Below are positions 1-63,323 of a stretch of DNA of 63,323 nt, one piece after another; position 1 is the first letter of the stretch, and each line of letters opens with the position of its first letter. This stretch comes from a virus. The notes beneath the pieces were generated by a model that was given only the letters and a program-made list of their open reading frames with translations, was not told where the DNA came from and ran no database searches. The position numbers were made by a program, and so were the translations under genes. The DNA lies in IMG/VR virus record IMGVR_UViG_3300047546_002519, positions 1 to 63,323 of that record. One strand, given 5' to 3'.

Positions 1-884
1 TACTTAGATAGTGCACCTCCACCAGAGGCTAAAGTTTCTGGATAAGATGATACATTAGCAGCAGAAGAACTTTCAATTAAATTTTTTACAACAATATAGT
101 TTGATCTAGAAATTTCAAAATAAGGAGATATATCAGGATTTAAAGTTGACATACTAATTCTGACATTAGCATCAGAAGAGGTATTTGCTATTTTTCTTTG
201 ATTCAAAATAATATTTGAGTTTGGTATTATTCCAACATAATCACTTAAAACAGAAGCACCGTTGTTTTTAGTCGATAACTCAAAATTAATATTTGCAGAA
301 GGTGATATTGTCTGATAAGGAATACTAACTTTTGCCACATCATATGTTTGATCATATCCTAAAGCAGAAGGCGTAAGAACAGTAGTCTGTACTGTATCGG
401 TGGCAAATCTGCATTGATACAAAACAAAACAAATATCAGTTTCTAGTTCAGGTCTCCATGTAGAAGCATTCTGCGATTTAAAAAATGAACCAACATATGG
501 TTGAGATACAATCGGACCTACACCATCAAGTCTTTGTTGACCAATTGTGCCAATATAAACTTTATATTCATCAGAGTTTGCTGTGATTACAAATGAATAC
601 TCTCCTGGCTCCAAATATATAGGCCTATCAAAAGTAAATGATGTGGGAACAGGAATATTAGGATTTGATGGTACATTTACTTGTGAAGGATTGAGTGTTA
701 CTTGTGAACCTAAAATAAATCTTTCTGAACTGGGATAACCATTTTCAGTTGGTCGCAATTCAAGTGAAACTGGAATATTACCTTTATCTTTTGTTGCAAA
801 GAACAAATCAATGCTCGACACAAAAATGCCATCTGGATTTGTAAATTTATTAACAAAAAACGTTTGTGCTAACGGATCTATCAT
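1..884 (-). CDS. Tail/fibre structural protein, DUF4815 C-terminal-like (3' end outside window)
   Basis: The reading frame is open from an ATG at 884 to the window edge (294 codons plus 2 bases), so the C-terminus is missing. The start follows AAGGAAAATAAT. The protein begins MIDPLAQTFFVNKFTNPDG and continues with GIFVSSIDLFFATKD and an R-P-T-E-N-G-Y-P stretch. From memory of T4-like marine phages, this DPLAQTFFV block lies in the C-terminal half of long DUF4815 structural proteins. Here it is a separate gene, 41 bases after the stop of the large DUF4815 protein upstream. It is probably a virion tail or fibre component. Family assignment is by motif recall only. Confidence 0.7.
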   Translation of the reverse strand, partial: MIDPLAQTFFVNKFTNPDGIFVSSIDLFFATKDKGNIPVSLELRPTENGYPSSERFILGSQVTLNPSQVNVPSNPNIPVPTSFTFDRPIYLEPGEYSFVITANSDEYKVYIGTIGQQRLDGVGPIVSQPYVGSFFKSQNASTWRPELETDICFVLYQCRFATDTVQTTVLTPSALGYDQTYDVAKVSIPYQTISPSANINFELSTKNNGASVLSDYVGIIPNSNIILNQRKIANTSSDANVRISMSTLNPDISPYFEISRSNYIVVKNLIESSSAANVSSYPETLASGGGALSK

Positions 885-925
885 ATTATTTTCCTTGAGA
901 ACATCCTCATATTTTTAGAGTTTTA

Positions 926-3900
926 CTATGGTTGTATATCACCGTTTGCTACGGCGGCCGCTTCGAACGCATTCGTAAGTTGACCCAAATCTGCTCCGTT
1001 TGCAATAACGCTAGTAGCTGCTGTAGTCCAATAATTCATTCCGTCAAAATCAATGGAGTTTCCTCTACCAATACCATCGTACTGAGATTGTGCCCAAGCA
1101 GCCGCCGCTGCGGCTGCTGATACAGTAGTATTATAATCAACGGCACCAAAATTAGTAACACCAGCGTCAGCAGCAGCACTTTCCCAATCTGTTGAACCAC
1201 CAACTCTTGGCCCATTACCACTAGAAACTATAGTAATTGCTATGCCTGTATTTAATGTATGAGTTGGCTCCGAACTATCCGAATATAATCCTGTTCCTCC
1301 AGAAGGCGGTGGTGGTATATAAGTGTCTCCACCCCCTCCGCCACCACCTGATGGTTTTGGTTTTGGTTTTGGTTTCGGCGGATCTGGTGGTTTTGGTGGA
1401 GGATTTGCCGAATAAAAATAAGTTTCTGCTAATGTAGATACTAAAGAACGATCAATACGATTATCACAGAAAAATAAATGATTTTTTCCTACAGTAAATT
1501 TGAAATAATTATCATTAGGAATAGTAAATTGTCCTTTAGCGTAACCATTACTGTTTGTATATAATTGTTCAGTTGTATAACTTGATGTTGATACGTTATA
1601 AGTTCTCAAATATCCACTAATTCCAACAGAATCCATATAAAGAGAAATTGCAGTATTGGGTCTCATTCCAAACAATTCAAAATTAATAACATTTGAGCCA
1701 TTATAAACAAGAAGTTTGTTTTCATAGACAGCACTATCCAACGATCTTATTCTACCATCAGTTGTTGTTTGAATGTCTTGCCCAGATATTGAATAATATG
1801 TAAAAACACGATTTGTGTCTTCCGGGAAACCTAAAAATGCCCAATCATTCCACTTTGAACCTTTATAATTATCAGAATAAACAAAGTTATCTAGACTATT
1901 ATCTTTATTAATAACAATATCTGGTCGTGTTGTGAAATCAACCCAAGTTGCAGCGTCTTTTTCAAGTTTTACATATCCAATAAAAGATACAACATTAAAT
2001 GGATTTACATTTACAATCTGAGAAGCAATATTTTGTGTAATATAAGGAACAGAAGTATATGAAAGTGTAACCAAATTACTTGTCACAGCCGTTGTATTAC
2101 TTGCAAGAACTAAAGAAACACCATTGCTTTCAAATCTTGGTCTTAATATTTCATTATCATAATCAATTGAACACTTATGATCACTACTAAAAACATCACC
2201 TATGCTGTGACCTCTAAATGAATCTACAACAAACCCATTATTGAATAATTGATTGTCTTGATCATCATAATAAGTTGTAGTAGCAATATTTTTTTCTAGC
2301 AGATTTAAAGCCGTATAATATTCAACTCTTGTTAATCTATTATCAAGCGCACCAATGTCCTTCATTGTATAACGTCTATTATTTTCAATTTTTATTTTTA
2401 CGTTGCTTGCGCCATAAGTATATGGATCGATTGACAGAGTATAAAGAGTCATCGCATCAGCTTCATCATTTGGAACCGGAGGATTTTTTAAAGCACTTAC
2501 TCCTTCTAAAACTTTAAAGTCACCATTTTTTTTCAAAATAACTTTGTCGTTTCTAGGTAAATAATATTCAATGTCAGTGTCAACGGAGCCAATTAGTGAA
2601 TCAACAATTTGCTGAGAAGCAAATGACATTGACAAATTAGAGTATACGTTAGATGTAGTATTTGCTGATCTAATTGGTCTAAAATCTATTGAATCTCTTA
2701 AATCAATAATTGTACCGTCTGTTTTTGTGTAAGTTGAAATTGTGTTATATGTTGGATAGGATTGTGTATCAAAAAATCCTGTGCCAGAGTGAGTATAACG
2801 ACTAAAAACAACCATTGTGTTACCAACATTAACAGAAGCCCCTGTTTTTAATTTAATTGTAGCATGGTCATAAAGACCATCTCTTTGTCCATAATCAACA
2901 TCAAAACTTCCAACTACGTTTACGTTAGCGTTTGATGCCGTATTAGAACCAGTGGCAATATAAATTGCCGAAACATTAATTACATCAGCGTAGCCCAAAG
3001 AGAATGTATTTGCCGAATCTAATACGGTAAAATATTTGATGTTATTTGATGATAGCGTTTTAGTTCTTCTTGCTGCTGCTGTAATATCAAGTGTAGTTAG
3101 AATATCCGCTGTACCATTGAAACCTGAATCTGCAAGATCGATGTTTAGTGTGGCTGGAGAACCAACGGAAGGAGTAGGAACGCTAACATATGTATTCGAA
3201 CTCAAATCTACCCACTGACCTCTTGAATAAGAACTGCCAGGAGTGCGAATACAAATAGCATAATTTTTTTGTTTATTTCCACCAGTTGCACTTGCAAATC
3301 TTTCAGTACCATCATTTGTCTGAACTGAACCTATACCTGCTGTAAATGAAACAGATTTGAAAACTCGTTTTGTGTAATAATTGACTTTAGAGAACTGTTT
3401 AATAACATCATATGAGGATTCAAAAACAGAAGAATCATAATTTGTATCAGTCAAGTACGCTGATCTGAATGTGAGAGTTTGTAAAGTATTGCTTGTAGCT
3501 GGTGTTTGACTAATAGTAATTTGATTACCGTTAATAGCAGTCACATATGTTGGGAATTTAATTCCAGTACCATCAACACGCATACCAATAGTAATACCAG
3601 ATGTACTTGTCAAATTAATTAGCGGATTAGCACTGTCAAACGAACCCGCTGTTGAACGTGTAATTATTGAACTGGAATGAACATTACATGTAGCATTTAC
3701 GGATGTTGAACTGTTGGCAATAATGCAGTTTGCCAAAGTTATTGGAGTATTACTTGTTATTACGATATTAAATAATTGCAATTTGTAAACTGATGAAGAA
3801 CCATTGCCGCTAACATACTCAATGTTTCTTGGATATGCTTCTGCGATTTTTGTAGAAGCACCAAAATTGCCGTTATTACTGTGAATCTCTAGTTTTTCAG

Positions 3901-5077
3901 CAGTAGAGAAATTGAAAACAGCACCATTGGCCGTAGTTACGTAAAAATAATTGCCATAGTAAGCTGGAACATCATAACCGGAAACAGTTTCGGTGTCACG
4001 TGCTTTTTTTACATTTAAAAGATTTTTTGAAATTGATTCCAGTTCATAACCCTGAACATATGCTTTTCCAGGACTTATTTCAAGTAAAAATTCAGTATTT
4101 GCTTCAACAAAAGACTCTTTTCTGACTTTTGGATCCAGGCCATCAACTCTATAATTACCAGATTCATCATATGTTCTACGAGCAAGAGTTTCGCCAATTT
4201 CTGAATAAACTGATGTTTTTAAATTTTTTACTAAAACTCCATTTTTGTATCTTGCGATTTCAATGTATTTTTCAGAAGTTAAATCGGGAATTGATGCATC
4301 AGTCAAAATTTCTTTTGCTGTAAGTGTTAACTCTATTTTATAACGATCCGCACCAGGAGCAATGTAATTTGAAGCCCCTACAGCAGGATCAAGCAAAGAC
4401 GTATCGGATGTTGATGAAACAATCGATTCATTAACATCAAATCCAACTGTTACATTAGCATCATTTGAGTATTTTGAAATTACTACGGACTGTTGAGCAT
4501 TTTTTACAAAATGTCCGTTTGTAAAAAATACACCTTCATTAATTGAAAATAATCTACCAATAACAGATGATTCGGTTGCTGAAGTAAGCACATTGCTCAC
4601 TAAATTTGCAGGACTAATATCACCAGTTGAATAAATTCTTAAAGTTTCCGAATTTGCTATTGAGCCATTTGTTGTATTTCCTGTTCCGATTCCTAAAGTT
4701 GAAATAAAAGATAGTAATAAGGTGTTTGGATCTACATTATCAGAAATCTGTGCTTTTTTAATTTTATATACAGCACTAGTAGAATTAGCTACGGCAAAAT
4801 AACCATCATAGTTTGAAATATCAATAGTAGTATTACCAAAAGTTGGTTGTAGTTTAATAGAAATTACGTTCTCGTCAAATGTTTCTCCACCAGTAACTTT
4901 TGATCCCTCTTGAAATATATGTTTACCAAAACGATCAACTTGATTTTGAAGAATAGTTTGTGATTGCGTCAATTCACGTGCTTGAACGGCACGACCTGGT
5001 CTAAACAGAATTCTATAAAAATTTTTATCTTCATCAAAATCATCATAGTATGGATTCGTGTTGAAATTTAATGCCAT
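926..5077 (-). CDS. DUF4815 large tail structural protein, 1383 aa
   Basis: The N-terminus NPYYDDFDEDKNFYRILF plus FRPGRAVQARELTQSQ is the signature of the DUF4815 family, large baseplate-periphery or tail-fibre proteins of T4-like marine phages. A Pro/Lys-rich then poly-Gly linker (about residues 1225-1250) separates the body from a 130-residue C-terminal domain with an Ala run (VSAAAAAAAWAQ). The gene ends in tandem stops TAG TAA. It follows gp8 in the position where T4 has gp9-gp12 genes, so a role outside the baseplate wedge is inferred. The conserved DPLAQTFFV part that usually follows is in the next gene, so the product appears split. Confidence 0.85.
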   Translation of the reverse strand: MALNFNTNPYYDDFDEDKNFYRILFRPGRAVQARELTQSQTILQNQVDRFGKHIFQEGSKVTGGETFDENVISIKLQPTFGNTTIDISNYDGYFAVANSTSAVYKIKKAQISDNVDPNTLLLSFISTLGIGTGNTTNGSIANSETLRIYSTGDISPANLVSNVLTSATESSVIGRLFSINEGVFFTNGHFVKNAQQSVVISKYSNDANVTVGFDVNESIVSSTSDTSLLDPAVGASNYIAPGADRYKIELTLTAKEILTDASIPDLTSEKYIEIARYKNGVLVKNLKTSVYSEIGETLARRTYDESGNYRVDGLDPKVRKESFVEANTEFLLEISPGKAYVQGYELESISKNLLNVKKARDTETVSGYDVPAYYGNYFYVTTANGAVFNFSTAEKLEIHSNNGNFGASTKIAEAYPRNIEYVSGNGSSSVYKLQLFNIVITSNTPITLANCIIANSSTSVNATCNVHSSSIITRSTAGSFDSANPLINLTSTSGITIGMRVDGTGIKFPTYVTAINGNQITISQTPATSNTLQTLTFRSAYLTDTNYDSSVFESSYDVIKQFSKVNYYTKRVFKSVSFTAGIGSVQTNDGTERFASATGGNKQKNYAICIRTPGSSYSRGQWVDLSSNTYVSVPTPSVGSPATLNIDLADSGFNGTADILTTLDITAAARRTKTLSSNNIKYFTVLDSANTFSLGYADVINVSAIYIATGSNTASNANVNVVGSFDVDYGQRDGLYDHATIKLKTGASVNVGNTMVVFSRYTHSGTGFFDTQSYPTYNTISTYTKTDGTIIDLRDSIDFRPIRSANTTSNVYSNLSMSFASQQIVDSLIGSVDTDIEYYLPRNDKVILKKNGDFKVLEGVSALKNPPVPNDEADAMTLYTLSIDPYTYGASNVKIKIENNRRYTMKDIGALDNRLTRVEYYTALNLLEKNIATTTYYDDQDNQLFNNGFVVDSFRGHSIGDVFSSDHKCSIDYDNEILRPRFESNGVSLVLASNTTAVTSNLVTLSYTSVPYITQNIASQIVNVNPFNVVSFIGYVKLEKDAATWVDFTTRPDIVINKDNSLDNFVYSDNYKGSKWNDWAFLGFPEDTNRVFTYYSISGQDIQTTTDGRIRSLDSAVYENKLLVYNGSNVINFELFGMRPNTAISLYMDSVGISGYLRTYNVSTSSYTTEQLYTNSNGYAKGQFTIPNDNYFKFTVGKNHLFFCDNRIDRSLVSTLAETYFYSANPPPKPPDPPKPKPKPKPSGGGGGGGDTYIPPPPSGGTGLYSDSSEPTHTLNTGIAITIVSSGNGPRVGGSTDWESAAADAGVTNFGAVDYNTTVSAAAAAAAWAQSQYDGIGRGNSIDFDGMNYWTTAATSVIANGADLGQLTNAFEAAAVANGDIQP

Positions 5078-5086
5078 GTCTAACCT

Positions 5087-6643
5087 TTAAAATTGTATAA
5101 TAAATCTAATATTTTCAGCTTGACCATCTTCTCTTTCTATTTTTTGAATATTTTCAACATATAAAATATCACCAGAATAAGGTTCGAACTCAGGGTTTGT
5201 TGAAGCCACCAGTGTTCTTGATGTGCCTGATGTTGCACCGATAACTGAAAGTCCTACGACAAAATTACCTTTTACTTGAGTAACTTTTGCTGTTGTTGCG
5301 GTTTGTGAATAAACAAAACCATATGCTACAGTATTATTAGCGGTCACTTGATACACATATTCATTTAGTGTGTATGAAGGACCTGGTGTCAATGTCAGTG
5401 TTCTTGCTTGAGTTATAACTGCATTTGCTGTTGAATTATTTGCTGCCGCTGATTGACCATATTTATGTGGGTTTCTAAGCAGACCAAATTGTCTCAAGGA
5501 AGTATCAGTTGAAATTAAACCACCCTCTGTTGAATCTACTTGACCAATTACACTTGTCAATATTACATTTTTAGCCAACAAATCTTTTGCTGGATTTTTA
5601 GCATGTCCATATTTTGGTGCAATAATTGCTCTTGCATTAGCACCTGTGCCTGAACCAAAAATCAAAACGTTTGCACGTGAATAACCAGTTCCGATTGTTG
5701 TAATAATAATTTTAGAAATCTGTCCGTTTGCCAATGTTGCTGAACCGGCAGCATTTATTCCATCACCATCAAAATAAATGCGTGTTGCAACAGATATATT
5801 TGAACCATTGCCGCCACCATTTGAAGTTGCTGGTGATGATAAAGTAATTTTATTATTTGGCGTATCAAGAACGGAAATAATTGTGCCTGTTGGTATGCCT
5901 GTTCCTGTTACCGTCATATTAGCAGCAATATTCGCCGTATTTGCCACCGTAAGAATTGAACATCCAGAAATAAAAGGTGTCACACCAATACTTGTATCGT
6001 AGTATCCTGAGCCACCACTGGTGATTACAACTGTAGTCAATTCACCCTCTACAACACCAGTATTATCAAGGCTATAATCAGATAATGTACTTGTTTGTGT
6101 ATTTCTTGTGGGTGTTGGAATCCAGTCAGCATTCAAAAATTTGTTAGACGATTTAACATTGAACATATACTTCCAAATGTAACCGTCAGCAGTCGAAATA
6201 GCGCCGTTAGAGGTAGAATAATCACCCGTAGGTTCTACTGTGGAGTTGGAAGAAAAATTATTTGACAGACACTTATAAACATTTTTCGCAGATGTAATAA
6301 TATAAAAAGGCTTTAAGTTTTGTGTAGTATTTCCACTAATCAAATCCGACAGGGCAATTGTGTCATCATACTGACGATACTTTGTATTTGCTGTCCAGTT
6401 TACTCTTGGTATGACCAGTTCAACATCATTTGCGGTGACTTTTTTTGCCGCAAACATGTTGTCCCAAACCAGTTTTTCACTTGAAATGGTTTCAGTGATA
6501 CTTGGTGGTGAAGATTCATTGGAATAAGGTGTATGGTTTCCAATGAAAATATATTGAATAGACGGATCTGAGTCACTGAAAGAGTCTTTGAATCTCTCAG
6601 CATTGTCTAGTGAAAGTTTTTCTGATGTATAATTTAGCGCCAT
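5087..6643 (-). CDS. 8: Baseplate wedge protein gp8-like
   Basis: The 518 aa protein keeps the T4 gp8 landmarks in order: an IQYIFIGNHTPYS block near the N-terminus, DVELVIPRVNW (T4 has DAVIPRRDW), DGYIWKYMFNV (T4 DGYVWEYLF), and a C-terminus GDILYVENIQKIEREDGQ ending in IRFIIQF (T4 ENRPPI...NILFTF). T4 gp8 is 334 aa; the extra length sits in a Gly/Thr-rich middle insertion around residues 195-330. gp8 is a wedge subunit that links gp7, gp10 and gp6 in the baseplate. It lies directly after the gp7-like gene, as in T4. Confidence 0.88.
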   Translation of the reverse strand: MALNYTSEKLSLDNAERFKDSFSDSDPSIQYIFIGNHTPYSNESSPPSITETISSEKLVWDNMFAAKKVTANDVELVIPRVNWTANTKYRQYDDTIALSDLISGNTTQNLKPFYIITSAKNVYKCLSNNFSSNSTVEPTGDYSTSNGAISTADGYIWKYMFNVKSSNKFLNADWIPTPTRNTQTSTLSDYSLDNTGVVEGELTTVVITSGGSGYYDTSIGVTPFISGCSILTVANTANIAANMTVTGTGIPTGTIISVLDTPNNKITLSSPATSNGGGNGSNISVATRIYFDGDGINAAGSATLANGQISKIIITTIGTGYSRANVLIFGSGTGANARAIIAPKYGHAKNPAKDLLAKNVILTSVIGQVDSTEGGLISTDTSLRQFGLLRNPHKYGQSAAANNSTANAVITQARTLTLTPGPSYTLNEYVYQVTANNTVAYGFVYSQTATTAKVTQVKGNFVVGLSVIGATSGTSRTLVASTNPEFEPYSGDILYVENIQKIEREDGQAENIRFIIQF

Positions 6644-6652
6644 AAGTTATAT

Positions 6653-9148
6653 TTATGTGATAATAATCAATGTCTGTGCAGATGAATTTGTCGTAAATGC
6701 ACTTGAGACTGTCAATGAAGTGTTGCTAACGATAGCATTAATTGTACGTATTTGATTATTTATAGCGATTTGTGTACCAATTGAAATGATACCTAAACTG
6801 TTTGCCACGTTGAATTTCGTTGAAGTACCAGTCACAATAATTGAGTTGGCATTCGTTGAAACCAGTCCAGAAATTGTTTGAGCCACTGTAGAATCAACGG
6901 TGAGTGTCAATTCTATTGGTCTTGAAAGTGGGTACTCAGCATAATTCTTAAAGCCCGCCGGATGCAACAAGTCTTTCAAAATGTTTGCATACTTAGAAAA
7001 CTCTGTGGCAACTGAAGTAATATAAGTGAAATCAATATAGTAATCCAGACCTTCTATCTTTCTATCCAGTGAAGATATGATACCATCAGAACCAACCCAT
7101 TTACCTGGGAACGAAATATACGATCTTTCAATTTGCGCCTCAGCGGTTGCTGTGCCATCACCACGGTTTGACAAATCAATGGTTGGAATAAATTGGTAAC
7201 CCACACCAGGATTCGTTACTCTGATTTTAGTGATTGAGCCGGCAACACCTGAAGAATTAATACCCAGTCTTTCACCGTCACCCATTAAAGATGTGATTTG
7301 AAGATTTGCACTGGAGCCTGCCGCTGAAGAAACTGTAACAGATGGAAAATTGTTTTGTATATAACCTTGACCACCAATAAGATAGCGGTCATAAACACCA
7401 ACTCTTCTTTGAGTTGAAGTTCTCGTAAATGCTACGTTTACATTCAGTGACGTTGCTGACAAAATGGAGTTGACATATCTTGCTTCAGAGTTGATCATAA
7501 TCTGGTCACCCACCGCTAGTTCACCGGTGAAGTTTGTGCCAACTCCAACAACCACTACATTACCTGCCGTTGTATTAGCGTTACCGCTAATTCTTGACGG
7601 CTGCATTTCAATTTTCGTAATTGCACCTGAGGCGTTCGTGTTTGTAACTGCGGCCGCAAAACCTCTACCATATGTTCCCACTGGATTAGTACCAAGTATA
7701 AGTTCATCACCAATTTTATAGTTGCTACCACCCGAAATAATATCAATTCTACCAATTGAACCAAAAGTTTTTATATCAAATGTGTTCGCATATTTTGCAC
7801 CATCAGCATCAATTGTCAGATTTGCGGTGTCTGTGCCAGAATAGATGATAGCAACATTGGTCATTGGTCCAATGTCTGTAATCGTGAACTTGGAAAAAGC
7901 ATCAACAAGTCGTGTAGCGATATTCTCACCGGTTGGTATTACAGTTGAAGGAAAACCGTAATTTGTATTTGAAAGAACTATATTCGCATACGTATTGATT
8001 GTATCAGTGAATAGTGTATATGTGTTAGCTGAGTTTGCACCTGATGAATCAATTGCACCTGAAGCAAGAGTAATTGTACCATCATCATTAAACGCTGTTA
8101 TAATACCACCGAGTGCAAAACCAGCACCGCCATAACCAACGTTTGCAGAGTCAGCAAAACCAACCGAAACTTCACTGATAATTGCTTCAGCAGGAGTTTG
8201 CGGTGCACCACCAATAATTGTTACAGGATCACCTACATTATAACTTGCACCAGCATTTGTTACAGTAATTGAACTTAGTGTTGCTACGGTATCTGACCTA
8301 ATGGTAATAAGTGTTTCACCATCATCAGCAAAAATATCTGCGGTAATTACTTCAGCATTTAGAAATGAACCTAGTAAAGTTGCATCATCAACATACAATT
8401 CAATTGAAGTTTGTTGAGTAATAAGTCTAGGTGCTGCTCTTTCAACAATTGCTGTAGCACCTGAAGTTAGACCAGTAATTTTTCTGTTTGTAAAAAGTGT
8501 TTCATCAAAGTCATCGTATATAACTTTTATTTCTGCATTACTTGCCGGCGGTGAGTCAAAAACAATTCTTTTGGCTTCTTTTTGTATATAAAAACCACTT
8601 GTTGTTATTGTACCATTAACGTAAACAGTAACATCAGAATCAGCAACTTGTTGTGCCAGTGTAAATATTTTTGTTGTTCCATTACCAACATAATATGAAT
8701 AAACATCATTGTCAATACGAACAACATTTTCTACTGTCCATTTACCGTCAGAAGCACGAAGAATGTTATCTTTAGGAAAAGTTATGGTAACTTCTGTACC
8801 ATAAAGAAGTCTAAACAAGAGTTCAAATGACTTTATGCTACCTTTTGTTAGATAAAGAGGCAAAACTTTCTTTATCAAAAATGCCTTATCAACAACAGCA
8901 TCTTGAGGCACTAATGGTGCATAAGTGTTAATAAAATTAGTTTGAAACTGTTCGATTGAATCATCAACGTCAGAAATATTACGAAGTTTTTTTGCCTGAG
9001 TAATCAGATCATTGATTTCAGTTCCTTGCTTTTGCTCAAGAAACTCATAATAAGCCTCTAAAAAGGCAACAAAAGTAGGATAATCTTCTCTGACAAACTC
9101 AGGAAGTTGACGATCAATAAGTAACGATGTTTTTAAATCTGTGGTCAT
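6653..9148 (-). CDS. 7: Baseplate wedge protein, gp7-like
   Basis: The 831 aa protein starts with LIDRQLPEFVREDYPTFVAF and AYYEFLEQKQGTEINDL, a block seen in structural proteins of T4-like marine phages. The rest is beta-rich, with repeated SGGSNYKIGDELILG / NAGASYNVGDPVTIIGG type units resembling repeats in the gp6 C-terminus. It lies between gp6 and gp8 and its ATG overlaps the gp6 stop (TAATG). Assignment to gp7, which initiates wedge assembly, rests on synteny; I see no direct match to T4 gp7. Confidence 0.7.
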   Translation of the reverse strand: MTTDLKTSLLIDRQLPEFVREDYPTFVAFLEAYYEFLEQKQGTEINDLITQAKKLRNISDVDDSIEQFQTNFINTYAPLVPQDAVVDKAFLIKKVLPLYLTKGSIKSFELLFRLLYGTEVTITFPKDNILRASDGKWTVENVVRIDNDVYSYYVGNGTTKIFTLAQQVADSDVTVYVNGTITTSGFYIQKEAKRIVFDSPPASNAEIKVIYDDFDETLFTNRKITGLTSGATAIVERAAPRLITQQTSIELYVDDATLLGSFLNAEVITADIFADDGETLITIRSDTVATLSSITVTNAGASYNVGDPVTIIGGAPQTPAEAIISEVSVGFADSANVGYGGAGFALGGIITAFNDDGTITLASGAIDSSGANSANTYTLFTDTINTYANIVLSNTNYGFPSTVIPTGENIATRLVDAFSKFTITDIGPMTNVAIIYSGTDTANLTIDADGAKYANTFDIKTFGSIGRIDIISGGSNYKIGDELILGTNPVGTYGRGFAAAVTNTNASGAITKIEMQPSRISGNANTTAGNVVVVGVGTNFTGELAVGDQIMINSEARYVNSILSATSLNVNVAFTRTSTQRRVGVYDRYLIGGQGYIQNNFPSVTVSSAAGSSANLQITSLMGDGERLGINSSGVAGSITKIRVTNPGVGYQFIPTIDLSNRGDGTATAEAQIERSYISFPGKWVGSDGIISSLDRKIEGLDYYIDFTYITSVATEFSKYANILKDLLHPAGFKNYAEYPLSRPIELTLTVDSTVAQTISGLVSTNANSIIVTGTSTKFNVANSLGIISIGTQIAINNQIRTINAIVSNTSLTVSSAFTTNSSAQTLIIIT

Positions 9149-11211
9149 TAAGTCGCCATTTTTTCAAGCGTTGTTACAATTGATGTTGCATCGGTATCAT
9201 CTATGGTGATAATTACATTTCTTGACGATTCGATTACCCCTTCTTCCGAAACTGCGGTTAGTCGTAGCAATCCGTCAGATGCCGAAACAGAAAGAATTTT
9301 TAAATCATTAAGTTGAATAATTCCAGTATCATAATAAATTTCACCAACATGAGCGTTAATGATTTGTCTATTGGCATTTTCATCATAGTAAATGACTCTG
9401 AGTGTTCCCACTTTTGAATCAATTACTGCTGTGGCAGAACCACTGTAACCTCCACCACCAGAAATAGTTACAGTAGCACGTGTATAATCTGTACCACGAT
9501 TAGTCATATGAATTTGTGTGATTCTTCCACCTTCAATAATTGCTTCAGCAGTAGCACCTGTACCATCACCAGAAATTGTTACCGTAGGGGTAGATGTATA
9601 ACCGTAGCCCGCATTCACAATTTCAATGGAAGAAACACCCGTGAACGATTGCGGTATTTCTTCAATAATTGCTGTTCTACTGACGCCTGTTGTATCAAAA
9701 ACGGAAAACTCGGTTGTAGTCAAACGATCTGCAAGTGTACCTCTCTTAATAGGTACACCAAAGTTTATGGTGTAATTTGAACTTACACCAAGTTCTGGTG
9801 TAACTCGTTTTTGAAGTTTCAATATTGTTTCGGAGCCAATAATTGAGTTAGTATCTACGCTATCAACCTGATCTTGTAGTTTTGAAAGTGCGAATATAGC
9901 ACCAAACTTATTCAAGAATGTTTGTTTGTAACTAATAATTGTATTTCTAATTTGCGTAGATAACTGAGTTTCGGTTAATGTAGTTTTTTTCGAATCGTAT
10001 CTCACTTGATTATTAAGTAAAATATAAAGATAATCAGGATCTCTAATCTCTGTGCTTACAGAAATGATTGATTTTGGATTGATAATCTCATCAATGATTC
10101 TTTGTTTCTCCGCTTCACTTATGTAATAGTTATCTTTTGGTTTAAGTGAAACAAACACTTTGCCGTAAACTGGAGGTATTTCATCTTCACCACCCCATAC
10201 AGATAACGAACTGATTGATGGATAGTTTTTCTTAATGTATGCTTCGTAATCTTTTGTTGTAACTAAACGATTCTGTGTTGTATATTGAAGTGGTGCTGAA
10301 AACTTAATTTCATCCACACTCTCACGTTCTGCACCACCAGCAGCAGCACTCACTGAATTAATAACAAAATCACTCTGTGAATTATTAAGAGAGTCTGTCA
10401 ATGTACCCGTAGCAACGAAATTATTTGCTTTGTTTGCAGTATCACCGTTCGTCACAAGATAAGTTATGTTTACAACGGCACCATCTGGTAGTTTTTTGCC
10501 TATGATGTTACCACCAAAATAAATTTGATACTGCTGACCTTTATTCTCTTGAAGATAAAAAACTTCAGACTGCATTGAAGTGTTACTTGCATCAGCAGCT
10601 AATGTGTAGACTGAAACCTGAGTATTTGTCGATGAAGGCTGAACAACCACTGAGATTGTTGTTGTGTCAACTGAAGTGTCAGGTAAAGTAAAAATCTGTT
10701 TAGGATTTGTTGCTTCATTATGATTATAAGAATATGTTACTAGTTGACCTTCATAAATCGGCAAGTTCAAAAAAGTGAAATTGTTGTTTGCTTTTGTCGC
10801 AGTGGTTTCAGTTAATGTGACAAAACCATAACTGACACCATCTATTTCATTCGAAAGAAATCTAAAACCCTTTGGTATTGTTAGTGTTGAAGCAGTATTA
10901 GAATTGGTATTTGCGGTGAAGTTGATTGTTGCTACTGGTGCTTTACGTGAATATGGAACATAACCTAAAACTTTGGCATGAGAAACAACTGAATCTCTTA
11001 GCAAAGCTGTATCCATAAAGGCTTCATTGGCAACCATATTCAAATAGTATGCTTGATAATGTGTGTTATATGCCAAGATGTCAAGCAAAACAGATAAACC
11101 TGAACCTTCAAAATCATAATCAGTAAACTGTGACTGTTGATTTAAAAATGTTTTTAAGTTTTGCTTGATCGTATCGAAATCAAGTTCCGTTACTCTTAAT
11201 CTGTCTGCCAT
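9148..11211 (-). CDS. 6: Baseplate wedge protein gp6 (baseplate J-like)
   Basis: The 687 aa protein starts with RVTELDFDTIKQNLKTFL and contains GSGLSVLLDILAYNTHYQ and LLRDSVVSHAKVLGYVPY, diagnostic for T4 gp6 and baseplate J proteins. gp6 forms the inner ring of the baseplate that joins neighbouring wedges. Residues about 525-610 carry two SGDGTGATAEAII-like repeats. The gene sits between gp25 and the gp7-like gene with almost no spacing, in the order gp5-gp25-gp6-gp7-gp8. Confidence 0.93.
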   Translation of the reverse strand: MADRLRVTELDFDTIKQNLKTFLNQQSQFTDYDFEGSGLSVLLDILAYNTHYQAYYLNMVANEAFMDTALLRDSVVSHAKVLGYVPYSRKAPVATINFTANTNSNTASTLTIPKGFRFLSNEIDGVSYGFVTLTETTATKANNNFTFLNLPIYEGQLVTYSYNHNEATNPKQIFTLPDTSVDTTTISVVVQPSSTNTQVSVYTLAADASNTSMQSEVFYLQENKGQQYQIYFGGNIIGKKLPDGAVVNITYLVTNGDTANKANNFVATGTLTDSLNNSQSDFVINSVSAAAGGAERESVDEIKFSAPLQYTTQNRLVTTKDYEAYIKKNYPSISSLSVWGGEDEIPPVYGKVFVSLKPKDNYYISEAEKQRIIDEIINPKSIISVSTEIRDPDYLYILLNNQVRYDSKKTTLTETQLSTQIRNTIISYKQTFLNKFGAIFALSKLQDQVDSVDTNSIIGSETILKLQKRVTPELGVSSNYTINFGVPIKRGTLADRLTTTEFSVFDTTGVSRTAIIEEIPQSFTGVSSIEIVNAGYGYTSTPTVTISGDGTGATAEAIIEGGRITQIHMTNRGTDYTRATVTISGGGGYSGSATAVIDSKVGTLRVIYYDENANRQIINAHVGEIYYDTGIIQLNDLKILSVSASDGLLRLTAVSEEGVIESSRNVIITIDDTDATSIVTTLEKMAT

Positions 11212-11213
11212 TT

Positions 11214-11636
11214 TTATCTAATTCTTTCCAAGAAAAAATCAATTGTAATTGGTGTTGGGTTGTTTACTATGATAAATGTGAGTGTCACAAGGTAAAGATT
11301 TTCGTCTGGTGAAGCCTGCGCTCTTACGTTTGTAACTGAAACTCTTGGTTCATAATTTAAAATTGTTTCTTCTATTGATCTTTCAAGTCTTGATGCGACC
11401 AAAGGGTCTACATTTTCAAATAAGAGGCTTCTGACCGATGAACCTATCTCAGGTCTAAAAGGCTTCTCATAAAAATTAGTCGAAATTAAGTTTTTAACAG
11501 CGTTAATTATCGCATACTCATTAATATGCGTTGAAACATCTTTTTTCACGGGATGCAACGTGAAGTTCAAGTCCAAATCTCTGAAAACTCTTTCAGAAGA
11601 TATTCTAGGATTATTTGTCGTTATTGTTGTTGTCAT
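11214..11636 (-). CDS. 25: Baseplate wedge protein gp25 (GPW/gp25 family)
   Basis: The 140 aa length fits the family (T4 gp25 is 132 aa). Family features are DLDLNFTLHPVKKDV near residue 20, NLISTNFYEKPFRPEIGS, and the E-P-R-V-x-V-x-x-V segment near residue 95 (YEPRVSVTNVRAQ). gp25 is a wedge subunit at the sheath/baseplate interface where sheath polymerisation starts. The start has an upstream AGATAAATAAAAG stretch rather than a strong Shine-Dalgarno site. Confidence 0.92.
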   Translation of the reverse strand: MTTTITTNNPRISSERVFRDLDLNFTLHPVKKDVSTHINEYAIINAVKNLISTNFYEKPFRPEIGSSVRSLLFENVDPLVASRLERSIEETILNYEPRVSVTNVRAQASPDENLYLVTLTFIIVNNPTPITIDFFLERIR

Positions 11637-11648
11637 CTTTTATTTATC

Positions 11649-12578
11649 TTAGTCTCCGATAAACACAGTGCTTGAACCTGACGTAATTTCTCCCGTATCT
11701 GGTCCATTTGTTTCGGTATCATTATCTTCAGTTGAGTCACCAATACGAGCAGCACCCATATCTCCGTTGTTCAGATTAATTGTTTGACCGTTTATCCTTA
11801 TGTCACCCGTAACCTCTAAATCATAATCACCGTCAACGTAGATTTTAACATCACCTTTGACATATACTTGTTCATCTCCAACCACAACCTCAAACTTATT
11901 TCTTTGTATTCTTTCTGACCTATCACCTTCTGGTCCCCATTCAACGTAAGAACCAGAACGATGGTAAAGGTGAACTCTTTCAGCGCCTTTGGTATCGTCA
12001 AACTCTAATGCATGGCCAGATTCAGATTCGTAAACATTGTTATACGGATACTTTGCTGCATAATACGGGTCTGGTTCAACCTTACTTGCTTTTCTTTCTC
12101 TTTTGGCCGCTACAATTTCTGATGGATAATCAGCATCATTACGTGCTAGTCTTGATGTCGTTGGTTCATCTAACTTACGTGGATAATTTGTTGCTGATTC
12201 GTATGGTTTGACGGGTGCTGAAGATATCTGCTCTTCTGTTCTTGGATCCGTAAAAGGATCTTGTCTGTTAGGAGACTTCAATGGTATGCTAGGAAAAGAA
12301 CCTAACATCACCAGTTCTTGTGCATTTTCACCATCGACAAAAAACCCAAAAACCATATCTCCTTCTTTTGGTGTATAAACATTTGATAAATTTATAGGTA
12401 TACTTGGCATAGCCCAAGGCAACATGTCTGTGGGTAATTGCATTTTATTTGCTGAGTGCCAACCTATACATCTCACACGGCAACGACCTAATTTTAGCGG
12501 GTCTTGTCTGTCTTCGACAACACCAACCCACCATATGAAGTTTGCTCTACCAGCAAAATCGTATGCACTTTGATTCAT
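11649..12578 (-). CDS. 5: Baseplate hub / spike protein gp5-like without lysozyme domain
   Basis: The 309 aa protein has an N-terminal OB-fold region (about residues 10-100) with WWVGVVEDRQDPLKLGRCRV, the typical start of gp5/VgrG-like spike proteins. The C-terminus (about 190-275) has short repeats such as VKGDVKIYVDGDYDLEVTG, consistent with a needle beta-helix. T4 gp5 (575 aa) has a lysozyme between these parts; that domain is absent here. The protein would form the membrane-puncturing tip on the gp27-like hub encoded next to it. Confidence 0.85.
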   Translation of the reverse strand: MNQSAYDFAGRANFIWWVGVVEDRQDPLKLGRCRVRCIGWHSANKMQLPTDMLPWAMPSIPINLSNVYTPKEGDMVFGFFVDGENAQELVMLGSFPSIPLKSPNRQDPFTDPRTEEQISSAPVKPYESATNYPRKLDEPTTSRLARNDADYPSEIVAAKRERKASKVEPDPYYAAKYPYNNVYESESGHALEFDDTKGAERVHLYHRSGSYVEWGPEGDRSERIQRNKFEVVVGDEQVYVKGDVKIYVDGDYDLEVTGDIRINGQTINLNNGDMGAARIGDSTEDNDTETNGPDTGEITSGSSTVFIGD

Positions 12579-13904
12579 TTAAGTCTTTTTGAGTAATTCA
12601 TTTTGTTGAGGATTGCTTGTGTAAACCTCTAAGCTGTTAGTCGAATCTGTAGCAATTTCAATTAAAGTTTCATGTTTATTATTTGTTATTGTATGTCTTG
12701 CGGCAACTATCAGATATTTTCCGTTCAGCGATACTTCTTCATTTTGAGAATCTTTAGTTTTTCTATTAAAACCAGAGGTTGAAATATCTACATTAAAACC
12801 CGATGTCAGTTGAAAATTACCAGGCATAACAACCTTCATTCTTTTATTCACCAGATTTTTAAATATAGCTTTTCTCTGAAAAAGAAAACTTTCGTAATTT
12901 TCAACTTTTGTTATGGACTCGGCATCATACTTTTTGATATAGTTACTGTTCTTTCTATTCGCACCAAAAATACTTAATACTTTTCTGGAATCTAATGAAG
13001 TCAGATTCGTCGTATTGTCTTTGTTGAATATCTCTGTTCTGTTTGGGTTTTTGTTTAGATGTTCTGTTATACCATAATGATCATCAAATGTTACATTTTT
13101 TTCACCAAAACTTCTTGTGATTGGATCGAAGCCTATAAACTTACCAGCATTTACACCACTTCTAATCTTGTCAACAGAATCACCTTGTAATATCATTTCA
13201 TAACTTCTAGCGGTACTCATCTCTGATAAAGGATCATTTTGACTCAAGTTTTTGGGATCAAAGTTAATTTTTAATATTGAATCTTTATTCAAAAGAGAAG
13301 ACAAAGATACGTAATTATAGCCAAAAATGTTAGAAAAAAATACAAAGGTAGGAGCATTTTTACCGTCCAATGAACGTTTTGCACACCATTCAATTGCTTC
13401 TATGGGCGATAGGTTAGGTATGACAACTTTTCTTACACCAAAGGAGTTTTCAATTAAACCTTTTTTATCATTCTCTAGTTTAAGATATGTTGATAAAATC
13501 TTCTGAACGATATCTGTGTATGTTGATTGGTAGCTTTGATTTACCTTTTGTTGCAAAGAAAAAACAAACTCATCTGCAACAAAATGAAGAATGTATTTTT
13601 CAGTTGATTGATTTACATTCTTGCGATCTGTTTGTTTGTATATTCTAAAAGACTTTCTAAAAGACAAAAAGTTAGAACTTTTTTCTACATCTATTAGAAT
13701 AACTTCAGATCCATCAAAACTCAAAGCCTTGGATAAACCAACAGCATCAGTTAGTAATATATTTCCCGACATCATCGGCATAAACAGTGAATCGTAAATA
13801 TTAATCTCATCATAAATTGCCGAAATGTCAACAGCACCACCTTTAGACATGATGGAGATTTGTTTTACCTTAAACTGCGTTGAATCTAATAGTGATGTGG
13901 TCAT
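12579..13904 (-). CDS. 27: Baseplate hub protein, gp27-like
   Basis: The 441 aa protein contains SAIYDEINIYDSLFMPMMSG near the N-terminus and SPIEAIEWCAKRS near residue 170, both typical of phage baseplate hub proteins (gp27/gpD-like) in T4-like marine phages. It directly precedes the gp5-like spike gene with no gap, the pairing expected for hub and spike. It should form the trimeric cylinder above the spike. T4 gp27 is 391 aa. The family call is by motif and context. Confidence 0.72.
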   Translation of the reverse strand: MTTSLLDSTQFKVKQISIMSKGGAVDISAIYDEINIYDSLFMPMMSGNILLTDAVGLSKALSFDGSEVILIDVEKSSNFLSFRKSFRIYKQTDRKNVNQSTEKYILHFVADEFVFSLQQKVNQSYQSTYTDIVQKILSTYLKLENDKKGLIENSFGVRKVVIPNLSPIEAIEWCAKRSLDGKNAPTFVFFSNIFGYNYVSLSSLLNKDSILKINFDPKNLSQNDPLSEMSTARSYEMILQGDSVDKIRSGVNAGKFIGFDPITRSFGEKNVTFDDHYGITEHLNKNPNRTEIFNKDNTTNLTSLDSRKVLSIFGANRKNSNYIKKYDAESITKVENYESFLFQRKAIFKNLVNKRMKVVMPGNFQLTSGFNVDISTSGFNRKTKDSQNEEVSLNGKYLIVAARHTITNNKHETLIEIATDSTNSLEVYTSNPQQNELLKKT

Positions 13905-14566
13905 TCTCTAACGATCTGTTTAAACTCTTCAAAGACATCAAATGCAAACTCTGGTTTTAATAGCTTAATTTTTCTCTTGTTCTCATTCACCTCTACTTCA
14001 TAATCATAGTATGTAAGTTTTTCTTTACTGGTAGTTTCAGTTATTGTTTTGCCGTTATCTAGTGTATAAGTTACAGAACCAACGATAACATTGGCATAAG
14101 TGTTTGCCGTTATCTGAATCTTTTCTTCGATTGTTTTACTATCGGCAGTAACAGCAACAGAACTTCTTGTGTTCACTTGATAATATGAATGCACATTGTT
14201 TTCACTTTGTGCCCATTGAAGACCTGTTTGAACGGTCGTATTTGCCGCACCGTTAGCCGAATATTTTTCATTTACATAACTAATAAAATTATTATAGTTC
14301 AATGGCCAATCATATTGGGGGTCAATGATATTATTAAATAGCAAAACTATCCAGTGTCTCTCAGCATCACCATAAAGTTTATATGCTATTGATTCGGGAG
14401 TATCTGAATCTTTTATTTCATAAGGATAAAATACATTTGAGTTTTCTTTAAGAGAACCTTCAAATGCAAACCTAGAAATTATATTGGTTACAACATCAAG
14501 TGCAACCTTATTGTTGGCATCAACACTATAAAAGGTTGATGGATAAAAATTGAAGTAATTTGCCAT
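13901..14566 (-). CDS. 53: Baseplate wedge protein gp53
   Basis: The 221 aa protein has the gp53 pattern: an N-terminal YFNFYPSTFY, then IKDSDTPESIAYKLYGDAER with HWIVLLFNNIIDPQYDWPL, the part resembling a LysM-like fold in T4 gp53 (196 aa). gp53 is a wedge protein that joins gp6 and gp25 near the hub. Its stop overlaps the start of the gp27-like gene (ATGA), which suggests coupled translation. Confidence 0.92.
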   Translation of the reverse strand: MANYFNFYPSTFYSVDANNKVALDVVTNIISRFAFEGSLKENSNVFYPYEIKDSDTPESIAYKLYGDAERHWIVLLFNNIIDPQYDWPLNYNNFISYVNEKYSANGAANTTVQTGLQWAQSENNVHSYYQVNTRSSVAVTADSKTIEEKIQITANTYANVIVGSVTYTLDNGKTITETTSKEKLTYYDYEVEVNENKRKIKLLKPEFAFDVFEEFKQIVRE

Positions 14567-14569
14567 TGT

Positions 14570-15889
14570 TTATTTTTGTGCAAATATTCCCTGTTTTTTG
14601 TCTTCAACATTCATTCTTGTTGAAGAGTAATCTTGAGCGGCACCAAAATCTTCTTTTGTGACGTAAGTTGTTTCTCTAAATTGAAGAGTCAACTGAATAC
14701 CAACCGGCATACCTGTGCGACCCAAATCTGGATTATTTTCACCAGGCACTTCATATGCAGCAAAACCTCTAGGTGTATAATTCACCTGTAGGCTTTCTAA
14801 TATGCAGGATGCTATTGGTGGTATGTTTGGGTTTTGACGACCCGCATAGAAAAACTGAATATCAAACTCGGATGGAGGTATCAAAAGTCCTGATTGTTTA
14901 CCAGAAATTTTTTCCAATTCTGGAGATTGATGAAACCTAAAACGATCAATAATTTTTTGAACTTCTAACGCTTCTTTTTCATCACGTGGCCAAAAGAAAA
15001 ACTCAAACTGAAATTGACGAAAATCAGGTGAGTTATAAATCAGTTCAAGCATTGGGTTTACAACACGACCTGTTACACCAAAAACACCTAGACGAGTTGT
15101 GTCTTGAGCGCCTGTAACACCACCAATCACTCTTTCACCAAGTGCCTGTAAGGCACCAGTTTTTTTGATCGCCTCAAGTGCAGCTTTACCACCACCTTTT
15201 TTATAAGTATCTACCAAACCAGGCAATGCAACAAGTGCTTGACCTAGTAACTCTTTACCAGGAGATAGTCCATCATACGATTGACGACTATCAAACTGAA
15301 TTGTATCTGGCATGTATAAAGCAATTGAATCAGTTGTAAGTTGAGTTTTATTGATAAAACCAAAAGGTGTTTTGTCACTGATTCGTTTGACTGATGTTGT
15401 TATATTGTCGTTTATTCTTTGCTCACCAGAAAGCGGAACTTGAGGAGGATTATTTGTTCCTATCCAACCTTCAATACCAGAACCAATCTTTTGTCCAACT
15501 CTTCCACCATATTTTCCCACTGTAGAGGTTCCAGCAGAGATTAGATTTTCAACACCCTTATTAATCTTGTCAGCAAAAGAACTTCTGACTGTGCTTGTAG
15601 AGATTCTATTTGAAACGGAAACACCTTTTGATAATTGATCTTGAATAGCCTTCTCAGCATTTGAATCGAAGACTTGACCGCCACGATAAGCAGCGGAAAA
15701 CTGTGTCTCTTTTTGTTGACGCACAAAGAATATCATGTAATGACCTTTATCTGCGCTACCAACATCTAAGGGATATTTTAAGGCATTTTGTTTGAATCCA
15801 CCACCAACAGCATCTAAAACGGATAGTGGTCCAAATGTACGAGTTTCTGAATAATTAAATCTTATGTCTGAAAGACCGAAAAATGCCAT
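14570..15889 (-). CDS. 48: Baseplate tail-tube cap, gp48-like
   Basis: The 439 aa protein contains YPLDVGSADKGHYMIFFVRQ near residue 40, a block common in marine T4-like baseplate proteins. The C-terminal region CILESLQVNYTPRGFAAYE followed by PVGIQLTLQFRETTYVT parallels T4 gp48 (QIQSIRFDKTPNG...FTLEITMREI). gp48 caps the hub and, with gp54, starts tail-tube polymerisation. It is the first gene of the minus-strand baseplate operon, divergent from gp4, with a CATAAATA late-type box 29 bases upstream of the ATG. Confidence 0.78.
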   Translation of the reverse strand: MAFFGLSDIRFNYSETRTFGPLSVLDAVGGGFKQNALKYPLDVGSADKGHYMIFFVRQQKETQFSAAYRGGQVFDSNAEKAIQDQLSKGVSVSNRISTSTVRSSFADKINKGVENLISAGTSTVGKYGGRVGQKIGSGIEGWIGTNNPPQVPLSGEQRINDNITTSVKRISDKTPFGFINKTQLTTDSIALYMPDTIQFDSRQSYDGLSPGKELLGQALVALPGLVDTYKKGGGKAALEAIKKTGALQALGERVIGGVTGAQDTTRLGVFGVTGRVVNPMLELIYNSPDFRQFQFEFFFWPRDEKEALEVQKIIDRFRFHQSPELEKISGKQSGLLIPPSEFDIQFFYAGRQNPNIPPIASCILESLQVNYTPRGFAAYEVPGENNPDLGRTGMPVGIQLTLQFRETTYVTKEDFGAAQDYSSTRMNVEDKKQGIFAQK

Positions 15890-15917
15890 GATGGGTTCCT
15901 GTTCGTTGACTAGATAG

Positions 15918-15925
15918 TATTTATG
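15918..15925 (-). promoter_or_regulatory. Candidate late promoter box CATAAATA
   Basis: CATAAATA on the minus strand differs by one base from the T4 late consensus TATAAATA and lies 29 bases before the gp48-like start, at the head of the baseplate operon. It overlaps the gp4 start codon on the other strand. The match is imperfect, so this is a candidate only. Confidence 0.4.
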
Positions 15926-16357
15926 CCAAACAAAGGAAGATTTAGACCGAAAAACCCACAGAAATACAAAGGTGATGCAAACAATATCATCTATAGGTCT
16001 ACGTGGGAAATAAAGGTAATGAATTATTTAGATGACAATCCGAACGTTCTCTGGTGGGGGTCGGAAGAACTTCCTATACCTTATTACAATCCAATTGACA
16101 AAAAGAAACATCGTTACTTTCCAGACTTTATTGCTAAAATGCGTAAAGCAGACGGTACAGTGATGACTTACATTATTGAAGTCAAGCCAGAAAAACAAAC
16201 TCAGCCACCCACACAGAAACGAAAGACCAAGACATTTCTACAAGAAGCAATGACTTATGAGATTAACAAAGCCAAGTGGTATGCGGCTGAAGAGTTTTGT
16301 AAAGATCATGGTTGGCAATTTCAAATTTTGACAGAAAAGCATCTTGGTATAAGATAA
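15923..16357 (+). CDS. 4: Head completion protein gp4 (gp50/65), TnsA-like nuclease fold
   Basis: The 144 aa protein closely follows T4 gp4: NPQKYKGDANNIIYRSTWEI (T4 NPEKYKGDPTNIIYRSSWEL), VLWWGSEELPIPYYNPID, and the HRYFPDF...IIEVKP nuclease core with E-V-K. gp4 acts in finishing the filled head before tail joining. It opens the plus-strand operon, divergent from gp48, and overlaps nothing downstream. Confidence 0.93.
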   Translation: MPNKGRFRPKNPQKYKGDANNIIYRSTWEIKVMNYLDDNPNVLWWGSEELPIPYYNPIDKKKHRYFPDFIAKMRKADGTVMTYIIEVKPEKQTQPPTQKRKTKTFLQEAMTYEINKAKWYAAEEFCKDHGWQFQILTEKHLGIR

Positions 16358-16364
16358 ATATTAG

Positions 16365-16946
16365 ATGGCGAAACGACTTATTGATAGAATCAAGGAATCC
16401 CTTGCAAAATCAGGATATGCACCACGGTCACGTGAAGCACGTGCTTGGTTAAAGTCCAAAGTTCCATCACTCAGACCCACCAAAGGTGATCTTATGCGTG
16501 ATCGTGAACGATTAAGAAATCAGTCTATCATTGGTCGTATGTACTTTTATTATTATGATCCGAAGACGAAAGATTCGTTGCCATATTACGACAGGTTCCC
16601 ATTGGTGATTCCAATAGAACGATACTCAGACGGTTTTTTAGGGTTGAATCTACATTACATTCACCCAAAGCGACGAATCATTCTTCTAGACAAATTAAGT
16701 ACAATTCTGACCGACCATCGTTATGACGAAGGCACTAGGTTGAGAATCAGTTATGATTTTTTGAAACGAGCATCTAAAATTTATGAAGCCACACCATGTA
16801 TCAAACGATACTTGTCTGGCCATGTACAGTCTCGTTTTTTAGAAATAACAGCAGATGAGTGGGATATTGCCGTCATGTTACCATTAGAATCATTTGCAAA
16901 AGCATCAGCCAGCAAAGTCTGGTCTGAATCAGAGGACAAATTTTAA
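16365..16946 (+). CDS. Putative DNA end protector, gp2-like
   Basis: The 193 aa protein contains IGRMYFYYYDPKTKDSLPYY and DRFPLVIPIERYSDGFLGLN, a family widely present in T4-like phages that I recall being annotated as DNA end protector (T4 gp2), which shields packaged DNA ends from host RecBCD. Its position straight after gp4, as T4 genes 2 and 4 are neighbours, supports this. There is no motif I can tie to biochemistry, so the function is inferred. Its stop overlaps the next start (TAATG). Confidence 0.55.
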   Translation: MAKRLIDRIKESLAKSGYAPRSREARAWLKSKVPSLRPTKGDLMRDRERLRNQSIIGRMYFYYYDPKTKDSLPYYDRFPLVIPIERYSDGFLGLNLHYIHPKRRIILLDKLSTILTDHRYDEGTRLRISYDFLKRASKIYEATPCIKRYLSGHVQSRFLEITADEWDIAVMLPLESFAKASASKVWSESEDKF

Positions 16947-17674
16947 TGTCATTTTCACCAAATTTATTTTTATCAAATATTAGAGGTAAGGATGGACTTG
17001 CCCGACCTAATCGTTATGAGGTAATACTTCCAATACCAGCTTATATTGGAAACTTTGTGACTAATTCGGTTATAGAAAAAATACTGAATTTGCCTAACTC
17101 CGCTTTTTCAGAAATAACAGAAGCAATAGGAAATGCAATAGGTCAAAAAAGTGATTCACAAAAAAGTGCAAACCCCGGACTGTCTCGTTATTTGGCACTG
17201 CAATGTGAAACGGCTGAACTTCCTGGTAAGACAATACAAACTGAAGATGTAAAGATTTATGGACCAACTTATAAGGTACCATATCAAACACAATACTCAG
17301 AAATGTCTCTAACATTTCTTTGTACAAATGAGTTTTACGAACGCAAGTTATTCGACAAATGGCTAGAGGCAATCATGCCTACAGACACCAACAACTTGCG
17401 TTTTCCAAAAGGTCAAAACTCAAGATACTTGACCAAAATTACAGTGACTCAATTTGATGATATAGTAAAACAAATCTATGCTGTGAACTTAATTGATGCC
17501 TTTCCAATTGGTATAGCAGCACAACCATTGAGTTGGGCGGAAGAAGGCTTTCATCGATTGACTGTGCAATTCGCATATCAAAGATTCGAAACAATTTATG
17601 AAGGAAAATATGATCTTGGTGCAACAGCAGCGGCTATATTTGGCACAGGTGCATCAAGATTGCTGTCACTTTAA
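16946..17674 (+). CDS. Tail-tube-fold protein (gp54-like tube initiator or tube protein)
   Basis: The 242 aa protein starts MSFSPNLFLSNIRGKDGLAR then RPNRYEV, and has LALQCETAELPGKTIQTED and YSEMSLTFLCTNEFYERKLF, the pattern of the phage tail-tube fold (gp19/gp54/gp48 group). Genes for gp26 and the tape measure follow, which favours the gp54-like tube initiator at the baseplate. A gp19-like tube protein is the alternative; T4 gp19 is 163 aa and gp54 320 aa. Confidence 0.6.
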   Translation: MSFSPNLFLSNIRGKDGLARPNRYEVILPIPAYIGNFVTNSVIEKILNLPNSAFSEITEAIGNAIGQKSDSQKSANPGLSRYLALQCETAELPGKTIQTEDVKIYGPTYKVPYQTQYSEMSLTFLCTNEFYERKLFDKWLEAIMPTDTNNLRFPKGQNSRYLTKITVTQFDDIVKQIYAVNLIDAFPIGIAAQPLSWAEEGFHRLTVQFAYQRFETIYEGKYDLGATAAAIFGTGASRLLSL

Positions 17675-17691
17675 CTTAACGTGAGGTTATT

Positions 17692-18426
17692 ATGCTACCC
17701 AAAATAGATGTACCAATTTATGAATTGATTTTACCATTAACGAAAAAATCAATTAGATTTAGACCTTTCTTAGTAAAAGAAGAAAAGATTCTTTTAATGG
17801 CAATGGAGAGTGAAGAACCTGATGCAGTTCTTTTGGCGATCAAACAAATATTAACCAACTGCTGTTTAGATGATTTGGACGTAGACGATCTGCCTATCAC
17901 AGATATTGAATATTTGTTTCTGAATCTAAGAGCAAGATCGGTAAACGAAATTGTTGAACTACCTTATCGCTGTAACAATAAAATTGATGCAAATGGTGAA
18001 CAGAAAGAGTGTGGCAATATTGTAACACTTCAGATGAACTTGCTTGAGATACGCCCAGAAGTCCACGAAAAGAAAATAGACAAGATTGAACTCAGTCAAA
18101 ATATGGGCATCTTGATTAAGTATCCATCTTTCAGAATGGTAGAAGAGGCACAAAAACAAGAAGGTTCCGAAGTTGATAAACTAATGAACATACTTGTAGC
18201 ATGTATTGATGGTGTGTACACAGAGGAAACTATTTTTTATTCAAAAGATGTACCTAAAAAAGAACTTCTTGATTTTATTGAAAACCTAACAAGAGAACAA
18301 TTCAGTAAGGTACAAGAGTTTTTTGAGACAATGCCTAAGATTAAAAAAGATGTTGATTTTAGTTGTACTAAGTGTGGTTATCAAGAAACGATTACGATTG
18401 AAGGACTCCAAAGTTTTTTCGTATAA
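17692..18426 (+). CDS. 26: Baseplate hub assembly protein gp26-like
   Basis: The 244 aa protein matches the T4 gp26 hub-assembly family in layout: an IRFRPFLVKEEKILLMAMES start region, two Cys pairs (C94...C107 in RCNNKIDANGEQKECGN and C225-x-x-C228 near the end) that look like a zinc ribbon, and a C-terminus LQSFFV. It acts as an assembly factor for the baseplate hub. The last codons contain the heptamer T TTT TTC just before the TAA stop, and a second ORF continues in the -1 frame (see next entries). Shine-Dalgarno GTGAGGTTATT precedes the ATG. Confidence 0.85.
   Translation: MLPKIDVPIYELILPLTKKSIRFRPFLVKEEKILLMAMESEEPDAVLLAIKQILTNCCLDDLDVDDLPITDIEYLFLNLRARSVNEIVELPYRCNNKIDANGEQKECGNIVTLQMNLLEIRPEVHEKKIDKIELSQNMGILIKYPSFRMVEEAQKQEGSEVDKLMNILVACIDGVYTEETIFYSKDVPKKELLDFIENLTREQFSKVQEFFETMPKIKKDVDFSCTKCGYQETITIEGLQSFFV
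18414..18420 (+). promoter_or_regulatory. Probable -1 ribosomal frameshift slippery site T TTT TTC
   Basis: In the gp26 frame the codons are AGT TTT TTC GTA TAA, so the bases 18414-18420 form the classical X XXY YYZ heptamer U UUU UUC two codons before the stop. Shifting -1 here continues into the downstream ORF. A small stem (ATAAC/GTTAT at 18423-18437) follows at once; its spacing is shorter than usual for a stimulator, so I do not rely on it. Confidence 0.65.
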
Positions 18427-18620
18427 CCTTTTGTTATGATAATCTGAAGAATTACTTTGAAACTAACTTTGCATTAATGCAGCACCACAAATATAATTTG
18501 AGTGACATTGAAAATATGTTACCTTGGGAAAAGAGTGTTTATGTGACCATGTTGGTCAACTTTATTAAAGAAGAAAACGAAAAACTGCAACAAGAAAAAA
18601 TAACAAAGAGTAAGAGATAA
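18414..18620 (+). CDS. Frameshift extension of gp26-like protein (gp51-type hub assembly ORF)
   Basis: The -1 frame is open only from 18402 (after a TGA) to a TAA at 18618-18620. From the slip site it reads FFRITFCYDNLKNYFETNF then ALMQHHKYNLSDIENMLPWE and a coiled acidic/basic tail. The conserved-looking start lies upstream of the first in-frame ATG (18477), which has no Shine-Dalgarno site, so independent initiation is unlikely. The -1 product of gp26 would be about 309 aa. The short helical segment with MLPWE resembles small assembly ORFs that follow gene 26 in T4-like phages (gp51), an inference from position. Confidence 0.6.
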   Translation, partial: FFRITFCYDNLKNYFETNFALMQHHKYNLSDIENMLPWEKSVYVTMLVNFIKEENEKLQQEKITKSKR

Positions 18621-18622
18621 AA

Positions 18623-20707
18623 ATGGCATCATTTACAGACTTAGTTCGTGCCCAAAGAGAATCAGGCAAAAGTGCCGCTACTTCTTTAAGTGGTGCTTAC
18701 AATCAACTAAACATGCAAAGATTTGATCCGAGAAATGCTTTATTTTCTCAGACTGGACTAATGACTGCTTTATTCCCCTCTCTAAAAGGTTATCAAGCAA
18801 GCCCTATATCGAAAAAGTCACCGACTTCAATGATATCACCCGAAGTATCTGGTTCACCTACAGCACTCAGTTCAATTGCACGTGATGCCAGAATTAGTGC
18901 AAGAAACTCTATGTCGCTACCTTCAATTGCTCGTAACATGGCACAATTGGTTCGATTATCAGGCGGAACACCAACAAAATATTTTGAGGGTGCAAAAGAA
19001 AAAGAAGAGAAATATGAATCAAAGTTTGGCGGCGGGAAAAAAGGGTCAACTGGCCTAGGCAAAACCAGTGGTGCTGGAGGTTTCAATATTTTAAGCATGT
19101 TGGGTGGATTAGGAAGTATGGCAGGAAGTTTATTAGGAGGTGCTGCTAGTGCAGTAGGTTCAATACTCGGAGGTATTGGAGGGCTACTCGGTGGTGCGGT
19201 TTCTGGTGTTTTTGGTGTACTTAAAGGTGCGTTAGGAGGAATGGGGTTTATTGGAATACTTGCAGCCGGTGCCTTGGGTTTATTAATATATCAACTTTAT
19301 CAAAGCCTGGATTTTTCGGGTCTCAAAAAAAATATCAATAACTTTACTGATGAACTGACTAAAGGCTTAGATAGCTTAACTGATGGTGAGTTTAGTAAAA
19401 CCATGAAAGAACTTAGAGAGGGTTTTAAAACTTTTTCTTTGCAAGTAACATCTATAGTTGAAACAACAATGGAACTAATGTCAAAATTGGTGATTGCAAC
19501 AGTGAGAGACATAATGGGAAAAATAGAAAACTTTTATGAAGACATAAGATTCCAAATTACGGGTCAATCTAGAGAAACTAAAGTTGGTCCGGGAGGTATG
19601 AATGTTAGTGAAATGGGTCTAACTAGTGGCAGAAGTTTAGAAGAACTTGAAACCAAAAAACAACAAGCACTTGAGATGAAAGGTGAATATTCTTTTTTTA
19701 GAAAAGGTCTTAAAATAGATCCTAAAACCGGAAAGTCTGAATGGCAAGATCAAGATATGAGAGTTAAATGGAACCGAGTTTTAGATAAACTGGATGAGAA
19801 TATTTCTTATGTAAAAGGAAAAGACTTATCGCAGAAACAGAGAACATCAAATGTTTCGGAGACAGTTGAGAATATGTCGTTTTCTCAAAGATATGAGGAA
19901 AAACTAGGCGCAAACAAATGGAGAGACTGGTATTCAAGTTCACAATCACCAACACCGACAAAGTCTGAATCAGGAAAAGTCACGTTCAATAGTTTAACAA
20001 AAGAACAGCAGAACGCCATCTTAGATATGCAGTTCAAACAAGAAGGAAATAAAAAAGGTGAATTGGCTTATGATTTGAATAATCCAGGTGCATTGATATA
20101 TGGACCTTTTGCTGCAAAGTATGGAGCCATTCCAAATACAACAAGAGGAACTTTAAAAGATTCAAAAGGCAATTTAGTTCCGTTCGCTCAATTTCCTACA
20201 TTCGAAGCGGGTAGAAATGCTCAAAGAGATTTGTGGAAAACAAAATATGGTGATATGTCATTAGATGACGCTTTGAGAAAATGGGTAGCGCCAAGAAATG
20301 CTGCTGAAGAAGCACAACTATCAAAATATACGGCTGGAATTTATAGCACTCTGGGAATGCCAGCGGCAGAATCAAGAACAGCAAAGGCAGAAGCACCAAC
20401 ACCAGCAAAAGCGCCATCACAAACTACACCAATGGCCGGCAAAACTTCAATGCCGGATTCGGTAGCATCATTGGCATACGACCAAATTACTGCACTTGAT
20501 AAGTTGATGGGTGGAAAATTAATGGAAGGTTCAACAGTATTAGCAGATATGTTGAGAGATGTCACAAGAGAGTTTATGAATAATCCAACTTTTGTTGATA
20601 GTTCACAAACTGTGAACAACACCATGCCACCTGGATTAGCATCAGCGGTTGGTTCTGCATACAATCCAGACGCCACTAATCTTTTGGTTGATAGAGCAAC
20701 ATCATAA
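18623..20707 (+). CDS. 29: Tape measure / hub protein (gp29-like) with embedded muralytic-type domain
   Basis: The 694 aa protein has a low-complexity N-terminus, a Gly-rich hydrophobic stretch (about 150-225, e.g. GGLLGGAVSGVFGVLKGALG) and helical segments (about 235-300), as in tape measures. Residues about 455-577 (DMQFKQEGNKKGELAYDLNN, PGALIYGPFAAKYGAIPN, FPTFEAGRNAQRDLWKTKYG, then DALRKWVAP) resemble virion-associated lysozyme/transglycosylase-like domains with an N-N-P-G-x-L-x-Y core. It follows gp26, as tape-measure genes usually follow assembly chaperones. The enzymatic call needs a profile search. Start: AAGAGATAAAA before ATG. Confidence 0.68.
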   Translation: MASFTDLVRAQRESGKSAATSLSGAYNQLNMQRFDPRNALFSQTGLMTALFPSLKGYQASPISKKSPTSMISPEVSGSPTALSSIARDARISARNSMSLPSIARNMAQLVRLSGGTPTKYFEGAKEKEEKYESKFGGGKKGSTGLGKTSGAGGFNILSMLGGLGSMAGSLLGGAASAVGSILGGIGGLLGGAVSGVFGVLKGALGGMGFIGILAAGALGLLIYQLYQSLDFSGLKKNINNFTDELTKGLDSLTDGEFSKTMKELREGFKTFSLQVTSIVETTMELMSKLVIATVRDIMGKIENFYEDIRFQITGQSRETKVGPGGMNVSEMGLTSGRSLEELETKKQQALEMKGEYSFFRKGLKIDPKTGKSEWQDQDMRVKWNRVLDKLDENISYVKGKDLSQKQRTSNVSETVENMSFSQRYEEKLGANKWRDWYSSSQSPTPTKSESGKVTFNSLTKEQQNAILDMQFKQEGNKKGELAYDLNNPGALIYGPFAAKYGAIPNTTRGTLKDSKGNLVPFAQFPTFEAGRNAQRDLWKTKYGDMSLDDALRKWVAPRNAAEEAQLSKYTAGIYSTLGMPAAESRTAKAEAPTPAKAPSQTTPMAGKTSMPDSVASLAYDQITALDKLMGGKLMEGSTVLADMLRDVTREFMNNPTFVDSSQTVNNTMPPGLASAVGSAYNPDATNLLVDRATS

Positions 20708-20730
20708 AAAACGCCACCCTAAGGTGGCGT
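20706..20730 (-). terminator. Rho-independent terminator after gp32
   Basis: ACGCCACC and GGTGGCGT form a perfect 8 bp stem with loop CTAA (20711-20730). On the minus strand it is followed by a run of T, so it terminates gp32 transcription. It also sits 3 bases after the tape-measure stop on the plus strand, where no T run follows, at the point where the two operons converge. Confidence 0.85.
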
Positions 20731-20751
20731 CGCAGTTGATTAAGTGGAGGA

Positions 20752-21609
20752 TTAATCTTCTGCTAAAGATTTGAAGTAGTCCAACTCTTCATCTTCAATG
20801 TCAGGTGAAGAACGTGGTGTAAAGTCTTCAGCCTTAGTCTTTGAAACTGATGTTGTGCCACTCAATCCCAAAACTTTATCCAATCTTGTTTTCAATTCAT
20901 CATATGATCTGAAGTGCTTAGGATCAAGAAACTCTTTGAGTGAGTGTTCTTTTTTCCATAGTGCTTCAAGTTTCACATCATCACCATCAAGCAAAGGAGA
21001 AGGTGAATCAAACTCAGACTTGTCATAGTTGCGATAGCCTTCAACTTGACGAATCTTTAGTTTAAAGTTTGCACCTTCCCAAAAGTCAAAAGGATTGATT
21101 GGCTTTTCGTCCTCAAATTGAGGATTCATTGCTTCTGTAATCTTATCAAAGATTTTTTTACCAAACTTGTACAGTCTTACTTGACCTTCGTTGTCTGGAT
21201 TTTTAGGATCAGAAACCACATAGATGTTTGCAATATAAAACAAACGGCGTTTCTGCTTACGTGCAATTTCTTTGTTTGCTTCAATACCAGAGTTCCACAA
21301 CACAGAGTTGTATTCTGATACTGGATCTTTTTGACCAAGTGTAGTCAAAGAGTTTTCAATGTACCAGCCGCCTGGACCTTGAAAGCCATGGTCAAATAAA
21401 CGAACCCAAGGAAGTGCCTCATCACCATCGGCTGATGGACCTGGCAAGAAACGAATAACTGCCATGCCATTACCTGCTTTATCAACTTCTGGCTGCCAAA
21501 AGCGTTCATCTTTGCCAGAACCTTCAGTGGGAGTATTGATTGATTCAACCGCTTTGGTAAGTTTATCAAAAGAATTGCGGTTGCGTTTGAGAGAAGAAAA
21601 ATCTGCCAT
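20752..21609 (-). CDS. 32: Single-stranded DNA-binding protein gp32
   Basis: The 285 aa protein has the LAST-like basic start SLKRNRNSFDKLTKAVE, the core GMAVIRFLPGPSADGDEALP, WNSGIEANKEIARKQKRR, NPFDFWEGANFKLKIRQVEG, and an acidic C-terminal tail (DIEDEELDYFKSLAED) used by T4 gp32 to contact replication partners. The region matching the T4 zinc site (FDHGFQGPGGWYIENSLTTL) has no cysteine, so the zinc ribbon seems lost. It leads a replication gene group with gp59 and gp33 upstream on the same strand. Confidence 0.95.
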   Translation of the reverse strand: MADFSSLKRNRNSFDKLTKAVESINTPTEGSGKDERFWQPEVDKAGNGMAVIRFLPGPSADGDEALPWVRLFDHGFQGPGGWYIENSLTTLGQKDPVSEYNSVLWNSGIEANKEIARKQKRRLFYIANIYVVSDPKNPDNEGQVRLYKFGKKIFDKITEAMNPQFEDEKPINPFDFWEGANFKLKIRQVEGYRNYDKSEFDSPSPLLDGDDVKLEALWKKEHSLKEFLDPKHFRSYDELKTRLDKVLGLSGTTSVSKTKAEDFTPRSSPDIEDEELDYFKSLAED

Positions 21610-21635
21610 TTAGTTACCTCGTATAAAAAGTTGTA

Positions 21636-22181
21636 TTAAATTGTATGTGCATCTTGTCCACATGATTCATTATATACTTTTATATATGTGTCGTCAAGAA
21701 CAGACTGCACAGTTTTTATCGTTTTAGCCGTTTCTTTGTGAAGAATGCCTATGCCGCCTGCCATATTAAAATCATCAATAACATCTTGGGTATCATCAAT
21801 GAGAATAATATCTGATTTGGCATAAGTTGCTTTCAAATGACGACCAGGTACGATATTGGCTGTAAAGTCAATGTGATGTCTTTTCAACCAAACCTTTTTC
21901 TGTCGCTTTACCTCTTCATGATGCATACGGCCACCAGAAGAAGAAAGTATCTCTACAGGTATATCAAGAGAGATGATGTATTTCAATAGTTCTTTACCAC
22001 CAGGATACCAATCAAGTGTTTCAAAGTTTTTACCTTCTACGAACTGATTCCATTTATCATCATGCTTTTCACCACGTTCACGTGTGCTTAATGCTTTTTG
22101 TTTGAAGATTTCTTTGTATCTTTGATTGAAATCAGACAACACACCATCCATATCAAGATATATTTTCTGTATTCGCATCAT
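21636..22181 (-). CDS. HAD-superfamily phosphatase (5'-nucleotidase-like)
   Basis: The 181 aa protein begins IQKIYLDMDGVLSDFNQRY, the DxDGV motif I of HAD phosphatases; DIILIDDTQDVIDDF near residue 130 supplies the acidic C-terminal motif. Small phage HAD proteins of this type are often annotated as 5'(3')-deoxyribonucleotidases, which could recycle nucleotides, but the substrate is not visible. The tandem ATGATG start overlaps the end of the gp59-like gene. Confidence 0.75.
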   Translation of the reverse strand: MMRIQKIYLDMDGVLSDFNQRYKEIFKQKALSTRERGEKHDDKWNQFVEGKNFETLDWYPGGKELLKYIISLDIPVEILSSSGGRMHHEEVKRQKKVWLKRHHIDFTANIVPGRHLKATYAKSDIILIDDTQDVIDDFNMAGGIGILHKETAKTIKTVQSVLDDTYIKVYNESCGQDAHTI

Positions 22182-22764
22182 ATTCTTTCTTTAGTATGAG
22201 TTTATATTTCGTTGGCTCAAATGGTATGAACGGTGTGTATTTCTTTATTCTTTTACTGATGTTTGGATAATGAATGGTATCACCAATCTTACGATCCCAT
22301 GATGATAGGAAACCCAGAACTTGATTGAGTATGCAAATAGTTTCAAGTGAGACTTCTTCATGCAACAATTTGATGAGCAAGTCTGGATACTCACCTTCAT
22401 GCGACATAAACAAATCATTTGGATTACTATGATTCATTAATGATTCAATTTCATTTGTGAAAGTGTAGGTCAATGATTGAATCACTTTCTGGCGTTTACG
22501 ATACTCAGCATCAGCCTCATTAGTTAATAGGTGTCCTACCCAAACATTCTGGTCATTAACCAAATTAGCAACAACAAAATCACGGCATATGTCAACATTT
22601 GTGAATCTCCGGCTGAGTTTGTAAAAGTGCCATTTGTCTTTACGATTCTCAAACGCACCAATACTTGTGCTTACTTTACCATTGTACTTAAAGTAATCGT
22701 AAGAATCTGAATTGAAGTGTAGTTTGAGAGAAGAGTATAAACAAAATGTTTCATATCCCGTCAT
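22153..22764 (-). CDS. 59: Helicase loader gp59
   Basis: The 203 aa protein lines up with T4 gp59 (217 aa) in the first half: YETFCLYSSLKLHFN, YFKYNGKVS (T4 VIKYNWCMRVS), RKDKWHFYKLSRRF (T4 RRDKYFFQKLSEKY) and FVVANLVNDQNVWVGHLL (T4 FISNLVANQDAWIGDI). gp59 loads the gp41 helicase on gp32-coated forks. It lies between gp33-like and gp32, with short overlaps on both sides. Confidence 0.87.
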   Translation of the reverse strand: MTGYETFCLYSSLKLHFNSDSYDYFKYNGKVSTSIGAFENRKDKWHFYKLSRRFTNVDICRDFVVANLVNDQNVWVGHLLTNEADAEYRKRQKVIQSLTYTFTNEIESLMNHSNPNDLFMSHEGEYPDLLIKLLHEEVSLETICILNQVLGFLSSWDRKIGDTIHYPNISKRIKKYTPFIPFEPTKYKLILKKEYDANTENIS

Positions 22765-22985
22765 ATCGGTAAACGATTGCCTTTCACTTTTAACATATTC
22801 AAACGCTCCGCTTGTTCGTGTATTTTTGCTTTGAGATTTGGAGTTATGAGTGAAGCAGCAACCTCTAACTCCAAACCTGTCTCTTTACAGTGTTCGGTAA
22901 TGGCCTCAAGATATGTGTAATCTGTATTGGCCACCAAACCCTCTATCTGCATAGAGAACTTCAGCATCTCATCTTTTGTAGGCAT
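22761..22985 (-). CDS. 33: Late transcription co-activator gp33-like
   Basis: The 74 aa protein keeps the T4 gp33 middle segment: QIEGLVANTDYTYLEAITEH matches T4 IIEKMVEEFGMSYLEATTAF, followed by SLITPNLKAKIHEQAERLNML (T4 KFIPSGIIEKIQSEAIDENLL). gp33 binds the RNA polymerase beta flap and the sliding clamp to activate late promoters. T4 gp33 is 112 aa; this version is shorter at both ends. Its stop overlaps the gp59 start (ATGA). Confidence 0.78.
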   Translation of the reverse strand: MPTKDEMLKFSMQIEGLVANTDYTYLEAITEHCKETGLELEVAASLITPNLKAKIHEQAERLNMLKVKGNRLPI

Positions 22986-23281
22986 TATGCTGAAGGCGGT
23001 ATTGTATCGTTCATTGTTGAACTAAATGGCCAGTTATTTTGTGGTATGTTGCTGAAATCATATTCAGGCTGATCACCAAGTATAATATAGTCCTCTTCCT
23101 TTTCAAAAGGCACAACTTCAATCTGACCATCAATCTGATAACCACATCCTTGCAAGAAATCACGGAATCTATCAAAGATGTCACCAAGGTATAAGGCATT
23201 GCAGTTCATTTCTAAATCTCTTTCATCTTCAGCGGAATGAAAGCGAAACATGAATGAATGTTCGTCACTATTGAAACTCAT
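22985..23281 (-). CDS. Conserved T4-like phage protein, unknown function
   Basis: The 98 aa protein has no motif I can assign. The segment LGDIFDRFRDFLQGCGYQID then GQIEVVP has the look of a conserved protein found next to gp33/gp59 in T4-like marine phages. The C-terminus is acidic then polar. Its stop overlaps the gp33-like start, so the two are probably co-translated. A GGGAGATTATATT ribosome site precedes the ATG. Confidence 0.65.
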   Translation of the reverse strand: MSFNSDEHSFMFRFHSAEDERDLEMNCNALYLGDIFDRFRDFLQGCGYQIDGQIEVVPFEKEEDYIILGDQPEYDFSNIPQNNWPFSSTMNDTIPPSA

Positions 23282-23295
23282 AATATAATCTCCCT

Positions 23296-23514
23296 TTATT
23301 TACGATTAGCAGCGTGTGCAATACAAACAATATCATCACTCTTGGCGTATGAACACCGTACAGCCAATGGGTCAATGCCTTTTGCAATAGCGTTTTCAAT
23401 ATTTGCTGCCATCAGTTTACGGTCATTCAAACCATAAAGACATGTTGCAGCAACGATTGAAAGTAAAACCAAAGTAAATGATACTGTGGTTATACTACTC
23501 AATCCTTTTTCCAT
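23296..23514 (-). CDS. Small membrane protein, possible lysis accessory
   Basis: I place the start at the second ATG of an ATGATG pair (72 aa) because AAGGAG lies 6 bases before it; a longer frame reaches 23547 but would put this ribosome site inside the gene. One transmembrane segment (about residues 9-28, FTLVLLSIVAATCLYGL) is followed by a polar tail with two Cys. It follows the endolysin gene closely, so a lysis role (holin or spanin type) is possible but unproven. Confidence 0.6.
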   Translation of the reverse strand: MEKGLSSITTVSFTLVLLSIVAATCLYGLNDRKLMAANIENAIAKGIDPLAVRCSYAKSDDIVCIAHAANRK

Positions 23515-23543
23515 CATCTTCTCCTTTTTACTTGATAAAATAC

Positions 23544-24095
23544 TCATGAACTCTTCTTTGCTTTATTGTAGAATAAATGTCTGCCTATTTGTGCAGTATA
23601 CTTCATATTATTCCAACCAGGTTTTACATAGTCTGCATGAAAGAACAAAGCACCTCTTGTTGGATCTTTAAACTTCTCAGTATAAAGATAAAACGCCAAT
23701 GCTAACTCAGTAACACTATTGTACAACGAATTGCTCTCTAATGTCAAGAGGCCTTTTCGCATCATATCCTTAGGACGATTTTCACATACCCATGAAAACT
23801 GGCAAACGGTGCCGACTTTTTGTTTGACTACACCACAATATGTGTCTGGAAATGTTCCAGAGTGTACACGATTGTGTGTAACAAATGCTACAGCAAGTTG
23901 ACCTAATCTTGGTTCTAAACCTGCTTCAAAATACATGTTCTGGGCAAGGCACTCAACTTCTGATCTTGCTTGTGGTGATAAATCTTCTAGTTGTACTTTG
24001 GGTTGAACTGGCACATTTATTTGTGCGGCGGCATGACCGATGTATACAACGAATGCTGCAAAGATACTACAAATTAATAGTGTGATGTAACGCAT
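23544..24095 (-). CDS. Secreted cell-wall hydrolase, SleB/Hydrolase_2 family (endolysin)
   Basis: The 183 aa protein has an N-terminal signal peptide or anchor (residues 1-24, ending IGHAAA) and a Hydrolase_2 (SleB-like) domain: ECLAQNMYFEAGLEPRLGQL with the catalytic-type Glu in YFEAG, VGTVCQFSWVCE, and GALFFHADYVKPGW. This family cuts peptidoglycan, probably as an N-acetylmuramidase or transglycosylase. Export by the host Sec system would place it in the periplasm. ATG follows AAAAAGGAGAAATATG. Confidence 0.88.
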   Translation of the reverse strand: MRYITLLICSIFAAFVVYIGHAAAQINVPVQPKVQLEDLSPQARSEVECLAQNMYFEAGLEPRLGQLAVAFVTHNRVHSGTFPDTYCGVVKQKVGTVCQFSWVCENRPKDMMRKGLLTLESNSLYNSVTELALAFYLYTEKFKDPTRGALFFHADYVKPGWNNMKYTAQIGRHLFYNKAKKSS

Positions 24096-24142
24096 ATTTC
24101 TCCTTTTTAGTTAGAGAGATGCCGAAGCACCTCCGTTCCCAT

Positions 24143-24415
24143 TCAGGCAGCTTTTTTGCTTTGTGTTTTTTCTGCTGTGATATTAGAAACGAATCCATTC
24201 AAGGCTTGTGCCTTAGATATGATTTCTGTCTCTGAGGGATAAGTTGGAAAGGCTGGATGATCAGGTATTGCTTGTCCGTTTAGTTTAGCGGACTCTACCT
24301 TTACATGCCATTCATTGATTAGCCGTTCTTTATTGGCAATAAAATCTTCCAATAAAAGTTCTTTGGCCATTTTAAGAAGTTCAAGACGAATCTCAAACGG
24401 TGTTAGATTACTCAT
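24143..24415 (-). CDS. Conserved small phage protein, unknown
   Basis: The 90 aa helical, charged protein starts MSNLTPFEIRLELLKMAKEL and ends in a Lys/Ala tail (EKTQSKKAA). The start resembles a small conserved protein in T4-like cyanophages. No domain is visible. A short inverted repeat (ACTGGC/GCCAGT, around 24438-24463) lies just upstream of the gene on the same strand and has no T run. Confidence 0.65.
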   Translation of the reverse strand: MSNLTPFEIRLELLKMAKELLLEDFIANKERLINEWHVKVESAKLNGQAIPDHPAFPTYPSETEIISKAQALNGFVSNITAEKTQSKKAA

Positions 24416-24481
24416 GTGTTTATTCCTGTGTGTGTTTACTGGCGATTGTGTGTGTGATGCCAGTATACTTATTTAGTTATT

Positions 24482-25192
24482 TTAATCCCACAAACCACGG
24501 TAGTATTTACCAAATAGACGAAAACCATTATCCATGCGATTATATACTTTGTTCATACCATCATAATCACATTGGTATGTGTGGTTAGGACCATCTACCA
24601 TAGTTGATAATTTAGGATTGTCTTCACAAGGAACAAACTTCATATCAATCACACCCGAACGATATGCTTCTTCCCATGAATCGTCAAGCAGATGTTCAAA
24701 GGCAAAAATCATTTCATTCAACACCCATTCCCACCGACGATGTGTGATATCCCATGATTCTTTTTGAAATTGCTCATCATCTTCAAACTTCAATCTGAAT
24801 TGTGATGAGCCATCATCATAACCAGTTATACGAAGTTCTTCTGGCACGTCTTCAATGTCAACCATAGGTGAACCGTGTTTTGTTGCTTGAAGTTGTTTGA
24901 GCATTGGCAAAATAATATTTGCCAATGTGTGATCCATTGACCATGTATCGTACTTGTCAATGCGTACTTTGATTTTGCGTTCCTTGTGACTGTCAATCCA
25001 ATTAAAGAAATCATTCAACCAAGATGATTTGCCGTTTTTATCTTCAGCCAGCCAAGTGCCGAAATCATGAACCCATTCTGGATGCCGTTTGAATCCGTAC
25101 TCATCAGGTACTTTTTTTACCCAAAAGCAAAGTAGTTCTGCTAATTGGTAAGGACCAAACCAATTTGTATAAGGACCAATATAAACACGCAT
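24482..25192 (-). CDS. Conserved T4-like phage protein, unknown
   Basis: I choose the ATG at 25192 (236 aa), because the family start RVYIGPYTNWFGPYQ begins there; the longer frame runs into the tmRNA coding piece. The protein is rich in Trp and acidic residues (HRRWEWVLNEMIFAFEHLLD). It resembles a widely spread T4-like phage protein of unknown role. The tmRNA locus lies directly upstream. Confidence 0.75.
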   Translation of the reverse strand: MRVYIGPYTNWFGPYQLAELLCFWVKKVPDEYGFKRHPEWVHDFGTWLAEDKNGKSSWLNDFFNWIDSHKERKIKVRIDKYDTWSMDHTLANIILPMLKQLQATKHGSPMVDIEDVPEELRITGYDDGSSQFRLKFEDDEQFQKESWDITHRRWEWVLNEMIFAFEHLLDDSWEEAYRSGVIDMKFVPCEDNPKLSTMVDGPNHTYQCDYDGMNKVYNRMDNGFRLFGKYYRGLWD

Positions 25193-25254
25193 GATGTATC
25201 TCTGAATATGATGTGGACTGTTTTGGTAATAAGGTACAGCCCACTTAAACCCCA

Positions 25255-25382
25255 GCAAGGCTATTTAAGCAGCCATTGCGTAGTAATTATCGTTTGCAGA
25301 TAATTTATTTGCTTGATTTACAGTCATCGCCTACTGTGTTGCCTTCTCCACTATCTCACCCTGTCGAAACCAGGTCACCCCC
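25255..25382 (-). ncRNA. ssrA: tmRNA coding piece (permuted ssrA, 5' tRNA-like end and tag)
   Basis: On the minus strand the RNA begins GGGGGTGACCTGGTTTCGAC, the tmRNA 5' hallmark. The tag frame reads ANKLSANDNYYAMAA then TAA (25312-25265); ANDNYYAMAA alone, starting at the second GCA, would match the usual 10-residue tag length. The first 7 bases pair with CACCTCC of the acceptor piece, which lies upstream, not downstream. CAGGGTG (25363-25357) can also pair with CATTCTG (25487-25481) of the acceptor piece as helix P2. The 3' boundary is approximate. Confidence 0.92.
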
Positions 25383-25449
25383 ATCAAAAGCACACAATCC
25401 CCACTAGAGCCCTCAGAGGTTTCTTTCATCTAGGACAACTATGTGCTTT

Positions 25450-25540
25450 TGGTGGAGGTGGGCGGAATTGAACCGCCGTCCAGAATGCCTTCACTTCGAA
25501 GGAGTTACAACAATTCTTTCTTGTAGCACACAACGTGCCA
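25450..25540 (-). ncRNA. ssrA: tmRNA acceptor piece (permuted ssrA, T arm and CCA end)
   Basis: The minus strand reads GGACGGCGGTTCAATTCCGC then CCACCTCCACCA: a 5 bp T stem with loop TTCAATT, an acceptor strand CACCTCC, discriminator A and an encoded CCA at 25452-25450. Because this 3' end lies before the 5' piece in the direction of transcription, the gene is circularly permuted and should give a two-piece tmRNA. The linker holds AAAAGCACA and TGTGCTTTT, which pair and bring both ends together for processing. The 5' boundary is a guess and overlaps a small CDS. Confidence 0.9.
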
Positions 25541-25670
25541 CGATGTAATCTCTATAACGCACGATTGTTGATGCCACTTCATGGCATTCCTCATATGTAT
25601 CAAAAGTTTTCCATTGTGATTCTGTAACTGAACCTGAAATGATAACCGTTACAATGAGTGCGTATAGCAT
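25491..25670 (-). CDS. Small secreted or membrane protein, 59 aa
   Basis: The ORF starts MLYALIVTVIISGSVTESQW and continues with TYEECHEVASTIVRYRDYIV and a second Cys, the usual layout of small phage proteins with a signal anchor and a disulfide-type C...C pair. The start overlaps the preceding stop (TAATG at 25672-25668), a coupled arrangement common here. The last codons run into the tmRNA acceptor piece. Function unknown. Confidence 0.62.
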   Translation of the reverse strand: MLYALIVTVIISGSVTESQWKTFDTYEECHEVASTIVRYRDYIVARCVLQERIVVTPSK

Positions 25671-25981
25671 TATGCCCTTTTTATTTTTCTCTCCAATTCA
25701 TGTAATCTGTTCATACCAGTTTCTTGCAAATCATAATCATGAAGAGGTTCAACTGGATCATCAATAACTTTATATTTTAGTTTATCAAATTCTTTATGAA
25801 ACTCGTTGCGTCTTTCGGCATCCCAACTCATACAATGAAAAAATCCACTCTTTGGATGAGCAGAAACATTTTTATCATAATAGTCCATGTATCTTGCACG
25901 ATACTTAGACAATTCCGAAAATAATAAAGAATCTTTGTGACTCTTCTTTATCTCATCAATTAATTCTTTCAAGTAACTCAT
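25670..25981 (-). CDS. Hypothetical protein, 103 aa
   Basis: The protein is charged and helical (MSYLKELIDEIKKSHKDSLL) with one HCMSWDAERR segment; I recognise no domain. A ribosome site AAAGAGATATTTTATA precedes the ATG. It lies between the His-rich protein gene upstream and a coupled 59 aa gene downstream on the same strand. Confidence 0.6.
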   Translation of the reverse strand: MSYLKELIDEIKKSHKDSLLFSELSKYRARYMDYYDKNVSAHPKSGFFHCMSWDAERRNEFHKEFDKLKYKVIDDPVEPLHDYDLQETGMNRLHELERKIKRA

Positions 25982-25995
25982 TATAAAATATCTCT

Positions 25996-26541
25996 TTACT
26001 TATATGCTGTAAAAGTTTGATTTGGACCAAGCCTTGTTCTACCTTTACCTCTTTCTTCACCAGGCTTCACTTTAACATTGTAATGCACTTTACCTTGGTT
26101 TTCAACTTTACCTGATTTAGCAGAAGCATCAAGATGGTGCCAACTACCTTCATGTGAGGTGTGATGAACAGCCAGAATAGATTCTTGTTTATGCTTGTTG
26201 CCAACATTTTTTAAAGCATGAACCATTTTATTATGACCTTCTTTACCTTTTTCAGCGGCATGAACTACATATGAGCCTTCATGACTCACTTCATGTTCAC
26301 CACCGTATTGATATTCACCTTTATGTGGTCCAGACCAACCACCTATATGTCCAGATTTACGGGCATGTTCTAGGTCTTTCTGCATCTCAGTGTGGGCTGC
26401 TTTTTTCTTCTCCGGAGTATTCGTGTGAGGACCTTCGGGAGACAATGCTCCAATACTATGCCCGGAGGCCAAATGTTTATTTACTTTTTGTTGAAGTGGA
26501 TTACCTTCATCTAGTTGTACGTGTTGTTTGAATGATAGCAT
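25996..26541 (-). CDS. His-rich conserved phage protein, 181 aa
   Basis: The protein starts MLSFKQHVQLDEGNPLQQKV, a short MxSFKxF/H leader seen on several marine T4-like phage proteins, and is unusually rich in His, Gly and Lys (GGEHEVSHEGSYVVHAAEKG). No catalytic motif is visible. GGAG lies 6 bases before the ATG, close behind the end of the nuclease gene. Function unknown. Confidence 0.62.
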   Translation of the reverse strand: MLSFKQHVQLDEGNPLQQKVNKHLASGHSIGALSPEGPHTNTPEKKKAAHTEMQKDLEHARKSGHIGGWSGPHKGEYQYGGEHEVSHEGSYVVHAAEKGKEGHNKMVHALKNVGNKHKQESILAVHHTSHEGSWHHLDASAKSGKVENQGKVHYNVKVKPGEERGKGRTRLGPNQTFTAYK

Positions 26542-26556
26542 AGTGCCTCCGACTTG

Positions 26557-27222
26557 TCAAGCATATTTATCAATATACTCAATCAATGGTTGCCGATAAT
26601 CATGTATCTGTCGCTCAAACACCTGTGCGGGTCCTTCTTCGGTAGCAATCAATACCACAATGTCATCAATCCAAATACCAGTTCTTTCGGCAAACATCAG
26701 GGCATATGCTGTACACTGCATAAAGTAGTTTTGAATGTAGTCTTCATCTTTTTGTTTCGTGGAAGTCTTATAGTCAATGACTGACAATTTGCCATTCCAT
26801 TCGGCAATTAAGTCTACACGGCCAGCAATACGATATTTGTCGGAATAAAGTGCTTGTTCTTGTGCATAAACTTGACCAACATTTTCATCAATTTTAGGTT
26901 TGATTTTGAAGAATAATTCTTTCAAGTCAGGCATCAATAACTGCATCTTGAATTCGTTTATTTCATTCTTCAGGTAGTCTTCACATATCTTGTGTACCTT
27001 TGTACCACGATTTGATGCCTTGCGTGACACTTCATTTGCTCGTTCCTCACCAACTGCTTTACGCCATTCATATATGCCTTGCTTATTGTAATGAGAAAGC
27101 ACCGTAGTGATAGACTTATACTTGTTGCCTTCTGGCGTAGTATACAGTCTACCACTATCGGTGGTTTCCGCTGTTAAGTCAAATTGTAACTGTGGTAAAC
27201 TTACATGTTCAAATATTCGCAT
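26557..27222 (-). CDS. PD-(D/E)XK exonuclease, RecB-like
   Basis: The 221 aa protein carries the RecB-type nuclease core: ANRGTKVHKICEDYL-like helix with G-T-x-x-H near residue 75 (SNRGTKVHKICED), GRVDLIAEWNGKLSVIDYKT with the D...D-Y-K catalytic pair, and QCTAYALMF (QxxxY). Such nucleases occur in T4-like cyanophages and may act in recombination or host DNA breakdown. The start codon overlaps the upstream small gene stop (TAATG). Confidence 0.85.
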   Translation of the reverse strand: MRIFEHVSLPQLQFDLTAETTDSGRLYTTPEGNKYKSITTVLSHYNKQGIYEWRKAVGEERANEVSRKASNRGTKVHKICEDYLKNEINEFKMQLLMPDLKELFFKIKPKIDENVGQVYAQEQALYSDKYRIAGRVDLIAEWNGKLSVIDYKTSTKQKDEDYIQNYFMQCTAYALMFAERTGIWIDDIVVLIATEEGPAQVFERQIHDYRQPLIEYIDKYA

Positions 27223-27401
27223 TATGTAAAGTAGTGATTTCGGCTGTGGTGTGGATAACTTTGTCTTGGATACTTCTTTTCTATCTTTGCAGGATCTTCT
27301 TTTTCTATTTGTGTTATTTCTGTGGTCATTTCTCTTTCAATCTCTTTTGTGATGTAGTCATTCAGTAGTGCTACTTTTTTCTGCAAAGATTTTTTAGCCA
27401 T
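27222..27401 (-). CDS. Small basic/acidic phage protein, 59 aa
   Basis: The ORF starts MAKKSLQKKVALLNDYITKE and ends RQSYPHHSRNHYFT. AAGGAG lies 7 bases before the ATG, and the stop overlaps the nuclease start (TAATG), both supporting a real gene. No domain is recognised. Confidence 0.7.
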   Translation of the reverse strand: MAKKSLQKKVALLNDYITKEIEREMTTEITQIEKEDPAKIEKKYPRQSYPHHSRNHYFT

Positions 27402-27435
27402 ATATGCTCCTTGTGCTAAGGTTCACATAATGTAA

Positions 27436-27741
27436 TTACTGCCCAAACTTTCCTAAATGTTTATCTACAATTCTTTGTGTTTGTGATTCTTTGACACCTT
27501 TTTTACCGTGTTTATTGGCAACTGAAGATTGTTTGTGACTTTCTGATACTTTAGACAGAACTTCTTTGAAACCGTCTGGTACTTTACCAGTGATTGATAC
27601 GCCACTGACAATTGACATGGCGCCAAGATGAACTTGTTGAATGTGTGGATTTTCTTTGAGATATTCTTCTTTGGCAGAAATGCTCAGAAGTTTCTCAAAT
27701 GTATCACCTGTTTCAGTGTTTAAGAAATCATATACCGGCAA
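27436..27741 (-). CDS. Conserved cyanophage-type protein (MPVYDF family), 101 aa
   Basis: The protein starts MPVYDFLNTETGDTFEKLLS then AKEEYLKENPHIQQVHLG, and ends in a Lys-rich tail. It matches from memory a conserved T4-like cyanophage protein whose N-terminus resembles FmdB-like zinc-ribbon starts but without the cysteines. Function unknown. The next gene upstream in the genome is on the opposite strand. Confidence 0.7.
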   Translation of the reverse strand: MPVYDFLNTETGDTFEKLLSISAKEEYLKENPHIQQVHLGAMSIVSGVSITGKVPDGFKEVLSKVSESHKQSSVANKHGKKGVKESQTQRIVDKHLGKFGQ

Positions 27742-27757
27742 TTAAAATCTCCATTCT

Positions 27758-27765
27758 TATAAATA
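27758..27765 (+). promoter_or_regulatory. Late promoter box TATAAATA before GIY-YIG gene
   Basis: A perfect T4-type late box TATAAATA lies 59 bases before the GIY-YIG ATG on the plus strand, while all neighbours run on the minus strand. The predicted leader carries a hairpin (GTATGT/ACATAC with an inner CGGG/CCCG, 27769-27798), followed by AAAGGAATG near the start. Confidence 0.65.
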
Positions 27766-27823
27766 GGTGTATGTCGCCGGGTAGCAGCCCGCACATACTC
27801 TAACATTGTAAAGGAATGTCAGC

Positions 27824-28375
27824 ATGTATATTTATTACGTTTACGCCTACATCAGAAAGTCTGACGGCACACCATACTATATCGGTAAAGGTAAAGGCAA
27901 TAGAGCATATTCACCACACGGTAATATAAAGATACCAAAAGATAAATCCAAAATAGTTTTCCTTGAAACTAAATTATCAGAAATTGGTGCATTAGCACTT
28001 GAACGAAGATTGATTCGTTGGTGGGCACGTAAAAATCCTGATGGTGGTATTTTATTAAATAAAACTGAAGGTGGTGAAGGAACATCTGGCACTATACGAC
28101 CACATTCAGAAGAAACTAAATTAAAAATTTCATTGGCAAACAAAGGAAAATCTTCAAATTTTAACAATAGAATAAAGGCGTCAAAAACTTGTTTATCAAA
28201 GTATGGTGTTGAGAATGCATTACAAACGGAAGAATCTAAATCAAAAATAAAAAAAGCAAGAATAATCTACAACAAAAAACAAGTGCGATGCGTTCATTGT
28301 AATAAAATTGGACAACATAGGGCAATGATGCGCTGGCATTTTGATAAATGCAAACTAAAATCTGACATCAAATAG
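27824..28375 (+). CDS. GIY-YIG homing endonuclease
   Basis: The 183 aa protein has a GIY-YIG nuclease domain: YYVYAYI (the GIY strand, here VYAY), YYIG at residues 18-21, the catalytic-type Arg27 (GKGNRAY) and Glu60 (LALERRLIRWW). A NUMOD3-like segment HSEETKLKISLANKGKS (about 93-110) and a C-terminal Cys/His cluster (CVHCNKIG...H...C) would bind DNA. It lies on the plus strand between minus-strand genes and overlaps the next gene end by 8 bases, the look of a free-standing mobile gene. Confidence 0.92.
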   Translation: MYIYYVYAYIRKSDGTPYYIGKGKGNRAYSPHGNIKIPKDKSKIVFLETKLSEIGALALERRLIRWWARKNPDGGILLNKTEGGEGTSGTIRPHSEETKLKISLANKGKSSNFNNRIKASKTCLSKYGVENALQTEESKSKIKKARIIYNKKQVRCVHCNKIGQHRAMMRWHFDKCKLKSDIK

Positions 28376-28949
28376 GTCTTATATTCTCAAGGTACCAACT
28401 TGGTACTGGACGCTTCTTCCAGTTGGCCAAGTGTGTCTTATTCTTTATATAGTAATTACGATATGAAGCAAGAGAGTCATAATGTAACATTCCACGTGGT
28501 CCTGCTTTAGGAACTTTCACATCATCAGGCATAGCTGGTGTTGGTTCAGTAAACACACCTTCACTTATGTTGTTCGGTAGCGCAATTATTGTACTCACTA
28601 GTCGTGTTTCAACCGAGTGTGTTTTACCATAGCGATGAGTGTATTCTTTACACAATGCATACCACATCTGATACAGCCATGTGTAATTGCTGTCATTCTG
28701 TCGTGCCCAAATATTTGATGGATGACTTATGTGTGATGCTTTCATCAAAACTTCTTCACGTTTATCGGGCAAAAGCCAGCGTTTAATTTTACGATTGTTT
28801 GCCGTCAAATCGTAATACTCTTTACCATCAAGAATACGATGCGCCGTTGACATGAGTTGTGCATACTCAATAATCATTTTCACCACGTGTTTATCACAGT
28901 GGTATTCGGCGCATTTCCGTGGATCAGGATGAAGATAAAAGATATTCAT
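28368..28949 (-). CDS. Conserved T4-like phage protein (MNIF family), 193 aa
   Basis: The protein starts MNIFYLHPDPRKCAEYHCDK then HVVKMIIEYAQLMSTAHRI, a block I recall from many T4-like phages, with conserved Cys and His residues that might bind metal. I cannot give a function. Its stop faces and overlaps the GIY-YIG gene end; its ATG shares a base with the upstream lipoprotein stop. Confidence 0.75.
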   Translation of the reverse strand: MNIFYLHPDPRKCAEYHCDKHVVKMIIEYAQLMSTAHRILDGKEYYDLTANNRKIKRWLLPDKREEVLMKASHISHPSNIWARQNDSNYTWLYQMWYALCKEYTHRYGKTHSVETRLVSTIIALPNNISEGVFTEPTPAMPDDVKVPKAGPRGMLHYDSLASYRNYYIKNKTHLANWKKRPVPSWYLENIRPI

Positions 28950-29224
28950 CAGAAGCAGAGAAAGCGGCAGTTTGTATTCACAGTTTGTGGTGAAGATTTA
29001 CTTTGTATCTGAACTTGATGCAACTCTTTGAGATGTTGCATTTTGAGTTCTTGCTCACGACGATCATTTTCACGCTGTATTGCTTCGATTTTTGCAATCT
29101 GCGTTTTGATTAAATCTTCATTATTTAATCCCTGTGGATTGTGTACAGGATCTTTAGTAATTGTGTTACACGCCGTTAATAGCAACAGCGGCACAAGAAA
29201 AATCAACTTACTTTTCGTTTTCAT
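28949..29224 (-). CDS. Lipoprotein, possible outer-membrane spanin
   Basis: The 91 aa protein has a signal peptide and lipobox (LLLLTAC, Cys about residue 19), then a coiled-coil-like segment (IEAIQRENDRREQELKMQHL). Small phage lipoproteins next to a membrane protein gene are often spanins or lysis accessories. It overlaps the upstream membrane gene by 17 bases. The spanin role is inferred and the endolysin is 5 kb away. Confidence 0.65.
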   Translation of the reverse strand: MKTKSKLIFLVPLLLLTACNTITKDPVHNPQGLNNEDLIKTQIAKIEAIQRENDRREQELKMQHLKELHQVQIQSKSSPQTVNTNCRFLCF

Positions 29225-29450
29225 CTTTGTCCTCCGGTGTCATTTTACCCATAATATAAACCAAACCAATAAACTGAACAGCGCCAGATGCACCGGCCAT
29301 AGCCAGAAGAGCCATGAACGTGGCAATGATGTAGAACTTTTGACGTTCAGTGAACAGGTTACCATAAAAATTTGCTGTAGTAATTGCTTGAATGGCTTGA
29401 TTTTCAAGTTGTAAATACTTGTCAACAAGCCATGCTTTGAATTTTGACAT
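29208..29450 (-). CDS. Small membrane protein, two hydrophobic segments
   Basis: The start at 29450 (80 aa) is chosen because GAGGTGAAA precedes that ATG; the track-length frame starts 72 bases earlier without a ribosome site. The C-terminal half (FYIIATFMALLAMAGASG then AVQFIGLVYIMG) spans the membrane once or twice and ends in a charged tail. It overlaps the lipoprotein gene, so a joint membrane or lysis function is possible. Confidence 0.65.
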   Translation of the reverse strand: MSKFKAWLVDKYLQLENQAIQAITTANFYGNLFTERQKFYIIATFMALLAMAGASGAVQFIGLVYIMGKMTPEDKDENEK

Positions 29451-29546
29451 TTTCACCTCATAAAAGAAGGGGCGCAATTTGCTGTCTCCCGACAGTAGTT
29501 GTCGTTTAATATCTAGCGTCAAATTCGCATGATACCCCGAAACTGA

Positions 29547-29990
29547 TTATTCGGTGATTTCGGTTACTTCATCCTCAATCACAGGTGCAACAGGTGCAAC
29601 GACTTTTGCAGGCTTTGCTGCTTTAGCCTTAACTGGTTTTGCACTCAATGCTGCCAACGATTTGACAGGCTTGTTTGCGAACTTACTGGTAGAAGGCTTT
29701 AGTAAGCCCTGACCAGGAACAAACTTATCAGCACCACAAGATTTCAGATATGCTTTCACTTCACCTGAATTTGTGATTTGATAGCCAGTCACAGTACGAC
29801 CGTTTTTAAGAACTTTCACCACGCCGGGCGTCTTTGTTTTGACTTCCCAAATGTAAGTAGAAAGTTTGTAAATATAAATGTCATTACCAAGTTTAGATTC
29901 AATCTCGTCTTTGGTAACGATATCACCCTCTTGCATTAGAGTCAAGAGTTTTTGATAAGGTGTAAAATCACCTGCTTTAGTACGTGCCAT
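29547..29990 (-). CDS. Conserved phage protein, possible DNA-binding, 147 aa
   Basis: I place the start at 29990 (MARTKAGDFTPYQKLLTLMQ) because GGAGG lies upstream. The first 90 residues look like a winged-helix-type fold (GDIVTKDEIESKLGN, YKLSTYIWEVKTKTPG, GYQITNSGEVKAYL), followed by a long Ala/Lys/Pro tail and an acidic end. This is a structural impression, not a family match. A sigma70-type promoter lies just upstream. Confidence 0.65.
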   Translation of the reverse strand: MARTKAGDFTPYQKLLTLMQEGDIVTKDEIESKLGNDIYIYKLSTYIWEVKTKTPGVVKVLKNGRTVTGYQITNSGEVKAYLKSCGADKFVPGQGLLKPSTSKFANKPVKSLAALSAKPVKAKAAKPAKVVAPVAPVIEDEVTEITE

Positions 29991-30024
29991 AATAAAGGCC
30001 TCCATTATCAACAGTAGAAATGAT

Positions 30025-30053
30025 AGTGTAACATGATTCGGACACTTTGTCAA
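30025..30053 (-). promoter_or_regulatory. Sigma70-type promoter before the 29990 gene
   Basis: TTGACA (30053-30048) and TACACT (30030-30025) with a 17 bp spacer on the minus strand, about 35 bases before the ATG. The extended -35 GCTTGACAAAG recurs at many early promoters in this genome. Confidence 0.75.
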
Positions 30054-30065
30054 GCATTGTCAAAA

Positions 30066-30458
30066 TCATAACACTTCGTTTTTCCGACCAAGCCCTGCCG
30101 GATTAATGCCAGGAGTAACGTATACATAATTACCCTTGTGCATCGGTGCAGTGCAAGATGCTACATCAGCCACAATCTCACGGTCAGAAGATGAGAGTTT
30201 GTGATAGTCTTTCATAATACCAGTCTTAGTCAAAGCACCCTTGTGAGTGTCTGGAAGACTCGGAGCATGTGATACCTCACGCTTTACACGATATGGCATC
30301 AGTGGCTTGTCTTTTACTTTCTTCGGTGCAGCAGCAGGAAACCGACCACCAGACGGCAGCGGAATCTTGTTGATTGACGAAATGAAGTCTTGCTGTTCTT
30401 GCAATTGCTTCTTCGTCAACTTCTTTTTCTTGGAACTGGAATATATACGAATCATCAT
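30066..30458 (-). CDS. Conserved phage protein, Lys/Pro-rich, 130 aa
   Basis: The protein has a basic N-terminus (SSSKKKKLTKKQLQEQQDFI), a Pro/Lys middle and a C-terminal half with MKDYHKLSSSDREIVADVAS and YVYVTPGINPAGLGRKNEVL. It resembles a conserved T4-like cyanophage protein; I know no function. ATGATG start, with its own promoter upstream. Confidence 0.65.
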   Translation of the reverse strand: MMIRIYSSSKKKKLTKKQLQEQQDFISSINKIPLPSGGRFPAAAPKKVKDKPLMPYRVKREVSHAPSLPDTHKGALTKTGIMKDYHKLSSSDREIVADVASCTAPMHKGNYVYVTPGINPAGLGRKNEVL

Positions 30459-30467
30459 AACAATACC

Positions 30468-30496
30468 ATTATATCAAGGGTTGAGCCACTTGTCAA
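30468..30496 (-). promoter_or_regulatory. Consensus sigma70 promoter before the 30458 gene
   Basis: TTGACA (30496-30491) and TATAAT (30473-30468) with exactly 17 bp between, ending 10 bases before the ATG. It is a perfect match to the E. coli-type consensus. Confidence 0.85.
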
Positions 30497-30849
30497 GAGG
30501 TAATCTTTTCTTTTACCTTAGTGATATGCTTACATTTGTTGTGATATTTGAAACCAATACAAGAGCAAGAAAAATGCTCATTTGATAATGTTACCAAATA
30601 CTCACCTTTTGAGCCGGCAACTTTGAACTTACGAATATTTGTTGTTGAACCTTTAAGTATTTTCAGATTAACAACATTTGCTAGATTGATAACAGATATT
30701 GGAAATTCTTTGTTACCAGTTTGCAAACAGAATTCGTTAGCATTTAGAAAACGATAGGGCTTGATAACGACACCAGTAAATGTTGTCGTTTTAGTAATAT
30801 AGCGACAGTCTACGGTGACCGTAGAACCAACAGAAGGCAGATTTTTCAT
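30493..30849 (-). CDS. SWIM-type zinc finger protein, 118 aa
   Basis: The C-terminal part reads YLVTLSNEHFSCSCIGFKYH followed by NKCKHI, the SWIM pattern C-x-C...C-x-H, expected to bind zinc and contact DNA or protein. The N-terminal half (VGSTVTVDCRYITKTTTFTG) looks like a small beta-barrel. T4-like cyanophages carry a similar protein. The gene has its own consensus promoter just upstream, and its stop region overlaps the -35 box of the next gene. Confidence 0.8.
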   Translation of the reverse strand: MKNLPSVGSTVTVDCRYITKTTTFTGVVIKPYRFLNANEFCLQTGNKEFPISVINLANVVNLKILKGSTTNIRKFKVAGSKGEYLVTLSNEHFSCSCIGFKYHNKCKHITKVKEKITS

Positions 30850-30858
30850 AGTATATAC

Positions 30859-30887
30859 ATTATACTATGAGCGGCTATCTTTGTCAA
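30859..30887 (-). promoter_or_regulatory. Consensus sigma70 promoter before SWIM protein gene
   Basis: TTGACA (30887-30882) and TATAAT (30864-30859), spacer 17 bp, 10 bases before the ATG of the SWIM protein gene. Perfect consensus boxes. Confidence 0.85.
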
Positions 30888-30908
30888 GCGTGTTGTATTT
30901 TTACAACA

Positions 30909-31151
30909 CTAATTTGTTGCTTTTTCTGTAATAATGGCAATTGAGTTTTGACGATCAATTGAAAGATAACCGTTACAGACAATATTCCAATCTTCTGACT
31001 GTTCTTCTTTTTCACTTTGAACTGGAACGGTTATGTTCAGATGTTTGAACAAGTATTCTTTGTCACCCTCAAATACACGCCATACATGATCTGCGGTGCC
31101 ACGACCGGGTTGACCTCTGCTTTTGTTAAAACGAATTCGGTATTTGTTCAT
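30909..31151 (-). CDS. Conserved phage protein, 80 aa
   Basis: Starts MNKYRIRFNKSRGQPGRGTA and DHVWRVFEGDKEYLFKHLNI, a sequence I recall as a conserved small protein of T4-like cyanophages with unknown function. The start overlaps the stop of the oxygenase-like gene (ATGA), so translation is probably coupled. Confidence 0.75.
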   Translation of the reverse strand: MNKYRIRFNKSRGQPGRGTADHVWRVFEGDKEYLFKHLNITVPVQSEKEEQSEDWNIVCNGYLSIDRQNSIAIITEKATN

Positions 31152-31783
31152 ATGATATCGTCTGCTGGTTTCATCGCAAAGTTTGTCTGTGCTTGTACTA
31201 CGGTCAAATTAAAGTGAACAAACTTTATTGGTTGATTTGATGCGTGTCGGGTAAATGAGTGAGCCAACCAAGAATTTGTAAGAATCAAAAGACCAGGCTT
31301 GGGTTCAAAGTTAATCATCTGACTAGCAATCGTAGCGATAGATGAATCTTTTTCGTAAAGGTCAAGTTGAACTTTACCGGGTCGTGGGTCGTGAAATACA
31401 ACTCTTGAAGATTTGTCTGGAACTTTGAGAAAATAAAAACCAACAATTTGGGAACCATATCCATGTACATGTTGTTCCATCAATGAATGCTTATAGTGTT
31501 CTTGTGTCCACATTTCATTAAACATCACATCAAGGTTTTGCATATTGTAACCTTGGCTGTCTAATATATTCCAAGATGTTTGACCGACAAACTGTACGAA
31601 GTCCTGAATCCTTGAGTCTTCATAATAATTGCCTGTCATCATCACAGGATATATGTCATCGACTTTTTTTTCTTTGTGTACTTTCGCCAATTCTTCTTCA
31701 GAAACTTGTATCACCGATTTCAGAAACTCTGGATGTTCGGCATAATAAATTGGACAAGCAAAATGATAAGCAGTGTTAAGCAT
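31148..31783 (-). CDS. 2OG-Fe(II) oxygenase-like protein
   Basis: The 211 aa protein shows the double-stranded beta-helix pattern of 2OG-FeII_Oxy_5 proteins: EQHVHGYGSQIVGFYFLKVP, SRVVFHDPRPG, then PGLLILTNSWLAHSFTRHAS with a distal His and Arg-type region. Iron ligands would be a His near residue 105-107, an Asp in FHDP and the His in WLAHSF, assigned by eye. Phage members of this family are common in T4-like marine phages; their substrates are unknown. Confidence 0.72.
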   Translation of the reverse strand: MLNTAYHFACPIYYAEHPEFLKSVIQVSEEELAKVHKEKKVDDIYPVMMTGNYYEDSRIQDFVQFVGQTSWNILDSQGYNMQNLDVMFNEMWTQEHYKHSLMEQHVHGYGSQIVGFYFLKVPDKSSRVVFHDPRPGKVQLDLYEKDSSIATIASQMINFEPKPGLLILTNSWLAHSFTRHASNQPIKFVHFNLTVVQAQTNFAMKPADDII

Positions 31784-31820
31784 AATATATTGTACTTTAT
31801 TTTAGTTACACGAATATTTA

Positions 31821-32240
31821 TTATTCGTATGTCGGTCTTACCGGTGGTTCACCTTCTGGTTTGATGAATTTATCATTCACCTCTTTGATTGATTGATAAA
31901 ATTTTGTTCCTTTTCCCGGAATATCACCAGAATCAATTGCTTCCCACAAATTATTTATTGTGACTGCTATATCAGGATAGTTCGCTACACGATCCACAAA
32001 ATGCTGCCAATATTCGATAAATTTATTCTGGTATTCTAATTCTTTAAAAATCTCATCTCTGGTTGGCGGCTTTGAGCCTGTGTCATCTTCCCAACGTGTG
32101 AACTCAAAGTGTCCACCTGATGCCGACATATCATAACGAGCATGTGGTCTAAGTGCTTTAATTGCCGTGTCAATACCACACACAAGTTTGTTGTTGCTAC
32201 CTATCAAATACTGTGCATAAGAAATATCTTCGTTATTCAT
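31821..32240 (-). CDS. Phage protein near tail fibre genes, 139 aa
   Basis: The segment WEDDTGSKPPTRDEIFKELE resembles the W..D...PPT..EI pattern of small tail-associated or fibre-assembly proteins in marine phages. It lies just downstream of genes for cupin-like and glycine-rich tail proteins, so a link to tail fibre assembly is possible. There is no firm family call. Confidence 0.6.
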   Translation of the reverse strand: MNNEDISYAQYLIGSNNKLVCGIDTAIKALRPHARYDMSASGGHFEFTRWEDDTGSKPPTRDEIFKELEYQNKFIEYWQHFVDRVANYPDIAVTINNLWEAIDSGDIPGKGTKFYQSIKEVNDKFIKPEGEPPVRPTYE

Positions 32241-32274
32241 TCAATCACCTCTAATAAAATGTTTAGTAATTTAT

Positions 32275-32655
32275 CTATTCATTACTCAAAACTTCTTGAT
32301 GTATTAATGGATGTTTTGCGAACAACTCCATGGCTTTTTCTGGAGTAATATCTTGCGGTGCTACATCATCAAGTTCATCACCATCACGAATGGCATGTAT
32401 ACAACAGAGCAAACATTTATCTTCCAAAGCGGTAAATTTATGTTTTATGTTTTTAGGTGTAATGATTAGATAAGGCGCCATGTATTCTTTGCTGCCGTTG
32501 TCGTGTTCCATTCGCACTGAGCCACGTGCCAGTAAAGTTATATGATCAAACACATGGGCATGACCTTCAATTTCGTCACCCGTTTTCACAAGATAATTCA
32601 TGTAAACTAAAACATTGTCAGCAATTGCCATTTCTCGTATAGAAGGACTACTCAT
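32275..32655 (-). CDS. Cupin-like protein, 126 aa
   Basis: I take the ATG at 32655; the longer frame would begin at a TTG inside the previous gene. The core EGHAHVFDHITLLARGSVRM, followed by APYLIITPKNIKHKFTALED, has the G-(X)-H-x-H...E/G and late His layout of a single-domain cupin. Its substrate or structural role is unknown; it sits in the tail-fibre gene group. Confidence 0.68.
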   Translation of the reverse strand: MSSPSIREMAIADNVLVYMNYLVKTGDEIEGHAHVFDHITLLARGSVRMEHDNGSKEYMAPYLIITPKNIKHKFTALEDKCLLCCIHAIRDGDELDDVAPQDITPEKAMELFAKHPLIHQEVLSNE

Positions 32656-32659
32656 TAAT

Positions 32660-32992
32660 TTATTCTCCCACTCTTTCAACTCGTAATGGATTATCGTTTA
32701 AGCCAGGAACGATCCATTCGCCCGTTTCGGGATTATATTCATATTCATCACCAGGTTTAGGATTAGTAAATTGATCGTGTTCTGGCAAATAGATCATTCC
32801 TGGTGCTGCATAGCGTTTACGAATTTTACCATTATAGCTAGTTTTTATCCAACGACCACCAAGTAACTTTTCACAAAATGCTATACCAATACTTTCTTTT
32901 TCGTCACCATTGGCATCTGAAGTATCACTATCGGCGACAACAATGATACGTAATACTACGTTATTTTCATTCAATTCAGCAAAATGTGCCAT
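32660..32992 (-). CDS. Conserved marine phage protein (MAHFAELN family), 110 aa
   Basis: Starts MAHFAELNENNVVLRIIVVA, then GIAFCEKLLGGRWIKTSYNG and KRYAAPGMIYLPEHDQF. This is a common small protein of marine T4-like and other phages, usually beside fibre genes, and probably virion-related. GGAGATTTGA precedes the ATG. Confidence 0.78.
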   Translation of the reverse strand: MAHFAELNENNVVLRIIVVADSDTSDANGDEKESIGIAFCEKLLGGRWIKTSYNGKIRKRYAAPGMIYLPEHDQFTNPKPGDEYEYNPETGEWIVPGLNDNPLRVERVGE

Positions 32993-33007
32993 TCAAATCT
33001 CCTACAA

Positions 33008-34747
33008 CTATCCAGTTATTTTTACGATTACTATACCATCACCACCAGCACCAAGCGGAGATAATGAAGGAGAACTTCCACCACCACCACCGGATCCGGT
33101 ATGTCTAACGCCAGCCGTTGCGTATCTTCCTAAAATAAAGGGTGTTCCTGGTCCAGTAGTAAGGCCATCACCACCAATACCAGAACCCCCCAATCCACCA
33201 GTGGGCGTAAGGCCATTACCGCCGCCACCCGCAGCATAAGTTTGACTGTATCCCATGATGGCCGAAGAGACTCCTGCGCCACCAGCACCTCCAGCTGATA
33301 ATGGAGTGGATCCACCATCACCCCCTGCTCCACCGGCACCACCTCCACCGCCACCGGCGATGCTACCCGAAACTGGTGAGCCAGCACCACCATTGTTGCC
33401 TTGTCCCGGTGTACCCGGACCACCAGTTCCACCGGTAAAAGTGCTTGGACCATATGCCGCACCGCCTCCCCCCGAACCACCAGCAGCTCCTCTGTTTAAT
33501 GGACTTGTATTTGGGTTACCACCACCCCCACCACCAGCAGAAGTAATGGTGCTGAAAATAGAGTCAGTTCCATTGCCACCTCTTGCTGGGGCTGCGGTAA
33601 CTGCACCTCCAGCTCCAACAGTAATGGTTATTGGAGTTCCTGCTGTGATTGGAAAATCAGTACCCGTTCTAAATCCACCGGCACCACCTCCACCACCAGA
33701 ATTTGTACCACCAGCACCACCCCCACCAATAACAAGATAATCTACCTTTGAAGCACCCTGAGGTGGTGTCCATGCTTGTGTAGCAACAAAAGTATATACA
33801 GTGTTGATAAATTTTCTGCTTTTGTATTTGATAATAACAATGCCACTTCCACCAGCACCAGATCGAGATGCTGGGGCGCTTAAAGCACCTCCACCACCAC
33901 CTCCAGTGTTAATAGTTCCTGGCCCTGCGGTATATTGATTCCCATGACCACCTAGACCACCACCCCCATCACCACCGAGTGCGGCTCCGGGTGTGCCTGA
34001 CGCAAATTGTCTCCCCCCACCCCCACCGCCAGCGTATGTTACTGGTGTTCCAGTTATAGACGATGAAAGACCAGCTCCACCACTGCTTACAGCTGTGACG
34101 GGTGTAGTTGGTCCAACACCCGCAGCGCCAGCACCACCACCACCACCAGCAACTACATAACCAAAACCTGGAACTAACCCCCCATTACCACCACTGTTAC
34201 CTTGTCCGGGCGTGCCAGCACCTCCTGTAGCATATGCCGGTGAAGCGGGTACTAATGGCTGTACACTCGCTCCACCTCCACCAGAACCACCGGCAAGACC
34301 AGTTCCTATAGGAAATGTCGACCCAGGACCAAATGCTGATCCACCACCTCCACCACCAGTAGAAGTTATCGTTGTGCTGGGCGCACTAATCGCAATAGAA
34401 CTATCACTTCCACTTCCACCTCTTGCTGCCGCTTGTCCTGCACCACCACCACCCACAGTAACGGTTATAGTTGCTCCGGGAGTGACAGGTAAATCTACTC
34501 CTGTTCTAAAGCCACCGGCACCACCACCACCACCGGATCTTGTAATTTTGGGTGAATCTGTACCATTGCCACCACCCCCGCCACCAGCAACAATCAAATA
34601 ATCAATAGATGTAGTTTGATCGGGAACAGTAAATGAGCCAGAACTCATCAAAATTAAAACTACATTAGCTTCAAAAGCAATACCTCCTGTTCTAAACAGC
34701 CGATATGACCCTATTGATCCTGCACCCAATGACGCTAATATTGGCAT
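33008..34747 (-). CDS. Glycine-rich tail tip/adhesin protein with two tandem modules
   Basis: The 579 aa protein is dominated by poly-Gly runs. Two modules repeat: one from about residue 38 (TVPDQTTSIDYLIVAGGGG ... GGFRTGVDLPVTPGATITVT) and one from about 320 (WTPPQGASKVDYLVIGGGG ... GGFRTGTDFPITAGTPITIT). This is the phage glycine-rich domain pattern and recalls polyglycine receptor-binding adhesins. It is probably a fibre tip or receptor-binding part. Long ORFs on the opposite strand are Pro-rich mirror images of the Gly codons. Confidence 0.75.
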   Translation of the reverse strand: MPILASLGAGSIGSYRLFRTGGIAFEANVVLILMSSGSFTVPDQTTSIDYLIVAGGGGGGNGTDSPKITRSGGGGGAGGFRTGVDLPVTPGATITVTVGGGGAGQAAARGGSGSDSSIAISAPSTTITSTGGGGGGSAFGPGSTFPIGTGLAGGSGGGGASVQPLVPASPAYATGGAGTPGQGNSGGNGGLVPGFGYVVAGGGGGAGAAGVGPTTPVTAVSSGGAGLSSSITGTPVTYAGGGGGGRQFASGTPGAALGGDGGGGLGGHGNQYTAGPGTINTGGGGGGALSAPASRSGAGGSGIVIIKYKSRKFINTVYTFVATQAWTPPQGASKVDYLVIGGGGAGGTNSGGGGGAGGFRTGTDFPITAGTPITITVGAGGAVTAAPARGGNGTDSIFSTITSAGGGGGGNPNTSPLNRGAAGGSGGGGAAYGPSTFTGGTGGPGTPGQGNNGGAGSPVSGSIAGGGGGGAGGAGGDGGSTPLSAGGAGGAGVSSAIMGYSQTYAAGGGGNGLTPTGGLGGSGIGGDGLTTGPGTPFILGRYATAGVRHTGSGGGGGSSPSLSPLGAGGDGIVIVKITG

Positions 34748-34772
34748 TTTTTTCTTCCTAATCTTATATTAT

Positions 34773-35621
34773 TTAAGTCCAAGCATAATATGCAATTCCA
34801 CCGGCAGCCCCACCACCACCAGATGTACCATCACTATTAGGTGATCCAGCACCACCGCCACCAGCACCTATTAGCCATGCTTTTATAAAATTTGTTTGTG
34901 CTGGAATTGTGTAAGAAGTTCCGCTGGTTACAAGTACATTTGTAGTATTGTTAAATTGTAATAAAAGTACACCATTACCTCCTGTACCTCCTGTTTGTGA
35001 AGCACTCAAACCTGCTGCACCACCACCACCTCCACCTAAACTTCCGTTGCCTCCATTACCACCATACCATCCTGCTCCACCACCACCAGAACCAACTCCT
35101 GTGCCGGACGAACCATTTTTAGCATTAGGTGGTGTGCTACCATCATCAGCTCCAGCGCCTCCAGTTCCCAATGCAAATCCCGTACCCGACAACGCAGAAG
35201 ATAAACCTTGAAAATCAAATGCACTTGCACCATCAGCTCCACGATTGGCGCTAAGAGGACTCACTACAGCATTACTACCATTTAGTCCTCCACCTCCACC
35301 TCCACCATCATCACCTGTGACTCCATTTCCTGTGCCACCTGTAGCATTTGCCATGCCTCCAGTGGCGGTTCCACCCGTAGAAGCTGTTCCATTATTATAA
35401 TTGCCGCCGCCTCCACCTCCAGCAGTAAGACTTGCTCCAGAATAAGAAAGTGTGCTATTGCCACCGTTAGAACCATTATTTGTGTTGACACCTCCACCAC
35501 CACCCGTTCCCAAAGAATATGTGATTGATCCAGTATATTTTCCTGTTGGACCACCGCTCACTGCAATAAATTGTCCAAAACCTCTTGCTGAACCAGAAGC
35601 AAATGATGAAATTAAAGGCAC
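34773..35621 (-). CDS. Glycine-rich tail tip protein, 282 aa
   Basis: Like its neighbour, it is built of Gly-rich runs (e.g. GGGGGVNTNNGSNGGNSTLS) and ends with a module SYTIPAQTNFIKAWLIGAGG similar to the module start of the 579 aa protein. The N-terminus MPLISSFASGSARGFGQFIA resembles that of the neighbour (MPILASLGAGSIGSYRLFRT). The two look like paralogues that diverged in repeat number. Confidence 0.72.
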   Translation of the reverse strand: MPLISSFASGSARGFGQFIAVSGGPTGKYTGSITYSLGTGGGGGVNTNNGSNGGNSTLSYSGASLTAGGGGGGNYNNGTASTGGTATGGMANATGGTGNGVTGDDGGGGGGGLNGSNAVVSPLSANRGADGASAFDFQGLSSALSGTGFALGTGGAGADDGSTPPNAKNGSSGTGVGSGGGGAGWYGGNGGNGSLGGGGGGAAGLSASQTGGTGGNGVLLLQFNNTTNVLVTSGTSYTIPAQTNFIKAWLIGAGGGGAGSPNSDGTSGGGGAAGGIAYYAWT

Positions 35622-35627
35622 AAAACT

Positions 35628-36260
35628 TTATCCTAAACCAAAAAGTGTATTTGCAGAAATCACTGTATATGTATTTGCTGCTGTCTTGAATATTGAATAA
35701 CTGAACAGATTGATTTCTGCACTTGAAATTGACACGTTTGCTGGTCGTGTGTTTCCAGCATAATATAATGTTTGTGTTACACCGTCAATTGCAAGGTTTG
35801 CTTGATGTCGCACAGTACCATGCTTGACCGCAATGGCCAATGAAGTTGTCTCACCAATTGTTGTTACTGAATCAAATGTATTCTGTGTATTTGCACGAAT
35901 GTTGAATGTTACATTTGCAGTTGTATTTGCATTGAAGAAAAACACGGTGCTATTCGCAACATCAATGTTGACGTTGCCACCAATAGCAATAGAATTAATG
36001 TTTGCTTCTTCTAGAACTCTTGTGAGAGAGATACTCAGATTGCTGGCTAAAACGTTACTGGTAATCTGACCAGCAACAATGTTGTTGCCACGAATAGAGT
36101 TGGTTGATATGTTATTACCAGATACCGCACCAGGACCCAGTTTGGAACCGATGACGGCTTGATCGGCCAAGTCAACACTGACGATAGTGCCGTTGGCAAT
36201 TCCGACGTTAGTGACAGCATTCGCAGAGATGCTGTCAACAGTAATTTTGTCTAAAGGCAT
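35628..36260 (-). CDS. Tail fibre protein, 210 aa
   Basis: Starts MPLDKITVDSISANAVTNVG and contains SGNNISTNSIRGNNIVAGQI repeats, then TANVTFNIRANTQNTFDSVT and a C-terminal beta domain; this is the layout of fibre or tail structural proteins in pelagiphage-like genomes. The start is 18 bases from a perfect late promoter and its ribosome site AGGAG is within an inverted repeat (see separate entry). Confidence 0.75.
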   Translation of the reverse strand: MPLDKITVDSISANAVTNVGIANGTIVSVDLADQAVIGSKLGPGAVSGNNISTNSIRGNNIVAGQITSNVLASNLSISLTRVLEEANINSIAIGGNVNIDVANSTVFFFNANTTANVTFNIRANTQNTFDSVTTIGETTSLAIAVKHGTVRHQANLAIDGVTQTLYYAGNTRPANVSISSAEINLFSYSIFKTAANTYTVISANTLFGLG

Positions 36261-36262
36261 AG

Positions 36263-36299
36263 TAGTCTCCTATTCGCTTATTTATACGAACAGGAGACT
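36263..36299 (-). promoter_or_regulatory. Late promoter inside an RBS-sequestering hairpin
   Basis: On the minus strand AGTCTCCT (36299-36292) pairs perfectly with AGGAGACT (36271-36264); an inner TTCG/CGAA pair follows a single mismatch. The 3' arm contains the AGGAG ribosome site of the fibre gene. The loop contains TATAAATA (36286-36279), a perfect T4 late box. A transcript from upstream would fold and hide the ribosome site, while one started at the late box would lack the 5' arm. T4 uses this logic for some late genes. Confidence 0.72.
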
Positions 36300-36303
36300 T
36301 GAC

Positions 36304-36480
36304 TTATCCTTTGAGTAGTTGCTGATTGCTTTCGGTACGCAGGTCTTCTTCAAAATCTTGCATATTCAGTCGTGCTAGTTCTGAACGCAGACTTTCCAGT
36401 TGAACTTTGTCAACATTAGACTCGGCAATCTTGTCTTCAAGTTCCCGTATGCGTTTTCTGATTTGTTCTTTATACGACAT
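36304..36480 (-). CDS. Small coiled-coil phage protein, 58 aa
   Basis: I start at 36480 (MSYKEQIRKRIRELEDKIAE), preceded by AGGAAAAAGATT; the longer frame overlaps the upstream small gene. The protein is a charged heptad-like helix, similar to a small conserved cyanophage protein. Function unknown. Confidence 0.72.
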   Translation of the reverse strand: MSYKEQIRKRIRELEDKIAESNVDKVQLESLRSELARLNMQDFEEDLRTESNQQLLKG

Positions 36481-36622
36481 AATCTTTTTCCTGCTTGAGC
36501 AAGCGGTACAGAGACTTGTCATGATGCTTTTGATTCTTCAATTGCTGACTCTCATACTGCTCACGGTTTTTATGGAATTTAGTTTTCTTTGGCTTTTGAA
36601 ATTTCTTACCGCCAGACAACAT
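36470..36622 (-). CDS. Small basic protein, 50 aa
   Basis: The ORF starts MLSGGKKFQKPKKTKFHKNR and ends LLKQEKDYVV. AGGAGCAATAAAT precedes the ATG, and the stop overlaps the next start by 11 bases. It is highly basic, so nucleic-acid binding is possible. It is supported by the ribosome site and the compact packing. Confidence 0.65.
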   Translation of the reverse strand: MLSGGKKFQKPKKTKFHKNREQYESQQLKNQKHHDKSLYRLLKQEKDYVV

Positions 36623-36633
36623 ATTTATTGCTC

Positions 36634-37176
36634 CTAAAAGATAATATCTGCAATACCATACTCTACCAAATCTTCTGCCGTCAACCAGACATCAGTTGGT
36701 CGCAGAAACTTCGTTTTCACATCTTTGACCGACAGTTTAGAACAGTCGGAAAGAATCTTTGCCATCTTATCATGATACCTATCACACTCTTTGGCATAAG
36801 CCCGCATGTCATGATACTTACCACCCATTTCGTCGTTGAATTGATGAATCATAATTGTCGTGTTTTTACCTACGGCACGATAACCTTTTTCACCAGCAGC
36901 AAATATGACAAATGCGGCACTCATTAGATTACCATATGCTAGTGTACGGACAGGCAAACCTAAACCTAACATCAAGTCCGTCAATCCAATTGCATCACCA
37001 AGATTACCACCTTCAGAGTTGATGTGTAGTGTCAGTGGCTTTTCAATTTTATTAAACTTGGCATAAAGTAGCCAGCGTGATACAGCCTCAGTGTTTGTGG
37101 GGTCAATGCTACCAGACAAAAAATGAGCATAGTGTTCAAACTGTACTTCCTGTACCTCTGTCTCTTTGTCGCTCAT
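36634..37176 (-). CDS. clpP: ClpP-like serine protease
   Basis: The 180 aa protein has the ClpP fold signature: LTLHINSEGGNLGDAIGLTD, then the nucleophile Ser86 in YGNLMSAAFVIFAAGEKGYR, His111 in TTIMIHQ and Asp162 in PTDVWLTAEDLVEYGIAD, so the Ser-His-Asp triad looks complete. ClpP proteases work with AAA+ unfoldases; a phage copy could process phage proteins or act with host ClpX/ClpA. The start lies inside the end of galE (41 base overlap). Confidence 0.9.
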   Translation of the reverse strand: MSDKETEVQEVQFEHYAHFLSGSIDPTNTEAVSRWLLYAKFNKIEKPLTLHINSEGGNLGDAIGLTDLMLGLGLPVRTLAYGNLMSAAFVIFAAGEKGYRAVGKNTTIMIHQFNDEMGGKYHDMRAYAKECDRYHDKMAKILSDCSKLSVKDVKTKFLRPTDVWLTAEDLVEYGIADIIF

Positions 37177-38128
37177 ACCAATTATACGCCGTTCTCAAAA
37201 TAGATTTTAAATCGTGCTTGGGTTTGAATTTCAGATGTTCTTTGGCGGCATCAGAGTTGGCGACTAGCCTTCGTGGGTCACCTTCTCTTCGTTTACCGAT
37301 TGTGTATTGAATTGGAACGTTTAGTTCCTGTTTAGCAGCATCAATCACTTGTAGTACAGTATAACCTTTACCTGTGCCTAGATTGAATAGTCTAGGTTGA
37401 TTTTTTCCTTTTTTCTGTAAATATTCGTCAGCCAGTAAGTGTGCTTCAGCAACATCAGACACATGTACATAATCACGGATACAAGTGCCATCTACTGTTT
37501 GATAATCGTTTCCATATACGATGAACTCTTCGTTATTTAGACTTTTGAACATTAGTGGAATCAAATGTGTTTCTGGATGATGGTCTTCACCCATCTCACC
37601 ATCAGGATCAGCACCAGCAAGATTGAAAAAACGGAAAATAATATGATTCACTTTTGCATCACGAATCGCACACTCAGCAGCATACTTGCTGTTGGCATAC
37701 GGATTGTTGTTATCTATTTCCGATTTTTCAGACAGACTGGTAAATTGAGAACGATAAACACCAGCAGTAGAAGAATAAACAATATTGCTGACATCAAATT
37801 CTCTCATTATTTGTAATAGATTAGTAGTACCGCCAACATTCACTTGCCAATACTTTTCTGGTTTGTGAACAGATTCACCAACTTCAATCAAACCAGCAAG
37901 GTGAAACACTACATCAAATTGTTTTTCATGGACTCTTTGAAAATATTCAAATGTTTCATACAGGTCGTTCAAATTTCTGACATCACCGATTGTGTGATTG
38001 TCCCAATACTTTTTATTTTCTGGAAGCATCAAATCAAAACAGAAAGTATAATACCCTGCTTTTTTGAGTGCTTTCGCTAAATGTGAACCAAGATAACCTG
38101 CGCCACCAGTTACTAATGCTGTTCTCAT
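37136..38128 (-). CDS. galE: UDP-glucose 4-epimerase-like (GalE), NAD-dependent SDR
   Basis: The 330 aa protein has the full extended-SDR pattern: TGGAGYLGSH (NAD-binding GxxGxxG, residues 7-16), Ser120/Thr121 in YSSTAGVY, Tyr144-x-x-x-Lys148 in PYANSKYAAE, and a C-terminal RREGDPRRLVANSDAA. GalE interconverts UDP-glucose and UDP-galactose (or the N-acetyl forms). It lies in a run with a 3,5-epimerase, a glycosyltransferase and a nucleotidyltransferase, pointing to glycan synthesis or modification of LPS or phage structures. Confidence 0.9.
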   Translation of the reverse strand: MRTALVTGGAGYLGSHLAKALKKAGYYTFCFDLMLPENKKYWDNHTIGDVRNLNDLYETFEYFQRVHEKQFDVVFHLAGLIEVGESVHKPEKYWQVNVGGTTNLLQIMREFDVSNIVYSSTAGVYRSQFTSLSEKSEIDNNNPYANSKYAAECAIRDAKVNHIIFRFFNLAGADPDGEMGEDHHPETHLIPLMFKSLNNEEFIVYGNDYQTVDGTCIRDYVHVSDVAEAHLLADEYLQKKGKNQPRLFNLGTGKGYTVLQVIDAAKQELNVPIQYTIGKRREGDPRRLVANSDAAKEHLKFKPKHDLKSILRTAYNWYERQRDRGTGSTV

Positions 38129-38619
38129 CTATCTCTTTCTGAAAGAATAGGATTTTTAATTGGCCAGAAGATATTGAAACGCTCATCATTCCACTTCACA
38201 GTGTATTGTGAAGCACGGTCATAGTATTGGTCCAGTTTGTAACTGAATACACATTGCTCAGACATCACCAAATGTGCATTGCCATGTTTTGGTGGTAACA
38301 GCACTTGATACCCATTACGATCAGATAGCGTAAACTCTTGCCATTGACCGTATTGGTCAGAATCTTCATCAAGATTAATTACAACCTGATAGATCGTGCC
38401 ATGTAAACAAGAAACAAGTTTCGTAGTTCTATCATCACCATGAATGCCACGCAGTGTGTGTCGGCGTGAAGTTGAAATGCTGTCAAGAATAAAGTTTACA
38501 CCCAATGAAGCATAATTATCTTTATGCCACACTTCAACATTTGTGCCACGATAATCTTCGTGTACAGTTGGTTTAATTAGTTTTACGCCTTTGAGGCTTG
38601 TGTCTTCTATTATCATCAT
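38125..38619 (-). CDS. dTDP-4-dehydrorhamnose 3,5-epimerase-like (RmlC cupin)
   Basis: The start at 38619 (164 aa) begins where the RmlC fold begins (VKLIKPTVHEDYRGTNVEVW); a longer frame overlaps the glycosyltransferase gene. SRRHTLRGIHGDDRTTKLVS holds the active-site type H-x-L-R-G-x-H, and VLLPPKHGNAHLVMSEQ is the typical second motif. It probably epimerises a dTDP- or other nucleotide-activated keto-sugar. It overlaps galE by 4 bases (ATGA). Confidence 0.85.
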   Translation of the reverse strand: MMIIEDTSLKGVKLIKPTVHEDYRGTNVEVWHKDNYASLGVNFILDSISTSRRHTLRGIHGDDRTTKLVSCLHGTIYQVVINLDEDSDQYGQWQEFTLSDRNGYQVLLPPKHGNAHLVMSEQCVFSYKLDQYYDRASQYTVKWNDERFNIFWPIKNPILSERDR

Positions 38620-39368
38620 CCACTCACAATTGTTATGCCAGGTCCAACAACATACTCTTCTTTGAATTGCTGCTTCCAAGGAAAGCCATTCGGATAGTTC
38701 TTTTCGTTTTCTGCATTACCTTTTTCAAAGAACTCAGCATTTACAGAATTTGGATTACCGTCTAAGCGATAGCACAATGAATACTCTCTTGAGCATGAAT
38801 AGTTTGGAAAGTATTGTTTCAGCGCATTAAAGAACTGTCTGTCAGCACCCCATTGACCATACCATGCTGCACCAAGTTTACGTGCGATGTCTGCTTTGAT
38901 CATGAACGATGATGTGTCAATGTGAAACGCATCTTTATTGAAATAGATTGGCCATTGACCTAGCGACTCACAATTATCTTCTGCAACAAAGTTACCTTCT
39001 TTATCAAAGACTTTTCTTAGTGAGTATGCCCAATCAACACCTTTTTTGATTCTCTCCACAAGTTTCTCAACGTGATTAGGCTCAAACCAATTATCTTCGT
39101 CAAGATAACAGATAACATCAGCATTGACAAGAAAGCCACATGCAGCATATACACGATGACCATACCAACCTTTGCCAACATTTTCTTCCAAACGGATTGT
39201 TTTGATTCTGGTTGCGTCTTCAAGTTGATGCCAAATTTTACTCTCATGTTCTTTACCATCAAGAAAAAGATAATGCGTCAGATTGTCATATGTTTGCTCT
39301 TCTACAGATTGAACACAATCACTGAGTGTTGTTGCTCCAATTGTCGGTGTCACTACTGCTACTTTCAT
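38616..39368 (-). CDS. Family 2-like glycosyltransferase
   Basis: The 250 aa protein starts KVAVVTPTIGATTLSDCVQS, has VGKGWYGHRVYAAC and the metal-binding type ADVICYLDEDNWFEPNHVEK (D-x-D in LDED), typical of GT-A fold glycosyltransferases. It would transfer a sugar to a glycan, LPS or a virion protein. It overlaps the nucleotidyltransferase gene by 50 bases. Confidence 0.85.
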   Translation of the reverse strand: MKVAVVTPTIGATTLSDCVQSVEEQTYDNLTHYLFLDGKEHESKIWHQLEDATRIKTIRLEENVGKGWYGHRVYAACGFLVNADVICYLDEDNWFEPNHVEKLVERIKKGVDWAYSLRKVFDKEGNFVAEDNCESLGQWPIYFNKDAFHIDTSSFMIKADIARKLGAAWYGQWGADRQFFNALKQYFPNYSCSREYSLCYRLDGNPNSVNAEFFEKGNAENEKNYPNGFPWKQQFKEEYVVGPGITIVSG

Positions 39369-39801
39369 TCCAGCTCCTTAATAACCAAGATGATGAATTT
39401 CTTTTGTTGCTACCACCTATACCATATACAAAGTTGATACCAGGCACATTTGCTTCCGCATTGTTTGTTTCATTACGGTCGCCCCCATTGGCAAACCATA
39501 TTTGATAGTTTGAAAGCACCGGCAAAACTTGACGATAATGATCCCGTACACGTTCAAGCAAGTCACATGCGGTGCCATCCGAATCATCAAACTCCCACAC
39601 TTCATCTACCCAACGAATTGATTCAAGTATAGCTTTACGCTCATGTATGTTCATGAACGGTTTACCTTTCTTACGGGTAAGCCATGCATCAGAGTTTAGG
39701 CCAACGATAAGTTTGTCACCCATACCTGATGCTTCACGCAACAAGGCTAGATGACCCGAATGAATAGGATCAAATCCACCAGAGACAACAACAATTTTCA
39801 T
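39319..39801 (-). CDS. Cytidylyltransferase-like nucleotidyltransferase (RfaE/HldE C-terminal type)
   Basis: The 160 aa protein has the nucleotidyltransferase motif GGFDPIHSGHLALLREA (H14-x-G-H17) and near the C-terminus NKRNSSSWLLRSW, corresponding to the I-S-S-T-x-x-R motif. The family activates glycerol-phosphate, heptose or similar sugars with CTP/ATP. It feeds the glycosyltransferase and epimerase genes that follow it. Confidence 0.85.
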   Translation of the reverse strand: MKIVVVSGGFDPIHSGHLALLREASGMGDKLIVGLNSDAWLTRKKGKPFMNIHERKAILESIRWVDEVWEFDDSDGTACDLLERVRDHYRQVLPVLSNYQIWFANGGDRNETNNAEANVPGINFVYGIGGSNKRNSSSWLLRSWNESSSSDTDNWSNNTQ

Positions 39802-40229
39802 ATAACTAAATCAGGAAATGCTTCTTTTACTAGATTAGCAGTGAGATGTTTTACCTTGAATTTTTTTTGTAGAACATCAAGTATAATAGCAGCCTCATCT
39901 TTATGTAATGATTCTACCATAACTAAAATTTGTTGCGTAGTCTTTTCTGCGGTAAAGCCTTCGGGACGCATAGGATGACCTTTGATGAATCGATACATCT
40001 TCGGCATCTGTGTATCAAGATAAGCATAATTCAAACCAGCAGGTTCTTTTGCTGGTCGATACCTATCAGGTAGCACAATATCAAATTCTATGGCGGGATT
40101 GAATACTAATTGAAGAAAGAAACGAAAACGTTCATCACCCTCACGGCGTAGAATGTTTATTCGGTCTTGTTTAGTTGTGGCATTTTCAAACTCCTCAAAT
40201 ATTTCGGAGTATAGTTTTTCAGAACTCAT
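39798..40229 (-). CDS. DUF6433-family phage protein
   Basis: The 143 aa protein matches my memory of the DUF6433 family in T4-like phages: KLYSEIFEEFENATTKQDRI at the start, FFLQLVFNPAIEFDIVLPDR, EPAGLNYAYLDTQMPKMYRF, and VESLHKDEAAIILDVLQKKF. Its role is unknown; it often lies near DNA replication genes. The stop overlaps the nucleotidyltransferase start (ATGA). Confidence 0.8.
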   Translation of the reverse strand: MSSEKLYSEIFEEFENATTKQDRINILRREGDERFRFFLQLVFNPAIEFDIVLPDRYRPAKEPAGLNYAYLDTQMPKMYRFIKGHPMRPEGFTAEKTTQQILVMVESLHKDEAAIILDVLQKKFKVKHLTANLVKEAFPDLVI

Positions 40230-40241
40230 AGTTTTCCATTT

Positions 40242-41090
40242 CTAAAATTCGTCAATGACTTCAATCAAATTCTTTAGTTTGTTTGCAATCATGTAATTCA
40301 TAAAGTGTTGCTTAGTGTGACCAGCAGCACTTTCATATGTATCTATAATACTTTTCTGAAGTGTTTCTGGCACTTTGGTTAAATCAATCATCATTTCGTT
40401 GCGTTTGTAATTACGCAGCATTTCACCTTCACAGAAATCCTCTGGTGCTTGATTCAGCCAGTTTATAATCTTTGCTTCGGTGATTGGCTTTTGGCGTACA
40501 CCATTGATGATGCTATCGTCAGCAGATAGAATGTTAGGTATACCATCACCTTTATCACCACGAATAATCATTTGCTTCAGTTGTACAGTTGGTAGTGGTT
40601 CTTTGATGAACTTCTTGAGTATTGGTGAATACTGTTCAACATTGTCAAATCGCTGCAACTGTGCAAAGTCTTTGTCTGAAGAAAGTATCATTACCTTTTC
40701 ATGTATTGATTGTCGGATAGCCAGTGTGGCGATAATATCATCAGCCTCAGCAGTGTCAACATCAACGACTTTGTATGGTGAATGCTCTTTCAGTTCTTCT
40801 TTGATTTTATGCAAACACTCAAAGATGGAGTTCCAATCATGACCAGATGCATCACGTGTTTTCTTGCGACCTGCTTTGTATTGTGGAAAGAATTCTCGGC
40901 GCCAGTAATTGCGATTGTCACAAGCAATCACAACTTCAGGACCGTGTGTGGCCTTGAACTTTTTGACATAAGTGCGAATCACATTCAATATCATATGTCG
41001 CACTAGTGCCTCTTCAACCGGTTTCTTAGATGAACCGATTTGTTCCATCAATGAAGAGATGGCCACCTGATTATAATCAAAGATTATCAT
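40242..41090 (-). CDS. rnh: Ribonuclease H / 5'-3' exonuclease (FEN-1 family, T4 rnh)
   Basis: The 282 aa protein has the FEN-family acid clusters: MIIFDYNQVA (T4 RNase H start), CDNRNYWRREFFPQYKAGRK, DVDTAEADDIIATLA, MILSSDKDFAQLQ, and the H3TH-like GDKGDGIPNILS. T4 RNase H removes lagging-strand RNA primers with gp32. This copy has all the acidic positions expected for two metal ions. Confidence 0.92.
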   Translation of the reverse strand: MIIFDYNQVAISSLMEQIGSSKKPVEEALVRHMILNVIRTYVKKFKATHGPEVVIACDNRNYWRREFFPQYKAGRKKTRDASGHDWNSIFECLHKIKEELKEHSPYKVVDVDTAEADDIIATLAIRQSIHEKVMILSSDKDFAQLQRFDNVEQYSPILKKFIKEPLPTVQLKQMIIRGDKGDGIPNILSADDSIINGVRQKPITEAKIINWLNQAPEDFCEGEMLRNYKRNEMMIDLTKVPETLQKSIIDTYESAAGHTKQHFMNYMIANKLKNLIEVIDEF

Positions 41091-41184
41091 TTTACATGTT
41101 GTCCTAGAATTGCCCCTTTGAACAAAAACAAAAAGGCAACCCGTAAGTGAAATTTGAACTTACGATAGTAATAACCACGAATTG

Positions 41185-42258
41185 TCATTTTACAGTTCTC
41201 AATAATATTGTATCAGCATTGATTCGTCCTGTCAAGGCGCTTTCAACGGCACGAATATCATTTAGCACATTACGCAATGCAACTTTACCACCTTTCAACA
41301 CTTCTGGTATCGTTACACCAGGTTTGCGTAACTTTTTGCTTACCGATTTACTCTCGGCAAAGTTTTGTATCGTAGAGCCTTTAATGTTTAGACCAGCAGC
41401 ATCAGCGGCCTGATACACACCTAGTTTACGTGTTTTTACATTATACACCCATAACTGATTTGCACCTATAATAGTTTTAGGGTCAATTGACACAAGTTTT
41501 AATTCGGCAAAGTCTTTTGCATAATTCATCTTTGCAACAATTTGATCAGCAGATTTTGCCTTGCGTTTGCGTGGCTTACGGGTTTTAATTGCTTCACCAG
41601 CCAATTTCATACCGTCAACAATTACTTGGTCACAGTATGCTATCAACTTTTTAAGTTGCACTTTTGTAAAGTTGGAATATGCTTCTTTGACATCAGCATC
41701 AGTCGTTGTCAAAACACTATCATATTCTACACGGCGTGTTTTAAAATGTTCAATTACAAATTTTGTATGTGCATTTTTGACATCCATGCCTGTCATTGTT
41801 GCATAAGGTGAAACATTTGCTTTGAACTCAGAAGTTATCAATTCATCAATTTGACCTTCCAATTCTCCGATACATTCAGATGCTTTTCTTTTAATGTGAT
41901 CTTGAATTGATAATACACTAGCGGTCGTGGTTGTACTTTTAACAACTGTTGTTGACTGTTTGATTTTGTCGATTGTCTCATTAAACCACCTAGTGTTGGA
42001 ATCGTTTAGGACGCCACCTAGACTCACAATCCGACAAATGAATCCGAATGTACTAGACTGTGATTTTAAACCGTCCGGCGCTTGGATTTTGAGTTTCTTT
42101 TTGAAGTATTCGGTAGCGTATTTTATTGCATCTTTGCTATCACGATTTTGAGCATACCAACTCAGGGCTTGAGTTAGTTGTGTTTGTGACAACTCACCCG
42201 TAAACTTGGGTTCTTTGTTGTTTGATAAGATTGCTTTTATGTCAATTGACCGATTCAT
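41185..42258 (-). CDS. Conserved T4-like phage protein, 357 aa, unknown
   Basis: The protein is basic and mostly helical in its N-terminal two thirds, with a basic linker KTRKPRKRKAKSADQIVAK (about 230-250) followed by IIGANQLWVYNVKTRKLGVY, which looks like a small C-terminal domain. I recall similar proteins in T4-like marine phages but no function. It has its own promoter just upstream. The region from 41091 to 41184 downstream carries a weak hairpin (CGTAAGT/ACTTACG) and T-rich tract that may end its transcript. Confidence 0.65.
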   Translation of the reverse strand: MNRSIDIKAILSNNKEPKFTGELSQTQLTQALSWYAQNRDSKDAIKYATEYFKKKLKIQAPDGLKSQSSTFGFICRIVSLGGVLNDSNTRWFNETIDKIKQSTTVVKSTTTTASVLSIQDHIKRKASECIGELEGQIDELITSEFKANVSPYATMTGMDVKNAHTKFVIEHFKTRRVEYDSVLTTTDADVKEAYSNFTKVQLKKLIAYCDQVIVDGMKLAGEAIKTRKPRKRKAKSADQIVAKMNYAKDFAELKLVSIDPKTIIGANQLWVYNVKTRKLGVYQAADAAGLNIKGSTIQNFAESKSVSKKLRKPGVTIPEVLKGGKVALRNVLNDIRAVESALTGRINADTILLRTVK

Positions 42259-42292
42259 AATGTCCTCAGACCCTATTTATTCATGAAACTAC

Positions 42293-42322
42293 ATTATAGC
42301 ATAAATATACCGTGATTGTCAA
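42293..42322 (-). promoter_or_regulatory. Sigma70-type promoter before the 42258 gene
   Basis: TTGACA (42322-42317) and TATAAT (42298-42293) with an 18 bp spacer, about 35 bases before the ATG. The divergent plus-strand gene starts at 42380; a CATAAATA late-like box (42300-42307) on the plus strand lies in the same gap. Confidence 0.75.
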
Positions 42323-42379
42323 GATTGTCTTTTTTGAATCAAATAATGTTTCTTCTAAGAAAGGTTACGAAAAAGACAA

Positions 42380-43174
42380 ATGGATCCGTTGACACTATTT
42401 GCTTTGGCAAATGGGGCAGTTCAGGCGGTAAAAAAAGGTTGTGAGTTATATAAAGAAATTGCTAGTGCCGCTGGTGATGTAAAAGGTGTTTTATCCGATT
42501 TAGAAGAGCAATTCAATTCTCGTCATAAAGACAAGCCGCCCACTATTGCTGAGAAAAATCAGTACATAGAAGAAAAAAATCGCATACTTGAATTAAGTAA
42601 AAAACAACCCAACGATATCTATACACAGATAGGTGAAGAGTTGGGCGTTTACTTTGAAAACTATGCCAAGTGTTCTGCTATCTTTGAAGAAGAAGAAAAA
42701 CATTCTCAAGAAGTTTATACAGGAGAAACAAGTCTAGGTAAAAGAGCATTGCAGCGTGTTCTCATGCAAACTCGTTTGACTGCCATGGAAGCAGAACTTC
42801 GTGAACTTATGGTTTATAATTGTCCTCCAGAATTGGGCGATTTGTATACACGTGTATTCGCCATGATGGAAAAAATGAAGAAAGAGCAGTCGGTCGCATG
42901 GGCGAAAAAAAGAGAAGCGGACAGAATCGCAGCCATCAAAAGAGAAAAAAGACTTGAATATATTAGATGTAATGCATACAAGTACAGCATCGTAACAATT
43001 CTCATTCTTTATTTCATTTTACTTGTATGGTCTGTGTTACAAGTACGCATTACAGAAAAACCAGAACTTGGAAGATGCCTGATACCAAAAGGCACATGGC
43101 CATATCAACATTACAATAATCTAAAATGGGTTGACTGTGAAATTCGTAAGCCTGCTGACAATGCTGAAAATTGA
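42380..43174 (+). CDS. Membrane-anchored coiled-coil phage protein, 264 aa
   Basis: The N-terminal two thirds are helical and charged (e.g. GDVKGVLSDLEEQFNSRH, EKMKKEQSVAWAKKREADRI); one transmembrane helix lies at about residues 203-222 (YSIVTILILYFILLVWSVL); the C-terminal tail has two Cys (GRCLIPKG ... WVDCEI), probably periplasmic. A similar protein is common in T4-like marine phages; function unknown. It overlaps the next small gene by 14 bases. Confidence 0.72.
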   Translation: MDPLTLFALANGAVQAVKKGCELYKEIASAAGDVKGVLSDLEEQFNSRHKDKPPTIAEKNQYIEEKNRILELSKKQPNDIYTQIGEELGVYFENYAKCSAIFEEEEKHSQEVYTGETSLGKRALQRVLMQTRLTAMEAELRELMVYNCPPELGDLYTRVFAMMEKMKKEQSVAWAKKREADRIAAIKREKRLEYIRCNAYKYSIVTILILYFILLVWSVLQVRITEKPELGRCLIPKGTWPYQHYNNLKWVDCEIRKPADNAEN

Positions 43175-43349
43175 TTTCGTTGACGGTGAAATGATTTACT
43201 TTGTCTTTACAAATAAAGGCAACAATCTAATTCTTGTTACACGTGACGGTATGTTAGCAACACAAGTAAATGCTGCATTGAAAAACAAAAGTGATGATTC
43301 ATACTACAGATTGAAACCAGTAAACAAAAGAGGAAAAGCGGCTTGGTAG
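43161..43349 (+). CDS. Small conserved phage protein, 62 aa
   Basis: The ATG at 43161 starts MLKIDFVDGEMIYFVFTNKG; an upstream TTG in frame lies inside the previous gene and is not needed. The product looks like a short beta-rich domain followed by a basic tail. Its stop TAG is inside the terminator hairpin. Confidence 0.65.
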   Translation: MLKIDFVDGEMIYFVFTNKGNNLILVTRDGMLATQVNAALKNKSDDSYYRLKPVNKRGKAAW

Positions 43350-43360
43350 CCGCTTTTTTT
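43334..43360 (+). terminator. Bidirectional rho-independent terminator
   Basis: AGCGGCT and AGCCGCT pair around loop TGGT (43337-43354), with A run before and T run after, so it can terminate the plus-strand membrane protein operon and the minus-strand rubrerythrin gene, which ends at 43359. Confidence 0.88.
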
Positions 43361-43967
43361 ATTGCTCAGACAAATGTTTGTCTAGTGCTTTCTGATAACG
43401 ATTCGCATGTGATCGTTCTGCCTTGGCTAAAGTTTCAAACCAATCAGCCACTTCATCAAAGCCTTCTTCACGTGCAGTCTTTGCCATACCTGGATACATG
43501 TCAGAGTATTCGTGTGTTTCACCAGCGATAGCAGCCTCTAGCATTTGTCGTGCTGTTTTTGCTGGCATACTTGTACCAGGTTCACCCGCACCACCTTCAA
43601 TCAGATATTCCATATGTCCGTGTGCGTGGCCTGTTTCACCTTCAGCAGTGGAACGAAACAGTGCAGCAAGGTCGTTTTCACCCGCAATGTCGCATTGATT
43701 TGCGAAATACAGATAACGACGATTTGCCATTGATTCACCTGCAAAAGCCTCTTTCAAGCACTCAGCAGTTTTTGTACCTTTCAAACTCATAACATCTCCT
43801 ATAGAATGATTAATTTTTTTCAGTGACCACGTTCCATCTTTATTATCAACCCAGTCAATTGAATCACCTTCTTTCCAACCGAGTTCAGCAATGGCTTCAT
43901 CAGGTAATTCTATAAACAGATTACCATCTTCATGTTCTTTTACATCTAGAGTCCAAGATTTATTCAT
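43359..43967 (-). CDS. AbrB-like domain fused to rubrerythrin
   Basis: Residues about 4-52 ([20 protein letters not shown] then [15 protein letters not shown]) match the SpoVT/AbrB swapped-hairpin pattern used by transcription regulators and antitoxins. From residue 60 the protein is a rubrerythrin-type four-helix diiron domain with all ligands: Glu78, Glu111/His114, Glu150/Glu153 and Glu184/His187. The C-terminal rubredoxin of classical rubrerythrin is absent. A peroxide-reducing role is known for the family; the AbrB fusion suggests a regulator or sensor, which is inference. Confidence 0.85.
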
Positions 43968-43978
43968 GGTATGTAATT

Positions 43979-44052
43979 TGGAGCGGGATGTCAGAATCGA
44001 ACTGACAACGTAAGATTGGAAATCTCAAGTTTTACCATTAAACTAATCCCGC
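43979..44052 (-). tRNA. tRNA-Gly(UCC)
   Basis: Cloverleaf with acceptor GCGGGAT/ATCCCGC, anticodon loop TTTCCAA, T loop TTCGATT and encoded CCA. It lies alone between the rubrerythrin gene and small genes, 1.2 kb from the main tRNA array. Confidence 0.93.
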
Positions 44053-44057
44053 ATGTT

Positions 44058-44348
44058 TTATTTGATGAGAATCTCTTTTCGTTCAACATCTTCACCTGAT
44101 GGGTGATGATATGCAAGATATCCATCACTATCTTTGTATGTTACACCAGACCAAAAGTATTGCTTGTCTTTAAAGTAAGCAATACGTTCGTCTGTATACT
44201 CATTTATGTCAACTTTAACACAACCGAGCCATTCTTGCCAATTATCATCAGCAACTTCTGAAATTTTTACCGCTTCTTCTTCGGAATCTGCTTCAATTAC
44301 ATAAACATTACGAAAAAGAGATAATTGCTCAACGATATACTTAGGCAT
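44058..44348 (-). CDS. Small phage protein, 96 aa
   Basis: Starts MPKYIVEQLSLFRNVYVIEA with DSEEEAVKI, a frequent pattern of small phage proteins where a beta strand is followed by D-S-E-E-E-A. I chose the ATG at 44348, not the in-frame GTG upstream. The start lies inside the end of the upstream gene. Function unknown. Confidence 0.68.
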   Translation of the reverse strand: MPKYIVEQLSLFRNVYVIEADSEEEAVKISEVADDNWQEWLGCVKVDINEYTDERIAYFKDKQYFWSGVTYKDSDGYLAYHHPSGEDVERKEILIK

Positions 44349-44634
44349 TCTCACTCTCCAATGAAAAATGAACTTCTTTGATTGAATCCCAACGAAAACT
44401 ACGCCATCCTTCTTTTTCTAAATCATAAACAGCAAGAACTTCATCATTTTTTGCTTTTTCTGAACCGACAGTTTCGGGAAGATAGTCTTCCATCAGTGTA
44501 CATTTCATTGTACGCTCAGTTCCGTCTTTTTTCGTAAAAACAATTTCAATTGGTCGTTCTTCAAGTAGACTAATCAACCATTTACGTCCTTTTTTTGCAT
44601 CTTTGCTGTTACCAGAAAAAACATTTGTAGTCAT
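44341..44634 (-). CDS. SH3-like DUF2693-type phage protein, 97 aa
   Basis: The core IEIVFTKKDGTERTMKCTLM then LAVYDLEKEGWRSFRWDSIK resembles the short DUF2693/SH3-like family of phage proteins that bind through I-x-F-x-K-x-D-G-x-x-R. The role is unknown. A small spacer separates it from the upstream 144 aa gene. Confidence 0.72.
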   Translation of the reverse strand: MTTNVFSGNSKDAKKGRKWLISLLEERPIEIVFTKKDGTERTMKCTLMEDYLPETVGSEKAKNDEVLAVYDLEKEGWRSFRWDSIKEVHFSLESENA

Positions 44635-44637
44635 AAT

Positions 44638-45072
44638 TTACTCCGCTAAAGAATTTAACGCCTCATTCACTTTTTGCTTAAATTTTCCGTTTGTAATGAA
44701 ATCAAGATACTCTACCCACCAATTTTCTGATTGTTCCGTTTTTTTGACGATACAACCAGACAAACCAGAGCCAACAAGGTTTTTTATGTATACAATTGGG
44801 TCGCCAAGTATTGCTTCAAACGCATCATCAAACTGTGGCATGCCATTTTCATCTTCTTTGAAAAATGCCATGTGATATTTGTAGCCCATATTTGACTTTT
44901 CAATGGGTTCCGCCATTGTCCACTCTTCTTTGAAGTTGAAAAATGCTAATTTATAGTTGCCGTCATAGTCATCATAGTCAGGAACAAAGTAAAAACCATC
45001 AAATCTACTCATTTCATCGCCGGAAAGTGTTTCCGGCTCAATTTTTTGCAACTTTTCATCCGAAGAAGGCAT
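44638..45072 (-). CDS. Hypothetical acidic protein, 144 aa
   Basis: The ATG at 45072 has TAGGAAAAATT before it, so the shorter form (MPSSDEKLQKIEPETLSG) is preferred over the frame from 45135. The protein is acidic with YFVPDYDDYDGNYKLAFFNF. I recognise no domain. Confidence 0.62.
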   Translation of the reverse strand: MPSSDEKLQKIEPETLSGDEMSRFDGFYFVPDYDDYDGNYKLAFFNFKEEWTMAEPIEKSNMGYKYHMAFFKEDENGMPQFDDAFEAILGDPIVYIKNLVGSGLSGCIVKKTEQSENWWVEYLDFITNGKFKQKVNEALNSLAE

Positions 45073-45217
45073 AATTTTTCCTAAAATTTTGTTTTTCAAC
45101 TGCTCGGTTATGAATTTTTGTCGCCGAATGCTCAACTTTCATGCGAAATTTCGGCGTGAACAAGTCCTTAGCAACAAAATTTCGTGGTTTTCGCAATTTT
45201 TGTGAATTTTTATTCAT
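45056..45217 (-). CDS. Small basic phage protein, possibly leaderless, 53 aa
   Basis: The ORF MNKNSQKLRKPRNFVAKDLF then TPKFRMKVEHSATKIHNR resembles a small conserved basic protein of T4-like marine phages (KPRNxVAKDL). No Shine-Dalgarno site is present; the sigma70 -10 box ends only 8 bases before the ATG, so the transcript would start at or near the ATG. A frame extended to 45295 would run into the tRNA-Ser gene and is rejected. Confidence 0.5.
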   Translation of the reverse strand: MNKNSQKLRKPRNFVAKDLFTPKFRMKVEHSATKIHNRAVEKQNFRKNYAFFG

Positions 45218-45224
45218 AGAATAT

Positions 45225-45253
45225 AGTATACAGCAGAAAAAATTGTTTGTCAA
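45225..45253 (-). promoter_or_regulatory. Sigma70-type promoter downstream of the tRNA array
   Basis: TTGACA (45253-45248) and TATACT (45230-45225) with a 17 bp spacer. The -35 box begins 1 base after the CCA of tRNA-Ser(GCU), so the promoter is tucked between the tRNA array and the 45217-43979 gene group. Confidence 0.82.
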
Positions 45254-45254
45254 G

Positions 45255-45341
45255 TGGCGGAAGATAGAGGAATCGAACCTCTGCACCGTTTTCACAGTGA
45301 CGGATTAGCAATCCGCTGCATTACCTCTCTGCCAATCTTCC
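45255..45341 (-). tRNA. tRNA-Ser(GCU)
   Basis: Acceptor GGAAGAT/ATCTTCC, anticodon loop TTGCTAA, long variable arm, T loop TTCGATT, discriminator G and encoded CCA. Confidence 0.93.
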
Positions 45342-45359
45342 TAAATTACTGAAATAGGG

Positions 45360-45429
45360 TGCTTCAGTTTGGATTCGAACCTTGTCCTAGTGTTGTCCAT
45401 CTGTACGTCCCACCGTACTGACCGAAGCA
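45360..45429 (-). tRNA. tRNA-like element without clear anticodon arm
   Basis: The ends pair as a 7 bp acceptor (TGCTTCG/TGAAGCA), GTAC/GTAC forms a D-arm-like stem with loop GGTGGGAC, and GGTTCGAATCC keeps the T loop. The T stem has only two pairs and no anticodon stem is visible; CCA is not encoded. It occupies a tRNA-sized slot (70 bases) in the array. It could be a decayed tRNA or a tRNA-like RNA. Confidence 0.45.
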
Positions 45430-45431
45430 TT

Positions 45432-45521
45432 TGGTGGAAGCGGTGAGATTCGAACTCACGGACCCATTACTGAATCGCTAGTTTTCAAGACTAGTGCCTT
45501 AAACCACTCGGCCACACTTCC
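45432..45521 (-). tRNA. tRNA-Ser(UGA)
   Basis: Acceptor GGAAGTG/CGCTTCC, anticodon stem CTAGT/ACTAG with loop CTTGAAA, long variable arm, encoded CCA. Confidence 0.94.
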
Positions 45522-45526
45522 AAAAC

Positions 45527-45604
45527 TGGAGCAACGGGTCAGATTCGAACTGACGGCTTTAGGGATTTGCAGTCCCTTGCATTGGACCACTCTGCCACCG
45601 TTGC
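45527..45604 (-). tRNA. tRNA-Cys(GCA)
   Basis: Acceptor GCAACGG/CCGTTGC, anticodon loop CTGCAAA, T loop TTCGAAT, discriminator T, encoded CCA. Confidence 0.93.
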
Positions 45605-45609
45605 ATTAT

Positions 45610-45685
45610 TGGTGCATCGTGATGGATTCGAACCACCGACAACCTGCTTGTAAGGCAGGGATTCTACCACTGAACTAACGATGCA
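45610..45685 (-). tRNA. tRNA-Val(UAC)
   Basis: Acceptor TGCATCG/CGATGCA, anticodon stem CCTGC/GCAGG with loop CTTACAA, encoded CCA. Confidence 0.94.
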
Positions 45686-45710
45686 CATCGCCTCACACGC
45701 TTACTTATAT

Positions 45711-45785
45711 TGGTAGTAGTGGTAAGATTCGAACTTACACCTGACACCGTATGAAGGTGGCGCACTACCATTATGCTACACTACC
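45711..45785 (-). tRNA. tRNA-Met(CAU)
   Basis: Acceptor GGTAGTG/CACTACT, anticodon loop TTCATAC, T arm GTAAG/CTTAC, encoded CCA. CAU could also be an Ile2 tRNA after lysidine modification. Confidence 0.88.
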
Positions 45786-45789
45786 ATTC

Positions 45790-45863
45790 TGGTTGTCCTG
45801 ACAAGAATCGAACTTGTGTTATACGATTATCAGTCGTAGGTTCTACCATTGAACTACAGGACA
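45790..45863 (-). tRNA. tRNA-Ile(GAU)
   Basis: Acceptor TGTCCTG/CAGGACA, anticodon stem with ACGA/TCGT and loop CTGATAA, T loop TTCGATT, encoded CCA. Confidence 0.93.
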
Positions 45864-45864
45864 A

Positions 45865-45940
45865 TGGTGGTGCCTGTTAGAATCGAACTAACTTCATCGG
45901 TTCTTCAGACCGCTGCAATGACCACATTTGCTAAAGCACC
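45865..45940 (-). tRNA. tRNA-Phe(GAA)
   Basis: Acceptor GGTGCTT/AGGCACC, anticodon loop CTGAAGA, T arm TTAG/CTAA, encoded CCA; starts 1 base after the Ile tRNA. Confidence 0.92.
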
Positions 45941-45947
45941 TTACTGC

Positions 45948-46022
45948 TGGGGTGTCTAACGGGTACCGACCCCGTACCTACTCTTTCACAGAGAGTAATG
46001 CTACCACTACACTATAGACACC
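45948..46022 (-). tRNA. tRNA-His(GUG)
   Basis: Anticodon stem ACTCT/AGAGT with loop CTGTGAA. The extra 5' G pairs with discriminator C, the His identity pair. The T loop is GTCGGTA rather than the usual TTCRANT, which is unusual. CCA is encoded. Confidence 0.9.
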
Positions 46023-46029
46023 ATTGTTC

Positions 46030-46124
46030 TGGTAGTAGACCTAGGATTTGAACCTAGCCGTTGCAGCCCATCTGACCACTCTCCAGAGTTTATAAGTCTC
46101 CGCCGCACACCAGTGCTGTCTACC
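46030..46124 (-). tRNA. Irregular class II tRNA-like gene, isotype uncertain
   Basis: Acceptor GGTAGAC/GTCTACT, strong T arm CTAGG-TTCAAAT-CCTAG, discriminator A and encoded CCA are normal. The D region has a small loop (GCAC-TGGT-GTGC). The putative anticodon stem GGAGA/ACTCT has an A-A mismatch and loop CTTATAA (would read UAU), followed by a 27-base variable region without clear pairing. Leucine is the only amino acid missing from the set, so a diverged Leu tRNA is possible. Confidence 0.6.
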
Positions 46125-46126
46125 AT

Positions 46127-46200
46127 TGGCCTCGGTGGAGAGAATCGAACTCCCACATACGGTTTTGGAGACCGTGGTTCTGCCATTAAACTACACCGAG
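46127..46200 (-). tRNA. tRNA-Trp(CCA)
   Basis: Acceptor CTCGGTG/CACCGAG, anticodon stem ACGGT/ACCGT with loop CTCCAAA, discriminator G, encoded CCA. Confidence 0.94.
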
Positions 46201-46204
46201 ATAC

Positions 46205-46279
46205 TGGAGCGGGTAGTCAGATTCGAACTGACGACATTTTCCTTGGCAAGGAAACATTCTACCCCTGAATTATACCCGC
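46205..46279 (-). tRNA. tRNA-Gly(GCC)
   Basis: Acceptor GCGGGTA/TACCCGC, anticodon stem TTTCC/GGAAA with loop TTGCCAA, encoded CCA. Its first base is the last base of the YkuK-like gene stop codon. Confidence 0.94.
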
Positions 46280-46746
46280 TACGCTACTAAACTTTTAAAA
46301 CGATCTGCCGCATAACTAGCAGCAAATGCTTTTGGTTTTATCAATGGTATCACATTACATGTGCCACGTATATAACCAATCGCTTCATTTACCACACATG
46401 AACTACCGTGCATCTCACTTGGGTTGATATCCAAATGAATCTGTATATCATGTGGTATTACTTCATACAATTTCAAATATAAATCTGCTACTTTATAAAC
46501 TTCATTCATCAAACGAAAACGTGGTCGACTTTTCTTTTGTTCGAAATCACGTTCACGCTGTACAGCACCAAATATCTTACAACCATGACGACCATCGATA
46601 TGAATTACAACAGCAAGAATGTAATCAGCATACCATTCACCGTCAATCTGAAATCGTTCAGAATCAGCACCGATATACACTTTTGTGTCGGGGCCACATG
46701 TTTCAAGAAATGCGGCCACTTCGTTCACATCAATTTCTTTTTTCAC
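46279..46746 (-). CDS. YkuK/DUF458-like RNase H-fold protein
   Basis: The 155 aa protein contains VYIGADSERFQIDGEWYADY (an RNase H-like D-x-E core), the I-H-L-D-I-N segment (QIHLDINPSEMHGSSCVVNE), GYIRGTC and IKPKAFAASYAADRF. This is the layout of the YkuK/DUF458 family, a predicted RNase H-like nuclease. It lies inside the tRNA array and ends 1 base into tRNA-Gly(GCC), so a role in RNA processing is attractive but only inferred. Confidence 0.78.
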   Translation of the reverse strand: MKKEIDVNEVAAFLETCGPDTKVYIGADSERFQIDGEWYADYILAVVIHIDGRHGCKIFGAVQRERDFEQKKSRPRFRLMNEVYKVADLYLKLYEVIPHDIQIHLDINPSEMHGSSCVVNEAIGYIRGTCNVIPLIKPKAFAASYAADRFKSLVA

Positions 46747-46760
46747 GTTTCACCTATAAA

Positions 46761-46836
46761 TGGTAGCGGGTGTTGGATTCGAACCAACGATCTTCAGAGT
46801 ATGAGCCTAACGGGATGACCACTTCCCTAACCCGCA
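46761..46836 (-). tRNA. tRNA-Met(CAU), initiator-like
   Basis: Anticodon loop CTCATAC; the first acceptor position is unpaired (T1 opposite T72), as in initiator tRNAs, and GGCTCATAC...GAAGATCG resembles the initiator anticodon arm, but the three G-C pairs typical of initiators are not intact. Encoded CCA. Confidence 0.85.
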
Positions 46837-46843
46837 ATAAAAC

Positions 46844-46920
46844 TGGTGCCGATTGCAGGACTTGAACCCACCACCTGACGCTTACAAGGCGCCTGCTCTA
46901 CCAGATGAGCTAAATCGGCA
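46844..46920 (-). tRNA. tRNA-Thr(UGU)
   Basis: Acceptor TGCCGAT/ATCGGCA, anticodon loop CTTGTAA, T loop TTCAAGT, encoded CCA. Confidence 0.94.
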
Positions 46921-46929
46921 ATAAAACTT

Positions 46930-47004
46930 TGGTGGAGAATAGCAGATTCGAACTGCTGACTGTAGAATGCAAATCTACTGCGTTCCCAATTACGCCAATT
47001 CCCC
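46930..47004 (-). tRNA. tRNA-Ala(UGC)
   Basis: Acceptor GGGGAAT/ATTCTCC, anticodon stem GTAGA/TCTAC with loop TTTGCAT, encoded CCA. Confidence 0.93.
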
Positions 47005-47006
47005 AT

Positions 47007-47081
47007 TGGCCGGTCCTGAGAGAATCGAACTCCCACTTTGTGGTCCGTAGCCACACGTAATATCCATTTTACTAAAGACCG
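47007..47081 (-). tRNA. tRNA-Arg(ACG)
   Basis: Acceptor CGGTCTT/AGGACCG, anticodon stem TGTGG/CCACA with loop CTACGGA, discriminator G, encoded CCA. A34 would need inosine modification by the host. Confidence 0.92.
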
Positions 47082-47088
47082 AAAAACT

Positions 47089-47171
47089 TGGTGGGTTGAG
47101 TAGGGATCGAACCTACTTGCCGAAGCCACGGATTTACAGTCCGCTGCCCTACCATTAGAGCATTCAACCCA
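47089..47171 (-). tRNA. tRNA-Tyr(GUA)
   Basis: Acceptor TGGGTTG/CAACCCA, anticodon stem GCGGA/TCCGT with loop CTGTAAA, class II variable arm, encoded CCA. Confidence 0.93.
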
Positions 47172-47178
47172 ATAACAC

Positions 47179-47252
47179 TGGCAGGGGATGTAAGAATCGA
47201 ACTTACGACAACGGAATCAAAATCCGTGGTTATACCATTTAACTAATCCCCA
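47179..47252 (-). tRNA. tRNA-Gln(UUG)
   Basis: Acceptor TGGGGAT/ATCCCCT, anticodon stem ACGGA/TCCGT with loop TTTTGAT, discriminator G, encoded CCA. Confidence 0.93.
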
Positions 47253-47255
47253 ACA

Positions 47256-47379
47256 ATATTAGAATTGCAGTCTGCACTATTTGCTATGCTCAACGGAATG
47301 ACCGGCCGGCTTTACCGTTTGTGTACATAGTTACGCAGGCATGATCAAGCCCATGGCTTACAGACCGCAAATCTAATAT
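47256..47379 (-). ncRNA. Structured RNA 1 between tRNA-Asn and tRNA-Gln
   Basis: The ends ATATTAGA (47379-47372) and TCTAATAT (47263-47256) pair, as do TTGCGGTCTG (47370-47361) and CAGACTGCAA (47274-47265), with one mismatch: a 19-position closing stem. The only non-Watson-Crick pair is a G-U on the minus strand but A-C on the plus strand, so the RNA is on the minus strand. Inside are AAGCC-ATG-GGCTT and a CTATG/CATAG plus CAAACGG/CCGTTG arm. The 5' end is the CCA of tRNA-Asn; the 3' end lies 3 bases before tRNA-Gln. No known family is recognised. Confidence 0.72.
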
Positions 47380-47453
47380 GGCTGCTCAGGTAGGGATCGA
47401 ACCTACGACAAACGCATTAACAGTGCGCTGATCTACCACTGATCTACTGAGCA
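47379..47453 (-). tRNA. tRNA-Asn(GUU)
   Basis: Acceptor TGCTCAG/CTGAGCA, anticodon stem GCGCA/TGCGT with loop CTGTTAA, discriminator G, encoded CCA whose last base begins structured RNA 1. Confidence 0.93.
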
Positions 47454-47460
47454 ACAAACT

Positions 47461-47538
47461 TGGCGACATGTACGGGATTCGAACCCGTGGTCTCCGCCGT
47501 GACAGGGCGGCGCATTAGGCCAACTATGCTAACATGCC
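47461..47538 (-). tRNA. tRNA-Asp(GUC)
   Basis: Acceptor GGCATGT/ACATGTC, anticodon stem CCGCC/GGCGG with loop CTGTCAC, discriminator G, encoded CCA. Its 5' base abuts structured RNA 2. Confidence 0.93.
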
Positions 47539-47613
47539 ATATTGAAGCACACTGGGACTCCATTGGAGTTAATTATCTTTGGAACAACCCTCAGAACCAA
47601 TGTGCTTCAATAT
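47539..47613 (-). ncRNA. Structured RNA 2 abutting tRNA-Asp
   Basis: ATATTGAAGCACA (47613-47601) pairs with TGTGCTTCAATAT (47551-47539), extended by a G-U pair and CCA/TGG, a 17 bp closing stem. The G-U is A-C on the plus strand, so the RNA is minus-strand. The interior has ACTCC-AAT-GGAGT. The 3' end directly touches the 5' base of tRNA-Asp; the 5' end is 1 base from structured RNA 3. About 75 nt. Confidence 0.72.
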
Positions 47614-47614
47614 A

Positions 47615-47759
47615 CCATATATGAAAATGTATTTCCAGTTTTGTGTCTAACTAACTGTACCAATCTTGCTATCATACACGTTGCCCAGAATTCTATCTGG
47701 GTCGCAGACTGCACGGTTGGTGACCGTCACTTTGCACAAAAATACACTTTCATATATGG
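47615..47759 (-). ncRNA. Structured RNA 3 between tRNA-Lys and structured RNA 2
   Basis: A 20-position stem joins CCATATATGAAA-G-TGTATTT (47759-47740) to AAATACA-T-TTTCATATATGG (47634-47615); the odd pair is G-U only on the minus strand. Inside are ACGGT/ACCGT and a CCCAGA/TCTGGG hairpin (47684-47701). The first three bases are the CCA of tRNA-Lys, so the free RNA probably begins at 47756 after tRNA maturation. Confidence 0.72.
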
Positions 47760-47833
47760 TAGGTGCGGTGAGACTCGAACTCACAACTTATCGGTTAAAA
47801 GCCGATTACTCTAGCCAGTTGAGTTACGCACCC
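47757..47833 (-). tRNA. tRNA-Lys(UUU)
   Basis: Acceptor GGGTGCG/CGCACCT, anticodon stem ATCGG/CCGAT with loop CTTTTAA, encoded CCA that overlaps the stem of structured RNA 3. Confidence 0.94.
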
Positions 47834-47843
47834 ATAATATAAT

Positions 47844-47918
47844 TGGTACACCGTACCAGAATCGAACTGGTCTTTGCGCCTTGAAAGGGCGCCGTCCTAA
47901 CCGATAGACGAACGGTGC
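47844..47918 (-). tRNA. tRNA-Glu(UUC)
   Basis: Acceptor GCACCGT/ACGGTGT, anticodon stem GCGCC/GGCGC with loop CTTTCAA, T loop TTCGATT, encoded CCA. Confidence 0.94.
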
Positions 47919-47959
47919 ATCTCACAAACTTTTAAAAGAACAATCAATCGACAAACATC

Positions 47960-47988
47960 ATTATAATCAAACTTCAAAGCTTTGTCAA
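47960..47988 (-). promoter_or_regulatory. Consensus sigma70 promoter of the tRNA array
   Basis: TTGACA (47988-47983) and TATAAT (47965-47960) with a 17 bp spacer, 42 bases before tRNA-Glu. It can drive all tRNAs and structured RNAs from Glu down to Ser(GCU). Confidence 0.86.
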
Positions 47989-48036
47989 CTACTTTTTTTA
48001 CTGTTGTTTTTTTACAACATTACTATTTTGATAACT

Positions 48037-48113
48037 TGGTCTGAGTGGAGAGGTTCGAACTCCCGACCTCCTGCTCCCAAAGCAGGCATTCTACCAGACT
48101 GAACTACACTCAG
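48037..48113 (-). tRNA. tRNA-Pro(UGG)
   Basis: Acceptor CTGAGTG/CACTCAG, anticodon stem CCTGC/GCAGG with loop TTTGGGA, encoded CCA. It lies upstream of the array promoter and just after the terminator of the preceding operon. The gap to the promoter has a TGTTGT/ACAACA repeat. Confidence 0.94.
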
Positions 48114-48123
48114 ATATAAAACA

Positions 48124-48158
48124 AAAAACCCCGAAGTCTTTTGGATTTCGGGGTTTGT
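48124..48158 (-). terminator. Rho-independent terminator upstream of tRNA-Pro
   Basis: CCCCGAA and TTCGGGG pair around an 11-base loop; on the minus strand TTTTTTGTTTT follows the stem. It would end transcripts of the 49-48.2 kb small-gene operon. Confidence 0.82.
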
Positions 48159-48182
48159 ATACAGTTCGAACTAAACTACAAT

Positions 48183-48278
48183 CTATACACAAACCTCCGA
48201 TACAGGCGCCCATGAGCCATTATCGCTAAATGTGCGATACTGTGGGCACTCTTTGGTAATGTGTATTAGTTTGTTCAT
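48183..48278 (-). CDS. Tiny ORF, 31 aa
   Basis: MNKLIHITKECPQYRTFSDN ends WAPVSEVCV. The start overlaps the upstream stop (ATGA), like other coupled small genes here, which is the main support. Function unknown. Confidence 0.5.
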   Translation of the reverse strand: MNKLIHITKECPQYRTFSDNGSWAPVSEVCV

Positions 48279-48682
48279 AATACTATATATGCTTCCGAAT
48301 TCCTAAAATTCAATTCATCAATAAAAAGTTTTTGTATGCGTTCACTAATATGTGTTTGAGTTTCAAGTATAGCATCAATGTGTTCACTTGTCAAAAACTT
48401 TAGCGGCACGTATGTCAAAGGCTGCTTACCATCTTTGCCACGTGTACCCCATTTGAATGCTTCTCGAATCAGCATATGCGAATCATCGGTATGCACTGAC
48501 AATTCTTCATACGGCGCATCATCATGTACATTGCGGCGCAGATAATCTAGACCACCATCGACCATGTATTCTTTACCGTTTTTATCGACATAAGTTACAT
48601 AATCGTGGCGATGCATAGATTCAAGAATCGTACCGTCAGGTGTACGAATACGATTCGATACGATTCTTGCTTTGTTCATCAT
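48275..48682 (-). CDS. Conserved phage protein, 135 aa
   Basis: I use the ATG at 48682 (a second ATG follows); the longer frame begins at TTG. The N-terminal KARIVSNRIRTPDGTILESM then RHDYVTYVDKNGKEYMVDGG is a pattern I recall in several T4-like and other phages. Function unknown. Confidence 0.75.
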   Translation of the reverse strand: MMNKARIVSNRIRTPDGTILESMHRHDYVTYVDKNGKEYMVDGGLDYLRRNVHDDAPYEELSVHTDDSHMLIREAFKWGTRGKDGKQPLTYVPLKFLTSEHIDAILETQTHISERIQKLFIDELNFRNSEAYIVL

Positions 48683-48846
48683 GCTGTACAATATCCTGCT
48701 TCAATTAAGTTTCGAGCAATGCGCCCATACGAACCCTGCAATTGCCATGCTAAACCAGAATCAATCAATTCTTGAAACAATTCAAGAACACCTTCTTCAT
48801 CTAGTTCACCAGATTCAAAAGCCATGATTTTATCTATCTGATTCAT
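48679..48846 (-). CDS. Conserved small phage protein (MNQIDKIMAFE family), 55 aa
   Basis: MNQIDKIMAFESGELDEEGV followed by LELFQELIDSGLAWQLQGSY and GRIARNLIEAG is a very common small phage protein of unknown function. GGAG lies 7 bases before the ATG at 48846. Confidence 0.85.
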   Translation of the reverse strand: MNQIDKIMAFESGELDEEGVLELFQELIDSGLAWQLQGSYGRIARNLIEAGYCTA

Positions 48847-48847
48847 G

Positions 48848-49237
48848 TTACGACTCCAAAGTGTAGGGTTTGTTCCACTTACCAATGTTTACATCAATAT
48901 ACCAGCCGACATTGAAATAGTCAACTTGAATTTCAGACTTATCCCAGTTACCATCATTCATCGCCGAAATCACTTCAGACAGAAAGAAATACGAATCGCC
49001 AATAAAGTGATTTTTGTAGTGATAAGGATTCACTTGAATACCAAACTTCTCAGCATCAGCACGTGATTCTGGTGTGCTACCATAATCACCAATAAAGTCT
49101 ACTTTACCAGACTTCACATTCAGTACCAGCGTAGAATGATTGCGAACCGCAAGACTAGCCTTTACGCCATATTTTTTGCAAATCGCTTTGACCTTAGGTG
49201 CAATCTTAGACTTCAATTCTTGAGATACATAAGCCAT
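48848..49237 (-). CDS. Conserved phage protein (LPD29-like), 129 aa
   Basis: MAYVSQELKSKIAPKVKAIC, KYGVKASLAVRNHSTLVLNV and QVDYFNVGWYIDVNIGKWNK match a widespread phage/plasmid domain family (large polyvalent protein associated 29-like). Function unknown. GGAGTTTTGTG precedes the ATG. It is the first gene after a consensus promoter. Confidence 0.82.
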   Translation of the reverse strand: MAYVSQELKSKIAPKVKAICKKYGVKASLAVRNHSTLVLNVKSGKVDFIGDYGSTPESRADAEKFGIQVNPYHYKNHFIGDSYFFLSEVISAMNDGNWDKSEIQVDYFNVGWYIDVNIGKWNKPYTLES

Positions 49238-49270
49238 CACAAAACTCCATGTAATTAATCAACATGTATA

Positions 49271-49299
49271 ATTATAGATGAGGTGCGGTACTTTGTCAA
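49271..49299 (-). promoter_or_regulatory. Consensus sigma70 promoter before the 49237 gene
   Basis: TTGACA (49299-49294), 17 bp spacer, TATAAT (49276-49271), 33 bases before the ATG. The -35 box lies just inside the end of the upstream gene. Confidence 0.86.
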
Positions 49300-49535
49300 C
49301 TGTTTCTTTTTGACAACTTTTCTATCTCATTGTTGTCAAGTTGGAAATGCTGTACAATGTCATCCCAAAAGTCTATTGCCAAATAATCTTCTGGTGTATT
49401 TTCACCTGTTTGATATATTTGATATATTTCCGATAACAATTGGAGAGCATATCTTTCCTGGTGTGTTTTGAAAACATCCACAAAAAATGAACCGCCAGTT
49501 TGCTTGGCGATTTCAGTCAGCAGTTCTTGATTCAT
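49296..49535 (-). CDS. Hypothetical small protein, 79 aa
   Basis: MNQELLTEIAKQTGGSFFVD and YLAIDFWDDIVQHFQLDNNE: helical, acidic; no domain recognised. It overlaps the phosphatase gene end upstream by 23 bases. Confidence 0.62.
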   Translation of the reverse strand: MNQELLTEIAKQTGGSFFVDVFKTHQERYALQLLSEIYQIYQTGENTPEDYLAIDFWDDIVQHFQLDNNEIEKLSKRNS

Positions 49536-49884
49536 AACGTTCCTTGATCAATTCAATCAATTCGGGATCACGATATTCATAATTATCGGGAATCTGCAAA
49601 TCAATGATAGGCTTGTCAAGCATCCACTCCATCATCTTGTTGCGAACCCATAATGCATGTTCAGTGTCAGCACATACGACCTCATCACACCACATCAGTA
49701 AATCTTCAGTGACAGGAATCAATGCGTAGCCCGCCGTGCCAGCCGACCGTGTATTGAAGTTATACGGTTCAGCCGATAACACATGCGCCATCGTAGGCGA
49801 CCGGAGCATATTGGCAGAACAGACCGTCAATACTTTTTTATAGTCGCCTTGAAATCTATTTGAATGTACACCGTAACGTACCAT
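49513..49884 (-). CDS. Low-molecular-weight protein tyrosine phosphatase-like
   Basis: Start at 49884 (123 aa), whose ATG overlaps the upstream stop (TAATG). VLTVCSANMLRSPTMAHVLS has the P-loop C22-x5-R28-S of LMW-PTP, and the C-terminal part DKPIIDLQIPDNYEYRDPEL has the D-x-P-D-like acid region. The protein could dephosphorylate tyrosines or be a degenerate relative; the P-loop is intact. Confidence 0.8.
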   Translation of the reverse strand: MVRYGVHSNRFQGDYKKVLTVCSANMLRSPTMAHVLSAEPYNFNTRSAGTAGYALIPVTEDLLMWCDEVVCADTEHALWVRNKMMEWMLDKPIIDLQIPDNYEYRDPELIELIKERYESRTAD

Positions 49885-50387
49885 TACTCTTCCTCTTCTT
49901 CGTTCTCTGCTTCCCAATCACGTTTGTAATCTGAGATACCATACATCTCATTTAGTTCATGTGGTAGTTCTTTTTCTATTTCATCAGCAGACAAATCTGC
50001 ATATTCATAAAGTTCATCAGAACCATTGTCATAGATACCAGCAAAGCACATACCACCTTCATTGTAGAATGCTTCGACACCCCAGCCTTGTTCAGTCAGA
50101 TAATCATATAATGCAATTGGCGGTCCCCATGCTGTTTCGAAATAGATAGAAAGATTTTCATCATCATGTCTTTCCCAATCAATGATGCTTGCTTCCCATT
50201 TGGTGCCCCAATTGTTTATTGACCATTCATAATCCCATTCACCCGATGGATTAGGTCGAAAGTGTTCAAACAAACAACCAGCATATGCGCCGTCATCAGT
50301 TCGTTTGAATAGTTCATTCTCAACGCTATCTAACTTAGTTTTATCTTCGTTTGAAAGACGTAATGTATTGTCGCACCAATTGGGCAT
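49884..50387 (-). CDS. Api92/YubB-like ferredoxin-fold protein (DUF1281-type)
   Basis: MPNWCDNTLRLSNEDKTKLD is the usual start of this family (MPNWCxNxL), followed by WDYEWSINNWGTKWEASIID and ETAWGPPIALYDYLTEQGW. The family is common in phages and plasmids with unknown role. The C-terminus is strongly acidic. AAGGAG lies upstream of the ATG. Confidence 0.87.
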   Translation of the reverse strand: MPNWCDNTLRLSNEDKTKLDSVENELFKRTDDGAYAGCLFEHFRPNPSGEWDYEWSINNWGTKWEASIIDWERHDDENLSIYFETAWGPPIALYDYLTEQGWGVEAFYNEGGMCFAGIYDNGSDELYEYADLSADEIEKELPHELNEMYGISDYKRDWEAENEEEEE

Positions 50388-50396
50388 GATATCTCC

Positions 50397-50546
50397 TTAA
50401 AAAATAGATGACAGTGCAGCAGCACCATTCATTGCTGAAATAATCAGATAGACGAATGCCCAACCGGGTCGCCCTTCATCAGCAGCAACCGTAGACATAT
50501 TCCAAAAAAGAAATACAAACAAAAACTGTAAAGCAAAAATTATCAC
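50397..50546 (-). CDS. Small membrane protein, GTG start, 49 aa
   Basis: Two hydrophobic segments (IIFALQFLFVFLFWNM and WAFVYLIISAMNGAAAL) separated by a short acidic turn. GGAG lies 5 bases before the GTG. Possibly a holin-like or other membrane peptide; no family recognised. Confidence 0.6.
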   Translation of the reverse strand: MIIFALQFLFVFLFWNMSTVAADEGRPGWAFVYLIISAMNGAAALSSIF

Positions 50547-50558
50547 TTTCTCTCCATA

Positions 50559-50816
50559 TCAGGGTTCAGGTCCACAAAGCAATGTTCGTGCTTCCCGTTC
50601 CCAGAAAAACTGCACGGCTCTTTTAGCAGATTCGAGATTGATGTACTGACCCAGATGCTTTTCATCCTGTACAGTAAACGTATACTCACCCACGTACACT
50701 AATCCAATCCAAACTTCTTGGAGTGCAATCTTGCTCACAGCCCCGACAATCTTACCAGTCGAGGTGTCATAATAATAGTATTTTTCAGAATACCGTTCCC
50801 AGTCATATTCTTTCAT
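50559..50816 (-). CDS. Conserved phage protein, 85 aa
   Basis: W...Y...D..TGKIVGAVSKI, EVWIGLVYVGEYTFTV and LGQYINLESAKRAVQFFW form a pattern I recall in many phages (a small domain around G-x-Y-I-x-L-E-x-A-K). Function unknown. The start overlaps the upstream stop (ATGA). Confidence 0.72.
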   Translation of the reverse strand: MKEYDWERYSEKYYYYDTSTGKIVGAVSKIALQEVWIGLVYVGEYTFTVQDEKHLGQYINLESAKRAVQFFWEREARTLLCGPEP

Positions 50817-50977
50817 TGACGAAACACCAGACTTTGCGTAATCGTATCAGTCACAGAACAAATGAAATATGCTACATCTTCACCATAGAGATTTTCCTCT
50901 ATATTAACAAACTTCACTTCACTTGTCAAGTGTTCATTCCCACACTCACGGCATTTCACCACAAACGATTCATTCAT
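50813..50977 (-). CDS. Small Cys-containing protein, 54 aa
   Basis: Start at 50977 overlapping the upstream stop (TAATG). MNESFVVKCRECGNEHLTSE has a C-x-x-C, with one more Cys in YFICSVT; possibly a half zinc ribbon. Function unknown. Confidence 0.68.
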   Translation of the reverse strand: MNESFVVKCRECGNEHLTSEVKFVNIEENLYGEDVAYFICSVTDTITQSLVFRQ

Positions 50978-51294
50978 TAGGAGATACCTGTCCATTGCAG
51001 GCGATTCAGATACGTACCCGCATCGAACACATTACCACGTGCAAAGTTCTTTGCTGGTGCTTTCCATGATGCTGCTTTCCAAATCGCACCCGTTTCTTTT
51101 TCCACGAACGAGTGTACGGAACGAGAGCCACCCGACGAGATTTTCACAACTTTTACGTATTTCGAGCCGGGTTCGAATTCGACACCGAACTGACCGATGT
51201 CCGAGATACCAGCCGCACCGCACCAGTCCACGTAATTCTTGACGATATTATCTTTGTAACCAATCAGCGCAACAGCCAGATCATCCTTCATCAT
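50977..51294 (-). CDS. Conserved phage protein, 105 aa
   Basis: VEFEPGSKYVKVVKISSGGS, SVHSFVEKETGAIWKAASWK and APAKNFARGNVFD are typical of a small family in T4-like and other phages, of unknown role. GGAGAAGAAC precedes the ATG at 51294, which I prefer to the upstream ATG at 51306. Confidence 0.75.
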   Translation of the reverse strand: MMKDDLAVALIGYKDNIVKNYVDWCGAAGISDIGQFGVEFEPGSKYVKVVKISSGGSRSVHSFVEKETGAIWKAASWKAPAKNFARGNVFDAGTYLNRLQWTGIS

Positions 51295-51305
51295 GTTCTT
51301 CTCCA

Positions 51306-51503
51306 TTACAAAACAGTTTCACAGTATTTGTATTTCAGCAACTTAGCCGTATCTTCATCATACAACCAAGTCAGCGCACACCACACCGAGTCCGACACAT
51401 TGTACCACTCACGATACCGAGTATAAACTTCGGCAAACCAATTTTCATCCCCACGTGCAGCCGCATAAGACTCAGCACGTTTCAGAAATTCCAACTTGTA
51501 CAT
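51306..51503 (-). CDS. Small phage protein, 65 aa
   Basis: MYKLEFLKRAESYAAARGDE with NWFAEVYTRYREWYNVSDSV; helical. Its ATG overlaps the upstream stop (TGATG). Unknown function. Confidence 0.66.
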   Translation of the reverse strand: MYKLEFLKRAESYAAARGDENWFAEVYTRYREWYNVSDSVWCALTWLYDEDTAKLLKYKYCETVL

Positions 51504-51823
51504 CACGCAAACTCCATTTCAAGTTCTTTCGGTGAATACTCAATACGACCTTCAAATGCCAACTGATTCAACTCATACTCAGTCAGATGGTCATCTTCGA
51601 CAATTTTTACATCAACGATAAATTCTTGATAGTAGTCATTGGACTTCTCAATTTGACCAGCGACTTTTTCGAGAATTTCGAATACCTGATCTTCGTTCAC
51701 ATTTCGCACGACATACTCATCACCACCTTTGGGCTTAAAGTATGCATCAGCACCCGTACCAATCGAGCCATCTTCACGCCATGCATAATTCTCATAGACC
51801 TGTGTAGTAAATATTGCTTTCAT
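51503..51823 (-). CDS. Conserved phage protein (MKAIFTTQVYENY family), 106 aa
   Basis: The ATG at 51823 starts MKAIFTTQVYENYAWREDGS, a common N-terminus in phages; GAGAAAGAG lies before it. Acidic C-terminal half. Function unknown. A promoter lies just upstream. Confidence 0.75.
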   Translation of the reverse strand: MKAIFTTQVYENYAWREDGSIGTGADAYFKPKGGDEYVVRNVNEDQVFEILEKVAGQIEKSNDYYQEFIVDVKIVEDDHLTEYELNQLAFEGRIEYSPKELEMEFA

Positions 51824-51855
51824 GTCAACTCTTTCTCTCTCACTCAACAGACTAC

Positions 51856-51884
51856 AGTATAATCGAGGTTTGCAACTTTGTCAA
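51856..51884 (-). promoter_or_regulatory. Sigma70-type promoter before the 51823 gene
   Basis: TTGACA (51884-51879), 17 bp spacer, TATACT (51861-51856). Confidence 0.84.
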
Positions 51885-51891
51885 GCAGTTC

Positions 51892-52086
51892 TTACCAGCA
51901 GTCACGTGCATTGACCACAGTGAACTCATCACCACCGATATAGTCACCCTCAAACCCATAATGTGAGCGAGCCTTCAATGTCAAAGTGTTACCTGCAATT
52001 TTGACAATCTCACCACACTGCTCGATATCACATTTGAAACATACCACATCACCAATATTTACGACATTTCCATCAACTATAGCCAT
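51892..52086 (-). CDS. Small SH3-like phage protein, 64 aa
   Basis: MAIVDGNVVNIGDVVCFKCD followed by ECGEIVKIAGNTLTLKA-like strands suggests a small KOW/SH3-type barrel common in phages. AAAGGTGAACAAA precedes the ATG at 52086. Confidence 0.7.
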   Translation of the reverse strand: MAIVDGNVVNIGDVVCFKCDIEQCGEIVKIAGNTLTLKARSHYGFEGDYIGGDEFTVVNARDCW

Positions 52087-52122
52087 TTTGTTCACCTTTC
52101 ATTTATCATTCATCATAACTAC

Positions 52123-52151
52123 ATTATAGGGGAGGCCGGCAGCTTTGTCAA
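52123..52151 (-). promoter_or_regulatory. Consensus sigma70 promoter before the 52086 gene
   Basis: TTGACA (52151-52146), 17 bp spacer, TATAAT (52128-52123). Confidence 0.86.
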
Positions 52152-52169
52152 GACTTTTCTACCTAGTTT

Positions 52170-52307
52170 CTACACCACCAGAAATATTGTTGCAATTGCT
52201 GCAACAAGCAGTACCAGCGGCTTGCATATAAACTTGACAACAGACCACACGATTTTAAAGAAAACCATTGTCACAAGAACAATAAAACCTATTGCTAAAA
52301 TGCTCAT
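52170..52307 (-). CDS. Small membrane protein, 45 aa
   Basis: I start at 52307 (MSILAIGFIVLVTMVFFKIV), which has AGGAAATATTTTG before it; the longer frame from 52382 would contain the promoter described next. Two hydrophobic segments. Function unknown. Confidence 0.62.
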   Translation of the reverse strand: MSILAIGFIVLVTMVFFKIVWSVVKFICKPLVLLVAAIATIFLVV

Positions 52308-52343
52308 CAAAATATTTCCTATAAAGCCATGGGCTATGTGCAG

Positions 52344-52372
52344 ATAATACCAGAGAAGTGCAATAAAGTCAA
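52344..52372 (-). promoter_or_regulatory. Sigma70-like promoter before the 52307 gene
   Basis: TTGACT (52372-52367), 17 bp spacer, TATTAT (52349-52344); each box has one mismatch. Confidence 0.6.
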
Positions 52373-52512
52373 GAGGCTCCATGTTGCTTCTTTGCTATGG
52401 TATGATAGTATTCCAGCCATCCATCGTTACCATTGTGATAACACAGAAACAATGTGATTGCTAGATTGACAAGCAGAAAAATTACCAGAATTGCAAGTAT
52501 AGTGAATGTCAT
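52369..52512 (-). CDS. Small single-pass membrane protein, 47 aa
   Basis: MTFTILAILVIFLLVNLAIT then a polar tail (YHNGNDGWLEYYHTIAKKQH). The hydrophobic N-terminus and compact packing support it, but the ribosome site is weak. Confidence 0.5.
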   Translation of the reverse strand: MTFTILAILVIFLLVNLAITLFLCYHNGNDGWLEYYHTIAKKQHGAS

Positions 52513-52712
52513 TGGTTACTCTGCGGCTCGGGGGTTGGGTGCAGTTTCAGCTCCAAAAAAAATTTTGCTGCGACTTTCTGTACAAAAACGACTTTTCGTT
52601 CGATAAGGTTGCTTCGAAATAGCATGTTCCTTCAAGGGATCCCTTTGATTCTATACCGCTTATCGATTTCGCACCGCACACTATAATACACTGCCCCGCA
52701 CTGCACTATAGA
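52513..52712. other. Gene-free 200-base stretch
   Basis: I see no gene here on either strand. It holds a perfect 12 bp palindrome AAGGGATCCCTT (around 52637-52648), an AACGA/TCGTT hairpin near 52589 and a plus-strand CTATAATAC resembling a -10 box near 52681. Its base composition is richer in GC than nearby genes. Confidence 0.5.
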
Positions 52713-52859
52713 CTATGCACCATCAGGGCGCCCGTATTGTTCCAGTACATTAGCCACTGTAATCGCAGCAAGTCCCAGCCGATCAGCAATTGCAATTACA
52801 CTGAGCCCATCATCACTTAGCTCTAATATTTGTATCACTAGATTTTTATAATAGCCCAC
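52713..52859 (-). CDS. Small helix-turn-helix-like protein, GTG start, 48 aa
   Basis: The frame VGYYKNLVIQILELSDDGLS continues VIAIADRLGLAAITVANVLE, the pattern of a homeodomain/resolvase-like helix-turn-helix. AGGA lies 5 bases before the GTG, which sits inside the end of the upstream gene. It is similar in layout to the 44 aa ORF at 53298-53432. Confidence 0.55.
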   Translation of the reverse strand: MGYYKNLVIQILELSDDGLSVIAIADRLGLAAITVANVLEQYGRPDGA

Positions 52860-53034
52860 TCTGGTCCTCATCATCATAAATTATTGGTTTAAACTTACGT
52901 GCATTGGAATTCTCACCATACACTTTTATGTCACCATTATTTCCACCAGCAGCCACAATGCGTGGCGCCATGTAAATTTCAAACTCTGCTACAGCTGCTG
53001 CTATGTCAGCTTCAGTAAATTGTGCTTTTTTCAT
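52846..53034 (-). CDS. KAQFT-type small protein, copy 1, 62 aa
   Basis: MKKAQFTEADIAAAVAEFEI is followed by a basic/polar tail. The first 15 residues match copy 2 at 53120-53296 (MKAQFTDADVAEAV), so the two genes are paralogues with different C-termini. A strong hairpin lies 20 bases upstream. Function unknown. Confidence 0.65.
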   Translation of the reverse strand: MKKAQFTEADIAAAVAEFEIYMAPRIVAAGGNNGDIKVYGENSNARKFKPIIYDDEDQSGLL

Positions 53035-53053
53035 TTAGTCTTATTTAAAAATT

Positions 53054-53106
53054 GTGGTATCGCAGGATCACACACAGCTGCCGAGCAGTAGGGGGTGCGA
53101 TACCAC
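53054..53106 (-). other. Large hairpin between the two KAQFT genes
   Basis: GTGGTATCGCA (53054-53064) and TGCGATACCAC (53096-53106) are a perfect 11 bp inverted repeat. The enclosed part holds a CTGC-TCG-GCAG mini-hairpin, and on the minus strand AATTTTT follows. It may be a terminator or attenuator ahead of copy 1, or a small structured RNA. Confidence 0.65.
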
Positions 53107-53119
53107 ATGCAGAGATAAT

Positions 53120-53296
53120 CTATACAAAAGTCTTTCGGGGATAGCCGGCAGCAATACCACCAGAGCCACGCACAAAGCCCTTACTAGACTTTACACGACA
53201 TTGTGGTTTTTTTGCTTTACGGGGTTTGAGTACAGTAGCACCTAGACCCTTTACAGCCTCTGCTACATCAGCATCAGTAAATTGTGCTTTCATCAT
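53120..53296 (-). CDS. KAQFT-type small protein, copy 2, 58 aa
   Basis: The start ATGATG at 53296 follows the stop of the helix-turn-helix ORF by 1 base. MMKAQFTDADVAEAVKGLGA then a basic tail LKPRKAKKPQCRVKSSKGFV. The longer frame to 53383 overlaps that ORF and is rejected. The basic tail suggests nucleic-acid binding. Confidence 0.65.
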   Translation of the reverse strand: MMKAQFTDADVAEAVKGLGATVLKPRKAKKPQCRVKSSKGFVRGSGGIAAGYPRKTFV

Positions 53297-53297
53297 T

Positions 53298-53432
53298 TTA
53301 TAATTTCCAAGCCTTAATAGCAGCTGCGATATCAGCAGCAGGAATTCTGAGCAGTGCAGCAATACGCCACACAGGATAGCCAAGGTACTTCAAGGTGGCT
53401 ATCTCATTAATCGTTTCACGGCGGATAATCAT
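53298..53432 (-). CDS. Small helix-turn-helix-like protein, 44 aa
   Basis: MIIRRETINEIATLKYLGYP then VWRIAALLRIPAADIAAAIK looks like a helix-turn-helix (I-A-x-L-L-x-I-P-x-x-x-I-x-x-A). The ATG overlaps the upstream stop (ATGA). It pairs with KAQFT copy 2, as the ORF at 52713 pairs with copy 1. Confidence 0.58.
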   Translation of the reverse strand: MIIRRETINEIATLKYLGYPVWRIAALLRIPAADIAAAIKAWKL

Positions 53433-53593
53433 AATTTCATTCCATTTGCAAGATAAGCAATATAACCAGGGTTCTTGTTCAACACCACCACAGGCTCAAT
53501 ACCTAACACCACACCGGTCTTTACAAATGCTTTTTCAGCATACGCAACAGCAGCCTTCAGCGTCTTGAATTTTCTTCCATCACACAGGTACAT
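53429..53593 (-). CDS. Small phage protein, 54 aa
   Basis: AAGGAGCAAATT precedes the ATG at 53593, and a consensus promoter lies 31 bases upstream, so MYLCDGRKFKTLKAAVAYAE is the likely start, not the frame from 53677. Function unknown. Confidence 0.7.
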   Translation of the reverse strand: MYLCDGRKFKTLKAAVAYAEKAFVKTGVVLGIEPVVVLNKNPGYIAYLANGMKL

Positions 53594-53623
53594 AATTTGC
53601 TCCTTCATCATCACCACAAAATC

Positions 53624-53652
53624 ATTATACAGCCAGTGCGAAACATTGTCAA
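53624..53652 (-). promoter_or_regulatory. Consensus sigma70 promoter before the 53593 gene
   Basis: TTGACA (53652-53647), 17 bp spacer, TATAAT (53629-53624), right after the stop of the GSKKAML gene. Confidence 0.86.
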
Positions 53653-53657
53653 GTGCT

Positions 53658-53819
53658 TTATTCGGCAAACTTAGCACCCACAGGGCGACTGGTAATTGCT
53701 AAAGTGTAAACACCCCGATTTGCTTTGATTATACGCAACATTGCTTTTTTGGAACCCTTTGCAGCAACTAGATTTGTTGCTTTTTCGACAATGGCGTAAT
53801 AGTTCGACGGCTTTATCAT
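53658..53819 (-). CDS. GSKKAML-type small protein, copy 1, 53 aa
   Basis: MIKPSNYYAIVEKATNLVAA then KGSKKAMLRIIKANRGVYTL and AITSRPVGAKFAE. It is a clear paralogue of the protein at 54089-54250 (about 60% identical by eye). The basic G-S-K-K-A-M-L-R-I-I-K core suggests a small binding domain. It is too short for a default ORF cutoff. Confidence 0.75.
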   Translation of the reverse strand: MIKPSNYYAIVEKATNLVAAKGSKKAMLRIIKANRGVYTLAITSRPVGAKFAE

Positions 53820-53912
53820 TTTGCTATCTTCCTGTCACGTATCGCATCCCACGCAATATAGGCCATTGCAAAAGGTGCAATTATCAAAAAGAGAATCACG
53901 GCGTTATCCATT
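53816..53912 (-). pseudogene. Possible frameshifted small membrane ORF
   Basis: From ATG 53912 the frame MDNAVILFLII ends early, but a +1 step in a TTT run continues as APFAMAYIAWDAIRDRKIAK and ends exactly at an ATGA overlap with the next gene. One base removed would give a normal membrane peptide. It may be an indel in nature or in the assembly. Confidence 0.4.
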
Positions 53913-54087
53913 ATGCAACTTTCATTAGTTTGTAGCCATCGACTACATCGAACAGATTAGCCCGCTGCCAGTCCCACAAATCAGTTACTTTATTGAAAAC
54001 AGGACCAAACGGGTACGCAGCCTTGTCATTAATCAAATAAACCATCGTTTGCCAGCCGCCAGGAACGCTTATACAAGTAATTTGCAT
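53911..54087 (-). CDS. Small phage protein, 58 aa
   Basis: GGAGAATAAA precedes the ATG at 54087 (MQITCISVPGGWQTMVYLIN). Contains YPFGPVFNKVTDLWDWQRAN. Unknown function; between the two GSKKAML copies. Confidence 0.68.
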   Translation of the reverse strand: MQITCISVPGGWQTMVYLINDKAAYPFGPVFNKVTDLWDWQRANLFDVVDGYKLMKVA

Positions 54088-54088
54088 T

Positions 54089-54250
54089 TTATTCTCCAAA
54101 CACCGCACCGATCGGGCGGCTAGTAATTGCTAATTGAAAAACACCAGGATTTGCTTTGATTATTCGCAACATTGCTTTTTTGCTACCCTTTGCAGTTATC
54201 AGGCCTGTCGCCTTACAGTAAACAGAGTAGTAGGTAGAAGCCGTTATCAT
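54089..54250 (-). CDS. GSKKAML-type small protein, copy 2, 53 aa
   Basis: MITASTYYSVYCKATGLITA then KGSKKAMLRIIKANPGVFQL and AITSRPIGAVFGE. Paralogue of copy 1; a longer frame upstream is replaced by a separate 28 aa ORF with a strong ribosome site. Confidence 0.75.
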   Translation of the reverse strand: MITASTYYSVYCKATGLITAKGSKKAMLRIIKANPGVFQLAITSRPIGAVFGE

Positions 54251-54254
54251 TTGA

Positions 54255-54341
54255 TCAACCCAAAGCAGGAGCAGCACCGGGAGCAGCAGCAAGGGCGCCC
54301 CAAACCCCAATCAAACCAGCCAGTATCAAAATCACAATCAT
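54255..54341 (-). CDS. 28 aa hydrophobic peptide
   Basis: MIVILILAGLIGVWGALAAA then PGAAPALG; AAAGGAG lies 6 bases before the ATG and a promoter is 36 bases upstream. The strong ribosome site supports expression of this membrane peptide. Function unknown. Confidence 0.55.
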   Translation of the reverse strand: MIVILILAGLIGVWGALAAAPGAAPALG

Positions 54342-54376
54342 TTCAAACTCCTTTAGAATCATCACACCACAGACAT

Positions 54377-54405
54377 AGTATACTGCGGACCGGTAGGATT
54401 GTCAA
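54377..54405 (-). promoter_or_regulatory. Sigma70-type promoter before the 54341 ORF
   Basis: TTGACA (54405-54400), 17 bp spacer, TATACT (54382-54377). Confidence 0.84.
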
Positions 54406-54410
54406 GGGCT

Positions 54411-54590
54411 TTCGCCGGCGGATTCCTGGGCGCAGCAGATCGTACGGTGCGGCGTCGGTGTTGCGGCATAAGCAACTACATGTAGTAGCAAACTCGGCAC
54501 AAAACACTACGGATAGTGGGCGCATAAATAGCCACCGCAGACTAGTGCGTTTGCATACCACTTTCCCCCACTTTTTCACACTATTCTACA
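54411..54590. other. Gene-poor 180-base stretch
   Basis: I see no convincing gene; the ORFs here on both strands lack ribosome sites and overlap the neighbouring promoter. It is GC-rich compared with the surroundings and carries a CATAAATA on the plus strand (around 54524). Confidence 0.45.
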
Positions 54591-54788
54591 CTACACTGGC
54601 AGCGGTTTAGCGATTAACTTGGTCCATCGCTTGTGGAATCGTGCTATATCTGTCATGACCTTGTGTGGATGCTGGCCATAGATAAATGCTATCATCGCTA
54701 GTTCAGCAGCACCGTCACCATCTACTGTTATCATCTTAGCAGCCATCTCTACAGCATCCTGATAGGTCTTTGTTTTAAACTTAGGCAT
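54591..54788 (-). CDS. Small phage protein, 65 aa
   Basis: MPKFKTKTYQDAVEMAAKMI then AAELAMIAFIYGQHPHKVMT. Helical; unknown function. Start at the second ATG of a pair. Confidence 0.64.
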   Translation of the reverse strand: MPKFKTKTYQDAVEMAAKMITVDGDGAAELAMIAFIYGQHPHKVMTDIARFHKRWTKLIAKPLPV

Positions 54789-54804
54789 CAATATACTTCA
54801 GGGT

Positions 54805-54963
54805 TCAGTAAACTTCACGCTCATATACATCAAACTCATCGATTACTTCATCCTCTACCAGTTGCTCACCGTAGGCTATAGCATCTTTGTAGTCGGCAAA
54901 TACACGTAGCACGGTATCGCCCTCATAGGGTATCGGTTCGACGACAATAAAAACTTTGTTCAT
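54805..54963 (-). CDS. Small phage protein (MNKVFIVVEPIPYEG), 52 aa
   Basis: GAGGATTGTCAA precedes the ATG at 54963, so MNKVFIVVEPIPYEGDTVLR is the start; the longer frame includes the promoter. The V-F-A-D-Y-K-D-A-I-A-Y-G pattern resembles many small phage proteins. Confidence 0.72.
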   Translation of the reverse strand: MNKVFIVVEPIPYEGDTVLRVFADYKDAIAYGEQLVEDEVIDEFDVYEREVY

Positions 54964-54997
54964 TTGACAATCCTCTGATTTCTCTCTCAACATGGCT

Positions 54998-55026
54998 ATT
55001 ATCGCTGGAATGTGGGGAATTGTCAA
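54998..55026 (-). promoter_or_regulatory. Sigma70-type promoter before the 54963 gene
   Basis: TTGACA (55026-55021), 17 bp spacer, GATAAT (55003-54998). Confidence 0.82.
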
Positions 55027-55114
55027 GAGGTAGATTTTGTTGTCAATTTGAGTACAATATAGCGAATTATCAGTCCGATAACAACGCCGAAACAAAGATA
55101 AAAAAGGTCCATTA

Positions 55115-55363
55115 TCATAATGGTATATTACTCCAGGTCTTGAGCTTTTGCCGCTTGTCTTGGGAATGTATTTGTATTCTTGTCTCGTCTACTAATTGAT
55201 ATTCGATACACAGGTCAATCATACACTGAAGGTCGCCTAGTTCTTGTTCTAGTCTTTTGATGTTATCTGAGTGGTGTCCGAATCGGTGTATCTTTGAGGC
55301 TATCTGAATGACCTCAGCAGCCTCTTCTTGGAGTATTGTCAGTATCTCGGTAGCGGTGTTCAT
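55115..55363 (-). CDS. MazG-like nucleotide pyrophosphohydrolase, 82 aa
   Basis: MNTATEILTILQEEAAEVIQ and RLEQELGDLQCMIDLCIEYQ form the all-alpha NTP pyrophosphatase core: E-E-x-x-E, then E-x-x-D. Start at 55363 overlapping the upstream stop (ATGA). Phage MazG-like enzymes may lower nucleotide alarmones or purge aberrant NTPs. Confidence 0.82.
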   Translation of the reverse strand: MNTATEILTILQEEAAEVIQIASKIHRFGHHSDNIKRLEQELGDLQCMIDLCIEYQLVDETRIQIHSQDKRQKLKTWSNIPL

Positions 55364-55533
55364 GGACTGTACTTCGCATCGGCAATGATTAAAGCACCCA
55401 GAATCACCCACAGTATGCCCCACACAGGAAAGCCAAGGGCAAGGTCAGCAAGTCCGTTCAGTACATTAATGCTACCGATTGTATAGCCGATGGGTCTACG
55501 ATACTTCATTATTTTTTCATAGATTTTTTTCAT
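55360..55533 (-). CDS. Small membrane protein, 57 aa
   Basis: MKKIYEKIMKYRRPIGYTIG then GLADLALGFPVWGILWVILG ALIIAD: basic N-terminus, two hydrophobic helices. Coupled to the MazG gene (ATGA). Unknown function. Confidence 0.68.
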   Translation of the reverse strand: MKKIYEKIMKYRRPIGYTIGSINVLNGLADLALGFPVWGILWVILGALIIADAKYSP

Positions 55534-55534
55534 A

Positions 55535-55891
55535 TTATGCTCCGTTGGGTGATCCGAACATCATGCTTAGTACACTCGGTTCGGGTGTATTGTTTTGTCC
55601 ATGCTTTGCTACCATGATGCCAAGGTCGACGACTCGTTGAAACTTGGCTTTGTCTTTACATGCGACCTGTAGTTGAAATAGTATATCGGCTATATCTGGT
55701 CGGTCTTTCCATGTACCAATACAGATACCGTTGGGATTGACTTGACCTTTGAATACATCACAGTGACCAACCCAACAGAAATTGGTGTCACGGTATCGGT
55801 CACTTTCTACACTTTTCAGTACAAAATCGTTAAACTCTTTTTTTGTACCGGCAATGACATATAATACTGTCCACACGTAACGATACCTCAT
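55535..55891 (-). CDS. LYVIAG-type phage protein, 118 aa
   Basis: LYVIAGTKKEFNDFVLKSVE, CWVGHCDVFKGQVNPNG and ICIGTWKDRPDIADILFQLQ align by eye with the protein at 59386-59643 (LYVVAGNQDEYDDFVIRKRM ... FYIGSYQERNDWSEIDSVIK), so the window carries two members of one family. Function unknown. Start overlaps the upstream stop. Confidence 0.68.
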   Translation of the reverse strand: MRYRYVWTVLYVIAGTKKEFNDFVLKSVESDRYRDTNFCWVGHCDVFKGQVNPNGICIGTWKDRPDIADILFQLQVACKDKAKFQRVVDLGIMVAKHGQNNTPEPSVLSMMFGSPNGA

Positions 55892-56070
55892 TTCGTTAGA
55901 TCGTTATACATCCACTCATATTCACGGAGGCGATCAATTTCATTCGCTGCCTCTTCCAGCAGGTCGGCAATGCGGTCGGGTTTGTTTTCTTGTACAGACT
56001 TGCGGTCGGGAATCTGGCGGCGTATCTCAGCCCGTTTTCGCAGTCGGTATACTATGTCTTGGTCGTTCAT
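55888..56070 (-). CDS. Small conserved phage protein, 60 aa
   Basis: DIVYRLRKRAEIRRQIPD then RIADLLEEAANEIDRLREYE is a frequent helical phage pattern (L-L-x-E-A-A-x-E-I-x-R-L-R). Unknown role. ATGA-coupled on both sides. Confidence 0.75.
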   Translation of the reverse strand: MNDQDIVYRLRKRAEIRRQIPDRKSVQENKPDRIADLLEEAANEIDRLREYEWMYNDLTK

Positions 56071-56210
56071 TCTTCATCCTTCATTAGAATAGCTAGCCAT
56101 GCACCATCACCATATACTACCGATTGAATATACCAGCCATAGGACATAGCATCTTCCAGGCGGTCTTTCATATCAGAATAAGATTCTGCACTAATTACTT
56201 TCTGTTTCAT
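56067..56210 (-). CDS. Small phage protein, 47 aa
   Basis: MKQKVISAESYSDMKDRLED then GWYIQSVVYGDGAWLAILMK. ATGA overlaps at both ends support it. Unknown function. Confidence 0.65.
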   Translation of the reverse strand: MKQKVISAESYSDMKDRLEDAMSYGWYIQSVVYGDGAWLAILMKDEE

Positions 56211-56359
56211 TCTTCATCCCCAAACTCACATTTGCAAAATTGATATTCAAAACAAGTTTCATCTATTGGCAGATAGTCAAAGTCTGGACAATGATGCTTG
56301 TACTTACCTTCCAGTATTTTACCATAGAAGTGTAGGCAGTCTTGTTCAAAATCAGTCAT
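56207..56359 (-). CDS. Small Cys-rich protein, 50 aa
   Basis: MTDFEQDCLHFYGKILEGKY with HHCPDFDYLPIDETCFEYQF and C-K-C: four or more cysteines and two His, possible zinc binding. Start overlaps the next gene stop; ATGA at its end. Confidence 0.66.
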   Translation of the reverse strand: MTDFEQDCLHFYGKILEGKYKHHCPDFDYLPIDETCFEYQFCKCEFGDEE

Positions 56360-56580
56360 AGATCAACTCCGAAATGTTTTTTTATGGCTTTACCTACACC
56401 AAGAGTATAATCCTCATATAGTTTTTTTTGGTTATGCTCATCAGCAAAACTGGCACATTCCTGAATGATCAACTCTCCAAACTTGAGTATAGCAGTGCGA
56501 TCATAGTCATCCATCTGATCCCAGCAACCTTGAGCCGTCAGACCAGCTTGATACATCAAATCGTCAAACTTGTCGTTCAT
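56356..56580 (-). CDS. AEQAG-family phage protein, copy A, 74 aa
   Basis: MNDKFDDLMYQAGLTAQGCW then AILKFGELIIQECASFADEH and KHFGVDL. It shares the M-N-D-x...F-x-E-L-I-x-x-E-C...H-F-G-V pattern with the next gene (56577-56804), a common phage family of unknown function. Confidence 0.78.
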   Translation of the reverse strand: MNDKFDDLMYQAGLTAQGCWDQMDDYDRTAILKFGELIIQECASFADEHNQKKLYEDYTLGVGKAIKKHFGVDL

Positions 56581-56804
56581 TCTTCAACTCCGAAATGTTC
56601 TAGAATCTGTTTGGCCATCCAAGGTGACTTCGGTGCCATTACCCACCCAGTATCAATTTCCTTCATACAAACTTCAGCACATTCCCGAACAATCAACTCG
56701 GCGAACTTTTCAATGCTATTTCTATAGATATGTCCATTGTATGCCGAACTGTCAGGTAACTCAATACCAGCTTGTTCAGCAAGTAGTCTAATTCGGTCAT
56801 TCAT
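56577..56804 (-). CDS. AEQAG-family phage protein, copy B, 75 aa
   Basis: MNDRIRLLAEQAGIELPDSS, KFAELIVRECAEVCMKE and AKQILEHFGVEE. Paralogue of copy A; ATGA overlap links the two. Family role unknown. Confidence 0.8.
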   Translation of the reverse strand: MNDRIRLLAEQAGIELPDSSAYNGHIYRNSIEKFAELIVRECAEVCMKEIDTGWVMAPKSPWMAKQILEHFGVEE

Positions 56805-56813
56805 TTTATATAC

Positions 56814-56984
56814 TCAGTTCTTATCTACTGGCACACCAATGATTGTACACTGCACATTGCGTGGCAGTGTTTTTTCACACTCGGTTAGTGCTTTTCTTTC
56901 AGCAGATTTTCCGGTGTCATAGCCCAGAAGACCGCCTATAAACAAAGCAAAAATTACAACAAAAAGTCCAAATACATTTTCCAT
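56814..56984 (-). CDS. Small membrane protein with Cys pair, 56 aa
   Basis: AAGGAG lies 6 bases before the second ATG (56984). One transmembrane helix (FGLFVVIFALFIGGLLGY) and an outer tail with two Cys (TECEKTLPRNVQCTIIGVP). A common small phage membrane protein type. Confidence 0.72.
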   Translation of the reverse strand: MENVFGLFVVIFALFIGGLLGYDTGKSAERKALTECEKTLPRNVQCTIIGVPVDKN

Positions 56985-57253
56985 CATTCACTCCTTGGTA
57001 AATTATATTGTCGGGTGTACTGGCTCGTTACGGAGCCGTGGATTGGTGGTGCTTCATATTGTACATTCGATTCTACGGGCAAATCAAATGCTGCCCGTAT
57101 GATTTTCTTGTCAGCCTGTGAGCCGCATAGTTGGGCGCAGTGTTCGGCCACTCGTTTGACCAGTTCTTCGATCAACACAATTTGCTTAGTGTTGGTCAGG
57201 TATGCCATATCAATGCCGACCTCATCACAGTATTTTTGAGTATTCTTATTCAT
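56984..57253 (-). CDS. Hypothetical protein related to AEQAG family, 89 aa
   Basis: MNKNTQKYCDEVGIDMAYLT then LIEELVKRVAEHCAQLCGSQ. The V-x-R-V-A-E-x-C-A segment resembles the E-L-I-V-R-E-C-A core of copies A and B. Start at 57253; the longer frame has no better ribosome site. Confidence 0.62.
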   Translation of the reverse strand: MNKNTQKYCDEVGIDMAYLTNTKQIVLIEELVKRVAEHCAQLCGSQADKKIIRAAFDLPVESNVQYEAPPIHGSVTSQYTRQYNLPRSE

Positions 57254-57358
57254 AACGGTGTCTTGTGAAAAAGGTACAGACATATGCAAATCGCCAGCAC
57301 AAAGCCGGCGTACCAGAAGTGGTCAAATTTCAATTTTTGAGCATTTTTTGATTGTTTT

Positions 57359-57550
57359 TTACAATTTCAATGCTCTAGCAGCCGATTTATTTGCTTCAGA
57401 GAATGCATAATCATTTGACAGGCTATTGTAGCCGTCATAGAATTTCCACTCACCGTTGACTAATCGTTCTACTTTTACATCATACAGTACGTCAAACGGA
57501 CTGCCATCATGCACAATCCGAACCGTACCTAAGTCTTTTGCAACATACAT
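57359..57550 (-). CDS. Small conserved phage protein, 63 aa
   Basis: MYVAKDLGTVRIVHDGSPFD then VERLVNGEWKFYDGYNSLSN DYAF. Beta-rich; unknown function. Start shares a base with the upstream stop. Confidence 0.7.
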   Translation of the reverse strand: MYVAKDLGTVRIVHDGSPFDVLYDVKVERLVNGEWKFYDGYNSLSNDYAFSEANKSAARALKL

Positions 57551-57756
57551 TATAAAATCCCCGCTATCTCATTTTCATTCAAAATAACCGAATCACGCAC
57601 CGCACCGAATACATTAATCGGATTGTCTAGTGTTACATGATGCGACATACCACTGCCGTATTTTACACGACTCAAACGTACCGTACCTGATACCGGGTAG
57701 TCACCCATGTACATACCGATAATACGCATACCGTCAAGATAACCTTCACCGATCAT
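57550..57756 (-). CDS. Small conserved phage protein, 68 aa
   Basis: MIGEGYLDGMRIIGMYMGDY PVSGTVRLSRVKYGSGM; a beta-rich small domain recalled from other phages (G-x-V-x-x-S-R-V-K-Y-G). Coupled to the upstream gene (ATGA). Confidence 0.72.
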   Translation of the reverse strand: MIGEGYLDGMRIIGMYMGDYPVSGTVRLSRVKYGSGMSHHVTLDNPINVFGAVRDSVILNENEIAGIL

Positions 57757-57932
57757 ACAGCCTCCACAGGAGCAAACATTTTTCGACCCTCATCCATAAA
57801 TGCGATCAACTCATCACGCACTTCGACGGGGAACTCATTCTCAAATTCTTTGATGAAGGCAAGAGCCTCAAGAGTTTTGTAGCCACGGGCAATCCGAATC
57901 GCTTCAATCTCTGCCATTAGATTCTTAAACAT
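57753..57932 (-). CDS. Small phage protein, 59 aa
   Basis: MFKNLMAEIEAIRIARGYKT then LEALAFIKEFENEFPVEVRD. Helical, acidic. ATGA overlap with the next gene and a promoter upstream support it. Confidence 0.7.
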   Translation of the reverse strand: MFKNLMAEIEAIRIARGYKTLEALAFIKEFENEFPVEVRDELIAFMDEGRKMFAPVEAV

Positions 57933-57964
57933 TTGACATCCTCATATCAACTCATCACAGACAT

Positions 57965-57993
57965 ATTATCTCAAAGGTCGAGCGGATTGTCAA
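57965..57993 (-). promoter_or_regulatory. Sigma70-type promoter before the 57932 gene
   Basis: TTGACA (57993-57988), 17 bp spacer, GATAAT (57970-57965). Confidence 0.83.
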
Positions 57994-58232
57994 GGGCTAT
58001 TATTTGTTTCCAAATTGATAATTGACTTTTTCTTAATACAGACGAACCCGCCTTGCTTTTCTTGAAACAAGACACCGTTTCGGTTTTGACAAGCCTCTTC
58101 AGCGGCTTCGAATTGACTGCGGACTACGTTATAGCCCGTGACTCCTACCAGTACACAAAAGGCATAAAAGGAATACAGTACAACATATTCCCAATTAATT
58201 CTCTCCAACAACAGATCGATTTTCGTTCTCAT
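57990..58232 (-). CDS. Small membrane protein with Cys pair, 80 aa
   Basis: One transmembrane helix (YVVLYSFYAFCVLVGVTGY) and a tail EEACQNRNGVLFQEKQGGFV C-I-K-K, the C...G-F-V-C pattern of several small phage membrane proteins. Start overlaps the next upstream gene. Confidence 0.68.
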   Translation of the reverse strand: MRTKIDLLLERINWEYVVLYSFYAFCVLVGVTGYNVVRSQFEAAEEACQNRNGVLFQEKQGGFVCIKKKSIINLETNNSP

Positions 58233-58464
58233 TTCCACTCACACAAACATCACCAACAAAAATATACACGTTCGAATCTATCGATTTCTGAGCATACAAT
58301 TGATTATTATAGCACAGATATGGGTCCTTGTAATTCTGCATTCCATAATATACCGCATAGCCTATGCCTGCCAAAATCATCAATATTGGAATGTATTTAA
58401 TATACTTGACTATCTCAGGCATAGCACCCAATATCTTGGGCAACATTTCCAACAATTGCTTCAC
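58195..58464 (-). CDS. Small membrane protein with Cys pair, 89 aa
   Basis: Helical N-terminus, one transmembrane helix (YIPILMILAGIGYAVYYGM), then YLCYNNQLYAQKSIDSNVYI and VGDVCVSGN; likely periplasmic tail with a disulfide. Overlaps both neighbours. Confidence 0.66.
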   Translation of the reverse strand: MKQLLEMLPKILGAMPEIVKYIKYIPILMILAGIGYAVYYGMQNYKDPYLCYNNQLYAQKSIDSNVYIFVGDVCVSGNENENRSVVGEN

Positions 58465-58664
58465 TTCACTTTACCCTTGCTTTTTACGGCTTCTGATAGC
58501 ATACCTTTGATCACCAGCAGCACACGATTTTTTTCTCTTTCGGTTAGGTGTTGTACCAACATGAGTTTATCTTCGTATGATTTTGCATTGTCCAGAAACT
58601 CTTTTGGTACTTCGATTTTTTTCTTTTTGGGTCTGTATTTTTTGAAGTCTGGATTGTCTGACAT
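58461..58664 (-). CDS. Small basic phage protein, 67 aa
   Basis: MSDNPDFKKYRPKKKKIEVP then LVQHLTEREKNRVLLVIKGM. Basic; unknown function. ATGA overlap with the next gene. Confidence 0.66.
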   Translation of the reverse strand: MSDNPDFKKYRPKKKKIEVPKEFLDNAKSYEDKLMLVQHLTEREKNRVLLVIKGMLSEAVKSKGKVK

Positions 58665-58703
58665 GATGGCCTTGATTGGATTATCACCGAATCATGCCAT
58701 TAT

Positions 58704-58943
58704 TTATTCTATACAGTCTTTCATCTCACGCCAATAGTTTCGCTCTGCCCAATGCACAATACACCAATCTTCAATGCATTGCTCTGAAGTAAGTTTTTCA
58801 TCAGGTTGCCCACTGTCAACCATTTTTAAAAACCAGTGGAACCAGTATTGGTCCAATATCTCTTTCTCAGACAATGTTTCCCAATGATCATATTCGTGAC
58901 CTGATTCTGTTACATCGGGATAAACGATAGTGTAGTATTTCAT
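58704..58943 (-). CDS. Conserved phage protein (MKYYTIVYPD family), 79 aa
   Basis: MKYYTIVYPDVTESGHEYDH, ETLSEKEILDQYWFHWFLKM and CIEDWCIVHWAERNYW form a pattern I recall in T4-like phages (C-I-x-D-W-x-x-x-H-W-A). Start at 58943 inside the upstream gene end. Confidence 0.78.
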   Translation of the reverse strand: MKYYTIVYPDVTESGHEYDHWETLSEKEILDQYWFHWFLKMVDSGQPDEKLTSEQCIEDWCIVHWAERNYWREMKDCIE

Positions 58944-59143
58944 GTCGGCACAAACCCTGGCTTTGATACCCACAGTTTACCAATTGGACAACATTCTTCA
59001 CCAATCATTCTCATTGCTCGGCAAGTTCTTTTCGAATGATTACCATAGACAGGATCATCAAACTTCAAGGCCTGCGGATGTAAGCAAAAAGCCTCTTTGT
59101 CAGAGGCTTCTTCAAAAAATTTACAGTCTTTACATAGTTTCAT
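58940..59143 (-). CDS. Cys-rich zinc-binding-type protein, 67 aa
   Basis: CKDCKFFEE...CLHPQALKFD, DPVYGN, then C-R-A-M-R and CCPIGKLW. The C-x-x-C...C-x-H layout suggests zinc; this small type is common in phages. Confidence 0.76.
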   Translation of the reverse strand: MKLCKDCKFFEEASDKEAFCLHPQALKFDDPVYGNHSKRTCRAMRMIGEECCPIGKLWVSKPGFVPT

Positions 59144-59325
59144 TACATTTCGCCATAAGCAATCGCATCAAGATCATACGAATGAGCCGCATACATCATC
59201 GCCTCATGTTCAGCAAATAATGCGTCCAACATAGCCTCACATTCATCATCAATATAATCAGTCAAAGTAGCCTCAGCAATTTCCATTGCTAATTCGTTAA
59301 TTAGTTCAGTATCAGGATCAATCAT
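59143..59325 (-). CDS. Small acidic protein, 60 aa
   Basis: GGAG lies 6 bases before the ATG at 59325 (MIDPDTELINELAMEIAEAT); the upstream ATG would hide that site. Acidic helical product; unknown function. Confidence 0.68.
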   Translation of the reverse strand: MIDPDTELINELAMEIAEATLTDYIDDECEAMLDALFAEHEAMMYAAHSYDLDAIAYGEM

Positions 59326-59355
59326 TTCAAACTCCATATCAACTCAAGAATTAAT

Positions 59356-59384
59356 AGTATAGCAGCAAATGAAAACTTTGTCAA
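59356..59384 (-). promoter_or_regulatory. Sigma70-type promoter before the 59325 gene
   Basis: TTGACA (59384-59379), 17 bp spacer, TATACT (59361-59356). Confidence 0.84.
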
Positions 59385-59385
59385 G

Positions 59386-59643
59386 TCAGCCACCACGGGC
59401 TTTTATCATTTTGATAACGGAATCAATCTCAGACCAGTCGTTGCGTTCTTGATAACTACCGATGTAGAACCCACGAATAGCATCCAGCCCACGCAAAACA
59501 TCGGCGCTGACAACATATCTAAAATCATAATCATGCCCCCTCATTCGTTTACGAATCACAAAATCGTCGTACTCATCTTGATTGCCCGCTACGACATACA
59601 GCGGGCCAAGTTTATTCGCCACGACCTTTGAACCCAAGTTCAA
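59386..59643 (-). CDS. LYVVAG-type phage protein, 85 aa
   Basis: LYVVAGNQDEYDDFVIRKRM then SADVLRGLDAIRGFYIGSYQ; paralogous to the 118 aa protein at 55535-55891. Overlaps the upstream gene by 32 bases. Confidence 0.68.
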   Translation of the reverse strand: MNLGSKVVANKLGPLYVVAGNQDEYDDFVIRKRMRGHDYDFRYVVSADVLRGLDAIRGFYIGSYQERNDWSEIDSVIKMIKARGG

Positions 59644-59872
59644 ATTCCATCATCAACATCTTAGCAATATTAATGTACTGACGGGCACGTTCGCCATCAT
59701 TTACCGCAATTAATTCTTGTGCATCGGAAAGATAACTTGCTACTACCATACCTGGACCTGAAAGTTTAAAAGTAAGTGAATCTTTTACAGACTCTACAAT
59801 TTCATCTTTGTAGCCACCATAGGCTTGAAATTCCCATTTCTTTTGTGTTGCTGCCTTCACTAAGTTATTCAT
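59612..59872 (-). CDS. Small phage protein, 86 aa
   Basis: MNNLVKAATQKKWEFQAYGG then SGPGMVVASYLSDAQELIAV and ARQYINIAKMLMMEF. Resembles a recurrent small phage protein with a C-terminal helix. TGATG overlap with the upstream stop. Confidence 0.68.
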   Translation of the reverse strand: MNNLVKAATQKKWEFQAYGGYKDEIVESVKDSLTFKLSGPGMVVASYLSDAQELIAVNDGERARQYINIAKMLMMEFELGFKGRGE

Positions 59873-60066
59873 CACACACCCTCCAATGCTTCGTAGACAT
59901 ATTCACGAACCGCAGTATCGGTTGCTTCACCGAAACCCTCTGCTCTTGAAATTACACTCAAGATTCTGTAAACATCACCAAACGACCAACCAAGTTCTTT
60001 TGCAGCGATTACAATACCGTCTACAACTCTGTTACCTTCATCGGTAAACATACCATAATGTTTCAT
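59872..60066 (-). CDS. Small phage protein, 64 aa
   Basis: GGAGATTGTG precedes the ATG at 60066 (MKHYGMFTDEGNRVVDGIVI); helical, with LGWSFGDVYRILSVISRAEG. Unknown function. Confidence 0.66.
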   Translation of the reverse strand: MKHYGMFTDEGNRVVDGIVIAAKELGWSFGDVYRILSVISRAEGFGEATDTAVREYVYEALEGV

Positions 60067-60077
60067 CACAATCTCCA

Positions 60078-60362
60078 TCACTTAAAGACAATCAAAGCCA
60101 ACAGAATGCTATTGAAGAAGAAGCCGACGGCGTTACTGATTATGTATAACTTATCGTTTCTACCCAACGCACGAACCAGAAACAGAAACAAGCCACTCCA
60201 GACCATCAACACCATGCTCAATGGTGGCAACTTATCACTGTAACCAAGAATCACACCCAAACTAGTCGGTAGAGTAGCAGCATGAATCATTACCATGCCA
60301 GCCCAACCACACGCTTCACTCAAATCAAACTTAACTGCTTTCTTAACCATTTCGTAACTCAC
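60078..60362 (-). CDS. Multi-pass membrane protein, 94 aa
   Basis: Three hydrophobic stretches (about 19-40, 48-65 and 73-93: GMVMIHAATLPTSLGVILGY, LSMVLMVWSGLFLFLVRA, YIISNAVGFFFNSILLALIV). A promoter lies 18 bases upstream. Possibly envelope-related; no family recognised. Confidence 0.68.
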   Translation of the reverse strand: MSYEMVKKAVKFDLSEACGWAGMVMIHAATLPTSLGVILGYSDKLPPLSMVLMVWSGLFLFLVRALGRNDKLYIISNAVGFFFNSILLALIVFK

Positions 60363-60379
60363 TTTCTCATCACATTTAT

Positions 60380-60408
60380 AGTATAGTCGAAAGCGGTAAG
60401 ATTGTCAA
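60380..60408 (-). promoter_or_regulatory. Sigma70-type promoter before the 60362 gene
   Basis: TTGACA (60408-60403), 17 bp spacer, TATACT (60385-60380). Confidence 0.84.
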
Positions 60409-60472
60409 GGGTTTTATCGATTAGGTGCCTGTCTTTTGCGCCAAAGTGATTTCTTTTTGATAACTTTTGTTG

Positions 60473-60823
60473 TCATCCTTGTATCTTTCTTATCAATTTT
60501 ACATCGGAATCGGGGGTCACGTAGATTCTTGCACGAATGATAACTTCATCTTTCGCATAATCTTGCTGTTTTGTAAACTCTATACACTTATTGTCCATGA
60601 TTTCACGCACCATTAGTGTAATCAATCGATTTTTCAATTCAAGGTCATCCATCTGCTCGGCTTCATACGGTGACATTGTTAATGAGGTTGTCAGCATTTT
60701 GCCTTGAATAATATAATCAATTGAATTTATTGGTGGAATTGTAGTGTTGGTGCTTATAGGAATACTGGATGGTATTGTGGACATGTTTTGAATAATGCTA
60801 TCATAACCATGTAGTGTACTCAT
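60473..60823 (-). CDS. Conserved phage protein, 116 aa
   Basis: An N-terminal low-complexity Ser/Thr/Pro part is followed by LTTSLTMSPYEAEQMDDLEL, RLITLMVREIMDNKCIEFTK and VIIRARIYVTPDSDVKLIRK. Similar proteins occur in marine T4-like phages; unknown role. It lies just downstream of tRNA-Arg. Confidence 0.65.
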   Translation of the reverse strand: MSTLHGYDSIIQNMSTIPSSIPISTNTTIPPINSIDYIIQGKMLTTSLTMSPYEAEQMDDLELKNRLITLMVREIMDNKCIEFTKQQDYAKDEVIIRARIYVTPDSDVKLIRKIQG

Positions 60824-60842
60824 AATAACTCCATAATAAAAT

Positions 60843-60917
60843 TGGTACGGCTAGCAGGAATCGAACCCACATTCGTTCTTTAGAAGAGAACTGTATTATC
60901 CATTATACGATAGCCGC
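60843..60917 (-). tRNA. tRNA-Arg(UCU)
   Basis: Acceptor GCGGCTA/TAGCCGT, anticodon stem GTTCT/AGAAC with loop CTTCTAA, encoded CCA. It sits alone, 12.7 kb from the array, directly after a small gene. Confidence 0.93.
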
Positions 60918-61106
60918 TTAATAATGTTTCAGAAAAACGCACCTGGGACTTACACGATAGCCTTCCATGCGCCACTGTTCTTTTACACGATCACGTTCTT
61001 TGTAGCATTGCTCAAGGCTAGATTGTGGTGCCTGTATCACACCTTTGCTTTGTACCAATGAAGTATTAGGTTGTATCATGTATAGACTGATAAACAAAAT
61101 CCACAT
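60918..61106 (-). CDS. Small secreted or membrane protein, 62 aa
   Basis: A short hydrophobic start (WILFISLYMIQ) then LEQCYKERDRVKEQWRMEGY RVSPRCVF with a Cys pair. The stop abuts tRNA-Arg; the ATG overlaps the upstream stop (TAATG). Confidence 0.68.
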   Translation of the reverse strand: MWILFISLYMIQPNTSLVQSKGVIQAPQSSLEQCYKERDRVKEQWRMEGYRVSPRCVFLKHY

Positions 61107-61819
61107 TAGTAGCCACCCGATGCATTATCTGGTCGTGGTTCTGTACGCTGTGGTACAGAATCGTCTTGCTCTTTCAAGTGTAGACCAGTTAGACTATGCT
61201 CGTCACCAATATAACCTTTTAAGAATGTATTGATAGCAATACTCACTCTGGTGTCATTGCTTGTTGTTTGTTCTACCATATGTGTCAGATATGATGGAAA
61301 GATAACGATGTCACCTGTACCTACAGAAAACCACCATGATGATGAATTATATGGATTGAAGTTTTCTGTGGGCAAATCTATACGATTGTATCCTTCTTTG
61401 TAGAATGTGATGCGATCTTTTTCACGATCAGTGCTTATGTAAATACAACCCGACAGCCAACTGTTTGGGTGTGCGTGTTTATGATGATATTGACCGGGTT
61501 TAGTGTAGTTCATCCATGATTGTGTGATATATGTTTCAACTGGATACTTCGGTGCATATACTGCTCTCATGTAATAATCCAGATGATACTGATAGTATTG
61601 TTTTATATCTTTCATTACAGGATGATCTAAAACATAACGATCTGCACTTGTCGTGTTACCAGAGTTTTGTGTCGTAGACTCAGCAGTTTTTTCAAAGAAT
61701 TTTTTCTCCTCTTTAGTCCATTCACGATGAAACCTTGCAAATAGAATTGGTGTAGGAAATAACCCTTGAATAACTGGATCTGGTATAATACTAATCGTAT
61801 TATTTTTCTTGCTCATCAT
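61106..61819 (-). CDS. 2OG-Fe(II) oxygenase (2OG-FeII_Oxy_5 type)
   Basis: The start at 61819 gives 237 aa. The core SWMNYTKPGQYHHKHAHPNS, WLSGCIYIS, GDIVIFPSYLTHMVEQTTSN and RVSIAINTFLKG has the HxH...D/E...H...R layout typical of this family in marine T4-like phages. The reaction (often hydroxylation) and substrate are unknown. Confidence 0.85.
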   Translation of the reverse strand: MMSKKNNTISIIPDPVIQGLFPTPILFARFHREWTKEEKKFFEKTAESTTQNSGNTTSADRYVLDHPVMKDIKQYYQYHLDYYMRAVYAPKYPVETYITQSWMNYTKPGQYHHKHAHPNSWLSGCIYISTDREKDRITFYKEGYNRIDLPTENFNPYNSSSWWFSVGTGDIVIFPSYLTHMVEQTTSNDTRVSIAINTFLKGYIGDEHSLTGLHLKEQDDSVPQRTEPRPDNASGGY

Positions 61820-61961
61820 CTTGCCTTTCAATTTTTAACCACAGATATCCTTCTGCCTCATCGATTACTCGTTGTGACCACATCTCTTCATTCTCTAGCA
61901 CAGGTATGTCATACTCAGGTGCCATCCAAGGTTTACTTGTATTTGCTTTCGAAGTATTCAT
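61800..61961 (-). CDS. Small acidic protein, 53 aa
   Basis: MNTSKANTSKPWMAPEYDIP then ENEEMWSQRVIDEAEGYLWL. It overlaps the oxygenase start by about 20 bases and the end of the upstream gene by 29 bases; the packing is plausible but the ribosome site is weak. Confidence 0.5.
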   Translation of the reverse strand: MNTSKANTSKPWMAPEYDIPVLENEEMWSQRVIDEAEGYLWLKIERQDDEQEK

Positions 61962-62151
61962 TTACTTTAAACTGCGCTTCTTCTAGTGATGTTGCTATAA
62001 CTTTCACCCATGCTACGCCGCCAGCAATTTCCATATCATACGGCACAGGACCATTAAACTCAAATTCTTCGGGCACATTGATTTGTACCTCATATTCTTC
62101 AAGATTGCGTATGCGATTCATTACCGCATCAAACTCGGCTCGTCGTGTCAT
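61933..62151 (-). CDS. Small phage protein, 72 aa
   Basis: MTRRAEFDAVMNRIRNLEEY then VPEEFEFNGPVPYDMEIAGG VAWVKVIATSLEEAQFKVN. GGGAGATAGTT precedes the ATG. Common small-phage pattern at the C-terminus (S-L-E-E-A-x-x-K-V-x-E-Y). Confidence 0.72.
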   Translation of the reverse strand: MTRRAEFDAVMNRIRNLEEYEVQINVPEEFEFNGPVPYDMEIAGGVAWVKVIATSLEEAQFKVNEYFESKYK

Positions 62152-63019
62152 AACTATCTCCCATTACTTCATTGTACACGACTCGTTTCACAGTGTCAAC
62201 TCTGTGAGCGGAGTTTCGTGCGCCCATCACAACAATTACCTCATGATAATCTTTATCACCATTAACTTTGTGTATCAATATTGCTACACAAAAACCGGCA
62301 GGATTTGTAAATCCAGTTTTACTTACTTGAACACCTTCTACTTGTGACAATATAGCGGCGTTTGTATTATGTAGAACTAAAACTCTATTCTTTCTTTTAC
62401 CTGGCGTTTCAATCGTCGTAATCTTTTTGGTAGAAATGTTTCGTATCTCTGCGTAATTTGCTGCTTCAACTACCATCTGTGTTACATCGCTGGCTGTGCT
62501 TACATTGTATTTACTCAAACCAGAAGGATCATCAAAACGTGTGTTGTACATATCTAGCATCAATGCTTTCGAATTCATGTGATCCATAAAACGTCTACGA
62601 CCGCCAGGATAATCTGCTGCTAATGTTTCTGCGGCTGCATTATCACTCTTGATCAATAGCATATGAAACAATTCACCACGTGTGTATTCGGTGCGGGGTA
62701 ATTTACTTCCAGCATTTTTACTTAACACAAGTTTACGATTCATATCACGATCATAATCTAATGCAACCATAGCCGTCATGAGTTTGGTCATGCTTGCTAA
62801 CGCACGAACTTCATCAATGTTTTGTGCCCGTGTAATTGTGCCCTCAGTGATATTTGTGACCATCACTGATACTGTGCTATGAATCTGTACAGTCTGCTGC
62901 TTTGCTTTCTTTTTCTTTTTAACTTTGTGTTTGGGCTTGGCATCTGCGGTTGTTATCGTCAGAAAGAATAAAACAAAAAACGTCACAAGCCACTGTGTAA
63001 GTGTAAGTTTCTTATTCAT
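62129..63019 (-). CDS. Peptidase S11 D-alanyl-D-alanine carboxypeptidase/endopeptidase (PBP5/7-like)
   Basis: The 296 aa protein has a signal peptide (1-27), a Lys-rich linker, then the three penicillin-binding motifs: S76-M-T-K79 in ALASMTKLMTA, S125-D-N127 in LIKSDNAAAETLA, and K234-T-G236 in VQVSKTGFTNPAGFC. It lacks the C-terminal domain of PBP5, so it resembles PBP7-type DD-endopeptidases. It would trim peptidoglycan peptides in the periplasm, helping entry, lysis or exclusion. Confidence 0.92.
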   Translation of the reverse strand: MNKKLTLTQWLVTFFVLFFLTITTADAKPKHKVKKKKKAKQQTVQIHSTVSVMVTNITEGTITRAQNIDEVRALASMTKLMTAMVALDYDRDMNRKLVLSKNAGSKLPRTEYTRGELFHMLLIKSDNAAAETLAADYPGGRRRFMDHMNSKALMLDMYNTRFDDPSGLSKYNVSTASDVTQMVVEAANYAEIRNISTKKITTIETPGKRKNRVLVLHNTNAAILSQVEGVQVSKTGFTNPAGFCVAILIHKVNGDKDYHEVIVVMGARNSAHRVDTVKRVVYNEVMGDSYDTTSRV

Positions 63020-63108
63020 TTAGTGATTAGAAAAAAAATAAATGGTGAAATCATCACCATAAAGAATACAACGATGTAGAATAGTAGATATCTGAACATT
63101 GAGTTCAT
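63016..63108 (-). CDS. 30 aa membrane peptide
   Basis: MNSMFRYLLFYIVVFFMVMI then SPFIFFLITK, a single hydrophobic helix. AAGGAGAGGGCG precedes the ATG and its stop overlaps the DD-peptidase start (ATGA), so it may act with or regulate that gene. Confidence 0.62.
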   Translation of the reverse strand: MNSMFRYLLFYIVVFFMVMISPFIFFLITK

Positions 63109-63131
63109 CGCCCTCTCCTTGGGCGACAAAC

Positions 63132-63323
63132 TTATTTCAGTTTATCACCCACTTGTTTGATTGTCTTTTCATAGCCTTCACAGAGTTCCATGTAATATTG
63201 AACCTCATTCCATGCATGTAGTAATTGAAATTTTGCTTCATATAATGTATTCGTCAATGCCTTGTATTTGTTTCTAGGACCATTTTCAATAAGTGTTATC
63301 AAAATGTCAAGTTTATCAATGAT
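63132..63323 (-). CDS. Hypothetical protein (5' end outside window)
   Basis: The frame is open from the window edge to a TAA at 63134-63132 (63 residues visible). It is helical and acidic (ALTNTLYEAKFQLLHAWNEV then YYMELCEGYEKTIKQV). The start lies beyond the window, so length and family are unknown. Confidence 0.6.
   Translation of the reverse strand: MIDKLDILITLIENGPRNKYKALTNTLYEAKFQLLHAWNEVQYYMELCEGYEKTIKQVGDKLK

Follow-up and report, generated by a model that had tools for sequence, protein, structure and literature searches.

Ten very small genes behind two predicted host-type promoters in a T4-like phage genome: a fixed HTH-KAQ core beside a shuffled cassette slot

T4-type phages are known for small early genes that are reshuffled behind host-like promoters, and the shuffling has been ascribed to promoter-stem-loop (PeSL) cassettes and to recombination taking place at regulatory signals that are conserved (Arbiol 2010 and Comeau 2014, as cited in PMC4503421 and PMC4177764). 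Among small HTH proteins, T7 Gp5.7 (7 kDa, wHTH) acts on the phage genome as a repressor of host-polymerase promoters (PMC5569994), and Aca proteins are HTH autorepressors, typically of 60-65 aa (PMC9410906).

The DNA analysed here, called the window throughout, is the 63,323-base IMG/VR virus record IMGVR_UViG_3300047546_002519; gene names were coined in this analysis. Its gp32 homologue shares 57-66% identity with cyanophage proteins over most of its length, and its baseplate gp6 homologue is nearest to those of Methylophilales phage Melnitz and pelagimyophages (~42% over 70%). Judged by these two homologues, a T4-like genome surrounds the cluster described below. The window also carries on the minus strand a permuted two-piece tmRNA of betaproteobacterial type (25192-25561, Rfam RF01850, 158 bits, coding tag ANDNYYAMAA), which hints at a betaproteobacterial host; a similar two-piece tmRNA was reported for the marine myophage Melnitz (PMC9004378). 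On the same strand, 21 tRNA genes are densely arrayed at 45255-48113 (ARAGORN; Rfam), and a rubrerythrin-like ORF with an apparent AbrB-like N-terminus, judged by eye, adjoins a tRNA-Gly (43359-43967). Further tRNA genes are those for Gly at 43979 and Arg at 60843.

The cluster runs from 54341 down to 52713, exactly the span given in a preliminary description: TM28 starts at 54341, HTHB stops at 52713 and all named ORFs lie on the minus strand. Its ten genes encode 28-62 aa each, adjacent ones overlap or almost touch, and their order is TM28, GSK1, MQI, TM31, GSK2, CDG, HTHA, KAQ1, KAQ2, HTHB. Two promoters split them into a P1 operon (TM28, GSK1, MQI, TM31, GSK2) and a P2 operon ((CDG)-HTHA-KAQ1-KAQ2-HTHB). 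In the direction of the genes, the features are:

54377..54406, minus strand: P1, predicted sigma-70-type early promoter, CTTGACA-N17-TATACT, 11/12 consensus, upstream of TM28
54255..54341, minus strand: TM28, hydrophobic micropeptide of 28 aa that bounds the cassette slot on the left (17 ORFs, the window's among them)
54089..54250, minus strand: GSK1, 53 aa, the type that follows TM28, 96% identical to the copy in contig 046804 (L004)
53911..54087, minus strand: MQI, 58 aa, GGWQT..FGPVFN..DLWDWQ (16 loci in viral contigs)
53816..53911, minus strand: TM31, 31-aa hydrophobic micropeptide with a PFAMAY motif (13 ORFs including the window's)
53658..53819, minus strand: GSK2, 53 aa, the type that precedes P2, 98% identical to the copy in contig 049893 (L003)
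53624..53653, minus strand: P2, predicted sigma-70-type early promoter, CTTGACA-N17-TATAAT, perfect 12/12 consensus, right border of the cassette slot
53429..53593, minus strand: CDG, 54 aa, heads the P2 operon where present (14 ORFs, counting the window's)
53298..53432, minus strand: HTHA, 44 aa, probable minimal helix-turn-helix, adjoining KAQ1, in all contigs that cover the core
53120..53296, minus strand: KAQ1, 58 aa, shared N-terminal module and basic Gly-rich tail SKGFVKGs.GfA.GYP.K
53053..53107, minus strand: RNA hairpin with a 12-bp stem, MFE -22.2 kcal/mol, z -2.2
52846..53034, minus strand: KAQ2, 62 aa, shared N-terminal module and acidic tail (NGDv.vYGEN)
52713..52859, minus strand: HTHB, 48 aa, GTG start, HTH_23-type minimal HTH, overlapping the end of KAQ2
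52555..52655, minus strand: CE, conserved non-coding element of ~100 nt with near-invariant block AAAGGAACATGCTATTTCRAAGCAACCTTATCGA and terminal CAAAATTTTTTTT, ending in a T run

Like the hyperplastic early regions of T4-type phages, the cluster has host-like early promoters followed by small, uncharacterised early genes, content that is shuffled among close relatives, and crossovers at regulatory and translation-initiation sequences. Its T4-like surroundings, host-like promoters and shuffled content place it with those early cassettes. Unlike PeSL cassettes, however, it showed no stem-loop abutting its promoters, P2 lying directly after the upstream stop, and unlike both these cassettes and T4-type early regions it keeps a fixed HTH-KAQ-KAQ core, with only one flank shuffled. 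Against the collections searched, CE and the fixed HTH-KAQ core appear to be new, as do the protein families.

Relatives were gathered from viral contigs (IMG/VR) by single-protein and alignment scans and a pattern scan, and the families were then mapped in order by iterated HMM search. Every cluster family reappears in syntenic contigs, as the preliminary description had proposed to check. Pooled pN/pS (Nei-Gojobori, relatives against the window, pooled per gene) is 0.20 for HTHB, 0.26 for CDG, 0.28 for HTHA, 0.32 for GSK1, 0.35 for KAQ2, 0.36 for MQI, 0.38 for KAQ1, 0.45 for TM31, 0.46 for GSK2 and 0.72 for TM28, whose JC ratio against 046804 is 0.21. Nine of the ten genes are under clear purifying selection; TM28 is less constrained, yet conserved. 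With syntenic recurrence and, TM28 aside, ratios of 0.20-0.46, the worry that these ORFs might lack conservation or coding constraint is laid to rest. Five proteins (GSK, KAQ2, MQI, KAQ1 and CDG) had zero matches in 50,697 sequenced phage records. The profile searches that had been suggested for each family (PHROGs, Pfam, PADLOC, PDB) assigned an HTH to HTHB and yielded nothing assignable for the other cluster proteins. Structure prediction, also suggested, produced AlphaFold models of GSK and KAQ1 (mean pLDDT 64 and 58), both too weak to hint at function.

By their letters P1 and P2, which the preliminary description does not mention, are near-consensus sigma-70 promoters such as host RNA polymerase recognises in its unmodified state. 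They are two of the 10 matches to CTTGACA-N16-18-TATANT in the window (0.03 expected), all of which lie on the minus strand. Across 51 non-redundant promoters of the lineage, the further conserved letters are a C ahead of TTGACA, an A following it and a G following the -10 box. Position is conserved as well: in relatives the distance from P1 down to TM28 is 60-64 nt, and that from P2 down to CDG, or to HTHA in contigs without CDG, is 57-61 nt. These conserved, near-consensus promoters bear out an early, host-promoter-driven setting for the cluster. P2 begins a few bases after the preceding stop codon, and neither promoter had a terminator-like site in a scan. In contig L051 (8046-8216; 8155) P2 falls inside the frame that codes for the small gene ahead of it.

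What lies between TM28 and P2 differs among contigs: GSK-MQI-TM31-GSK in the window, GSK-MQI-TM31 in 046804, MQI-TM31-GSK in 049893 and 005581, MQI-TM31 in 032050, TM31-GSK in 044825, TM31-GSK-MQI in 016464 and other small genes elsewhere. Both borders are marked. TM28 keeps a conserved end V-T-T-L-G plus the junction GGGTTRATAAAATG irrespective of the next gene, most genes inserted after TM28 join at this same junction or a close form of it, and TTGCCGAATAA or a degenerate form stands directly before P2, with or without a GSK gene ending there. The TM31 stop overlaps the GSK2 start. These arrangements show the P1 operon to be a cassette slot, with TM28 on its left and P2 on its right, in which recombination adds, removes and reorders GSK, MQI, TM31 and other small genes. 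MQI (GGWQT..FGP..W.WQ) ranges more widely than the other cluster families: it also occurs in other large viral contigs (L022, of 354,959 bases, L025 and L026) without an HTH-KAQ core in the flanking sequence covered, and no member was found in bacterial genomes. Another small slot family (MFTDKELAAAYQNYKGPVAV..KPRPNEKTFRNNKYSVFNQGR) occurs in L007, L008, L029, L034, L047 and L051 and has a weakly KAQ-like N-terminus (E 0.004-0.006). A family in relatives whose N-terminus reads FTxxEL (MFTDKELAAAY...) was considered as a third carrier of the KAQ module; its match to the KAQ N-terminus is only weak, at E 0.004-0.006, and we do not claim it.

The unit HTHA-KAQ1-KAQ2, usually joined by HTHB and CDG, is the conserved content of the P2 operon, and the conserved non-coding element follows it. 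HTHA, KAQ1 and KAQ2 stand in the same order in every contig that covers the region and are then followed by HTHB in all except L051 and L056, which indicates that the second HTH is dispensable; in the window the CDG stop overlaps the HTHA start. Since the KAQ pair, with HTHA before it, is present in all covering contigs, it is old. The observation that two KAQFT-type proteins share an N-terminus and differ in their tails holds: 11 of the first 15 residues are identical (47 nt of DNA at 85%) and a profile comparison aligned exactly 18 columns (E 1.3e-5). When the KAQ2 profile was run against the whole window, it found besides itself only the KAQ1 N-terminus (E 0.0012), and the module AxF[TSN]xx[DE]VxxA is retained in both families across relatives, so that the two proteins are best described as homologous over ~18 N-terminal residues only. 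The low-confidence KAQ1 model has a helix at residues 8-15 only, within the shared segment. Beyond it, the KAQ1 tail is strikingly conserved, and the charges differ: in the window KAQ1 has 13 K/R and 3 D/E, KAQ2 7 K/R and 10 D/E. KAQ1 overlaps or abuts KAQ2 in the majority of genomes; an 85-nt insert, present in the window and the 032050 contigs alone and bearing the hairpin listed above, uncouples KAQ2 from KAQ1, and with it no Shine-Dalgarno sequence is visible for KAQ2. Contig 042453 has an unrelated 53-nt gap.

An HTH-like ORF beside each KAQ gene had also been described. For HTHB, next to KAQ2, this stands: it scores 26.6 bits against PF13384 (HTH_23), above the Pfam gathering cut-off of 24.6, and eight of 13 HTHB members match HTH_23 at E <= 0.01. 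Its profile matches in the PDB include the stand-alone minimal HTH domains 1res (gamma-delta resolvase DNA-binding domain, 43 aa) and 2x48 (55 aa), to which HTHB is similar in size as well; the resolvase domain is part of a recombinase, whereas HTHB has no catalytic domain. HTHA, next to KAQ1, falls under every Pfam HTH cut-off, with weak matches to HTH_38, HTH_7 and sigma-70 region 4 (best 0.010-0.013). It aligns with HTHB by profile (E 6e-6, 39 columns) and is probably also an HTH. This similarity could be explained by general HTH resemblance as well as by duplication.

Downstream of HTHB, or of KAQ2, lies CE. Among 30 sources scanned with a covariance model, it was found once in each of the 17 that bear the module (the window and 16 contigs), the sole additional match being no better than chance (E 0.77). 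Neither Rfam nor the phage records contain a match to it. A match in L067, inside a coding frame, was put down to chance. We rejected CE as a coding start (MLFQS..), all codon positions being conserved and a one-base insertion breaking the frame in two contigs. As to a structured RNA, an 8-pair hairpin shows no covariation, which is not demonstrable in a block that hardly varies, and the 158-nt region is not stabler than its shuffles (z +0.82). CE may act as a small RNA, as a regulatory site at the 3′ end or as a DNA site.

We infer from these observations that in the cluster a T4-like myophage of an uncultured lineage carries two immediate-early mini-operons side by side, whose minimal HTH proteins would tune early transcription, and we put the probability of this reading at roughly 0.6. 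Unmodified host polymerase would transcribe both operons immediately on phage entry. HTHA and HTHB would then bind DNA and damp or retune either the phage's own strong early promoters, as feedback, or host transcription. Their action is modelled here on T7 Gp5.7, likewise a very small HTH-like phage protein, for which the corresponding role is repression of host-polymerase promoters on the phage genome. Gp5.7 is a wHTH protein, whereas HTHB is HTH_23/resolvase-like by profile; the likeness concerns size and proposed role, and no sequence relation is claimed. As KAQ1 and KAQ2 share ~18 residues, it can be proposed that a common N-terminal helix docks the same partner and that the basic tail of KAQ1 and the acidic tail of KAQ2 act as effectors of opposite charge. 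The genes of the P1 cassette might be interchangeable, host-specific takeover factors. The host-takeover regulator role first suggested for the cluster proteins is plausible in these terms. A bolder version, in which the P2 unit is a self-contained module, with an opposite-charge docking-helix pair framed by minimal HTHs and closed by CE, a near-invariant RNA or operator element through which the HTH or KAQ proteins would act, seems to us unlikely; if true, it would be a previously undescribed way of controlling host transcription or translation.

Other readings start from the size, the repeats and the composition of the cluster. Most of the ORFs are indeed shorter than common gene-calling lengths, as the preliminary description remarked, and lack database matches, so that they could be taken for spurious, non-functional small frames. 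Synteny, purifying selection, start-stop overlaps and conserved promoters contradict this, refuting it for nine of ten genes and leaving TM28 as the weakest case; as an account of most of the cluster it is next to impossible. A recent tandem duplication in this phage as the source of the GSK and KAQ pairs would fit the two direct repeats inside 1.6 kb, one of 165 nt (74%, GSK) and one of 47 nt (85%, KAQ). GSK1 and GSK2 are, as noticed from the start, paralogues that flank other small genes (70% protein identity, protein search E 7.5e-20). The KAQ pair, though, is present in every relative covering the region. In a codon tree the GSK1 and GSK2 clades are split with 96% support, every copy following TM28 groups with GSK1, and each of the window's copies is nearer to those of other contigs than to its partner. 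Contig 032050, 80-95% identical through much of the region, lacks both copies at near-precise sites. Recent duplication is thus very improbable. What survives of the local duplication with shuffling proposed earlier is one N-terminal module on two tails and a varying GSK number, copies per contig being 0, 1 or 2 when the suggested copy-number check was made.

The GSK pair may have been brought together by recombination, in two acquisitions, or be an old pair with losses; both fit. The latter, in which an ancestral GSK occupied both slots and was differentially lost, is compatible with the early mini-operon reading, and we hold it tentatively, at somewhat short of even odds. Two clades follow two slots, and TTGCCGAATAA, the last codons of GSK2, stays before P2 in genomes that have no GSK there, as a deletion remnant would. 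In distant genomes, however, a degenerate form of the block is also present before P2 with other genes ending on it, so that it may instead be a promoter-associated element. An old pair would moreover demand at least one recent exchange: between the window and 049893 pS is 0.05 for GSK2 against about 0.25-0.7 for MQI, TM31, CDG, HTHA and KAQ1, and DNA identity climbs to 95-99% across GSK2, which points to recent exchange of this gene. For the function of the cluster, the alternative is an anti-defence operon of the Acr-Aca kind, its small genes being defence inhibitors and HTHA and HTHB Aca-type autorepressors. An operon that combines small genes, among them HTH genes, with a strong early promoter does resemble acr-aca operons (PMC9410906). 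On the other side, the HTH proteins have 44-48 aa against the typical 60-65 aa of Aca, and HTHA opens the core and HTHB closes it, whereas aca genes come after acr. No conserved inverted repeat of the kind expected in an acr-aca core promoter is apparent in the listed promoter sequences, P1 and P2 included, by inspection rather than by a dedicated search. No known acr gene is present, and PADLOC, whose library holds defence proteins and not Acrs, gave no match. We regard an Acr-Aca operon as possible, at rather long odds, and as less supported than a role in early regulation.

With early mini-operons as the preferred reading, the fixed core beside a swapping slot offers a natural test of general versus host-specific early phage functions. 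For functional screens the cluster offers new families of small proteins together with one conserved non-coding element. Annotation pipelines would overlook most of its genes, although these are conserved and stand behind the region's strongest host-type promoters, where takeover factors are expected.
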